Of a stretch of 44,841 nucleotides of DNA, positions 1-44,841 are shown piece after piece. Source of the stretch: Methylococcaceae bacterium (GTDB lineage Bacteria > Pseudomonadota > Gammaproteobacteria > Methylococcales > Methylomonadaceae); assembly GCA_900299045.1 (NCBI GenBank), contig OMIH01000079.1, positions 1-44,841 on the forward strand. Direction: 5' to 3'. The notes under the pieces are model-generated. The model saw only the letters and a list, made by a program, of their open reading frames with translations, made no database searches and was not told the origin of the DNA. The position numbers were made by a program, and so were the translations under genes. Position 1 is the first letter of the stretch. Each line of letters begins with the position of its first letter.

Positions 1-699
1 ACTGTTGGTTATCTCATTCAACGGAGGGGATTGCAATTAACCACTATTTTAACAATGGGCATGACCGTATCAAATAGTGCGTTTATGGGATTTCCTATTG
101 CACAACAAATGATAGGAAACACCGCGAGCGCGAGTTTAGCGGTTTATGTGAGTGTTGAGAATTTAATCATGCTTCCTTTGCTCTTTACACTCGCTGAAGT
201 AGGAAGAAAAACAAAAGCCCATTGGTTTTTAATTTTGCGCGGGGTTATTCATCGGTTAATGACTAATCCGTTAATTATTTCTATTTCAATGGGGGTTTTA
301 TTTTCAGCATTGAATTTACATTTACCGGTGCCTCTTTCGCATGCGGTGGATATGTTATCTAGCGCGTCAGCACCGGTTGCGCTATTTTATATAGGGTGTA
401 CGCTTGCTGGGTTGAGCTTAAAAAACATGGCTGGCGATATTAGTAGTATTGTTTTTGGTAAATTGGTTTTACATCCACTTGCGGTATATAGCATGCTGTT
501 CTTCTTAGCGTTTGATGATCCTGTTTTAAAACAGGCAGCCGTTATCAATGCGAGTATGCCGATGTTTAGTATTTATCCGTTGCTTGGTCAAAAATATGGT
601 CATGAAGGCTTTTGCGCTGCTGCGATGGTGCTTACCACGATGACCTCTTTTTTCACTATTACTGGTTTATTATGGCTTTTCCAGTCGGGTTATTTATGA
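1..699 (+). CDS. AEC family transporter, 5'-truncated by window edge
   Basis: The reading frame is open from base 1 to a TGA at 697-699, so the N-terminal half lies outside the window. The visible 232 or so residues are a chain of hydrophobic helices with the repeated small-residue pattern of the auxin efflux carrier/AEC permease family; SAPVALFYIGCTLAG near the middle and the SMPMFSIYPLLGQKYG stretch are typical of the C-terminal five-helix bundle. AEC proteins are inner-membrane transporters of organic acids or amino acids; the substrate cannot be read from this fragment. It ends 28 bp from the converging efflux gene and no hairpin is visible between them. Confidence 0.85.
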   Translation, partial: TVGYLIQRRGLQLTTILTMGMTVSNSAFMGFPIAQQMIGNTASASLAVYVSVENLIMLPLLFTLAEVGRKTKAHWFLILRGVIHRLMTNPLIISISMGVLFSALNLHLPVPLSHAVDMLSSASAPVALFYIGCTLAGLSLKNMAGDISSIVFGKLVLHPLAVYSMLFFLAFDDPVLKQAAVINASMPMFSIYPLLGQKYGHEGFCAAAMVLTTMTSFFTITGLLWLFQSGYL

Positions 700-727
700 A
701 AGACAAAAAAATAAACCCAAATTACGA

Positions 728-2293
728 TCAATCCATCGGTAATGACGCAGCTTTTTCTGCACCCACTTTTCGCAGTAGTGGCGCAATCAATAAAGCACTA
801 AAAAAAATCAGTGCGATATACTGAAATAAATTATTAAAAGTCATCACGCCCGCTTCACGCCAAGCTAAACTGCTTAATTGCAATAAAGCCGTAGTATGTG
901 GGTTATCAATTATTGACAAATCCAGCTGTTGTTCTAAAAAGAATAATAACTGTTGCGCATTAGCATCCGTCACGTTCACTGATTCACGCAGTTGTGCATA
1001 ATGGCTTTTATTAAGATACAAAATTAACGTATTTGCCACGGCAAGACCAATCGCCCCCCCTAAATTACGCATCAAATTATAGAGTCCACTCGCATTTTTC
1101 ACTTCCTCTAGTGGCAGTAAACCTAATGTTAGCGTGTTAATTGGCAAAAAACAGAGCATCAACGCGCTACCGCGTATGGCTTGTGGAATAAAGAATTCCC
1201 AATAACCTGATTCAGCAGTGAGTTGTCCATTGAGCCATGAACCAAGCGCAAATAATCCAAATCCCAAACACAACATGACACGCAAATCAATTTTCTTCTC
1301 AAGAGGACCTGCAATAAAGGCAGAAACCAGTTGAAATAATCCCACTACCATCAAATAATAACCAATTTGTAAACTATTCAAGCCTTTAATGCTAGCAAGA
1401 TAAATTGGTGTTAAATAAATGATGGTGTAAAGACCAATGCCTAAAATAAAGCTGTAAATACAGCCAATCGTAAAATTTCTATTTTTAAACGCATATAAAT
1501 CAATAATGGGGTGCGGATTTACCAGCTCCCACCAAAGCATGGCGACGCCAGCCACTGACGATATAACGGTAAGCGTTAGAATAGTATCATCTTCAAGCCA
1601 TTGATTTTTTGATCCTTCTTCAAGTACAAACTGCAATGAACCCAAAAAAATGGCGATTAACGCAATGCCTAAAAAATCAATTTTTTGCAGCAGTTCCCAA
1701 TCGGGTTTGTCGATATCAAGAAAGCTAAACACCAAAAAGCACACGATAAAGCCGGGAATAATATTCACCAAAAATAGCAGTTGCCAATTATATGAATCGG
1801 TTAAATAACCGCCTAAAACCGGTCCAATCGTCGGTGCCATGGTGACAATTAAACCAAGCACAATGCTCATGGTGGGCTGTAACCGAGGAGGAAAAAGCAA
1901 AAAAATAATGGTGAAGGTCATTGGAATCATTGCACCACCAAAAAAGCCTTGGATACAGCGAAATAGAATCATGGAAGGTAAATTCCACGCAAACGCACAC
2001 GCTAAACTCGCTAACGTAAAGCCACCTGCTGAGAGTACATATAAATAGCGCGTTGAAAAAACGCGCCCAAGCCATCCCGACAGAGGAATAATAATCACCT
2101 CAGCAATCAGATAAGATGTTTGTACCCACGCAATTTCATCTTGCGTGGCGGATAGACCCGCTTGAATTTCTTGTAGAGAGCTGGCGACAATTTGAATATC
2201 GAGTACAGCCATAAAGACACCCACAGCCATACTAAAAAAACCAATCCACTCACCGGTGGTTAACACACGCTCGTTTGTGTTGGTTTGTGTCAT
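728..2293 (-). CDS. emrB: DHA2-family MFS multidrug efflux permease (EmrB-like)
   Basis: This 521-residue protein has the length and 14-helix hydrophobicity pattern of the drug:H+ antiporter-2 family. Near the N-terminus are AVLDIQIVASSLQ (residues 29-41, the family's LDxTIVNVALP position), WVQTSYLIAE (56-65) and a motif-A-like GWLGRVFSTRYLY (73-85). It is expected in the inner membrane, pumping a toxic compound with a periplasmic adaptor and an outer-membrane channel. Its ATG overlaps the stop of the upstream adaptor gene by four bases (ATGA), so the two are translationally coupled. No TolC gene and no MarR/TetR regulator is next to the pair, so the drug specificity and inducer are unknown. 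Confidence 0.92.
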   Translation of the reverse strand: MTQTNTNERVLTTGEWIGFFSMAVGVFMAVLDIQIVASSLQEIQAGLSATQDEIAWVQTSYLIAEVIIIPLSGWLGRVFSTRYLYVLSAGGFTLASLACAFAWNLPSMILFRCIQGFFGGAMIPMTFTIIFLLFPPRLQPTMSIVLGLIVTMAPTIGPVLGGYLTDSYNWQLLFLVNIIPGFIVCFLVFSFLDIDKPDWELLQKIDFLGIALIAIFLGSLQFVLEEGSKNQWLEDDTILTLTVISSVAGVAMLWWELVNPHPIIDLYAFKNRNFTIGCIYSFILGIGLYTIIYLTPIYLASIKGLNSLQIGYYLMVVGLFQLVSAFIAGPLEKKIDLRVMLCLGFGLFALGSWLNGQLTAESGYWEFFIPQAIRGSALMLCFLPINTLTLGLLPLEEVKNASGLYNLMRNLGGAIGLAVANTLILYLNKSHYAQLRESVNVTDANAQQLLFFLEQQLDLSIIDNPHTTALLQLSSLAWREAGVMTFNNLFQYIALIFFSALLIAPLLRKVGAEKAASLPMD

Positions 2294-3313
2294 AACGGTT
2301 TCACTTGAACTTTCACAGTGGCTGACAGACCAGATTTTAATAATGAGGTGTCCACGGATTCATCAAATACAATTTTGACGGGTACACGACGCACAATTTT
2401 GGTGAAGTTACCGGTTGCGTTTTCGGGCGGAAGCAGACTAAATTCAGAGCCGCTCGCCGGTGAAAAGCTATCGACTTTACCCGTGAGTATGGTATCGGGA
2501 TAGGCATCGACATAAATTTTTACCGGTTGCCCGATTTTCATGTGCGTTAATTGTGTTTCTTTAAAATTCGCTTCAATCCATATTGGATTTTGAATGATTA
2601 AATGCGCTAAGTTCATGTCTTTTCTGGCAAGTTGCCCTAATTGAATCCCTCGATGTCCGATAACACCATCTGCTGGCGCGAGAATGTGTGTGTACTCCAC
2701 ATCAAGTTGCGCGAGATCCAGTTGCGCCTGTGCTTGTTTAATACGCGCGAGGGCTTGGGCAATGTTACTGTCAAAACTCGTTAATTGTTTTTGCTGAACT
2801 TCGACGGCAGCTTGCGAACCACGCAGTTCTGCACTGGTCTGTTGTGCTTCTGATTCCAACTTATCAAGTGTTTGACGGGGCGCACTACCTTTTTCAATGA
2901 GGGCGCTAAAACGTGCGACATCTTGGTTAATTTGTCGTTTTTTAGCTTCAATTGCTAACACTGCCGCATCGGCATTATGAATAGACGATTGCTGTGTATT
3001 TTTATTTGCACGCAAAAAATCACTGTACGCTTGCGCTTCTATTACTCGTGCCTGCGCTTGCATTAACTTCGCTTGATAATCCCGATCATCAATGACAGCA
3101 AGCACATCGCCTTTTTTGACTAGTTGATTATCCTCTATGTTGAGTTGCGTAATATAGCCCTCTACACGCGAACTAATAAGCACACTATTGCTTTTTAAAT
3201 ACGCATTGTCTGTGCTTTCGTAATGTTGACGCTCATGCAGCCATGAAAATACTTCCCAACCCGCACCTGAAAGTAAAACAACGAAAATAGAATATGTAAA
3301 AAAACGCGTCATA
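2290..3313 (-). CDS. emrA: HlyD/EmrA-type periplasmic adaptor of efflux pump
   Basis: The protein has a single N-terminal membrane helix (about residues 5-25), a split biotinyl/lipoyl domain (NVLISSRVEGYI-like opening and the later YTHILAPADGVIGHRG), an Ala/Gln-rich coiled-coil between about residues 75 and 195, and a beta-barrel segment with PVKIYVDAYP. This is the membrane-fusion architecture of EmrA/HlyD, linking the EmrB permease to an outer-membrane channel. I chose the ATG at 3313 because the membrane anchor starts there; an in-frame TTG at 3333 would add seven residues and cannot be excluded. It is the first gene of the two-gene operon and diverges from lipB. Confidence 0.9.
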
Positions 3314-3482
3314 GAGCCTGCTGTCAATGTCAAAGTAGATAAACGTCATTTTAACCGAATTCAATACAAAAATAAGGCGGAATTTCACATGATAAAACAA
3401 CGAATTTGCATCAAAAATAACGTACAATTTCGCTTTAGGTACTATTTTGAAACCGATTTTTATGTAAGAAGGGAAATTAAAG

Positions 3483-4079
3483 GTGATTATTAACGCTTTG
3501 TCGCTTACACCTTATGAGAAGGTGTGGCGTGATATGCAGTATTTTACGCAGACGCGTGCGCCCGATACGCCCGATGAAATTTGGCTGACAGAGCATTTTC
3601 CCGTCTATACGCTTGGTTTAAACGGCAAGCGTGAGCATTTGCTAAACACAGGCGATATTCTTGTTGTGCAAACAGACAGAGGTGGGCAGGTCACCTATCA
3701 CGCACCAGGACAGGCGATTGTGTATTTTTTGCTTGATTTAAAACGATTAAAAATCAATAGTCAGCAAATCGTGACACTGCTTGAAAACGCGATGATTCAA
3801 ACACTTGCCAATTACGGTATTCACGCTAATGCACAAGCAGATGCAAGAGGGGTTTATGTTCAAAATAAAAAAATTGGGTCAATTGGACTGCGTATTAAAC
3901 AAAATGGCTGTTATCATGGTATCAGTTTAAATAATCAGTTAGATTTAACACCGTTTACGTTTATCAATCCTTGCGGCTACGCTAATTTACAAATGACTCA
4001 ACTGGCTGATTTTGATGTTTTTTTGCCAACACAAACCATTTGCGAGCACATTGCCGACCATTTCATTAAGATATTATGA
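3483..4079 (+). CDS. lipB: Octanoyl-[ACP]:protein N-octanoyltransferase LipB
   Basis: LipB moves octanoate from acyl carrier protein to the lipoyl domains of 2-oxoacid dehydrogenases and the glycine cleavage system, the first step of lipoate assembly. The 198-residue protein carries the family signature [12 protein letters not shown] (66-77), the catalytic lysine in [10 protein letters not shown] (K130) and the acyl-binding cysteine in NPCGYANLQ (C164). It starts with GTG; a purine-rich AAGGGAAATTAAAG stretch precedes it. The stop overlaps the ATG of lipA by four bases. In many gammaproteobacteria dacA-ybeD sit immediately upstream; here those genes are at the other end of the window. Confidence 0.96.
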
Positions 4080-5035
4080 CCAATTATCAAGCACCATCGC
4101 GCAGCACGCCACAAACACATCAGCGCAACAGTGAAAAATTAGCACGAATTCCTGTTAAAGTTGAGCAAAAAGACACCACGTTGCGCAAACCCGATTGGAT
4201 ACGCGTTAAGTTATCGGCAGGGCAGGAAATCAACCATGTGAAAAAATTGCTGCGTGAGAGTGGTCTGCATTCTGTTTGCGAGGAGGCGGCATGTCCCAAT
4301 TTGGCAGAATGTTTTCAACACGGTACTGCCACGTTTATGATTATGGGGGATTTATGTACACGTCGCTGTCCTTTTTGCGATGTCGCGCATGGAAAACCTC
4401 AAGCGCTTGATGTACATGAACCGCGTCAACTCGCTGAAGCGGTGCAAAAATTGTCGTTGAAATATGTGGTGATTACGTCTGTGAACCGTGACGATTTGAG
4501 AGACGGTGGCGCGGGACATTTTGCAGCGTGTATTCAAGAAATTCGCCAAATTTCACCCAATACAAAAATTGAAATTCTGGTGCCTGATTTTCGCGGTCGT
4601 GTTGAAAAAGCGTTGACTCTTCTTCGTGAATTTCCGTGCGATGTATTTAATCACAATTTAGAAACAGTGCCGCGTTTATATGCAAAAGCACGTCCAGGCG
4701 CTGATTATGAGGGTTCGCTGGACTTATTTCGTCAATTTAGCCTTGCACTCCCTCATGTTCCAACGAAATCGGGTTTGATGCTGGGTATTGGTGAAACGCC
4801 AGCAGAAGTTGAAAATGTCATGCGTGATTTATTGGCGGTAGGCTGTTCAATGCTCACACTAGGGCAATATCTGCAGCCAAGCAAATCGCATCTCGCCGTA
4901 GAAGAATACGTCACCCCTGAGCAATTTGAGCGTTATGGTGACATTGCAAGAAATTTAGGATTTAAACAAGTAGCAAGTGCACCGATGGTTCGCTCCTCCT
5001 ATCATGCGGATTTGCAAGCGAAATCATTACTTTAA
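4076..5035 (+). CDS. lipA: Lipoyl synthase LipA (radical SAM)
   Basis: LipA inserts two sulfur atoms into protein-bound octanoyl chains. Both iron-sulfur sites are visible: the auxiliary cluster motif [12 protein letters not shown] (C68, C73, C79) and the radical-SAM motif CTRRCPFC (C94, C98, C101). The C-terminal RSSYHA around residues 306-311 supplies the serine that ligates the auxiliary cluster in this family. The length of 319 residues is normal. It is translationally coupled to lipB through an ATGA overlap, and its last four bases overlap the end of the converging tusC gene, leaving no room for a separate terminator. Confidence 0.97.
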
Positions 5036-5391
5036 CCCGAAAACACCCGATCAAATTGCGATATAAATGCTGTGATGTCATCACGCGCTATTTTCTGTAC
5101 AGGTAACGTCAACATATCAGCCCCTAGACCACGTTCAATAAGTGACTGGCTTTCCACAAAAATAGCGTGAACGTCCATGGTTGGAAGAAGAGAAAAGAGT
5201 GTAGCTGTGTTTTTGTAAGCGCTATTAAATGCATTTTGGTGATTTTTTAAATGAAAAACAGCATCATCTAACAGTAAAATTGTCACATTTTGTTCAAAAG
5301 CGGCTGTGGTTAAAATAATATCAAGCATTTCTTGGACATAAAGCCCACTATAGCTTGGTTTACGTAGCACAAATAAGAATGTTTTCATCAT
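5032..5391 (-). CDS. tusC: TusC/DsrF-like sulfur relay protein
   Basis: This 119-residue protein matches the length of TusC and reads as a DsrE-superfamily fold: it opens [20 protein letters not shown] and has a central LDDAVFHL strand-helix segment. TusC is the non-catalytic partner in the TusBCD hexamer, which passes persulfide sulfur to TusE/TusA for 2-thiouridine formation in tRNA; in sulfur oxidisers the related DsrEFH works with DsrC. It lies 16 bp downstream of tusD. The expected third subunit TusB/DsrH would follow, but lipA converges directly on the stop codon. A DsrF assignment is an equally possible name. Confidence 0.82.
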
Positions 5392-5407
5392 AGTAAGAGT
5401 TGCTCAA

Positions 5408-5764
5408 TTAACCAAATACTAAGAAACGATCAGCAAGCAGCGTTGCTTCAAGTAATTGCCCAAGTCCACCTAATCGAAAACCTTGGGCAACATTTTCTTC
5501 CAGTAATCCCCGTCGCTGTGCGGCAGAAATGCACACGACTAAATCTATATTATGTTGCTGTGCTAGCGTTTGCCATGCGCTAAAAATCGAAAATTCATCA
5601 TCGGGGGGCATCGCACTTTTCATCGCATGATAAATGCCGTCATGATAAAAAAAGACGCGAAATATCTCATGCCCTTGGGTAATCACTTCAAAAGCAAAAC
5701 GGTATGCGCTAAAACTGGTAGACGAATGATAGGGACTGGCGTTAATTTGCAGTGCAAATTTCAT
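5408..5764 (-). CDS. tusD: TusD/DsrE-like sulfurtransferase
   Basis: This is a 118-residue DsrE-family protein opening MKFALQINASPY, with EIFRVFFYHDG (33-43) and the active-site cysteine at residue 78 in VVCISAAQRRG, the same number as the persulfide cysteine of TusD. I chose the ATG at 5764, not an upstream in-frame start at 5791, because AAGGA lies about 10 bp before it and homology begins there. It heads the tusD-tusC pair just after a terminator that closes the neighbouring heme-protein gene, so its promoter must lie in or beside that hairpin. The role is persulfide relay for tRNA thiolation or sulfur oxidation. Confidence 0.87.
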   Translation of the reverse strand: MKFALQINASPYHSSTSFSAYRFAFEVITQGHEIFRVFFYHDGIYHAMKSAMPPDDEFSIFSAWQTLAQQHNIDLVVCISAAQRRGLLEENVAQGFRLGGLGQLLEATLLADRFLVFG

Positions 5765-5786
5765 TAAGATGATTTCCTTTATCCTA

Positions 5787-5828
5787 AACAAAAGCGCGGC
5801 AACAATTTTACATTAATCGTTGCCGCGC
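5787..5828 (-). terminator. Rho-independent terminator of the c-heme protein gene
   Basis: A perfect 10-bp inverted repeat GCGCGGCAAC (5794-5803) / GTTGCCGCGC (5819-5828) has a 15-nt loop. Read on the minus strand, the stem is followed by TTTTGTTT, the usual U tract. It lies 27 bp beyond the stop of the heme-protein gene and upstream of tusD, so it should separate the two transcripts. Confidence 0.85.
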
Positions 5829-5855
5829 AAAGAGGTGACTTGAATGAAAAATAAT

Positions 5856-6821
5856 TTATTTTTTTATTTTACTTAGCACAAATTCCCATGCTTTTATCAG
5901 TAAGGCAAGGGCGTTGCTTTTGAGGTAGTCACAATAAAAATGGATACTTTTTTTAATCAAACAAGCAATATAATCAACAATTTTACCTAAGGTTTCAGAG
6001 CGTAGGTTATCGCGCCACTGTAAATAGTGCATACCCAGTCCGCTCACAAAAACAGGTTTATATAGCCACATTTCCAGTAGCGAAATCACCCACATATAGA
6101 CAAATGACGTTCCCATCCCAAAACCGGCAATAATAACGAGCCAAGCAAACATAGGATGTAGTTTTGTCAGCCACCATGACAAGATGTCAGCAATCAAAAA
6201 GACATAAGGCATCCCAATAGCAAGACATTTGTATTTAGTGGAAGTGGTTTCCTCAAAGCTGAAAATAATACCCACAAACATGAAAATAAAGCTGATACCA
6301 AATAAGTGAATATGAGAAATTCGCGTCAACGACGAGAAAGTAGCACCTTCATCTTGTTTACTGACCGCTTGTATGTTTTCAAATTTGCTAAAATCAGGAA
6401 GACCACCAGCATCTTTGTTGTGGCACATGACGCATTTAGTTTCAACAATTTTTTTGATACCATTATCAATATAATCGTCTTTATCTGCACCATCACGAAC
6501 CCATTGAATGATGTCAAAACGCTCTTGTTCAGTGGCGTTATCTTTCATTGAGCCGTTCAATTTCGTTTCAAGAACGGTGCCTGAGCGATTGCCGTAGTAA
6601 CTGTAAACAATGTCATCAACCGACAAACCAAATTTACCATCAGCCATCCCATGGGTGAATAAAATTTGGATAATCGCAAAGAGATAGCCAACCCCGACGG
6701 TGCAAAGATAGCCAGTAAACAAGACCTTTATGGGGGTATCGTGGTCTTTTAGTCCAATATATTTTGGCGCTTTAGTTGGAATTTCATCAATTTCTTCTGG
6801 AGGTGGAACGTATGGTTGCAT
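5856..6821 (-). CDS. Membrane-anchored c-type heme protein of unknown function
   Basis: This 321-residue protein has a proline-rich cytoplasmic N-terminus, a first membrane helix (about 33-55), a periplasmic domain with one heme c attachment motif CVMCH (130-134), then three more helices (about 172-189, 199-218, 224-250) and a basic helical tail. HIHLFG at 170-175, at the start of helix two, places two histidines at the membrane edge that could bind metal or heme b. The heme domain is preceded by a soluble stretch containing VDDIVYSYYGNRSGT. I do not recognise a characterised family; an electron-transfer role is inferred from the heme motif only. It stands alone, closed by a strong terminator and preceded by a 188-bp gap. 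Confidence 0.8.
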   Translation of the reverse strand: MQPYVPPPEEIDEIPTKAPKYIGLKDHDTPIKVLFTGYLCTVGVGYLFAIIQILFTHGMADGKFGLSVDDIVYSYYGNRSGTVLETKLNGSMKDNATEQERFDIIQWVRDGADKDDYIDNGIKKIVETKCVMCHNKDAGGLPDFSKFENIQAVSKQDEGATFSSLTRISHIHLFGISFIFMFVGIIFSFEETTSTKYKCLAIGMPYVFLIADILSWWLTKLHPMFAWLVIIAGFGMGTSFVYMWVISLLEMWLYKPVFVSGLGMHYLQWRDNLRSETLGKIVDYIACLIKKSIHFYCDYLKSNALALLIKAWEFVLSKIKK

Positions 6822-7009
6822 AATAATTACATTACATGGTTAAAAAGTGAATTGGGATAGTTTCATTTTAACACTAGTCTAGTAGAAGAGATACACGGCG
6901 AAAATGAATCTGAATTTACGTTAACTATATACGTCGCATCACAGTCTATGGCGAGATGCGATTTAGGCTTTATGTAGATTGTCGTTGCGGCAATGGGTTC
7001 ACGCTGTGG
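6822..7009. other. Intergenic region between nadB and the c-heme gene, with a 7-bp inverted repeat
   Basis: This 188-bp gap lies downstream of nadB and upstream of the heme-protein gene, both on the minus strand. It should hold the heme-gene promoter. An inverted repeat TCGCATC (6934-6940) / GATGCGA (6955-6961) with a 14-nt loop is visible; neither side has a clean U tract for a nadB terminator. I see no other feature. Confidence 0.4.
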
Positions 7010-8617
7010 TCAATAGTTGAGCGGAATCAATACGGTATTTTGTGCGGGGCGAGATGTATCCATATTAGGGTAGTCGAGTGTGTAGTGCAGACCACGACTT
7101 TCTTTGCGTTGTTTGGCGCAACGAATAATTAACTCAGCCACAATCACTAAATTCCGTAATTCAAGCAAGTCGCTTGTTACGCGAAAATATTGATAATAGT
7201 CGGTAATTTCCTTTTTGAGTAATTCTACACGATTCATCGCACGATCTAGGCGCTTATCGGTGCGAACAATACCAACATAGTCCCACATAAAATGACGTAA
7301 TTCACTCCAATTATGTGCTACAACCACTTCCTCATCTGAATCACCCACTTTTGACTCATCCCAAGGAATAATATTGTTAACAGAATTAATTTGCGGTAAC
7401 GTTTGCTTAATCTTGTCACTTGCTCGTTGCGCAAAGACTAAGCATTCAAGTAACGAGTTACTTGCCATGCGGTTTGCCCCATGCAGTCCAGTACACGCAA
7501 CTTCACCGACAGCATACAAGTTTTCTATATCCGTTCGCGCGTAACTATCGGTAATAACGCCTCCGCAAGTGTAATGCGCGGCTGGAACAACAGGAATGGG
7601 TTGCTGCGTAATATCTATATCAAATTCAAGGCACTGTTGATAAATATTAGGAAAATGTTCTCGAATAAACGGGGCAGGTTTGTGACTAATATCTAAATAA
7701 ACACAATCAATTCCTCGTTTTTTCATTTCGTGATCAATGGCGCGAGCAACAATATCGCGCGGTGCTAGTTCACCACGCTCATCAAAATGGTGCATAAAGG
7801 CGTGACCATCGGGCAAAATTAATCGCCCACCCTCACCACGAAGCGCCTCACTGATTAAAAACGAATTTCCTGCGGGATGATAAAGGCAAGTAGGGTGAAA
7901 TTGCATAAATTCTAAATTACTCACGCGACACCCCGCCCGCCACGCTACAGCCATGCCATCACCGGTTGAACTGTGGGGATTTGTACTATATAAATACGCT
8001 TTACTGGCGCCGCCGGTGGCTAATACCGTGATTTTAGCTGAAAAACTGTCAACACGTTGCTTTTGACTATTAAATACATACGCGCCCACACAGCGTTTCG
8101 CATTGTTTGTTGTTTGAGTAATTAAATCAATGACATTAGCGTATTCAAATAACTCGATAAACGGATTTTCCTCAGCGCGTTGAATCAGTGAAAGTGACAC
8201 GGCTTTTCCTGTGGCATCATCAGTATGCACTACCCGTCGATGCGAATGTCCTCCCTCACGATTTAGATGGAGTTTTGTTTCTCCCGTCGTCGTCTGCTCT
8301 TGCGTGAATTGCACGCCTTGTTCACGTAGCCAATCAATGGATTCTTTACCGTGCTTGACCGTGAATTCCACAATATCGGTGTCACAGAGTCCAGCACCCG
8401 CGTTTAGCGTATCATTTAAGTGCGATTCAATGGAGTCGTTAGCATCAAAGACCGCGGAAATGCCACCTTGCGCGTAATAAGTGCTGCCTGATGTGAGTGC
8501 AAATTTGGATAGCACAGCAACGCGTGTATGTGAATTGGCAAGTTTGAGCGCTAAACTTAATCCTGCACCACCACTGCCAATGACTAAAACGTCAAAATTA
8601 AAAAAGTTATCGTTCAC
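7010..8617 (-). CDS. nadB: L-aspartate oxidase NadB
   Basis: NadB is the flavoprotein that oxidises L-aspartate to iminoaspartate, the first step of de novo NAD synthesis. The 535-residue protein begins with an FAD-binding [16 protein letters not shown] (12-27), followed by the family stretch [31 protein letters not shown], the active-site region FHPTCLY and [12 protein letters not shown], and [12 protein letters not shown]. The C-terminal capping helices ([14 protein letters not shown]) are present, so it is full length. It lies 25 bp downstream of accA and is probably co-transcribed with it. NadA and NadC are not in the window. Confidence 0.96.
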
Positions 8618-8642
8618 AAGCGGTTATCGTTCATTTCCGTTT

Positions 8643-9608
8643 TTATTTGCTAGATTCTTCAAATACGCCAAAACTCATAATACGTCGATAGCGTGTATCT
8701 AACATAGTTTGCATATCCTGTTCGTTAATTGAGTCTAAATGACGTGTTAATGCGTCTTTTAAATTATCAGCCATGGTTTTAAAGTCACGATGCGCACCGC
8801 CTAAAGGCTCACGCACCACCTCGTCAAGAAAACCTTGTTCACGAATTCGGTCTGCGGTAATTCCCATCGCTTCGGCAGCCAGTTGAAGTTTATCGGGACT
8901 TTTCCACAAAATAGCGGCACAACCTTCAGGTGAGATGACAGAATAGGTGCTGTATTCAAGCATAATTAAACGATCACCCACACCAATAGCCAGTGCACCG
9001 CCTGACCCACCTTCACCAATAATCGTGCAAATGATGGGGGTTTTTAACTGTGCCATTTCAAATAAATTGCGAGCAATCGCCTCACTTTGCCCACGCTCTT
9101 CTGCATCAATACCCGGATACGCCCCTGGCGTGTCAATTAAACAAATAATTGGCAGGTTAAAACGCTCTGCTATTTTCATGACGCGTAACGCTTTGCGATA
9201 GCCTTCTGGACGCGGCATACCGAAATTGCGGTGAATTTTTTCTTTGGTGTCGCGTCCTTTTTGATGGCCAATGATTGCAATGGGTTGACCATCTAATTTA
9301 GCAAGACCACAAATAATAGCCGGATCATCAGCATAAGCGCGATCGCCATGAAGTTCATGAAAATCGGTAAACATTAAATCAATGTAATCTTGCGTATAAG
9401 GACGACCTGGATGACGCGATAATTGCGAAATTTGCCAGTCAGTTAAATTGGCAAAAATAGATTCCGTTAAGGCTTGACTTCTATCTTCTAATTGTTTGAG
9501 TGCGTCAGAAATATTGATTTTATTATCAAATTCAACGTTACGCAGTTCTTCAATTTTCGCTTCTAGGATAGCGATGGGTTGTTCAAAATCGAGAAATTTT
9601 AAGTCCAT
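8643..9608 (-). CDS. accA: Acetyl-CoA carboxylase carboxyltransferase subunit alpha
   Basis: AccA forms, with AccD, the carboxyltransferase that makes malonyl-CoA for fatty-acid synthesis. The 321-residue protein starts [11 protein letters not shown], as usual for the family, so I placed the start at the ATG at 9608; the longer in-frame opening to 9659 reads as noise. Recognisable segments are [30 protein letters not shown], the crotonase-like oxyanion region [20 protein letters not shown] and the Gly-rich [17 protein letters not shown]. It precedes nadB by 25 bp and follows rarA after a 91-bp gap that may carry its promoter. Confidence 0.96.
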
Positions 9609-9699
9609 GTTCTTATTTTTCTTACAAAGTAGTGTTATAGAATGAAAATATGGTGACAATTATAAGGCAAAAAGGCGAAGGTGGCTTTAGCTATCATGG

Positions 9700-11013
9700 T
9701 TAATTTCCATTTGATTCTAAAAACTGCGCATCTAACTCACGTAATCTAGCTAATTTTTCTTTAATTTTAATTTCCAGTCCGCGTTCAACGGGATAGTAAT
9801 ATTGGGTTTTTGCTAGTGCTTCTGGAAAATAATTTTCCCCTGCTGCGTAAGCATCAGGTTCATTGTGCGCATAGCGGTACGCTTTGCCATAATCAAGTTT
9901 TTTCATAAGCGTGGTGGGTGCATTGCGCAAATGTAGCGGCACGTCAAGTGAGCCTGTTTGTTTAACGTGCGCCATGGCTGCGTTGTAAGCTTGATAAACG
10001 GCGTTACTTTTAGGGGCGCTTGCCATATAGATGACCGCTTGCGCAAGCGACAATTCCCCTTCAGGAGAACCTAAACGCACTTGTGCATCCCACGCATTGA
10101 GCGCGAGTTGCAAAGCACGAGGATCTGCATTGCCAATATCTTCTGAGGCAATACGCACAATACGACGCGCTAAATACGCCATGTCGCAACCACCATCAAT
10201 CATACGGCAAAGCCAGTAAAGTGCGCCATCGGTTGAACTCCCCCGAACGGATTTGTGTAGCGCGGAAATTTGATTATGAAATTCTTCACCATGGGAATCA
10301 AAGCGACGCACACCCCCACCAAGAACGCCTTGAGCAATACATTCATCAATGATAGAGGTTGACTGCGCTAAGGCGACTTCAGCGGCAAGTTCGAGTAAAT
10401 TCAGAAGACGCCTTGCATCGCCATCTGCCGCATGGGCAAATTGACGCTTGATGTCCTCAGGCATCTCCAGCATCAAATCACCCAAGCCATTGACAGTATC
10501 TGTAAGCGCATGCGTCAAAATAGCTTCTAATTCAGCGGGCGTGAGCGGATTTAATACATACACCCGCGCTCTTGAAAGCAACGCATTATTGAGCACAAAA
10601 GAGGGATTTTCGGTTGTCGCACCAATAAAATAAATGGTTCCATCTTCAACGTGCGGCAAAAACGCATCTTGCTGCGCTTTATTGAAACGATGCACTTCAT
10701 CGACAAATAAAATAGTCCGTCGTTTTTCAAATTGTTGAATGGTTTTCGCGTGTTCAATTGCTTCGCGGATTTCTTTGACGCCAGCGAGTACCGCTGAAAT
10801 CGCCAAAAATTCCGCATTCGACTGTTTTGCGATTAAACGAGCGAGCGTTGTTTTGCCTGTGCCCGATGCTCCCCAAAAAATCATTGAGTGCAAATTGCCC
10901 GACGTTAATGCACTGTAAAGTGGTTTACCTGCCGATAGAATGTGCGCTTGCCCACTATAATGGGTTAAATCATTTGGTCGCATTCGCTCGGCAAGCGGCT
11001 GAAAAGCGTTCAT
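9700..11013 (-). CDS. rarA: Replication-associated recombination protein A (RarA/MgsA AAA+ ATPase)
   Basis: RarA is a clamp-loader-like AAA+ ATPase that acts at stalled replication forks. Walker A is [12 protein letters not shown] (47-58), Walker B is [11 protein letters not shown], and sensor 1 is GATTENPSF; the C-terminal MgsA domain includes [14 protein letters not shown] and [12 protein letters not shown]. The length of 437 residues is normal. Its ATG overlaps the rmlA stop by four bases, so it is coupled to a nucleotide-sugar gene with no obvious shared function; the run uvrB-permease-rmlA-rarA does place two genome-maintenance genes in one transcript. Confidence 0.95.
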
Positions 11014-11900
11014 TTTGCTGTTTTACTCAATTCGAATAAATACGCACCATAAGCCGTTTTTGATAGCGCCGCCGCACTTTTTTGCAAATCCTCTACACTG
11101 AGCCAGCCATTATGGAAGGCAATTTCCTCTAAACACGCCACTTTTAGTCCTTGGCGATGTTCAATGGTTTGCACAAACTGCCCCGCTTCAAGCAAACTGT
11201 CATGCGTACCGGTATCGAGCCAAGCAAAGCCGCGCCCAAAAATTTCAACATTCAATTCTCCCTTATTTAAATAGGTTTGATTTACCTCGGTAATTTCTAA
11301 TTCACCGCGTGCGGAGGGGGTAATATTTTTTGCAATAACGACGACACGATTATCGTAAAAATACAGTCCTGTGACGGCAAAATGCGATTTCGGTTTTGCC
11401 GGTTTTTCTTCAATGGAAATGGCTTTATTATTGTCATCGAACTCGACAACACCAAAACGTTCAGCGTCTTTGACTTGATAACCAAACACCGTTGCGCCTT
11501 GCGTGCGTTCTAACACTTGTTTTAAACTCCCTGAAAACCCTTGTCCAAAGAAAATATTGTCACCGAGAACAAGGCATGTATGGCTATCGCCAATAAATTG
11601 TTCACCAATGAGAAACGCCTGCGCTAACCCTTCTGGTTTGGGTTGCACTGCGTATTGAATGTGAATACCAAAGTCAGTGCCATCACCGAGCAAATGTTGA
11701 AAATTTTGCTGGTCTTCGGGGGTGGTAATAATGAGAATCTCTTGAATACCGGCAAGCATTAATACCGATAAAGGGTAATAAATCATCGGTTTATCATAAA
11801 CCGGTAAAAGCTGTTTTGATACCGCTTTTGTAATCGGGTGCAAGCGTGTGCCTGCACCGCCAGCTAAAATAATGCCTTTCCACGTTATTTTTTTACGCAT
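11010..11900 (-). CDS. rmlA: Glucose-1-phosphate thymidylyltransferase RmlA
   Basis: RmlA makes dTDP-glucose from glucose-1-phosphate and dTTP, the first step to dTDP-L-rhamnose for LPS O-antigen. The nucleotidyltransferase signature [17 protein letters not shown] is followed by [12 protein letters not shown], then [12 protein letters not shown] (metal site) and [21 protein letters not shown] in shorter recognisable pieces. At 296 residues it is full length. The other three rml genes are 11-14 kb away on the opposite strand, so the pathway is split. It lies 7 bp downstream of an AI-2E family permease and overlaps rarA. Confidence 0.96.
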
Positions 11901-11907
11901 TGTTTCC

Positions 11908-12978
11908 TCAATTATTGATTTCAGTATTGCAAATATTGCTGATATTCACCTGCCAGACGGCAAGCAGTAGCGCGAGAATCATGGGGCCTAAAAATAAACC
12001 AATCGCACCAAAAGCGGTTAAGCCACCAAATACGCCAAAAAGCACCACTAAAAAAGGGACGCGACTCGCGCCACAAATGACTAATGGACGAATCACATTA
12101 TCGACCGTGCTCACCACTAAAAATCCCCACGCAAGTAGCCCAATGCCTGCCCAAATATTTTCATGTGCAAGCAATAATAAGCCAGTTGGAATCCAAACTA
12201 AAGTCGCGCCCATAGGAATAAGTGCCATTAAAGCGGTAAACGCACCGAGCAGTAATGGAGCGCTCACGCCAGCGACAGCGTAGCCAATGCCCGCAATAAT
12301 GCCTTGACCCAATGCGGCTAATACTAATCCGTAACACACCGCACGCGCTGTTTGACCAAGTGTTTGCAAATATATGCCTTGCTCATCATTAAAAAAGTAA
12401 CTCATCGCGGTTTGTATTTGATTTAGCCATGTTTTACCATCACGAAAACAGAAAAACACCGTCATTAATACAAAACATAATTCAATTATCAACTGCCCAG
12501 CATGACGCAGTCCTTTACTAAAAATCTGTAAGCTGTATTTTGCCCACGCTACAAGATGCTCATTTAAGGCGACTCGATTAGTTAATAAATAATGAAGTCG
12601 ATTTTCTAAATAATCACCTAAATAGGGGATGTGGCGAATACGGGGGGGTAGTTGAAAAGAATGTGCGCCAAGTGTCGCCATCAGTTGCGTATAAGTATTC
12701 CCTAATTCGTCTTCAAGGACATGAAGTAAGCTATAACATACGCAAATAACGACAGCTGTTAAGGCACCCGTCAATATCGCTGCACTTAATACAGCGTTTC
12801 CATGAAAGTAGGCGACTAATTTTTCATAAAGAGGATACAGGATATACCCAATAATGAACGCCCATAGCAACGTGATGACAAAATATTGTAGTACGCAAAA
12901 ACTTAGCCACGCTAAAAAGAGCAAACCCAAGAGAGGCGCGTATTGTCGAAAACAGTGAGGCGGAGCAGAAAGCGTCAT
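11908..12978 (-). CDS. AI-2E family transporter (PerM/YdiK-like)
   Basis: This 356-residue integral membrane protein has about eight helices: two near the N-terminus ([17 protein letters not shown] and [18 protein letters not shown]), an amphipathic soluble segment in the middle, and a C-terminal bundle with [15 protein letters not shown] and [19 protein letters not shown], both hallmarks of the AI-2E/PerM family. Members export small molecules such as autoinducer-2 or act as Na+/H+ antiporters; which applies here cannot be read from sequence. It sits between uvrB (24 bp upstream) and rmlA (7 bp downstream). Confidence 0.88.
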
Positions 12979-13002
12979 AACATGCCTTTAACGAATATAA
13001 AT

Positions 13003-14922
13003 TTAATGTGCTTTCTTTAATTGCTCAATTCTATCACGCAATTCAATGGCTTTTTCAAAATCAAGTTGCGCCGCACAAACGCGCATTTGAGCATCTAGTT
13101 CAATAAGTTGACGCTCAATATCTATTTTACTTAAATGTTTGGTTCCTTTGATTTTTCCTTTCTGTTCACTCACTGATTTTATAATGGTTTGCGGCGTGAT
13201 GTGATATTTTTCATTATGCAAAATTTGTTGTTCACGACGGTTTTTTGTGAGCGTTATCGCATTTTGCATCGACTTTGTGATGCTGTCCGCATAAAAAATC
13301 ACTTTACCTTCACTGTTTCGCGCTGCTCGACCGATTGTCTGTATTAAACTGCGTTCATCACGCAGAAACCCTTCTTTATCTGCATCTAATATCGCCACTA
13401 AACTGACTTCAGGCAAATCCAATCCTTCACGCAGTAAATTGATGCCAATTAAAATATCGTATTCTCCCACACGCAATTGCCGAATCAATTCAATACGCTC
13501 TAAATTATCCACGTCGCTGTGAATATAACGCACTTTAAGCATTTCTTTTGCCAGAAAATTGGTTAAATCTTCCGCCATTCGCTTAGTTAACGTGGTAATT
13601 AACACGCGCGTATTTTTTTCAATCGCCAATTTAGCCTGCTCGATTAAATGCGTCATTTGACCCGTGATTGGATGCACCATAATTTCAGGGTCAAGCAGTC
13701 CCGTTGGGCGCGTAATTAACTCGACAACATGGCGACTTTGCTCAATTTCATAATCGGCGGGCGTGGCAGATACAAAAAGCGTCGTGCCCATTTTACGTTC
13801 AAATTCATCAAATTTTAGCGGTCGATTATCAAACGCGCTAGGCAAACGAAAGCCATAATCAACTAGATTTTTTTTACGCGCAAAGTCACCATTAAACATG
13901 GCGCGTGATTGGGGCAGAGTTTGATGGCTTTCGTCTATGATTAAAAAATAATCTTCACCAAAATAATCCATGAGCGTATAAGGCGGCTCACCTGCCTGTC
14001 TATCTTCAAAATTGCGACTGTAATTTTCAATGCCCGAACAATACCCAATTTCAGCAATCATTTCTAAATCGTATTCAATGCGTTGTTTTAAGCGCTGTGC
14101 TTCAAGTGGGGGAAGTGTTGGAAGATGCGCTTCTAATTCTTCTCGAATTGAGGTGAGGGCACGTTGTTTTTTGTCTTCGGGAATGACATATTGCTTGGCT
14201 GGATACAGCACCGTTTCATCTATTTTGGTAATTAAATCACCGGTGAGCGAATCCATTTCTTTCACTGACGCAATGCAATTATCGTCAAGTGTGACGCGTA
14301 AAATATTATTTTCATACGCAGGAATAATATCAATCACGTCACCACGCACACGAAATTTGCCCGGTCCAAGCGCATTGTCGTTGCGCTCATATTGAATAGA
14401 AAGTAACGCTTTGAGCAAATTGGCGCGTTTTAGCGTTGCTCCTGTTTTAAGTGGCACAGCCATTGAACAAAAATCATTTGGATTACCTAAACTATAAATA
14501 CAGCTAATACTTGCGACAATAATCGTATCGTTGCGACTCACTAAACTCGATACCGCATGAAGACGCATTTTTTCGATAGCGACGTTTACACTAGAATCTT
14601 TTTCAATATAGGTATCGGTGGTGGGTAAATACGATTCCGGTTGATAATAATCGTAAAAAGACACGAAATATTCCACCCGATTTTGCGGAAATAATTCTTT
14701 TAACTCTGTAAATAATTGTGCGGCAAGCGTTTTATTGTGAGCAATGATAAGGGTAGGCTTTTGCAGTGCAACAATCATATTTGCCATAACAAATGTTTTA
14801 CCGCTGCCTGTAATGCCAAGTAACGTTTGTTTTTTGGCAGTCTGAAAATGGGTTGTTAACGCCTCAATAGCTTCTTGTTGGCTAACCGAAGGCGAATAGG
14901 GCGCATTAAGTGTAAAATACAT
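13003..14922 (-). CDS. uvrB: Excinuclease ABC subunit B
   Basis: UvrB is the DNA-binding helicase-like subunit that verifies damage handed over by UvrA and recruits UvrC. Visible parts are Walker A GITGSGKTF (36-44), the beta-hairpin region EYFVSFYDYYQPESYLP, helicase motif IIDESH, SATPADYE, LREGLDLPEVSLVAILDADK, QTIGRAARN, and a C-terminal UVR domain ending DFEKAIELRDRIEQL, which binds UvrC. At 639 residues it is a little shorter than the 673-residue E. coli protein. It is divergent from uvrA with a 97-bp gap. The N-terminus and the linker before the UVR domain are the least conserved parts. Confidence 0.96.
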   Translation of the reverse strand: MYFTLNAPYSPSVSQQEAIEALTTHFQTAKKQTLLGITGSGKTFVMANMIVALQKPTLIIAHNKTLAAQLFTELKELFPQNRVEYFVSFYDYYQPESYLPTTDTYIEKDSSVNVAIEKMRLHAVSSLVSRNDTIIVASISCIYSLGNPNDFCSMAVPLKTGATLKRANLLKALLSIQYERNDNALGPGKFRVRGDVIDIIPAYENNILRVTLDDNCIASVKEMDSLTGDLITKIDETVLYPAKQYVIPEDKKQRALTSIREELEAHLPTLPPLEAQRLKQRIEYDLEMIAEIGYCSGIENYSRNFEDRQAGEPPYTLMDYFGEDYFLIIDESHQTLPQSRAMFNGDFARKKNLVDYGFRLPSAFDNRPLKFDEFERKMGTTLFVSATPADYEIEQSRHVVELITRPTGLLDPEIMVHPITGQMTHLIEQAKLAIEKNTRVLITTLTKRMAEDLTNFLAKEMLKVRYIHSDVDNLERIELIRQLRVGEYDILIGINLLREGLDLPEVSLVAILDADKEGFLRDERSLIQTIGRAARNSEGKVIFYADSITKSMQNAITLTKNRREQQILHNEKYHITPQTIIKSVSEQKGKIKGTKHLSKIDIERQLIELDAQMRVCAAQLDFEKAIELRDRIEQLKKAH

Positions 14923-15019
14923 AGCTGTTAATTTTTGATAAAACGTTGCACAATCGTATTAAAACGACTGGTTATTTTTTTCTTTGACTTCATTTATTTC
15001 CCTTCAGGCTGATTGAATT
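14923..15019. promoter_or_regulatory. Divergent uvrB/uvrA promoter region
   Basis: This 97-bp AT-rich gap must drive uvrB leftward and uvrA rightward. I looked for an SOS box (CTG-N10-CAG) and found none at correct spacing, so LexA control is not evident. No strong ribosome-binding site precedes either start. Confidence 0.45.
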
Positions 15020-17875
15020 ATGAAAGACAGTATCATTGTTAAAGGCGCACGCGAACATAATTTAAAAAATATTGATGTTGACTTTCCCCGCAATAAATTA
15101 ATTGTCATTACGGGACTTTCTGGCTCAGGAAAATCCACACTTGCCTTTGATACGCTCTACGCAGAAGGTCAACGACGTTATGTTGAAAGTTTATCTGCGT
15201 ATGCACGGCAATTTTTAGGGTTAATGGATAAGCCCGATGTCGATAGTATCGAGGGATTGTCGCCGGCTATTAGTATTGAACAAAAAACCACCAGCAAAAA
15301 TCCACGCTCAACCGTCGGTACTGTGACGGAAATTTACGATTATTTGCGTTTATTATTTGCGCGAATTGGCGTTCATCATTGCCCAAAATGTCATAGCGAA
15401 GTGAAACCGCAAAGTGCTGAAAATATTACACGCTTAATTATGGCGCAACAAGGCGAAACATTGATTTTTCTCGCACCTATGATTAACGGTCAAAAAGGAA
15501 CGCATGAGCAAGTGATTGATGAATTACGCAAACAAGGATTTAGTAAAATTCGTGTTGATCAAACCATTTATGATGCCGATACTATTAAAGACGAATTAAC
15601 ACTTGAGCGTTACGAAAAACACTGGATTGAAGCAGTTGTTGACACGGTGACTATTGATGAAGATGAGCGTTCACGTATCAATGATGCGGTAGAGCAAGCG
15701 CTATCACTGGGCAAAGAGCGCATGATTGTGATTGATAAAAATGCGTCGAGTGAAAAGAAAAAAGAATTGCAACGGGCAGCGAGTGAAACCATTTACAGTA
15801 CCTTTGGCGCGTGCGTGAAACACCCTAAATTGGTGTTTGAAAGTTTAGAGCCGCGTATGTTCTCGTTTAATAGTCCCTTTGGCGCGTGTAGCGAATGTCA
15901 TGGTTTAGGTGAAATTACGCAACTATCGGTGGATTTACTCATTCCCGATAAAACTAAATCCATCATGGAAGGAGGGCTTGCCATTTACAATAAAATGGAC
16001 TTAGCGTGGCGAGCACAACAAATTAGCGTAGTAGGACGCGAATTTGGCTTTGATGTATGGACACCGTTAGGTGAATTTAGTCCAACGCAGTTAAATGCGC
16101 TACTTTACGGCACGATTGAGCCATTAGCAGGAAAATGGTCAACTGGTGAATCAATGAAACTTGATGACGGTTACGAAGGCATCATTCCACAAACGTTACG
16201 GCTTTATAAACAAACGGAAAGTGAATGGCGTAAAAAAGAAATTGAAAAATATATGCAATACAAACCCTGTTTGAGTTGCGCGGGAAAACGTCTTCAACCT
16301 GTGGTGCTTGCTGTTCAAATTGATGATAAAAGTATTATTGATGTCACCGATATGAGCATTGAAAATGCCGCCAAATTTTTTTTAGCGCTGCCAGAGAAGT
16401 TAACTAGCAAAGAGTTGGTTATTGCAAAACAGGTGCTAAAAGAAATTAACGAGCGTTTAGGTTTTTTAAATAATGTCGGTCTTGGATATTTAACACTTTC
16501 GCGCAGCGCAAAAACGCTGTCAGGCGGTGAAGCGCAGCGTATTCGACTCGCCACGCAAATTGGTAGCAATTTAATGGGCGTGCTCTATATTTTAGATGAG
16601 CCAAGTATTGGTTTGCATCAGCGCGATAATGTGAAATTGATTGAAACGCTGCATCGTTTGCGTGATTTAGGGAATACGCTCATTGTTGTCGAACATGATG
16701 AAGATACCATTCTTGCCGCTGATTATGTAATTGATATCGGTTCTGGTGCGGGAATTTATGGTGGTCATGTCACGGCAAAAGGGACGCCAGCAGACATCAT
16801 GGCAAACCCCAACAGTTTAACGGGGCGATATTTAAATGGCGAACTTCGCATTGTCGTACCTGAAAAACGACGCGTTGCAGTCGACTTCATTGAGGTAGTG
16901 GGCGCAAAAGAAAATAATTTAAAAAACATTAACGTGAAATTGCCACTAGGCGTTTTATGCGGCATTACGGGCGTTTCGGGGTCGGGAAAAAGTACGTTAA
17001 TCAATCAAACCGTAATGCCTTATTTACGTCAAACGTTTGGTGAACAAATTGACAGCAAAATAGGTGAGTTTGAATCCATTACATTGCCAGATTGTATCAA
17101 TAACGTGATTATTATCAATCAAGATCCCATCGGTAAAACCCCACGCAGTAATCCCGCGACGTATACGAAATTATTTGATGAAATTCGTGATTTATTTGCT
17201 CAAACGCAAGAAGCTAAAATGCGTGGTTACGAAAAAGGGCGATTTTCGTTTAATGTCAAAGGCGGACGTTGTGAAACCTGCCAAGGCGATGGCTTGCTGA
17301 AAATTGAGATGAATTTTTTGCCCGATGTGTATGTCGAATGCAGTGATTGCCATGGAAAACGCTATAATAAAGAAACATTGAGTGTATTTTATAAAGGCAA
17401 AAATATTGCTGAGGTACTCAATATGGAAGTCGAAGAAGCGGCTGTTTTTTTCCAAGCGATTCCATCTATCAACAAAAAACTGCAAACACTGCTTGCCGTC
17501 GGTCTTGGCTACATTAAACTCGGACAAAGCTCAACCACGATTTCAGGCGGAGAAAGTCAACGCATTAAAATTACAAAAGAACTCAGTAAAAGCAAGCGTG
17601 GGCATATTGTTTATATGCTTGATGAGCCGACAACGGGGTTACATTTTGATGATACGAAACGCTTAATTGGTGTTCTCAATAATTTGGTGGATAAAGGGCA
17701 TTCGGTTTTTGTCATTGAACATAATTTAGATGTCATCAAAAGTTGTGATTATCTGATTGATTTAGGCTATGAAGGCGGGAGTGGTGGCGGTGAAATTATT
17801 GCACAAGGCACACCCGAAGACGTTGCAAACATAGCGCATTCGTATACGGGCGAGTTTTTGAAACGATTGCTTTGA
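15020..17875 (+). CDS. uvrA: Excinuclease ABC subunit A
   Basis: UvrA is the dimeric ABC-type ATPase that finds bulky DNA lesions and loads UvrB. The 951-residue protein has the first Walker [10 protein letters not shown] (32-40), the long [13 protein letters not shown] loop, zinc-finger cysteine pairs (CPKC, CSEC, CLSC, and the CETC...CSDC module), both ABC signatures (LSGGEAQR and ISGGESQR), a second Walker [10 protein letters not shown] and two Walker B segments ([24 protein letters not shown]). It leads a run of eight tightly spaced genes; uvrC begins 6 bp after its stop. Confidence 0.97.
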
Positions 17876-17881
17876 TTTTCT

Positions 17882-19486
17882 ATGATTTTAATTAACGCAA
17901 TCCGCGATTTTAAATCGGCAGACGTGCCAAGTAAAACGGGCGTGTATTTATATAAAAATGCCGAAGGCGATGTGCTGTATTGTGGAAAAGCGAAGAATTT
18001 ACGCGCTCGCGTGAAAAGTTATTTTTCAAGTCAGCATTTGTTACCGATTAAAACACGTCGCCTTGTCGTGCAGATTCGCCAAATTGATTGGATTATTGTT
18101 GATAATGAAGTTGAAGCCTTATTGCTTGAAAATCGTTTAATTAAACAGTATCAACCCAAGTACAATATCGCGCTCAAAGATGCGAAAACCTTTGCATATA
18201 TTGCGTTAAGCAAAGAGGCATTTCCGCGCATTTTTACGACACGCAAACCCACCGCTAAAATGGAGGTTTTTGGCGCGTACACCGATGGGCATTTGCGTAC
18301 TGAATTGCAGAAAATGGTGATTCAAATTTTTAAATTACGCGATTGCAAAACGCTACCGAAAAAAGCGTGTTTAAATTTTCATATTCACCGCTGCACAGCG
18401 CCGTGTATTGGCAATGTCAGCGAACTTGAGTATGCAAAACAAGTAGCGCAAGCCAAACACTTGTTAAGTGGAAATTTAAAAGACATAGTGCCATTTTTAA
18501 CAAGTGAAATGGAGCGTGCGGCAAATGAGCAACAGTTTGAGCGGGCGCTTGAAATTCGCAATCAACTCACTCGATTGCAACATCTTGAGCAAAAACAAAT
18601 TATTGATGCGCAAAACACGCAAAACCAAGATGTCATAGCATTTGAGCGCCAAGGCGAGAAAATGCACATTGTGCGGTTTGGAATAAAACGTGGTGTACTG
18701 TCGAGTAAGCAAAATTTTTGTGTCGATTATGAATCGCGGATAAAACAAGCATTTGTAATGGCGTTTTACCAGACGAATACGTTGCCGCATGAAATTATTG
18801 TCAATCAACCTATTTGGGACGATGAAGCAGAAAAAGAAAGTTTGGAAACGGTGCTAACGCAGTTGCGCGGTGGAAAAGTCGTCTTAACATTGCCGTTGCG
18901 TGGAAATAAATTAGCACTGGTCAAATTGGCGGAAAAAAATAGTGAAAGCAATATTGAACACGACAGCGCACTTTTTGATTTGCAACAAGCCTTAAAATTA
19001 GACAAGTTGCCGCGTGTGATTGAGTGTTTTGATATTTCCAATTTGGGCAATGAGCATATCGTATCGGGCATGACGCAATTTATCGATATGAAAGCCAATA
19101 AAAACGGTTTTCGTCATTTTGAAATCAAAACAGTGGCACATGCAGATGATTTTGCGAGTATGCGAGAAGTAGTGACGCGTCGTTATACGCGACTTCTTGA
19201 AGAACAAAAGGCATTACCGGATTTGATTGTAATTGATGGGGGACTTGGGCAAGTGAACGCGGCATTTCATGCGCTCAATACGTTAAACTTAACCATTCCG
19301 CTTATTGGACTGGCAAAAAAACAAGAAGAAATTTACTTTCCATTGAAATCATACCCCCTTATTTTTAACCCAAATACGCGTATGATGCTGCTATTGCGTC
19401 GTATTCGAGATGCGACGCATGATTTTTCTGTGGGCTACAATCGGAAAAAACGTGCAATGAAATTACGAGATGAATTTGAAAAATAA
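17882..19486 (+). CDS. uvrC: Excinuclease ABC subunit C lacking the C-terminal HhH domain
   Basis: UvrC makes both incisions beside a lesion. The N-terminal GIY-YIG nuclease is present (GVYLYKNAEGDVLYCGKAKNLRARV in its usual place, E within VDNEVEALLLENRLIK), then a cysteine-bearing middle (CLNFHIHRCTAPC), a UVR domain (QFERALEIRNQL) and the RNase H-like nuclease with aspartates in ECFDISN and VIDGGLGQ and the histidine in RDATHDF. The protein stops about 20 residues later at 534 residues; E. coli UvrC is 610 and ends with two helix-hairpin-helix motifs that are absent here. The stop lies 17 bp inside the next gene. Confidence 0.95.
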   Translation: MILINAIRDFKSADVPSKTGVYLYKNAEGDVLYCGKAKNLRARVKSYFSSQHLLPIKTRRLVVQIRQIDWIIVDNEVEALLLENRLIKQYQPKYNIALKDAKTFAYIALSKEAFPRIFTTRKPTAKMEVFGAYTDGHLRTELQKMVIQIFKLRDCKTLPKKACLNFHIHRCTAPCIGNVSELEYAKQVAQAKHLLSGNLKDIVPFLTSEMERAANEQQFERALEIRNQLTRLQHLEQKQIIDAQNTQNQDVIAFERQGEKMHIVRFGIKRGVLSSKQNFCVDYESRIKQAFVMAFYQTNTLPHEIIVNQPIWDDEAEKESLETVLTQLRGGKVVLTLPLRGNKLALVKLAEKNSESNIEHDSALFDLQQALKLDKLPRVIECFDISNLGNEHIVSGMTQFIDMKANKNGFRHFEIKTVAHADDFASMREVVTRRYTRLLEEQKALPDLIVIDGGLGQVNAAFHALNTLNLTIPLIGLAKKQEEIYFPLKSYPLIFNPNTRMMLLLRRIRDATHDFSVGYNRKKRAMKLRDEFEK

Positions 19487-20765
19487 TCCCCCTAAAAGCT
19501 GGCACAACGCATTTGCGGTTTATATAAAGCCGCGTGTATTAAGTATGATTACGCTAGGATTTTCCGCTGGACTGCCGTATCTGCTGGTTTTTTCAACCCT
19601 TTCTGCGTGGCTACGCGATGAAGGTGTTGAGCGATCTGTGATTGGTTTCTTTAGTTGGGTGAGTGTGACCTATTCGGTCAAAATTCTTTGGTCGCCTGTT
19701 GTAGATAAAGTACGTTTACCTGTTTTGACAACGTATTTAGGGCAGCGACGCAGTTGGATGCTGTTGGCGCAATTAGGTATTATGTGCGGTTTAATTGGCA
19801 TGGCAAGCACCGATTCACACACCCAGCTAACGCGCATTGCGGTGTGTGCCATGCTGGTGGCGTTTTGCTCTGCCACGCAAGACGTGAGCATCGACGCATT
19901 TCGTATTGAATCCACGCAACTCGATTACCAAGGCGCGATGGCGGCGATGTATGTCCTTGGCTATCGATTAGCATTGCTTGTCGCTGGGGCGGGGTCGTTT
20001 TACATTGCGGAGTTTTATAACTGGCATATTGCTTATTATGTGATGGCGTCACTTATGAGTTTAGGGGTTATCACAACGCTTTGCTTATCAGCGCCTCCTG
20101 TTGAACAATCCGCCACTGCCATAATGAAAGCGTCGTTTTTAATGCAAGTGCGTAATGCGGTGATTCATCCTTTTACGGATTTTTTTTCGCGTCAAGGACG
20201 TTTAGCGTGGCTGATTTTATTGTTAATTGCAATTTACAAAATGAGCGATGTTACCATGGGCGTGATGGCAAATCCGTTTTATTTGGATTTAGGATTTAAC
20301 AAAAAAGATATTGCAGAAATTGGCAAAGTTTTCGGTTTTTTCATGACGATTGTGGGGGCGGCGCTTGGTGGCGTTTTTGTGGCGCGTTATGGCGTCATGC
20401 GTCCCTTATTTTTTGGTGCGATTGCCACGGCAAGCACCAATTTACTGTTTGCATTCATGGCAAGTGCTCCGCCAACGTTGACAATACTTGCCTCTGTCAT
20501 TAGCGCTGATAATTTAAGTGGTGGTTTTGCAACAGCTGTTTTTATTGCTTATTTATCAGGATTGACAAGTAGTGGACACACTGCCACGCAATATGCGCTC
20601 TTTAGTTCATTGATGACTTTTCCTGCGCAATTATTAGGTGGTTTTTCGGGATTAATTGTAGATCGTTTTGGATATATTGATTTTTTTGTCTATGCGTCAT
20701 TGATTGGATTGCCAGCCGTTTTTTTAGTAGCGTGGCTTTGGCGTTATGAAAAACGCTCTATATAA
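19470..20765 (+). CDS. ampG: AmpG-family muropeptide MFS permease
   Basis: AmpG imports anhydromuropeptides from the periplasm for peptidoglycan recycling. The 431-residue protein has the typical opening LGFSAGLPYLLVFSTLSAW, then VTYSVKILWSPVVDKV, the LGQRRSWML loop and QDVSIDAFRIE, followed by a second six-helix half with FMTIVGAALGGVFV and GHTATQYALFSSL. About 12 membrane helices are visible. The ATG at 19470 lies inside the 3' end of uvrC (17-bp overlap). The substrate is inferred from family membership; the neighbouring LPS export genes fit an envelope theme. Confidence 0.9.
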   Translation: MNLKNNPPKSWHNAFAVYIKPRVLSMITLGFSAGLPYLLVFSTLSAWLRDEGVERSVIGFFSWVSVTYSVKILWSPVVDKVRLPVLTTYLGQRRSWMLLAQLGIMCGLIGMASTDSHTQLTRIAVCAMLVAFCSATQDVSIDAFRIESTQLDYQGAMAAMYVLGYRLALLVAGAGSFYIAEFYNWHIAYYVMASLMSLGVITTLCLSAPPVEQSATAIMKASFLMQVRNAVIHPFTDFFSRQGRLAWLILLLIAIYKMSDVTMGVMANPFYLDLGFNKKDIAEIGKVFGFFMTIVGAALGGVFVARYGVMRPLFFGAIATASTNLLFAFMASAPPTLTILASVISADNLSGGFATAVFIAYLSGLTSSGHTATQYALFSSLMTFPAQLLGGFSGLIVDRFGYIDFFVYASLIGLPAVFLVAWLWRYEKRSI

Positions 20766-20795
20766 TGCGTCACTTTTTTAGGGGAGTAAGTTTTT

Positions 20796-21890
20796 TTGAT
20801 TGGCGTTTTAAATAAAATGATTATGCGTGATTTGGTGAAAACCTTATCTGCTGTGCTCTCTGTGCTAGTGGTGATTATTGTTAGTCGAAAATTTATTCGT
20901 GTACTTGATCAAGTCATTGAAGGGCAAATTGCAAGTGATACATTACTGGTTATTTTGGGGTTAAAAATGGTGATTGCCTGTGTCACGTTTTTACCTGCTG
21001 CGACATTTATGGCTGTTTTGATGGTGCTGGGGCGAATGTATCGCGATCATGAAATGGCAGCCATTTCATCTGCGGGTGGCGGCGTGCTGACCATTTACCG
21101 TGCTATTTTTTTAGTGCTTTTTCCGTTAAGTCTGGGAGCGGGGTATTTATCGCTCAATGTCGCACCTTGGGCGGAAAGTCAAATTGAACTGCGCACACAT
21201 CATGATAAAGAATCCGCTGATATACGCGGACTAGTCGCAGGAAAATTTAGTGAATACAGCCACGGTGATATCGTTTTTTATGTGGAAAAAATCAATGAAG
21301 ACAAACAACTAGAGCATATTTTTGTGCAACATCGCCAAAATGATAGCGTGGCAATTATCAATGCACATTCTGGGCACTTAGCGGATTTAGAGGATGGGCA
21401 GTATATTATTTTAAACCAAGGAGAGCGCGTACAAGGTAAAGCAGGGGCGCTCGATTATGCAATTGAAAAGTTTGATGAATATGCTATTCGTATTGATACT
21501 AAAGTCGCCCCGCTAGTCAGTGTTAAACAAGCCGTTCCCTTTGAAGAACTGTGGGACTCTAGCGCGAGTGTTGATACAGCCGAAATACAACGACGTTTTG
21601 CGGTGCCTTTGGGTATTTTATTGCTAGGATTTATTGCCGTACCTCTAGCAGAATTATCACCGCGTGGTGGTGTTTATGGAAATATGTTAATTGGTTTTAT
21701 CATTTATTTCAGTTATGGGAATTTACTGAGTGTGTCACAGAGTTGGGTATTAAAGCATAGCATTCCAGCATGGCTTGGCTTGGTGAGTGTACATGGCTTA
21801 TTGATGGTGGTTGGTTGCGTTTTATTAGCAAAATTTTATGGCTGGAAATGGCTCATGCTGTCATTGAAAAAACGTGGACATCGTGTATGA
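20796..21890 (+). CDS. lptF: LPS export ABC transporter permease LptF
   Basis: LptF pairs with LptG and two LptB ATPases to pull LPS from the inner membrane into the periplasmic bridge. The protein has an N-terminal helix pair with KMVIACVTFLPAATFMAVLMVLGRMYRDHEM in its usual position, a periplasmic beta-jellyroll (about residues 125-255) and C-terminal helices with RRFAVPLGILLLGFIAVPLAEL. I accept the TTG start at 20796 because GGGGAG lies nine bases before it; the next ATG is at 20817. LptG is coupled by an ATGA overlap. 364 residues is normal. Confidence 0.94.
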   Translation: MIGVLNKMIMRDLVKTLSAVLSVLVVIIVSRKFIRVLDQVIEGQIASDTLLVILGLKMVIACVTFLPAATFMAVLMVLGRMYRDHEMAAISSAGGGVLTIYRAIFLVLFPLSLGAGYLSLNVAPWAESQIELRTHHDKESADIRGLVAGKFSEYSHGDIVFYVEKINEDKQLEHIFVQHRQNDSVAIINAHSGHLADLEDGQYIILNQGERVQGKAGALDYAIEKFDEYAIRIDTKVAPLVSVKQAVPFEELWDSSASVDTAEIQRRFAVPLGILLLGFIAVPLAELSPRGGVYGNMLIGFIIYFSYGNLLSVSQSWVLKHSIPAWLGLVSVHGLLMVVGCVLLAKFYGWKWLMLSLKKRGHRV

Positions 21891-22963
21891 ATGTATTAAC
21901 GCAATATATTGCAAAAGAAATTCTTAAAGGTTCTTTTATTGCATTAATTCTACTTTTGACTTTATTTAATTTGTTTACATTAACTGACGAATTAAAAGAT
22001 TTAGGGAAAGGCAATTATAATTTAACCGCTATTTTTTCTTATCTAGCGTTAACATCGCCTCGTGTGTGCTACGAATTAGTGCCTTCAGCGGCGCTGATGG
22101 GTAGCTTATTTGTATTAGGCGCGATGGGAAATAATCGTGAGTTGATTGCTATGCGTGCAGTGGGCGTGTCCATTCTGGGTATTATTCAATCAGTACTTGT
22201 AGCAGGGAGTATTCTGGCTGTTTTTTCAATATGCCTTGGCGAATTTGTTGCGCCTACTACAGAAACACAGGCACAACTGCTCAGAGCCACTGCCCAAAAT
22301 AAACCTTTTGTGATGCACGCAAAATACGGGCTTTGGCTTCGTGAAGGGGATAAATTTATCAATATACGTCATCTACAAGAAAATAACGAGTTAGCGGATA
22401 TCAGTATCTACGATACGACCTTCACGCAAGAGCACCCTCGCTTGCAATCCGTCACACATGCGCAAAAAGCGGTTTACGTTGCATCTAATCAATGGCGGCT
22501 TGATACCATCGCGCAGTCGACTATTTCCACTTCCCAAATGCAAGCCACAAGCCAGAGTGAGCAACTGTGGCAAACGCATATTGCACCGGATTTAATGCAA
22601 ATTGCCGTGGTGAATCCGGATAATTTATCACTGATGGATTTATCGAGTTACATCGCTTTTTTGAAAAGCAATCAGCAAAAATCACATGCGTTTCAAATGG
22701 CATTCTGGGGGAGGGTATTTAATCCCTTGGTCACTTTTGTCATGCTGCTGGTGGCAACGCCTTTTGTCATTAGCGTAAAACGTGGTATTAACGTAGGTGG
22801 GCGAATGATGATTGGCATTGTCATTGGCATGGGATTTAACATTATTGATCATATTTTTGGTCATATTGGTTTAATTTACGATATGAATCCTTTAATCATT
22901 ACCTTATTGCCGAGTATTATCGTCAGTGCATTGAGTCTTTATGCACTTAAACGTGTGATTTAA
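21887..22963 (+). CDS. lptG: LPS export ABC transporter permease LptG
   Basis: This is the second permease of the LPS export complex, 358 residues. It starts at the ATG at 21887 inside the lptF stop (ATGA); the longer open frame upstream lies within lptF and is a shadow. Features are the opening helix YIAKEILKGSFIALILLLTLF, TSPRVCYELVPSAALMGSLFVLG with the coupling helix region ELIAMRAVGVS, a periplasmic jellyroll domain, and FWGRVFNPLVTFVMLLVATPFV near the C-terminus. LptB, LptC and LptA are not in the window. Confidence 0.94.
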   Translation: MNVLTQYIAKEILKGSFIALILLLTLFNLFTLTDELKDLGKGNYNLTAIFSYLALTSPRVCYELVPSAALMGSLFVLGAMGNNRELIAMRAVGVSILGIIQSVLVAGSILAVFSICLGEFVAPTTETQAQLLRATAQNKPFVMHAKYGLWLREGDKFINIRHLQENNELADISIYDTTFTQEHPRLQSVTHAQKAVYVASNQWRLDTIAQSTISTSQMQATSQSEQLWQTHIAPDLMQIAVVNPDNLSLMDLSSYIAFLKSNQQKSHAFQMAFWGRVFNPLVTFVMLLVATPFVISVKRGINVGGRMMIGIVIGMGFNIIDHIFGHIGLIYDMNPLIITLLPSIIVSALSLYALKRVI

Positions 22964-22995
22964 CCCTATCCTAAACAATTAAACTCCCCCTCTCT

Positions 22996-23541
22996 ATGAA
23001 CTTAATTAAAACCCCTATTTCTGATTTATTGATTTTTGAGCCTACGGTTTTTGGGGACTCACGCGGTTTTTTTATGGAAAGTTTTAATCAAAAAACGTTT
23101 CAACACTTAACCGGCTTAGAGGTAACGTTTGTACAAGATAATCATTCACGTTCAAGTCAATCTGTGTTGCGCGGCTTGCATTATCAAATTCAGCAACCGC
23201 AAGGCAAATTAGTCCGTGTCACCCGTGGTCGTGTATTTGACGTTGCGGTGGATTTGCGTCGCACATCGCCGACATTTGGAAAATGGCATGGCGTTGAATT
23301 AAGTGATGAAAATCATCGACAATTTTGGATGCCAGCGGGGTTTGCGCATGGTTTTTTAGTGTTGTCGGAAACGGCAGATTTTCTCTACAAAACCACCGAT
23401 TACTACGCTCCCGAATTTGAAAGGTGCGTACGTTTTGATGACAGCGATATTAATATCGCTTGGCCATTTGAAGGCGATCCTATTTTATCACCCAAAGATA
23501 AACAAGGTCTTTCTTTACAGGATGCGCAGGTATTTGAATGA
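22996..23541 (+). CDS. rmlC: dTDP-4-dehydrorhamnose 3,5-epimerase RmlC
   Basis: RmlC epimerises dTDP-4-keto-6-deoxyglucose at C3 and C5. The 181-residue cupin carries EPTVFGDSRGFFMESFN, the catalytic stretch QDNHSRSSQSVLRGLHYQ with the active-site histidine, and WMPAGFAHGFLVLSE. It overlaps rmlD by four bases. No clear Shine-Dalgarno sequence precedes the ATG (the upstream bases are pyrimidine-rich), so translation may be weak or depend on upstream ribosomes from lptG, 32 bp away. Confidence 0.96.
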   Translation: MNLIKTPISDLLIFEPTVFGDSRGFFMESFNQKTFQHLTGLEVTFVQDNHSRSSQSVLRGLHYQIQQPQGKLVRVTRGRVFDVAVDLRRTSPTFGKWHGVELSDENHRQFWMPAGFAHGFLVLSETADFLYKTTDYYAPEFERCVRFDDSDINIAWPFEGDPILSPKDKQGLSLQDAQVFE

Positions 23542-24419
23542 AAATTTTATTACTGGGCAAAAATGGGCAAGTTGGTTGGGAGTTGGCGCGAGCGTTGTTG
23601 CCGTTAGGGGAAGTGATTGCTTTAGATCGTCAGCAGGTGGATTTTACTCAAGTCGCCGTGCTACGTCAGCGCATTCAAACGCATCAACCTGATGTTATCG
23701 TCAATGCCGTTGCTTACACCGCTGTTGATAAAGCAGAAGGTGAGCGAGAAAGTGCTTTTTTATGTAATGCGATTGCGGTGGATGCTATTGCGCAAGAAGC
23801 GAAAAAAATAGGCGCTTTGCTCATTCATTATTCGACAGATTACATTTTCGATGGCACTAAAAAAACGCCTTATCTTGAAGATGATGCTGTCAATCCACTG
23901 AATGTGTATGGTGAAAGTAAATTGGCGGGTGAAAAAGCCATTATGGAAAGTGGCGCGGATTATTTGATTTTTCGTACAACGTGGGTATTTGCGTCCAGAG
24001 GGCAGAATTTTTTGAAAAGCATTTTGCGTCTTGCCGCTGAACGCGACACGTTAAACATTGTCGCTGATCAAATTGGCGCACCAACATGGGCGCGAATGAT
24101 TGCGCAAGCCACAGCACATATTGTGCAGCAAGTTCAGCAAGAGCGAGCAGACAACCGCTTTGTTTCTGGTGTATTTCATCTCACCGGCGCAGGTGAAACA
24201 TCGTGGCACGGATTCGCACAAAAAATTGTTGAATTGGCGTCGCCCCATTGCACACTTAAAACACAAGTGATTTCACCTATTTCAACGTCACAGTATCCAA
24301 CACCAGCAAAGCGACCTTTAAATTCGCGTCTTTGTACGGAAAAATTAACACAGCGTTTTGGTATTGTCATGCCCGCATGGGACGTTTCTCTTCAACTTTG
24401 TATGGAAGAATTATTTTGA
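23538..24419 (+). CDS. rmlD: dTDP-4-dehydrorhamnose reductase RmlD
   Basis: RmlD reduces dTDP-4-keto-L-rhamnose to dTDP-L-rhamnose. The 293-residue short-chain dehydrogenase has the Rossmann motif [12 protein letters not shown] (4-15), the [14 protein letters not shown] segment, the catalytic serine/threonine and tyrosine in YSTDYIFDG and [11 protein letters not shown], and [14 protein letters not shown]. It is coupled to rmlC at its start and shares its last four bases with the TTG start of rmlB. Confidence 0.96.
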
Positions 24420-25468
24420 ATATTTTAATTACCGGTGGTGCGGGCTTCATTGGGTCAGCGTTGATTCGCTATTTAATTAATGACACAGCGCATCGCGTTA
24501 TCAATGTCGATAAACTCACTTATGCCGGAAATGTAGAGTCGCTAGTGTCGATTGCGGATAATGCGCGTTATGTATTTGAGCGTGTAGATATTTGCGACGG
24601 GCAGGCGCTCGCGCGTCTTTTTGAAACGCATTCGCCCGATGCCGTGATGCACCTAGCCGCTGAATCGCACGTTGATCGCTCAATTGACAAGCCAGTCGCG
24701 TTTATTGAAACCAATATTGTTGGCACCTACACGCTACTTGAAGCGACGCGGCATTATTGGACGCAACTTGAAGCGGAGAAAAAACAGGCTTTTCGATTTC
24801 ATCATATTTCAACTGACGAAGTGTTTGGCGACTTACATGGCACCCATGATTTGTTTACAGAAACCACCCCGTATGCGCCCAGTTCGCCTTATTCTGCGTC
24901 AAAAGCCAGCTCAGATCATCTCGTTCGCGCGTGGCAACGTACCTTTGGATTGCCTGTGATTGTGACGAATTGTTCAAATAATTACGGTCATTTTCAATTT
25001 CCAGAAAAATTAATTCCTGTTGTTATTTTAAATGCGATTGCAGGTAAGCCATTGCCTGTTTATGGCAACGGGCAACAAATTCGAGATTGGCTTTATGTTG
25101 ATGATCATGCGCGTGCCTTGCTCACGGTTTTAGAGCGTGGCGCGATAGGGGAAACATATAACATTGGTGGGCATAATGAAAAAACCAATTTGACGGTTGT
25201 CCAAACAATTTGCGCTATTCTCGATGAATTAAGACCGGAAAAACCCAATGCTATTTCGCATTATGCTGATTTAATTACTTATGTGACAGATCGCCCAGGG
25301 CATGACTTACGCTATGCTATCGACGCAAGCAAAATAGCGCGTGAGTTGCAATGGACACCACAAGAAACGTTTGAAACGGGGTTACGCAAAACGGTGCATT
25401 GGTATTTAGATAATTTGGCGTGGTGTGCGCATATTCAAGATGGCAGTTATCACCTTGGGTTAGATTAA
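24416..25468 (+). CDS. rmlB: dTDP-glucose 4,6-dehydratase RmlB
   Basis: RmlB converts dTDP-glucose to dTDP-4-keto-6-deoxyglucose. It has the NAD-binding [29 protein letters not shown], the catalytic [11 protein letters not shown] and [15 protein letters not shown], and [14 protein letters not shown]. The start is a TTG at 24416 that overlaps the rmlD stop (TTGA), preceded by GGAAGAA; an in-frame ATG 84 bp upstream lies well inside rmlD and would add a non-homologous leader. From the TTG it is 350 residues, close to the family norm. Its stop overlaps the converging grxC end by four bases. Confidence 0.95.
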
Positions 25469-25722
25469 TTTTGCGTTAGTAATGCGTTTAATTTTCCCGC
25501 TTGATTAAGCGCATTTAAATCATCAAAACCGCCAACGTGAAAGTCCCCAATGTAAATTTGGGGCACGGTACGACGCTGGGTTCGTTGCATCATTTCTTCA
25601 CGCATTCCAGCTTGTTCATCAACGTTAATTTCGGTGTACGACACATTTTTACTGTCAAGCAAGCGTTTTGCCATGACGCAATAACCACAGTGGTGAGCGG
25701 TATAAATTACAATTTTAGACAT
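25465..25722 (-). CDS. grxC: Glutaredoxin 3 (GrxC)
   Basis: This 85-residue glutaredoxin reduces disulfides at the expense of glutathione. The active site is CGYC (residues 12-15), where CPYC is usual; the glutathione-binding TVPQIYIG (53-60, with the cis-proline) and the GGFDDLNAL helix are intact. It starts 15 bp downstream of the malate dehydrogenase stop and is probably co-transcribed with it. Confidence 0.93.
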
Positions 25723-25737
25723 CTTTCATGGTCTCTT

Positions 25738-26715
25738 TTAAAACAAATGTTTAACCGCGTCGCGTTCTTGTTTTAATTCCTCTTCCGTTACACGCATCCG
25801 ATGGCGACTGAATTCATTAATGGGCAAGCCTTGAACAATCTGAATTTCTCCATCTTCAACCGTGACAGGAAAGGAATACATTAAGCCTTTTTCAATGCCA
25901 TAACTGCCATCAGAGAGCACCCCCATACTCACCCAATCGTTATCAGGGGTGCCAAGCGCCCACGCACGCATTTGATCTAATGCGGCATTTGCCGCTGAAC
26001 CCGCACTAGATTGACCTCGTGCTTTAATTACCGCTTCACCACGCTCTTGAACAGTGGGGATAAAATCATTTACAAACCAATTATCATCAACAAGCGAGAG
26101 CGCATCTTGTCCGCGTACGGTCGCATGATGTAAATCTGGATACTGTGTTCCCGAATGATTTCCCCATACGGTCATATTTTTGACATCCGTAGTTAATACC
26201 CCACATTTTTCAGCTAGTTGGCTAATTGCGCGATTATGATCGAGTCGACTCATAGATGAAAAATTGGCTGGCGATAAATCGGGGGCATTTTTTAACGCAA
26301 TCAACGCATTAGTGTTGGCGGGATTACCGGTAACTAACACTTTTACATTGCGATTGGCGACAGCATTAAGCGCTTTACCTTGCGTTGAAAAAATTTCGGC
26401 ATTCACTTTGAGTAAATCTTTTCTTGCCATACCAAGTGTGCGCGGGCGAGCACCAATTAAAAAAGCATGGTCGATATTTTTGAATGCCACCAATGGGTCA
26501 TCGGTCATCACAATGCCGCGTACAATAGGGCTCGCGCAATCATTTAATTCCATCACAACGCCCTCTAACGCAGGCATGGCACTGGGTACTTCAAGTAAGT
26601 GCAAGACAATAGGCTGATTTTTACCAAAAGAATGTCCCGCTACTAAACGAAATAGGAGCGAATAACTAATTTGTCCTGCTGCGCCTGTGACAGCAATATG
26701 AAGAGGTGCTTTCAT
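25738..26715 (-). CDS. mdh: Malate dehydrogenase
   Basis: Mdh interconverts malate and oxaloacetate with NAD(H). The 325-residue protein belongs to the cytosolic-type (type 2) group: [19 protein letters not shown], the substrate loop [14 protein letters not shown] with both loop arginines, [10 protein letters not shown], the arginine in SRLDHNRA and the catalytic histidine in [11 protein letters not shown]. Two residues differ from the commonest loop form (TLGMA for GPGME). It diverges from mtdA across a 206-bp regulatory region, which fits a role in the serine cycle as well as in the TCA cycle. Confidence 0.95.
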
Positions 26716-26844
26716 TTTTTATCTTTCCTTTGAAACAACGCAACGTGCGTTATTTAAAAAATAGTGAATTGATGCGCGAATTTGTGAAAAATCGTTTTTT
26801 ATTTCTACCATCGTACCATTCATAAGCGCGTAAAAACAGGTTCA

Positions 26845-26921
26845 ACATGACAGTTTGCACTGTTTTATCGGTTATAATAAAGCCGATATCAATCTTTAAA
26901 TCCAATCAAAACGAGTCTTTC
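26845..26921 (+). promoter_or_regulatory. mtdA promoter with palindrome over the -10
   Basis: A perfect -10 hexamer TATAAT lies at 26873-26878, 43 bp before the mtdA ATG; ATGACA/TGACAG around 26847-26854 is the only -35-like sequence at workable distance. TATCGG (26866-26871) and CCGATA (26883-26888) form an inverted repeat that flanks the -10, a plausible operator. The rest of the 206-bp mdh-mtdA gap (26716-26844) is AT-rich and should hold the mdh promoter; I see nothing else in it. Confidence 0.5.
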
Positions 26922-27779
26922 ATGAAAAAATTGTTGTTTCAATTCGACACAGATGCGCATCCATCAGCTTTTGATGTGGTCGTCGGTTACGATGGTGGTG
27001 CTGATCATGTTGTTAGCTACGCTGGTTTAACACCTGATACAATTGCCGCGCTGGTTGACGGCACGATTTTTACTCGCGCACCCAAAGATAAAAAAAATAC
27101 CGCTATTTTTATCGGTGGAAGTGATATGGCGGCAGGCGAAGCCTTATTTGCAGCGGTGAAAAATCATTTTTTCCCTGGATTTCAAGTTTCTATCATGCTT
27201 GACAGCAATGGCAGTAACACGACCGCAGCCGCATGCGTGGCAAAGTTGGCATCAAGTGGCGTACTTGCAGGTAAAAAGGCAGTGATTTTGGCTGGAACAG
27301 GACCCGTTGGGCAACGCGCTGCTGCCATGCTTGCCTTAGAAAGCGCTGAGGTGACCATTACCTCACGTCAACTCTGGCACGCTGAAAAAGTGTGTGAAGC
27401 GATGCAAAAACGTTTCAATGTCACCGTGCACGCTAAAGCCGCAGCGGATTTTGATGCCCGTGCGCATGCGGTTGAAGACGCGAATATTGTTATCGCGTCA
27501 GGCGCAACAGGTGTCGAACTTCTAAAACCCGAGCATTGGCAAAATAATCCCAATTTAGAATTACTCGCTGATGCGAATGCCACGCCACCATTGGGTATTG
27601 GCGGTATTGATATGATGGATAAAGGTGAAGTTCGTCATGGCAAAATTGTGTGGGGGGCAATCGGTTTTGGTGCGTTGAAATTAGCTTTACACCGCGCATG
27701 TATTGCGCAATTATTTGAAGATAATAAGCAAGTATTTGATGCAGAAAATATTTTTGCTTTAGCGAAAAAAATGGCATGA
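26922..27779 (+). CDS. mtdA: Methylene-H4MPT/methylene-H4F dehydrogenase (MtdA-type)
   Basis: This NADP-dependent enzyme oxidises or reduces methylene-tetrahydromethanopterin and methylene-tetrahydrofolate. The 285-residue protein opens MKKLLFQFDTD, has FDVVVGYDGGADH, LDSNGSNTTAAA, the Rossmann motif AGTGPVGQRAAAMLA, PPLGIGGID and LHRACIAQLFE near the end. These match the MtdA form better than MtdB. I placed the start at 26922; the longer in-frame leader overlaps the promoter. It overlaps glycerate kinase by four bases (ATGA). The pairing points to C1 assimilation by a serine-type cycle. Confidence 0.9.
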   Translation: MKKLLFQFDTDAHPSAFDVVVGYDGGADHVVSYAGLTPDTIAALVDGTIFTRAPKDKKNTAIFIGGSDMAAGEALFAAVKNHFFPGFQVSIMLDSNGSNTTAAACVAKLASSGVLAGKKAVILAGTGPVGQRAAAMLALESAEVTITSRQLWHAEKVCEAMQKRFNVTVHAKAAADFDARAHAVEDANIVIASGATGVELLKPEHWQNNPNLELLADANATPPLGIGGIDMMDKGEVRHGKIVWGAIGFGALKLALHRACIAQLFEDNKQVFDAENIFALAKKMA

Positions 27780-29104
27780 ACAACGCTGAATTGCGTCAAC
27801 ACGCGCTAGGTATTTTTCAAGCTGGCATTACGGCGGCGAATCCGTATTTAGCCGTTAAACGGCATTTTGAATCGTCACCTCTGTCGTTTTCGTCGTATCA
27901 GAAAGTACATATTATCGCATTTGGGAAAGCGGCATGTGCTATGTCCAATGCCGCGCAAGAAATTATTCCTGCCCCCCTGTTAGGCAATGCGATTGCTGTG
28001 ACGAATTACGAAAATGTCAGCGCTGTGGCGCATGTTGAGGTTATTGGCGCATCGCATCCGTTGCCAGATGAACAGGGATTTGCGGCAGCCAAGCGCATTA
28101 TGTCGTTAGCAAAACACGCTAAAGAGGATGAATTGATCCTAGTGTTGATTAGCGGTGGCGGTTCAGCGTTGATTCCGTATCCGGTGACGGGCGTGACCCT
28201 TGAAGAAAAAATAATCACCACTAATTTGCTACTGTCGTGCGGTGCGACTATTCATGAAATGAATTGTGTGCGTAAGCATTTGTCGCAAATCAAAGGGGGC
28301 GGTTTAGCAAAATTTATCGCGCCAGCAACGTGTCATGCGTTGATATTGTCCGACGTGCTTGATGATGAATTGAGTGTCATTGCGAGTGGTACAACCGTAC
28401 CTGATAATACGACGTTCTCAGAGGCAATTGACCTTTTAAAACGTAAAGGCATTTGGCTTTCTTTGCCAGCATCAGTTAGAAAGCATTTACAGCAAGGTGA
28501 GCAAGGGGACGTTTCAGATACACCTAAAGCAAATGACCCTATTTTCAATAGCGTCACTAATTGCTTAATTGGAAGTAATATAGTGAGTGTCAACGCCATG
28601 CAAGAAGCAGCGAAATCACTTAAATATCAGACTATTTTGTACCAACATCCTCTATGTGGTGAAGCGCGAGAGGTGGCAAGAGAATGGGTTATTTGGCTAA
28701 AAAATGAACTTCCTCATTACATTAAAAACACATCAATAAAACGTATTGCATTTTTAACGGGTGGAGAAACAACGGTGACGCTACGAGGCAATGGACGTGG
28801 CGGACGAAATCAAGAAATGGCACTGGCTTTTGCGATTGCAGCGCAAGAACACGCATTTGAGGGAAAATGGATTTTTCTCGCTGGGGGTAGCGATGGTATT
28901 GATGGTACTAGCCCAGCGGCAGGCGGTCTTGTTGATGCGCAGACAGTTTCGCGGATTTGCGCAAGGGACTTGAGTCCTCATGCGTTACTAGAAGACAATA
29001 ATTCCTATTGCGCACTCAAAACGGCTGGTGATTTGGTATTAACTGGCGCAACAGGCACGAATGTGGCGGATTTGCAGATTTTATTGTTTGAAACAGACAA
29101 TTGA
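27776..29104 (+). CDS. gck: Glycerate 2-kinase (MOFRL family, GckA/TtuD-like)
   Basis: This enzyme phosphorylates D-glycerate to 2-phosphoglycerate. The 442-residue protein shows the DUF4147 and MOFRL domains: AFGKAACAMSNAA, SHPLPDEQGFAAAKRI, LVLISGGGSALIPYP, VRKHLSQIKGGGLAKF, LSDVLDDELSVIASG, and C-terminally TGGETTVTLRGNGRGGRNQEM and GGSDGIDGTSPAAGG. In methylotrophs this enzyme closes the serine cycle; in other bacteria it serves glyoxylate or tartrate breakdown. The ATGA overlap with mtdA favours the C1 role here. Confidence 0.92.
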   Translation: MNNAELRQHALGIFQAGITAANPYLAVKRHFESSPLSFSSYQKVHIIAFGKAACAMSNAAQEIIPAPLLGNAIAVTNYENVSAVAHVEVIGASHPLPDEQGFAAAKRIMSLAKHAKEDELILVLISGGGSALIPYPVTGVTLEEKIITTNLLLSCGATIHEMNCVRKHLSQIKGGGLAKFIAPATCHALILSDVLDDELSVIASGTTVPDNTTFSEAIDLLKRKGIWLSLPASVRKHLQQGEQGDVSDTPKANDPIFNSVTNCLIGSNIVSVNAMQEAAKSLKYQTILYQHPLCGEAREVAREWVIWLKNELPHYIKNTSIKRIAFLTGGETTVTLRGNGRGGRNQEMALAFAIAAQEHAFEGKWIFLAGGSDGIDGTSPAAGGLVDAQTVSRICARDLSPHALLEDNNSYCALKTAGDLVLTGATGTNVADLQILLFETDN

Positions 29105-29166
29105 GCATAGCGTTATTTTATAGATAATTTAGTGATAATTTTGAATAAATCGGTGATAAACACATT

Positions 29167-29988
29167 ATGAATACACAAAAAATTGGTTTTATTGGTGGTG
29201 GTAATATGGCAACCAGTTTGCTTAATGGCTTAATTGCCAGTGGGCATTCACCACAACAAATTTGGGTTTCAGATACCAATCCCGACACGCTACTGTACTT
29301 ATCTGAACAATTTGGTGTCAATACGACGAGCGATAACAATGAAATTGCTCGCGCAGTTGATGTGGTCGTCCTAGCCGTTAAGCCTCAAGTTCTAAAAGAG
29401 GTAGCGCAGCATCTTGCACAAACCATTGAAGAGCGTCGACCACTCGTGGTGTCTATTGCAGCAGGTGTGTCACAAGCTAGCTTAAGTGCATGGTTGGGTG
29501 AAAATATTGCCATTGTCCGTTGTATGCCAAACACGCCCGCATTAGTGCTGACGGGTGCTACGGGGCTTCATGCTAATATGAATGTCTCTGATCCACAACG
29601 TGATTTAGCTGAAAATATTTTGCGTGCCGTGGGAATTGCGCTGTGGGTACATACTGAAAATGAACTTGATGCCGTGACAGCTATTTCTGGTAGCGGTCCT
29701 GCGTACTATTTTCTACTGATGGAAGCAATGGAAGAAACGGCTATTGCGTTAGGCTTGAATGCGGAAACAGCGCAACTACTCGTTCAGCAAACTGCGCTAG
29801 GTGCAGCCAAGATTGCACTTGAGTCAGAAGAATCACCACAATTACTGCGTCAGCGTGTTACATCACCGAATGGTACCACGCAAAAAGCCATTGAAACGTT
29901 CCAAGCAGGTGGCTTTGAAGCACTCGTGTCAAAAGCACTTCATGCCGCGCGAGATCGCTCGGTTGAACTATCCAAACAAACGGTGTAA
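29167..29988 (+). CDS. proC: Pyrroline-5-carboxylate reductase
   Basis: ProC catalyses the last step of proline synthesis. The 273-residue protein has the N-terminal NADP-binding IGFIGGGNMATSLLNGL, VVLAVKPQ, VRCMPNTPALV and the dimerisation-domain signature AISGSGPAYYFLLMEAM followed by LRQRVTSPNGTTQKAIE. It is followed after two bases by yggT and then yggU, a gene order common in gammaproteobacteria. The 62-bp gap upstream is AT-rich and probably holds the promoter. Confidence 0.96.
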   Translation: MNTQKIGFIGGGNMATSLLNGLIASGHSPQQIWVSDTNPDTLLYLSEQFGVNTTSDNNEIARAVDVVVLAVKPQVLKEVAQHLAQTIEERRPLVVSIAAGVSQASLSAWLGENIAIVRCMPNTPALVLTGATGLHANMNVSDPQRDLAENILRAVGIALWVHTENELDAVTAISGSGPAYYFLLMEAMEETAIALGLNAETAQLLVQQTALGAAKIALESEESPQLLRQRVTSPNGTTQKAIETFQAGGFEALVSKALHAARDRSVELSKQTV

Positions 29989-29990
29989 AT

Positions 29991-30581
29991 ATGATGGGAA
30001 TGAGTTACTTTACCAATCCAGTGGTGTTTATCTTAGACAGCGTCTTTTCGTTTTATAGTATTGCGGTATTGTTGCGATTTTTATTGCAATGGTGTCGCGG
30101 CGATTATCGCTCCCCCATTTCAAAATTTTTGATTACGATTACACATCCTCCCTTGAAACTATTGCGTCGCGTTATTCCCGCAATAGGCAATATTGATACC
30201 GCTTCTTTGGTGTTGTTGGTTGTTTTGCAGTTGCTTTCTGATGTCACTATTGGGTATTTAGAGGGTGTGGTGTCATTGAGTGCGTTTAGCATCGGTGGTC
30301 TTATTTTAACGGTCTTTGCGCAATTACTCGCGTTACTTTTACATGTGCTTTTTTATGCTGTATTTGCACGCGCGTTATTAAGTTGGTTTGATCAAGGTGG
30401 CTATAATGATGTTTCACGTCTGCTTTACAGTATAACAGAGCCTATGTTGCGCATTTTTCGTGCAATGCTACCTAATTTAGGGGGACTGGATTTATCTGTA
30501 ATCTTGGCTTTAATGGGATTGCAACTCGCTGAAATGTTACTGCTACCACCGCTGTATCAATTGGCGAGTTTGATTGGTTAA
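29991..30581 (+). CDS. yggT: YggT family membrane protein
   Basis: This 196-residue protein consists of two tandem YGGT domains, each with a helix pair and a basic loop: first FYSIAVLLRFLLQWCRGDYRSP with HPPLKLLRRVIPAIG, then FYAVFARALLSWFDQGG with EPMLRIFRAMLPNLGGLD. The family lies in the inner membrane; roles in osmotic shock tolerance, division and envelope organisation have been suggested, none certain for this protein. Its stop and the yggU start share one base (TAATG). Confidence 0.9.
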   Translation: MMGMSYFTNPVVFILDSVFSFYSIAVLLRFLLQWCRGDYRSPISKFLITITHPPLKLLRRVIPAIGNIDTASLVLLVVLQLLSDVTIGYLEGVVSLSAFSIGGLILTVFAQLLALLLHVLFYAVFARALLSWFDQGGYNDVSRLLYSITEPMLRIFRAMLPNLGGLDLSVILALMGLQLAEMLLLPPLYQLASLIG

Positions 30582-30877
30582 TGTCAACAGGTTATCAGTG
30601 GCTGGAATCGGGAAGTGTGCTGGTTTTAAGTCTGCACGTTCAGCCTAAAGCCAGCAAAGATGAGTGGGCGGGACTTCACGGTGAGCGTTTGAAACTGCGA
30701 ATTAAAGCACCGCCCATTGATGGCAAGGCGAATCAACATTTACTAAAATTTATTGCAAGTGAATTTGGTGTCAAGCAAGCGGCTTGCACGCTACTTACCG
30801 GTGATAGTGGTCGTGATAAGCGCGTATCCATACAAGAGCCGCGTAAATTTCCTGCTTGTTTGATTATTACTCAATAA
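30581..30877 (+). CDS. yggU: YggU/DUF167 family protein
   Basis: This 98-residue protein is recognised by VQPKASKDEWAGLHGERLKLRIKAPP in its usual position (short pieces: VQPKASKDE, IKAPPIDGKAN) and LLTGDSGRDKRVSI near the end, the DUF167 pattern. The biochemical role is unknown. It is the last gene of the proC-yggT-yggU run and is followed by a short intrinsic terminator. Confidence 0.9.
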   Translation: MSTGYQWLESGSVLVLSLHVQPKASKDEWAGLHGERLKLRIKAPPIDGKANQHLLKFIASEFGVKQAACTLLTGDSGRDKRVSIQEPRKFPACLIITQ

Positions 30878-30903
30878 ATCGATTCTGAGCTTTCTTAATT
30901 TAT

Positions 30904-30931
30904 TCCCCGTCAAAGGGGATTTTTTATTTTT
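30904..30931 (+). terminator. Probable intrinsic terminator after yggU
   Basis: TCCCC (30904-30908) and GGGGA (30915-30919) form a short GC-rich stem around a 6-nt loop, followed by TTTTTTATTTTT. The stem is only five pairs. It lies between yggU and queA and ends just before the queA start, so the GGGGA may also serve as a distant ribosome-binding site. Confidence 0.55.
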
Positions 30932-30933
30932 AC

Positions 30934-31959
30934 ATGATGAAAAAAAGCGATTTCAACTACTTTCTACCCGAAAACTTAATTGCACAAGTGCCGCTTGCGC
31001 AAAGAACAGCAAGTCGATTACTGATAATGAATCGACAAACGGGCGCACTACAAGATAGGCAGTTTACGGATTTTATCGATTTAATTTCGCCACAAGATTT
31101 ACTGGTATTCAATAATACTAAAGTAATTGCTGCACGTTTATTTGGTACAAAATCAACCGGTGGCAAAATTGAGATACTCATTGAACGCGTTATAGATGAT
31201 AAACACGCATTAGCGCATATTCGTTCAAGTAAATCGCCAAAAGCGGGTGCTATTATCGCGTTAGATAAACAGTACACCTGTGAAGTACTTGGACGCGAAG
31301 ACGATTTATTTCATATAGTGTTTGATAGTGAAAAATCGGTGCTGGAGATACTTGCCGATATTGGACATATTCCATTACCCCCCTATATTCAACGCGCAGA
31401 TGAAGAAAGTGATCTCAAACGTTATCAAACCGTTTTTGCTGCGCAATCAGGCGCTGTAGCGGCTCCAACCGCAGGGTTGCATTTTGATGAGGCATTACTG
31501 CAAAAAATGGCAAGCAGAGGAATTGAGCGTGCATTTGTGACATTACATGTAGGAAGCGGTACTTTTCAACCAGTGCGTGTTGAGAATTTATCTGAACATC
31601 TCATGCACAAAGAATATTTTTCAGTTTCCAAGGAAACCGTTGAGGCAGTGAATGCAACGCGAAAACGAGGAGGGCGCGTGATTGCCATTGGAACAACAGC
31701 CGTTCGCGCACTGGAATCGGCTTCGCACTCGGGCACGCTGCAAGCAAGTAGCGGTGATACTAACTTATTTATTCTGCCTGGCTATGAATTCAAATCCGTC
31801 GATGCCATGCTAACAAATTTTCATTTACCTGAATCCACTTTACTCATGTTAGTGTCAGCCTTTTCAACTTATGAGTATGTGATGAACGCTTATCAACACG
31901 CCATTGAAAAACAGTATCGGTTCTTTAGTTATGGTGATGCGATGACCATCGGTTTATAA
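30934..31959 (+). CDS. queA: tRNA preQ1(34) S-adenosylmethionine ribosyltransferase-isomerase QueA
   Basis: QueA transfers and isomerises the ribosyl group of SAM onto preQ1 in tRNA to make epoxyqueuosine. The 341-residue protein has the opening [71 protein letters not shown] and [18 protein letters not shown], all in family order. Two ATGs (30934, 30937) are possible; the start is directly behind a terminator-like hairpin and without a good nearby SD. Tgt, its usual downstream neighbour, is absent; feoA follows after a promoter region. Confidence 0.95.
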
Positions 31960-31973
31960 ATTGTGATTTCTCC

Positions 31974-32027
31974 GTGAACAACATGAAATAAATATGCTAT
32001 AGTGTATCTTAATGAGAATGATTATTG
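31974..32027 (+). promoter_or_regulatory. feoABC promoter with Fur box
   Basis: An extended -10 TGCTATAGT ends at 32003 (hexamer TATAGT 31998-32003), with GTGAAC at 31974-31979 as a weak -35. Immediately downstream TGAGAATGATTATTG (32013-32027) matches the 7-1-7 Fur consensus TGATAATNATTATCA at 12 of 15 positions or nearly so. Fur-Fe(II) bound here would cover the transcription start and shut off iron uptake when iron is plentiful. Confidence 0.8.
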
Positions 32028-32075
32028 ATTAGAAATATAATCATGGATGTAATTTGCATTTTTTGAGGTGTGTTC

Positions 32076-32312
32076 ATGTCCACAAGTTTAAAAAATTTGG
32101 CGGTTGGTGATACAGGAATTATTGTGGGATTTGATACCGCTGGAAAGGCGTATCGTAAAAGATTGCTTGCCATGGGACTCACGCGTGGAACAGAATTTAA
32201 AATTACACGATTCGCGCCATTAGGTGATCCCATTGAGATTAAATTGCGCGGTTTTTCACTCACTTTGCGTAAAGATGAAGCCGCGTTTGTCTTGGCGGAA
32301 TTGGTGCAATGA
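32076..32312 (+). CDS. feoA: Ferrous iron transport protein A
   Basis: FeoA is a small SH3-like cytoplasmic protein needed for FeoB-dependent Fe(II) uptake. The 78-residue protein has VGDTGIIVGFD, RLLAMGLTRGTEFKI and GDPIEIKLRGFSLTLRKDEA. I chose the ATG at 32076 because GAGGTG lies five bases upstream; the GTG at 32070 is part of that SD. It overlaps feoB by four bases. Confidence 0.95.
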   Translation: MSTSLKNLAVGDTGIIVGFDTAGKAYRKRLLAMGLTRGTEFKITRFAPLGDPIEIKLRGFSLTLRKDEAAFVLAELVQ

Positions 32313-34618
32313 ACAATACGTTTGTGGTTGGTATTGTCGGAAATCCAAATTGTGGAAAAACCACGTTATTTAACGTCCTAACAGGTTCTAAGCAATACGT
32401 TGGTAATTGGGCTGGGGTGACTGTTGAGAAAAAAACCGGTGAATACACTTTTGCAGGGAAACATATTCAATGTGTTGATTTACCTGGCACGTATTCACTT
32501 GAATCGTCAGATGATCAAGTGTCTTTGGATGAAAAAATTGCTCGTGATTACGTCGCCTCGCGTGAAGCCGATTTGATTATCAATATTATTGACGCATCTA
32601 ATATTGAGCGAAATTTATATTTAACTGCGCAACTTATTGAAATGCGCGTACCCATGATACTTGTGTTAAATATGATGGATGCTGTCAAACAACGCGGCAT
32701 TAAAATTGATTTAGAGGTCATGGCAAGCAGATTAGGCTGCCCCGTGATTGGCATTTCCGCGGCAGCCAAACAAGGTATTCCTGCTTTAAGAGCGATGATT
32801 AATCAATCGGCTGTTCATCAAGTGATTCCAACGATGACAATTCCTTATCTTCCCTCGCTCGAAAATGCCATTGCCCAACTGCAACCTCAATTACATTCCA
32901 TTGCACAACAATATCCCTGTGATGCGCGTTGGCTCACACTGCGTTTGCTAGAAAATGATACCCTTGCTCAACATATTTCTGGTGCGGAATTGTGCCAATT
33001 TGCCACACAATTTCAACAACAAATCGAAGAAGAAACGGATGATGAAATCGATATTCTCGCCGCCGATGGACGCTATGAGTTTGTTAATCAATTAACAAAG
33101 CAGGTGATCTGTAAGCTCAGTGAAGTGAGTCGTCATACCAGTGAAAAAATAGATCGCGTGGTGCTAAATCGTTTTTTAGGTATCCCGATTTTCTTATTTG
33201 TCATGTATCTCATGTTTTTATTTACGATCAATATTGGCAGTGCTTTTGTTGATTTTTTCGAGCAATTTGTTGGTGCATTTCTGATTGATGGATTAGGTGT
33301 TTGGCTAACTAGTATTGATTGCCCACGTTGGCTCAATGTCCTGCTGACACAAGGTGTTGGAAGTGGTATTCAAGTGGTGGCGACATTTATTCCCATTGTA
33401 GGTTTTTTGTTTTTATTTCTTTCGGTACTTGAAGATTCCGGTTACATGGCACGCGCTGCCTTTGTCATGGATCGTTTTATGCGTTTTTTAGGGCTTCCTG
33501 GTAAAGCGTTCGTACCGATGATTGTGGGTTTTGGGTGCAATGTCCCTGCTATCATGGCAACGCGCACCCTTGAAAATCCGCGTGATCGCATTTTAACGAA
33601 TTTAATGAATCCCTTTATGTCTTGTGGGGCGCGTTTACCGGTTTACGCCTTATTTGCCGCTGCATTTTTTCCAATTAATGGTCAGAACATCGTATTTGGG
33701 CTGTATTTACTGGGTATTGGTGTGGCGGTGTTAACGGGTTTGATTATGCGTCATACACTTTTCAAAGGTGAAACGACGCCCTTTATCATGGAATTACCTA
33801 CTTATCATCTACCAACGCTACAGGGCATCTTGATTCGCACAGGGGATCGCTTACAGTCGTTTATTTTAAATGCAGGTCGGGTGATTGTACCTATGGTTCT
33901 CGTGTTAAATTTTCTCAATGCACTGGGCACGGATGGTAGCTTTGGGCGTGAAAATACGAATCAATCTGTATTAAGTCATATTGGGCGGAGCTTGACATTT
34001 GCCTTTGAACCTATGGGAATCCGTGAAGATAATTGGGTGGCGACCGTAGGTATTTTTACAGGCGTTTTGGCAAAAGAAGCAGTGGTTGGGACGCTCGATG
34101 CCCTTTATGGTCAATTGGAATCGCCCGCACAACTCGTGGAAAAACCCCCTTTTGTGTTACAAGATGCCTTAAAACAAGCGGTATTTACCATTCCTCAGAA
34201 TTTGAGTGAGGTGACTAGTCGTCTTTTAGATCCGTTAGGGTTAAATCTTGGTGCGTTAAATGACGCAGAAGCAGCGGCAAGCAAGCAAAATGTCAATTCA
34301 GCCACGTTCACCGCAATGCAGCACAGTTTTGATGGACAAGTGGGCGCCTTTGCTTATTTATTATTTATTTTACTTTACTCGCCATGTGTTGCCGCAACAG
34401 CGGCTATTTACAGGGAAACATCCGCGGTATGGGCGGCATTTACGGGCATTTGGACAACCAGTTTAGCCTATATGACCGCAACGCTTTTTTATCAATTCGC
34501 TACTTATGAGGCGCATCCTGAGCGTACCGTTTTTTGGCTTGTGACACTTGGAGGTGCTTTAGTTATCGTCATTTTTATTTTATGGCAAAAAGGGCGGCAT
34601 GGGGCGCAACGTGCATGA
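32309..34618 (+). CDS. feoB: Fe(II) transporter FeoB
   Basis: FeoB is the inner-membrane Fe(II) transporter with a G-protein domain. G1 is GNPNCGKTT (11-19), the switch I region is VGNWAGVTVEKKTG, G3 is DLPGTY (57-62), G4 is LNMMD and G5 is ISAAAKQG; two Gate domains follow with GCNVPAIMATRTLENPRDR, NPFMSCGARLPVYALF and GIFTGVLAKEAVVGTLD, plus C-terminal helices. 769 residues is full length. It is coupled to feoA and feoC by ATGA overlaps, so the three genes form one Fur-controlled operon. Confidence 0.97.
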   Translation: MNNTFVVGIVGNPNCGKTTLFNVLTGSKQYVGNWAGVTVEKKTGEYTFAGKHIQCVDLPGTYSLESSDDQVSLDEKIARDYVASREADLIINIIDASNIERNLYLTAQLIEMRVPMILVLNMMDAVKQRGIKIDLEVMASRLGCPVIGISAAAKQGIPALRAMINQSAVHQVIPTMTIPYLPSLENAIAQLQPQLHSIAQQYPCDARWLTLRLLENDTLAQHISGAELCQFATQFQQQIEEETDDEIDILAADGRYEFVNQLTKQVICKLSEVSRHTSEKIDRVVLNRFLGIPIFLFVMYLMFLFTINIGSAFVDFFEQFVGAFLIDGLGVWLTSIDCPRWLNVLLTQGVGSGIQVVATFIPIVGFLFLFLSVLEDSGYMARAAFVMDRFMRFLGLPGKAFVPMIVGFGCNVPAIMATRTLENPRDRILTNLMNPFMSCGARLPVYALFAAAFFPINGQNIVFGLYLLGIGVAVLTGLIMRHTLFKGETTPFIMELPTYHLPTLQGILIRTGDRLQSFILNAGRVIVPMVLVLNFLNALGTDGSFGRENTNQSVLSHIGRSLTFAFEPMGIREDNWVATVGIFTGVLAKEAVVGTLDALYGQLESPAQLVEKPPFVLQDALKQAVFTIPQNLSEVTSRLLDPLGLNLGALNDAEAAASKQNVNSATFTAMQHSFDGQVGAFAYLLFILLYSPCVAATAAIYRETSAVWAAFTGIWTTSLAYMTATLFYQFATYEAHPERTVFWLVTLGGALVIVIFILWQKGRHGAQRA

Positions 34619-34854
34619 TTCTCTCTGATATTCGACAGTATATAAAAACACAACGTAGTGTCACGCTTCGTGATTTAATGAACCATTTTGGCGTAGAGGC
34701 TGATGCACTACGCGGTATGCTCTCGCTTTTAGTTTCTAAAGGTAAAATTGATAAAAAATCAGCCACAAGCGATTGTGGTACGGGGTGTTGTAAGTGCGAT
34801 ATTACCCTTGTTGAAATCTATGAATGGCGAGATACTGAAAATTCCAGTCAATGA
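34615..34854 (+). CDS. feoC: FeoC-like iron-sulfur protein
   Basis: This 79-residue protein has an N-terminal winged-helix (ILSDIRQYIKTQRSVTLRDL, then LVSKGKIDKK) and a cysteine cluster CGTGCCKC (C54, C58, C59, C61) placed like the Fe-S ligands of FeoC. FeoC binds FeoB and is thought to tune or protect it in response to oxygen or iron. The ATG overlaps the feoB stop; a longer frame upstream lies inside feoB and is ignored. Confidence 0.88.
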   Translation: MILSDIRQYIKTQRSVTLRDLMNHFGVEADALRGMLSLLVSKGKIDKKSATSDCGTGCCKCDITLVEIYEWRDTENSSQ

Positions 34855-34936
34855 AATGCGCAGACGATGGTAAGATACCGATGAATTTTAGTGACCAATT
34901 TTTGTCTATTTTGATTTTAATATGAGCCCTTTTTAG

Positions 34937-36505
34937 ATGTCACATTTTTTTGTTGCACGCTTTTTTTCGAAACCTCTTCTATTATTGAGTTATATTCTTA
35001 CTACTGGTTTATCTTTTCACTCGATAGTGTATGCGGAGGATTTTTTTTCTTCATCCTCTACGGTGAATCAAGAAATTAACACTATTCTTGAGTTAAAAAA
35101 AAATCCTTTACTTGCACGCGCTAATTTCGATTATCGTGCTGATGAGGTAAGTGCGCTATACAGAGAGAGTAATGACGGATTGCTTTGGCTAAATAATGCG
35201 CAAACTGAAAAAAACGTAGGTGAGGTGCTTGCTATTTTATCGAATGCGGCAGCGGAAGGTTTAAATCCAGAAGACTATTCACTGAGCGTATTAAAACAAA
35301 AATTTCCATTGATTTTGCTACATCAACAAGATTCGCCAGCGGATTTAGCGGCGTACGATACCGCTGTGACCATTTCGTTAGTACGTTTTTTGCATGATAT
35401 TCATTATGGTCGCGTTGCACCGCATAGTTTGAATTTTAGTATTAAACTGCGCACACAAAAAACGCTGAATTTACCTGAAATCATTAAATCGGCAATCGCT
35501 TCGGGCACGATTTTGCAACTTGTTTCCAGTGCAGAGCCTAAACTATCGCAATATCATCAATTACGCTCAGCATTAGCCACATATCGTGAACTTGCCATCA
35601 ATGCGCAAACAAGCAGAGATAAAAAAAATAAACTTGCTAATTTACAACAGCGTATCAACAAAATTTCGTTAGCAATGGAGCGATTACGCTGGTTGCCGGA
35701 ATTGAATTCGGGGAAATCCATTATTGTTAATATTCCAGCATTTCAATTATGGGGAGTGGATAGTGAAAATAATAAATCGGTGAATTTGAAAGTCGTTGTT
35801 GGAAAAGCACAGAAAAATCAAACGCCTGTACTGATGGCGGAAATGCGCTATATTGAATTTATGCCTTATTGGAATGTGCCGCCCAGTATTTTCCAAAAAG
35901 AAATTTGGCCTAAGTTATCGGTGAATCCTGATTATTTAGCCAGTCAGAACATGGAAGTGGTGTCGCTTAAAAATGGAAAAATGCGCATTCGCCAGCGTCC
36001 TGGTGGAAAAAATGCACTTGGGAGATTGAAATTTATTTTCCCTAATCCATACGGTGTTTATTTGCATGACACACCTTCTAAATCTTTATTTAGTCGTTCA
36101 CGTCGTGATTTTAGTCATGGATGTGTGCGTGTTCAAAACCCAGAGGACTTAGCGCGTTTTGTTTTAGGTATGCAAGACGGATGGACACCAGAACGTATTG
36201 CCAATTCGTTGAATAGTAGTGTGCATTATCAAGCCAGTTTGAAAGTGGCTATCCCTGTTTTGTTTTTCTACAGTACCGCTTTTTATGAAAAAAATGATGT
36301 ATTAGCGTTCTACGATGATATTTACGGTTATGATGCACTTTTATTTGTAGCGCTAAGTAAAGTTGAAGATGTACCTGAAAGCGCGTTTATTGCGCAGGAC
36401 GTTCCCGACAAATTTAACGAGCCCTCGAGCACGCCCACACTTGAATCCGATGACAGCCAGCTGTTTTCAGTGCCATCGCTAAATGTTGAACCGTTGAGCC
36501 CGTAG
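34937..36505 (+). CDS. Murein L,D-transpeptidase (YkuD domain, LdtD/YcbB-like)
   Basis: This exported enzyme forms or attaches 3-3 cross-links in peptidoglycan. It has a signal peptide (hydrophobic 13-32, cleaved near VYA-ED), an N-terminal scaffold domain (YRADEVSALYRES...LLWL and AAAEGLNPEDYSLSVL in pieces), then the YkuD domain with YIEFMPYWNVPPSIF and the catalytic SHGCVRVQNPEDLA (cysteine about residue 396). A low-complexity acidic tail of about 50 residues follows the domain. The last 92 bp overlap the converging comF gene. No peptidoglycan-binding repeat is obvious. Confidence 0.92.
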   Translation: MSHFFVARFFSKPLLLLSYILTTGLSFHSIVYAEDFFSSSSTVNQEINTILELKKNPLLARANFDYRADEVSALYRESNDGLLWLNNAQTEKNVGEVLAILSNAAAEGLNPEDYSLSVLKQKFPLILLHQQDSPADLAAYDTAVTISLVRFLHDIHYGRVAPHSLNFSIKLRTQKTLNLPEIIKSAIASGTILQLVSSAEPKLSQYHQLRSALATYRELAINAQTSRDKKNKLANLQQRINKISLAMERLRWLPELNSGKSIIVNIPAFQLWGVDSENNKSVNLKVVVGKAQKNQTPVLMAEMRYIEFMPYWNVPPSIFQKEIWPKLSVNPDYLASQNMEVVSLKNGKMRIRQRPGGKNALGRLKFIFPNPYGVYLHDTPSKSLFSRSRRDFSHGCVRVQNPEDLARFVLGMQDGWTPERIANSLNSSVHYQASLKVAIPVLFFYSTAFYEKNDVLAFYDDIYGYDALLFVALSKVEDVPESAFIAQDVPDKFNEPSSTPTLESDDSQLFSVPSLNVEPLSP

Positions 36506-37112
36506 TCATGACATCGTCGATAATCGCCACATGGGTGGCTTGGAATGTGGGATGCACTGAAAATGCGTTTTTCATATTTTCAATTCGTTCATATCCATTG
36601 AGACCGACTTGATGCGCTGTATCGCGATGACGTATACAACTTTTAGTATCAAGGGGAATATTTAATGTTTTTGATACTATTTTAGCTATCTCAATGGATT
36701 GATTAAATCCACGCTCTCGATAACGATTTTTATGTAACGGTACAGGAATCAAGCAATCAGGAAGTTCGGTTGTTTTTTTGACATAGGTGGCGAGTAGCGT
36801 ACCGAGCAGTCGAGCGCTAGGTGAGTGGTTATGAAATTTAAGGCGAAGCACTAAGTGACGAATAGCATGCGAATGTGCAAAGGGTGCAAATGTTTCATCG
36901 AATGCAGGCGGGTTGAGTGTGCAGACAGGGCAAAGACCGCTTGCTAAATTAGGAGCATCAAAATCGCTAGCGCAACGATAACAACGCGGTTTATTCAGCG
37001 CTAAATCGTTATAACACGCTGTACACAAATCGTTATCCTGTTCGCCTTTATCACCACACAAAATACAAGTGGGTGGAAATAAATAATTAAAATAATTTTG
37101 GTTTATTTTCAT
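36414..37112 (-). CDS. comF: ComF family phosphoribosyltransferase-like protein
   Basis: This 232-residue protein opens with a double zinc-ribbon (CILCG, CTAC, CYRC, CPVC within residues 16-63) and ends with a phosphoribosyltransferase fold whose PRPP loop is IIDDVMTTGSTVQ. LIPVPLHKNRYRERGFNQS is the other family hallmark. ComF/GntX proteins help process incoming DNA in natural competence or support use of DNA as nutrient. The C-terminal 30 residues, including part of the conserved PRPP loop, are encoded within the overlap with the L,D-transpeptidase tail. Confidence 0.93.
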   Translation of the reverse strand: MKINQNYFNYLFPPTCILCGDKGEQDNDLCTACYNDLALNKPRCYRCASDFDAPNLASGLCPVCTLNPPAFDETFAPFAHSHAIRHLVLRLKFHNHSPSARLLGTLLATYVKKTTELPDCLIPVPLHKNRYRERGFNQSIEIAKIVSKTLNIPLDTKSCIRHRDTAHQVGLNGYERIENMKNAFSVHPTFQATHVAIIDDVMTTGSTVQHLAMALKTAGCHRIQVWACSRAR

Positions 37113-37138
37113 AAATAGTGTTAAAAATAAGACAATAC

Positions 37139-37167
37139 GCTATTTTTTGCTAAAACAGCAAAATAGC
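37139..37167. promoter_or_regulatory. Near-palindrome between comF and the DUF1566 gene
   Basis: GCTATTTTTTGCT (37139-37151) and AGCAAAATAGC (37157-37167) pair with a two-base bulge around a 5-nt loop. The site lies between two divergent starts. The 10-mer GCAAAATAGC recurs at 40065-40074 upstream of the globin gene, also as half of a palindrome, so a shared binding site is possible. Confidence 0.4.
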
Positions 37168-37206
37168 ATTCCTAAAAAAGTATACGTTAACCATTGAGTA
37201 TTTAGT

Positions 37207-37911
37207 ATGAAATATAAAGCAATTATTCCATTTTACGTCTTATTTTTACTCGGTTCAGCAAGTGCACGCTCAGAAGAGACGACAACAGACACTTACACAA
37301 AAGTCTGCAATAGTGGTCAATTAGCTGGAAAAGGGGCATGCGCAGCAGAACCTGTTTTGGGTACCAATTTAAATCAATGGGGGTGTACGCGTGATAATAA
37401 AACCAAATTGATTTGGGAACTTAAAAACGATTATAAAGGGCTTCGCGATAAAGATTGGACTTATACATGGTACGAACCTGATGCAAGTAAAAATTCTGGG
37501 TATCCAGGCACTAAAAATGGTGGTGAATGTATTGGCAGTGAATGTGATACCCATGCTTACATTGAATTAACAAATAAAAAAACGTTGTGTGGTGCTTCTA
37601 ATTGGCGACTCCCAACAAAAGAAGAATTAGCCAGTCTTGTTTACTGTTCGGATAATCAATATAGTCCTATGCAGAGCACAAATGAGGGTGGTTTTATTTG
37701 CACAAACAATGCCGGTCATAACAAGGTGACACTGCCGACTATTAATACCTCTTATTTTCCTAATACGGTATCAAATTGGTTTTGGACTTCTTCACCTAGT
37801 GAGGGTTACAGTAGCTATGCATGGTATGTTTCAATGGGGGCGGGGAAAAGTTATGGCACAAACGGTAAATATGGCGGCAATAGCGTTCGATTAGTACGCA
37901 ATGAAGAATAA
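37207..37911 (+). CDS. Secreted DUF1566 (Lcl C-terminal domain-like) protein
   Basis: This 234-residue protein has a signal peptide (cleavage near GSASA-RS) and a cysteine-rich exported domain. Recognisable DUF1566/Fib_succ_major features are NKTKLIWELK, the NWRLPTKEELASLV signature, FPNTVSNWFWTSSPSEGYSSYAWYV in pieces, and the terminal VRLVRN. The fold is related to C-type lectins, and such domains often bind sugars or surface ligands; the ligand here is unknown. It is a single gene between comF and bioB. Confidence 0.8.
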   Translation: MKYKAIIPFYVLFLLGSASARSEETTTDTYTKVCNSGQLAGKGACAAEPVLGTNLNQWGCTRDNKTKLIWELKNDYKGLRDKDWTYTWYEPDASKNSGYPGTKNGGECIGSECDTHAYIELTNKKTLCGASNWRLPTKEELASLVYCSDNQYSPMQSTNEGGFICTNNAGHNKVTLPTINTSYFPNTVSNWFWTSSPSEGYSSYAWYVSMGAGKSYGTNGKYGGNSVRLVRNEE

Positions 37912-37943
37912 TACCCAGTTTTAGAAGAATAATACCCATTTTA
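37903..37943 (+). repeat. 21-bp tandem duplication over the DUF1566 gene stop
   Basis: Two adjacent copies of a segment with core GAAGAATAATACCCA start at 37903 and 37924. The first contains the last codons and TAA of the DUF1566 gene; the second is noncoding. The copies differ at one base near the end (CAGTTTTA against CATTTTA), as expected for a small slippage duplication. Confidence 0.85.
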
Positions 37944-37962
37944 AATTAGGAGTTTCATTTTA

Positions 37963-38949
37963 ATGTTTGATTCAACCGCAACCCAAATTCGTCATGATTG
38001 GCAAATTGATGAAGTCTTAGCGTTGTATGCGCTGCCATTTAACGATCTATTATTTAAGGCGCAATCCGTTCATCGTGCAAATTTTAATCCCAATGAAGTG
38101 CAAATTAGCAGTTTATTGAGCATTAAAACAGGATCATGTTCTGAGGATTGTGGTTATTGTCCGCAAAGTGCGCGTTATGATTCGGGTGTAAAATCTGAAG
38201 CACTCATGCCTGTTGATGACGTATTAAAAGCAGCGCAACTGGCTAAATCACAGGGGGCTACCCGTTTTTGCATGGGAGCGGCTTGGCGCAAACCCAAAGA
38301 CAGTGATATTGAGCGCGTGGTTGAAATGGTACAAGGCGTTAAATCACTGGGAATGGAAACCTGTGTGACGCTTGGTATGCTAACGGATACACAAACGCTA
38401 CGCCTAAAAGAAGGTGGTCTGGATTATTACAATCATAATCTTGACACGTCCGAAGATTATTATTCAGAGGTGATTACCACGCGTACTTACCAAGATCGTT
38501 TAGACACACTTGAACGTGTACGTGAATCGGGCATTAATGTGTGTTGTGGTGGCATTGTCGGTATGGGGGAAGGGGAGGTGGATCGTGCTAACCTCTTAAT
38601 ACAACTGGCTAATATGCCAAAACATCCCGAAAGTGTTCCTGTGAATATGCTGGTGCAAGTAGAGGGCACGCCACTGATGGGGACAGAGGAGCTTGACCCA
38701 CTTATATTTGTGCGTACGATTGCGGTTGCAAAAATTATGATGCCAAAGTCGCGGATACGTCTATCAGCAGGACGAAACACCATGAGTGATGAAATGCAAG
38801 CGCTCTGTTTTTTTGCTGGCGCTAATTCAATATTTTACGGTGATAAATTACTTACCACCGATAATCCAATGACCAATCACGATTTAGCGTTGTTTGATCG
38901 TTTAGGTTTGAATTCTGCCGGTTCAAGCTATCAAATTGACGCGCATTAA
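37963..38949 (+). CDS. bioB: Biotin synthase BioB (radical SAM)
   Basis: BioB inserts sulfur into dethiobiotin. The 328-residue protein has the radical-SAM motif CSEDCGYC (C59, C63, C66), [10 protein letters not shown] after it, [31 protein letters not shown] and [36 protein letters not shown] in family order. AGGAG at 37948-37952 is well placed before the ATG. No other bio genes adjoin it, so it stands alone. It converges on the GGDEF-like gene; a 12-bp hairpin just past its stop may terminate it. Confidence 0.97.
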
Positions 38950-38962
38950 TCACTAAAAATAA

Positions 38963-39418
38963 CTAATCACTTGTTGTGCTATTAGCTTCTTCATCACTAG
39001 AGAAGAAGCTAATACCAATTTTTGTGCCAATCTTAACATCGTTACTTTGTGATAATTCGTAAGGACGTTTGAGCAATGCTATCAACTCGTTCGCCACGCT
39101 ATCGGCATTATCAGCCGATTGAATATCTTCGAGCAACACCATAAATTTATCGCCCGTCATAGGCAAAATAACATCATTATCACGCAGTCGATGGCGTAGT
39201 CTATGTCCAATTTGTTTTAGCACTTCATCGATATCACTAAAGGAACTCCCATGAATTGCATTAAATTCATCTAAATCCACATCGAGTTCTAATATGGCCG
39301 CTTTTTTCGTGCTTTCTCGACGCTCTAAATTAAACCGATGTTGCACATGAGTATGGGGGCGGGGAGATTCATTATTGAGTACGTCGTCAATTAATAACAG
39401 GTCTTTTTCTTCAGTCAT
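38963..39418 (-). CDS. Degenerate, truncated GGDEF-like protein
   Basis: This 151-residue protein contains the core of a diguanylate-cyclase fold: AILELDVDLDEFNAIHGSSF matches the usual LDxDxFKxxND region, IGHRLRHRLRDNDVILPM the following helix, and TGDKFMVLLE (88-97) sits at the GGDEF strand. TGDKF cannot be a normal active site. The DxLTGLxNR opening and the C-terminal ADxALYxAKxxGRN helix are both missing. It is probably a non-catalytic sensor or scaffold, or a decaying remnant. ATG at 39418 is preferred to a TTG at 39442. It follows the globin gene by 35 bp on the same strand. Confidence 0.75.
   Translation of the reverse strand: MTEEKDLLLIDDVLNNESPRPHTHVQHRFNLERRESTKKAAILELDVDLDEFNAIHGSSFSDIDEVLKQIGHRLRHRLRDNDVILPMTGDKFMVLLEDIQSADNADSVANELIALLKRPYELSQSNDVKIGTKIGISFFSSDEEANSTTSD
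38981..39013 (+). terminator. 12-bp perfect hairpin inside the end of the GGDEF-like gene
   Basis: ATTAGCTTCTTC (38981-38992) and GAAGAAGCTAAT (39002-39013) form a perfect stem with a 9-nt loop. On the plus strand it is followed after five bases by TTTTT, so it could terminate bioB, whose stop is 32 bp upstream. It is at the same time coding sequence for the last 17 codons of the minus-strand gene. Confidence 0.6.
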
Positions 39419-39453
39419 TCTATGCTCATCCTGCGTTGTCAATTATGGAGAAT

Positions 39454-39951
39454 TCACTTACCTAATAGTGCATTACGTCCACTTTCTGCGAGAGCAAGCA
39501 CTTCAGTTATCAGAGAAGCCTCAACATTGAAGAATTGCAAACTATCATTTAAATGGGTAATCATAAGATCATAATGCACATCTTGTGGGATGAATTTTAA
39601 CAAATGACTGTGACTGTCGCACAAATATTTTGAGCTAGGGTTATTCTGTCCAATGATATACCCAAAATATGCAAAGCCTGATTCGGGAAGTCGTTCTTTA
39701 TCTTTAAACCGCGCAAACGCAGCCATAAAAAAGTGTGTCAATAACGCTTTAAATTCGGGGGTGTTAGTGGGATGATTCTCAAAAATAGCCCTAACTAACG
39801 TCTTCAATGTGCTGCGCTGTGTTTTTTTATCGCTATCATTAAAAAAACGACTGACGCGGTAATCATCCGTCATATTTTCATAAAAATGATCGACCATTCT
39901 AGCAACAGATTCTTCTCCGCCTAAGCGGTTATACAAAGTTGAGTGACTCAT
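39454..39951 (-). CDS. Truncated hemoglobin (group 1-like) with an inserted segment
   Basis: This 165-residue protein begins like a TrHbN globin: LYNRLGGEESVARMVDHFYENM with tyrosine 24 at B10, then RFFNDSDKKTQRS with glutamine 45 at E7. The end SHSHLLKF (proximal histidine most likely H114), VHYDLMITHLNDSL and LITEVLALAESGRNALL also fits. Between them are about 40 residues more than in ordinary group-1 globins (roughly 60-108, including FFMAAFARFKDKERLPESG). It probably binds O2 or NO. AGGACG eight bases before the ATG is a good SD. The GGDEF-like gene follows 35 bp downstream. Confidence 0.85.
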   Translation of the reverse strand: MSHSTLYNRLGGEESVARMVDHFYENMTDDYRVSRFFNDSDKKTQRSTLKTLVRAIFENHPTNTPEFKALLTHFFMAAFARFKDKERLPESGFAYFGYIIGQNNPSSKYLCDSHSHLLKFIPQDVHYDLMITHLNDSLQFFNVEASLITEVLALAESGRNALLGK

Positions 39952-40352
39952 TTTACACGTCCTAATTATTATTTTTATTCGAAAATTGAAACGCTGTTTT
40001 TGTATAAAAAATGATTATTAATATAGACATAACCGCTTAATTAATAATTCTTGACTATTTTACTGCAAAATAGCTAAAAACTATAGTAAATATTTATTGC
40101 CTCTTTTTTTACTGCTCAACAAATCATAAACAAAAAAACGTGATCTTAAGGCGAATTTAATAATTGTTAAGTTAAAATCGTTGCAACTTAACAACAAAAG
40201 CTACATTTTTACCATTAAAGTTAAAAATCTTCCTATTTAAAGGGGAAAGATGGTGAAGTTCTTTGATCTGTAATGCAAAATTCAAAGGCACTTCATAATG
40301 TTTAAGCCCGCTACTTTGGCTTAACTTATTGAAACCAACGAAAGACCACTTT
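39952..40352. other. 401-bp noncoding region rich in inverted repeats
   Basis: The left part (39952-40163) is AT-rich, contains the globin promoter and the palindrome CTATTTT-actgc-AAAATAG (40055-40073). The right part holds four consecutive hairpins: TTGTTAAGTT/AACTTAACAA (40164-40194, 10 perfect pairs), ATCTTCC/GGAAAGAT with a bulge (40227-40251), GAAGT-t-CTTTGA/TCAAAG-gc-ACTTC (40255-40294, 11 pairs) and TTAAGCC/GGCTTAA (40302-40324). The first and last hairpins resemble each other in reverse complement, which could mark a MITE-like element; a structured leader of rlpA is the alternative. A minus-strand frame across it looks partly protein-like but has no support. Confidence 0.6.
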
Positions 40353-41126
40353 ATGAAAAAATTGATTCCTATTTTATCACTTGCCATGTTAGGGAGTTGT
40401 GCAAATACCACCGTTGTCAGTACCGCCGTTGACTTGTCCGCAAATGAAATTGATACGGTGCAGTTGCCTAGTGAAAATACGTTGGTGACGGCAAAAAACA
40501 TCACTAAACAAGCAAATGATACCTTTTCAACCCAAAAAGTATCACATTCTATTTCAACTAAAATACGCGGTAGACACGGTGTTGCATCGTGGTATGGTGC
40601 GCAGTTTCACGGAAAAAAAACAGCGACGGGAGAATTGTTTGATATGTACGCAATGACCGCTGCTCACAATAGTCTACCCATTCCCTCTTACGCTCGAATT
40701 ACGAATGTGACTAATCATCGAACAGTTATTGTTCGTGTCAATGATCGAGGTCCTTTCTACGATAACCGCATTTTGGATTTATCCTATTCCGCTGCCAAAC
40801 AATTAGGTATGGATATGGTGGGCACAAGTGAAGTAGCCATTCAAACTATTGAGCCAGAGCAAGCTCTCCTTCAGTTGCAGAAACAAAATCAACCTGTTTA
40901 TCTTCAAATTGGCAGTTTTAACAATAAAAAATTGGCGCAAGATTTAAAAAAGAATATCAGCAGACATCAATTACCCGATGCAAAAATTGCGTCATCTAGT
41001 CATAAAGGCGCAACGCTATATAAAGTGCAGTTGCCTATCGATGCCTCGCACAATGCGAGTGAACTCAGTAATAAATTGGCAAAAATAGGCATAACCGAAA
41101 CACAATTTGTGACAGAAACCAATTAA
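40353..41126 (+). CDS. rlpA: RlpA-like septal ring lipoprotein (DPBB + SPOR)
   Basis: RlpA is an outer-membrane lipoprotein, in some species a lytic transglycosylase that cleaves denuded glycan at the division septum. The 257-residue protein has a lipobox LGSC (cysteine 16), a linker, the double-psi beta-barrel with GVASWYGAQFHGKKTATGE and VRVNDRGPFYDNRILDLS (in family order), and a C-terminal SPOR domain (VYLQIGSFNNKKLAQDL). The ATG at 40353 begins the signal peptide; an upstream TTG is less likely. It lies behind the hairpin-rich region and before dacC, the usual rlpA-dacA order. Confidence 0.93.
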   Translation: MKKLIPILSLAMLGSCANTTVVSTAVDLSANEIDTVQLPSENTLVTAKNITKQANDTFSTQKVSHSISTKIRGRHGVASWYGAQFHGKKTATGELFDMYAMTAAHNSLPIPSYARITNVTNHRTVIVRVNDRGPFYDNRILDLSYSAAKQLGMDMVGTSEVAIQTIEPEQALLQLQKQNQPVYLQIGSFNNKKLAQDLKKNISRHQLPDAKIASSSHKGATLYKVQLPIDASHNASELSNKLAKIGITETQFVTETN

Positions 41127-41135
41127 ATAAAGCAA

Positions 41136-41150
41136 TTGTCATGGTATAAT
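41136..41150 (+). promoter_or_regulatory. Extended -10 promoter for dacC
   Basis: TGGTATAAT at 41142-41150 is a full extended -10 element, 38 bp before the dacC ATG and 16 bp after the rlpA stop. No good -35 is at 17-bp spacing, as is usual for extended -10 promoters. Confidence 0.55.
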
Positions 41151-41188
41151 CACGCTCAGTTTTATTGTGTTTTTTATTCACTGAGCCT

Positions 41189-42364
41189 ATGAACGTCTTC
41201 AATTTTATTTTTCGATTTATCCTCTTTTTTACGTTATTTTTTAGTGCGTTACTCGGTAATGCGCAAGAAGTAGAAATTTTAACACCTGCCGCGCCTAAAA
41301 TTGCAGCAAGTAGCTTTATCCTTATGGATTACGCTACAGGTAAGGTATTAGCTGAAAATAATGCCGACATCAAACTAGCGCCCGCCAGTTTGACCAAAAT
41401 TATGACGGTTTATGTCGTATTGCGCGAGGTTAGTGGCGGACATTTACATCTTGATGATGTTGCTAATGTGAGTCAGAACGCTTGGCAAACATCAGGGTCG
41501 CGTATGTTTGTTGAAGTAGGCGATAAGGTGCGCATTGAAGATTTGTTGAAAGGCGTTATTATTCAATCGGGAAATGATGCCAGCGTGACACTCGCTGAGC
41601 ACGTTGCCGGCAGTGAATCCACCTTTGCTGAAATGATGAATCAACATGCAGCGCGTCTGGGTATGCTCAATAGCCACTTTCAAGATAGCAATGGTCTGCC
41701 CATTGACAATCATTACACCACCGCCCGCGATTTAGCGATACTGACCAAAGCCTTAATTGATGAATTTCCTCAGTATTATCCTTGGTTTTCTCAAAAAGAA
41801 TTCACGTATAACAAAATTACACAACATAATCGCAATCAATTATTGTCACGTGACGAAACAGTGGATGGCGTAAAGACCGGTTTTACCGATGATGCTGGCT
41901 ATTGTCTTGTCGCTTCTGCGTTGCGTGAGAATATGCGTCTTATTTCTGTTGTCATGGGAACGAGTAGCGCAAATGCCCGTGCAAACGAAAATCAAAACTT
42001 GCTCAATTACGGTTTCCGTTTTTTTGAAGGACATAAACTTTATGAAGCGAAAAAACCGTTAAGTGATGTGCGTGTTTGGAAAGGCGCTAATAAACATGTT
42101 TCTATTGGTTTAGCCAATGATTTAAATGTCACTATTCCACGTCGTCATTATGCGGATTTGAAAGCAGAAATCATTGTTGATAAAAAAATTACCGCCCCTA
42201 TTGTTGAAGGCACTAAACTCGGCACAGTGAAAGTGACATTGAAAAATGAGGTGATTATCACTGCTGATTTAGTTGCCCTGCAATCTGTTGAGCAAGGCAA
42301 TATTTTTCAACGCCTCTATGATAGCATCATGATGATGAGGGAGAAATCAAGTGACAAAAAATAA
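41189..42364 (+). CDS. dacC: D-alanyl-D-alanine carboxypeptidase (PBP5/6-like)
   Basis: This periplasmic penicillin-binding protein trims the terminal D-Ala from peptidoglycan pentapeptides. The 391-residue protein has a signal peptide (cleaved near GNA-QE), the active-site SLTK (S67, K70), the SGN motif in IIQSGNDASV and KTG in GVKTGFTDDAGYC, a C-terminal beta domain, and an amphipathic C-terminal helix (NIFQRLYDSIMMMRE) for membrane attachment. I start it at the ATG at 41189 and not at the TTG at 41165. Its end overlaps dat by 14 bp. The symbol could equally be dacA. Confidence 0.95.
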   Translation: MNVFNFIFRFILFFTLFFSALLGNAQEVEILTPAAPKIAASSFILMDYATGKVLAENNADIKLAPASLTKIMTVYVVLREVSGGHLHLDDVANVSQNAWQTSGSRMFVEVGDKVRIEDLLKGVIIQSGNDASVTLAEHVAGSESTFAEMMNQHAARLGMLNSHFQDSNGLPIDNHYTTARDLAILTKALIDEFPQYYPWFSQKEFTYNKITQHNRNQLLSRDETVDGVKTGFTDDAGYCLVASALRENMRLISVVMGTSSANARANENQNLLNYGFRFFEGHKLYEAKKPLSDVRVWKGANKHVSIGLANDLNVTIPRRHYADLKAEIIVDKKITAPIVEGTKLGTVKVTLKNEVIITADLVALQSVEQGNIFQRLYDSIMMMREKSSDKK

Positions 42365-43214
42365 AACCGTCTTTTTAAATGGCGTGTATTTGCCTATTGA
42401 ACAAGCAACCATTTCGGTTATGGATCGTGGCTTTTTATTTGGCGATGGTATTTATGAAGTTATTCCGATTTACCAAGGCTGTTTATTTCGCCTTGAAGGT
42501 CATTTTGAACGCTTAGAAAACAGTTTAGCACTAACACAGATTGAGAATCCTTATTCGCGCGAGCAATGGCGTGAATTAATGTTGCCGCTGATTGATTCAA
42601 CAAAAGATCAATACATTTATATGCAAATTACACGCGGTACCGCAGATAAGCGTGATCATGCGTTTCCTGTAGGCGTTAAGCCAAGTGTTTTTATGATGTG
42701 TAATGATATTGTGCCTTTTGAAGAGAAACATAGCGGGGTCAAAGCGGTTAGCGTTGAAGATAATCGCTGGAGTTTGTGCAATATTAAAGCGATTGCGTTA
42801 TTAGGTAATATTTTGCTACGTCAACAAGCTGTTGAACAGAATTGTGCCGAGGCTATTTTAGTACGCGAAGGGTATGTTACGGAAGGCGCAGCAAGTAACG
42901 TATTTGCAGTGGTTGATGGCGTTTTAATCACGCCGCCAAAAAATAATGCCATTCTTGGTGGTATTACGCGTGACGTGATTTTAGAACTCGCACAAGCCAA
43001 CCGTATTCCTTATGCAGAAGATATTTTGTCACTCGACGCCCTTAAAACAGCCAGTGAAATTTGGTTAGCTAGTTCTACCCGTGAAATTTTACCTGTGATT
43101 GAGCTTGATGGTGAGCCCGTTGCAGGTGGTCAAGTGGGAAGGCTTTGGCAAGCAATGAATGGTTTATTTCAAAATTACAAAATTGCTTACGCAGAGGAAA
43201 ATAAAAGCGTATGA
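42351..43214 (+). CDS. dat: D-amino acid aminotransferase (class IV, PLP)
   Basis: This class IV aminotransferase probably interconverts D-alanine and D-glutamate, feeding peptidoglycan synthesis. The 287-residue protein has SVMDRGFLFGDGIYEV, the catalytic lysine in CNIKAIALLGNILLRQQA (K146), EAILVREGYVTEGAASNVFAV and GGITRDVILELA. The start is a GTG overlapping the dacC end by 14 bp. Its position between a D-Ala carboxypeptidase and ybeD supports the D-amino-acid role over a branched-chain one. Confidence 0.92.
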   Translation: MTKNKTVFLNGVYLPIEQATISVMDRGFLFGDGIYEVIPIYQGCLFRLEGHFERLENSLALTQIENPYSREQWRELMLPLIDSTKDQYIYMQITRGTADKRDHAFPVGVKPSVFMMCNDIVPFEEKHSGVKAVSVEDNRWSLCNIKAIALLGNILLRQQAVEQNCAEAILVREGYVTEGAASNVFAVVDGVLITPPKNNAILGGITRDVILELAQANRIPYAEDILSLDALKTASEIWLASSTREILPVIELDGEPVAGGQVGRLWQAMNGLFQNYKIAYAEENKSV

Positions 43215-43486
43215 CCGAGCAAATAACAGAAGAAACATTATTCGAATTCCCATGTCGTTTTCCCATTAAAGCCATGGGGAAAAATAGTGGTGAACTTGAA
43301 ATGATTGTGGTGGAAATTGTTAGTCGTCACGCGCCAGATACGCATCATCATGAAATCAATGCAAAACCGAGCAAAGATGGAAATTATTTAGCGGTGACAG
43401 TAATCATTGAAGCGTCAAGTAAACAGCAACTCGATGCCATTTATCAAGATTTGGTGGATCATCCGCATGTTTTAATGGCATTGTAA
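43211..43486 (+). CDS. ybeD: YbeD/DUF493 family protein
   Basis: This 91-residue ferredoxin-like-fold protein has FEFPCRFPIKAMGKNS at the start and QLDAIYQDLVDHPHVLMAL at the end, matching YbeD. The function is unresolved; the family usually sits between dacA and lipB. Here it follows dat by an ATGA overlap, but lipB-lipA are elsewhere. Confidence 0.93.
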   Translation: MTEQITEETLFEFPCRFPIKAMGKNSGELEMIVVEIVSRHAPDTHHHEINAKPSKDGNYLAVTVIIEASSKQQLDAIYQDLVDHPHVLMAL

Positions 43487-43521
43487 AACTATACGTCAAC
43501 GTAATATTTGGAGAAAAAGAA

Positions 43522-43722
43522 ATGATGTTTTTAATGACTTTTGTCGTGATGCTTGTTGTGATTGCTATTATGGCTGTCGGCGTGATATTTGGGCGACATG
43601 CCATTAAAGGCTCTTGTGGGGGCGGAATGGATAAAGCAGCGTGCGTTTGTGTTGAAAAATGTGATAAACGCAAAAAACTGGATGCGCAGCAAGCCGCAGA
43701 AGGGTTAAGTAATCAATCCTAA
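43522..43722 (+). CDS. nqrM: Na+-NQR maturation protein NqrM
   Basis: This 66-residue protein has one N-terminal membrane helix (about 3-24, ending MAVGVIFGRHAIKGSCGG in pieces) and four cysteines C32, C41, C43, C47 in the pattern CGGG...CVCVEKC. NqrM delivers iron to the Cys4 site between NqrD and NqrE of the sodium-pumping NADH:quinone oxidoreductase, so the organism very likely has an nqr operon outside the window. GGAG at 43510-43513 is well placed. Confidence 0.9.
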   Translation: MMFLMTFVVMLVVIAIMAVGVIFGRHAIKGSCGGGMDKAACVCVEKCDKRKKLDAQQAAEGLSNQS

Positions 43723-44841
43723 TGAAAGCGTCCAATACGCAAATATACACTTGGCGCTATATTCTTTCTGTTGTAAAACAGCATAAAAAACAGTTAATTT
43801 CAGCCCATTTTATTGCCATTTTGGCTACGATTGTCAGTGTACCCGTGCCGCTTTTGATGCCGTTACTCGTGGATGAAGTCTTACTTAATAAGCCGGCAAT
43901 AGTGGTGCAGATCATTAATTCATTGTTTCCCGTGGCGTGGCAATCGCCAATGCTCTACATTAGTGCAGTACTACTGCTAACCGTTTTTCTGCGATTGTTT
44001 GCGATGATTTTAAATGTATTGCAATCTCGGCAATTTACATTGATCGCAAAAGATGTGGTATTTCGTATTCGCGCTGAACTCATTGGGCATCTTCAAACCA
44101 TCTCAATGGCGGAATATGAGAGTTTAGGCTCAGGAACGGTGAGTACGCATTTAATCAAAGATTTGGACACAATTGATTATTTTTTGGGTACCACAGTCGG
44201 AAAATTGCTGGTTGCAACGCTCACGGTGGCAGGGACAGCCATTATTTTGCTTTGGATGAACTGGAAGTTGGGTTTATTTATTTTATTGCTCAACCCCATC
44301 GTGATTTATTTCACACGCGTTATTGGCTCTAAAGTTAAGCATCTCAAAGTAAAAGAAAATAATGCCTATGAAATTTTTCAGCTTTCGTTAACAGAAACCC
44401 TTGAAGCGATTCATCAAATTCGTGCAAGTAATCGTGAGCAGCATTATTGCAAGCAATTAATCGACGCAGCTTTTGCCGTTAAAACGGATTCGAGTGCCTT
44501 CGCTTGGCAAAGTGAAGCGGCATCACGCTTGAGTTTTTTGGTTTTTTTATTTGGCTTTGATATTTTTCGTGCTTGTGCGATGTTAATGGTGTTTTATGCT
44601 AATTTAACTATCGGTCAGATGCTTGCTGTATTTGGTTATTTGTGGTTTATGATGGCACCTGTGCAAGAAATTTTAAATATTCAATACGCATTTTATGGTG
44701 CAAAAGCCGCTTTAAATCGGATTAATAAATTAACCGCACTACGTCAAGAACCTCGATATCCTCATACAAAAAATCCTTTTCTCAACAAACAAACGGTTTC
44801 CGTTAGCGTCGAAAATTTGCAATTTAGTTATGGTCTGTCTC
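43722..44841 (+). CDS. ABC exporter, membrane domain and start of ATPase; cut by window end
   Basis: An ATG at 43722 shares one base with the nqrM stop (TAATG), and the frame stays open for 373 codons to the window end. Translation gives a type I exporter membrane domain: an early VPVPLLMPLLVDEVLL, a membrane helix LLLTVFLRLFAMIL, EYESLGSGTVSTHLIKDLDTID in the usual coupling region, and LNRINKL before the ATPase, whose first strand VSVENLQFSYG is the last visible part. The Walker motifs lie outside. The substrate (lipid, drug or peptide) cannot be told. Confidence 0.88.
   Translation, partial: MKASNTQIYTWRYILSVVKQHKKQLISAHFIAILATIVSVPVPLLMPLLVDEVLLNKPAIVVQIINSLFPVAWQSPMLYISAVLLLTVFLRLFAMILNVLQSRQFTLIAKDVVFRIRAELIGHLQTISMAEYESLGSGTVSTHLIKDLDTIDYFLGTTVGKLLVATLTVAGTAIILLWMNWKLGLFILLLNPIVIYFTRVIGSKVKHLKVKENNAYEIFQLSLTETLEAIHQIRASNREQHYCKQLIDAAFAVKTDSSAFAWQSEAASRLSFLVFLFGFDIFRACAMLMVFYANLTIGQMLAVFGYLWFMMAPVQEILNIQYAFYGAKAALNRINKLTALRQEPRYPHTKNPFLNKQTVSVSVENLQFSYGLS

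Follow-up and report, generated by a model that had tools for sequence, protein, structure and literature searches.

A lake methanotroph of the family Methylomonadaceae (UBA10906 lineage) carries a gene for an unusual group 1 truncated hemoglobin (TrHb1), with an insertion between helices E and F, and 35 bp downstream of it a gene for a stand-alone truncated GGDEF domain, here called the mini-GGDEF, which to judge from its sequence probably serves as a receptor or adaptor for c-di-GMP and not as a cyclase. Each of the two proteins is a variant of a known protein kind, and each is under purifying selection. That the two form a functional pair is put forward tentatively. The relevant features lie in the window, the whole stretch of 44,841 nucleotides that was analysed, as follows.

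39454..39951, minus strand: group 1 truncated hemoglobin with E-F insertion, 165 aa (Pfam Bac_globin, TrHb1 alignment, PDB profile matches, AlphaFold)
39643..39780, minus strand: globin codons ~58-103, a segment not in ordinary TrHb1; an additional helix is predicted at 65-79
39419..39453, minus strand: 35-bp gap from globin stop to mini-GGDEF start, without a terminator-like site
38963..39418, minus strand: stand-alone truncated GGDEF domain (mini-GGDEF), 151 aa (Pfam GGDEF, alignments, AlphaFold, Foldseek, tree)
37963..38949, plus strand: bioB (biotin synthase), flanking the pair convergently
40329..41126, plus strand: presumed RlpA-like lipoprotein gene, flanking the pair divergently (named from reading the sequence, not from a profile scan)

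The ORF coordinates bear out the two-gene arrangement of the initial annotation, with the globin upstream and the GGDEF fragment 35 bp downstream on a common strand, and both ORFs are intact. Relatives that have the pair show a gap of 34-35 bp, and ATG 39418 is the likely mini-GGDEF start since the orthologues start at about the same residue. No Rfam family was found near the pair, and a search of plasmid records gave no DNA match. FNR-like sites occur at a frequency only slightly above that in shuffled sequence, with none directly upstream of the globin, and no promoter motif common to three upstream regions stood out. The Thiotrichales placement first suggested for this DNA is ruled out, because locus L091, from the same genus as the host, comes from a MAG classed as Methylococcaceae (UBA10906), while named relatives of the globin are nearly all from gammaproteobacterial methanotrophs, the remainder being proteobacterial MAGs; one relative also has a gene which we take, by eye, to encode the formaldehyde-activating enzyme. 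UBA10906 is an uncultured Methylococcales clade of lakes (PMC11192741).

The mini-GGDEF as a candidate receptor

The 151-aa ORF matches the Pfam GGDEF profile (E 1.1e-13) over profile positions 23-138 of 161, and profile, alignments and AlphaFold model all place it without the N-terminal D-x-L-T-x-L-x-N-R stretch and without the final helix; Foldseek matches the model to GGDEF domains. The GGDEF signature reads TGDKF, and an RxxD motif is present as RDND (R79 and D82). All the stand-alone truncated GGDEFs of the genus group in one clade, separate from the full-length GGDEF proteins (support 100/99). Four species contribute both the pair gene and a further copy to this clade, genome G008 contributes one member and G005 a fragment. 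Comparison of 10 mini-GGDEF members with 23 intact GGDEFs of the genus finds the catalytic Glu replaced by Lys in nine of the ten, in keeping with the earlier claim that the cyclase-like part has no active site, and the Arg and Asp of the RxxD (alignment columns R84 and D87) unchanged in every one. Beyond the RxxD just three positions, all hydrophobic, of those invariant in the intact domains are kept in all ten, and most polar A-site residues other than the catalytic Glu are variable. The guanine-contact Asn is kept in seven of the nine members covering the site and the Asp in six (Glu in the remaining three), and so GTP or GDP binding is possible. PleD and PelD have a third I-site Arg; in sequence alignments of the mini-GGDEF and its intact relatives no counterpart is evident in the helix where it would be expected.

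An active diguanylate cyclase has the catalytic Glu in GG(D/E)EF and a complete domain, and the mini-GGDEF has neither; an inactive A-site together with a kept RxxD is the mark of the degenerate receptors, and both features are found here. It is the Glu to Lys change, the missing last helix and the fixed RxxD that make a receptor or adaptor role probable and that uphold, at the level of sequence, the suggestion that the domain is likelier to bind than to synthesise c-di-GMP. The RxxD may instead be kept for structure.

The second mini-GGDEF of the same genome (L002 445-954, on G000:C131) has a His-rich N-terminus, QHLHHHHF, and is kept in four congeners; downstream of it lie a 112-aa gene that matches no Pfam family and genes of HIT type and permease type. 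The G008 member lies near Tat-type genes and the G005 fragment on a contig with replication-type genes. A far-degraded mini-GGDEF retaining the RxxD occurs at L213 (3345-4548) on a probable plasmid-like contig, which contains this segment twice and also a formaldehyde-activating-enzyme-like gene. The names of these neighbours (HIT, permease, Tat and replication types) are presumptive assignments by eye.

The globin and its E-F insertion

The globin ORF scores above the cut-off of Pfam Bac_globin (E 3.6e-7) and, at 12.4 bits, below the cut-off of 25 for Protoglobin, which fits the earlier statement that the two halves are separate genes and that the globin is of the truncated class and not the sensor class. 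Its key residues are Tyr24 at B10, Gln45 at E7, Leu49 at E11 and the proximal His114 at F8; His114 is invariant among the aligned sequences and Tyr24 is present in at least 90% of them. The top structural match of the AlphaFold model is the Chlamydomonas truncated hemoglobin 1dly (Z 14.8, 113 residues, rmsd 2.4), and the Foldseek lists held no family closer than TrHb1 for the globin or GGDEF for its neighbour. Both the 2/2 globin fold and the Bac_globin profile match that characterise group 1 truncated hemoglobins are thus found, and given a predicted TrHb1 fold with proximal His, Tyr B10 and Gln E7 the protein is very likely a heme protein.

The description of this globin as TrHbN-like holds for the truncated class and fails for a plain TrHbN. 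Usual TrHb1 proteins have ~115-125 residues and a short E-F connection, in contrast to the 165 aa here. Alignment with ordinary TrHb1 from this genome and related ones shows ~43 additional residues separating helices E and F, against almost none in the ordinary proteins, and the protein is for this reason labelled a TrHb1 variant. The extra segment covers approximately residues 58-103 and PDB profile matches split around it. The model has the usual helices and the additional helix at 65-79; the end of the insert is left unplaced because the stretch 83-118 has low confidence. Close insert-type relatives occur in 38 of 201 family genomes, while in a class-wide sample of 369 genomes the other matches are split around the insert or one-sided, as expected for ordinary TrHb1, and across these two sets the variant is seen only in Methylomonadaceae. 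ORFs of ~270-300 aa with at least two ordinary TrHb1 matches each (G268:C3, G287:C6, G510:C56 and G520:C98) suggest that tandem truncated hemoglobins exist in other Gammaproteobacteria.

Conservation, neighbours and the case for pairing

A globin orthologue is present in 9 of 18 genus genomes, that of G009 being cut at residue 78, and the mini-GGDEF adjoins it in four of the 18 congeners (G000, G006, G013 and G016), which represent about three lineages of one subclade, G013 and G016 being very close (pS 0.07-0.15). The pair is thus found beyond this one genome, where adjacency in a single genome would have spoken against the original proposal. Among the four, pN/pS is 0.20-0.25 for the globin and about 0.13-0.34 for the mini-GGDEF, and both genes are kept even though synonymous sites approach saturation in wider comparisons. 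However, the window is collinear with the whole 36-kb G016 contig and the whole 11-kb G006 contig, and as the pair is inherited with the whole collinear region its adjacency in relatives is nearly uninformative; the idea that conservation of the adjacency is proof of a functional pair was dropped on this ground. Within the block the globin (72% identity) and the mini-GGDEF (67%) are among the most diverged, most proteins being at 80-95%. In congeners without the pair bioB usually retains its comF-like neighbour, and different genes come after bioB. The closest globin outside the four, that of G014 (69%), has no mini-GGDEF at its locus, and the best GGDEF match there forms one domain within a 583-aa ORF.

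Elsewhere insert-type globins and the other mini-GGDEFs mostly have other, unrelated neighbours. Of 37 insert-globin loci, a count in which some genes appear twice, 4 have a GGDEF ORF no more than 4 kb away; three are this pair and one is a PAS-GGDEF in Methylomonas koyamae. The latter arrangement is thus seen in two Methylomonas genomes (L135 4001-6542, with L189 from the same genome, and L188 ~3020-5566), where a divergent insert-type globin is followed 157 bp downstream, on the same strand, by a PAS-GGDEF with an intact GGEEF. At L096 (3977-5495) and L140 (695-1933) an insert-type globin precedes a Polyketide_cyc2 gene and the gene of a short PAS protein with a LOV-like NCRFLQ motif; a divergent MASE1-CHASE histidine kinase adjoins this set at L096, and the L140 globin, from G009, stops at residue 78. 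At L074 (1498-3263) the insert-type globin adjoins a 2Fe-2S/FAD/NAD-binding reductase, a possible electron donor to it.

Truncation at both ends, a degenerate motif, identities of 67-70% between close species and the far-gone copy in G005 are what one would expect if the mini-GGDEF were the functionless remains of a decaying GGDEF or GGDEF-EAL protein, yet that reading appears very improbable given the pN/pS values, the absence of stop codons in four species, an RxxD unchanged in all members and a paralogue retained at a second locus of the same four genomes. On the strength of the selection test a pseudogene was abandoned as the leading interpretation, and purifying selection also answers the concern that the gene might be a pseudogene in close relatives. 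A working domain might instead bind a protein or another nucleotide, with the RxxD purely structural; the third I-site Arg that is not evident and the frequently kept guanine-contact residues fit this, while the loss of the Glu and the variation of most other polar A-site residues, against which the RxxD pair alone stands fixed, leave it a rather small chance.

A receptor or adaptor for c-di-GMP, the preferred reading, need not work with the globin. Chance neighbours, that is a TrHb1 variant for NO detoxification or low-oxygen O2 handling beside an unrelated receptor, sharing at most a transcript, have a nearly even chance of being the explanation: collinearity spans the whole contig, both families have other neighbours elsewhere, the G014 globin does without a mini-GGDEF, and the reductase beside one insert-type globin fits redox chemistry. 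On the other side stand the constant short gap on the same strand in four of four genomes and the upkeep of both genes over distances at which synonymous sites are near saturation. A functional pair, in which the TrHb1 variant is co-transcribed with a dead GGDEF that bears an I-site, is favoured by that gap with no terminator in it, by the degenerate GGDEF with its fixed RxxD and monophyletic clade, by the TrHb1 fold with its conserved heme-pocket residues, by purifying selection on both genes, by the H-NOX/DGC and PopA precedents and by the Methylomonas genomes, in which the globin family is separately associated with another GGDEF gene, an intact PAS-GGDEF. It is disfavoured by its occurrence in only 4 of 18 congeners, by the collinearity, by the other neighbours, by the lack of an evident third I-site Arg, by the chance that the RxxD is structural and by the divergence of both proteins within the block, and so is held as somewhat doubtful. 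In such a pair both proteins would come from one transcript and the mini-GGDEF would act as a c-di-GMP-responsive receptor or adaptor. More speculatively, the gas state of the globin (O2 or NO) might be relayed via the E-F insert beside the proximal helix, and might be integrated, within a single complex or at a shared target, with the c-di-GMP state of the mini-GGDEF. A full two-protein switch of lake methanotrophs, by which the insert TrHb1 and the dead I-site GGDEF jointly report oxygen/NO and c-di-GMP, seems unlikely, and the single gas-sensing switch of the initial annotation is unsupported so far, given the few congeners, the collinear region and the other neighbours of both families.

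Relation to known systems

The host bacteria must locate low oxygen and methane together, and if the pair cooperates truncated hemoglobins would join the gas sensors tied to c-di-GMP. Even without cooperation the E-F-insert TrHb1 family and the clade of stand-alone, I-site-only GGDEFs offer two small, directly testable proteins. Literature searches, which covered few subscription journals, returned no report of such a pair.

PelD is a degenerate GGDEF receptor of c-di-GMP, with a dead A-site and an RxxD. PopA is another, its degenerate GGDEF binding c-di-GMP via the I-site (PMC5052742), and the mini-GGDEF has in common with these receptors the dead A-site and the kept RxxD. In contrast to PopA and PelD the protein here consists of one trimmed GGDEF core alone, and its c-di-GMP binding is putative. 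Regulation of a GGDEF partner by a separate heme protein is established for H-NOX with DGC (Legionella Hnox1/Lpg1057 and Shewanella woodyi SwH-NOX/SwDGC; PMC8846402), where a stand-alone heme gas sensor likewise goes with a GGDEF protein. H-NOX however is not a globin, its partners are active enzymes and their interaction has been demonstrated, whereas that of the present pair is putative. The globin-coupled sensor diguanylate cyclases (DosC/YddV, DgcO) also combine globin and GGDEF, fusing a globin of the sensor or protoglobin class to the output domain, while here the genes are separate, the globin is a truncated 2/2 globin and the GGDEF is dead. With the group 1 truncated hemoglobins (Chlamydomonas THB1, Tetrahymena, M. 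tuberculosis HbN) the globin shares the 2/2 fold, the proximal His and the B10 Tyr, and differs from them by the ~43 residues inserted between its helices E and F.
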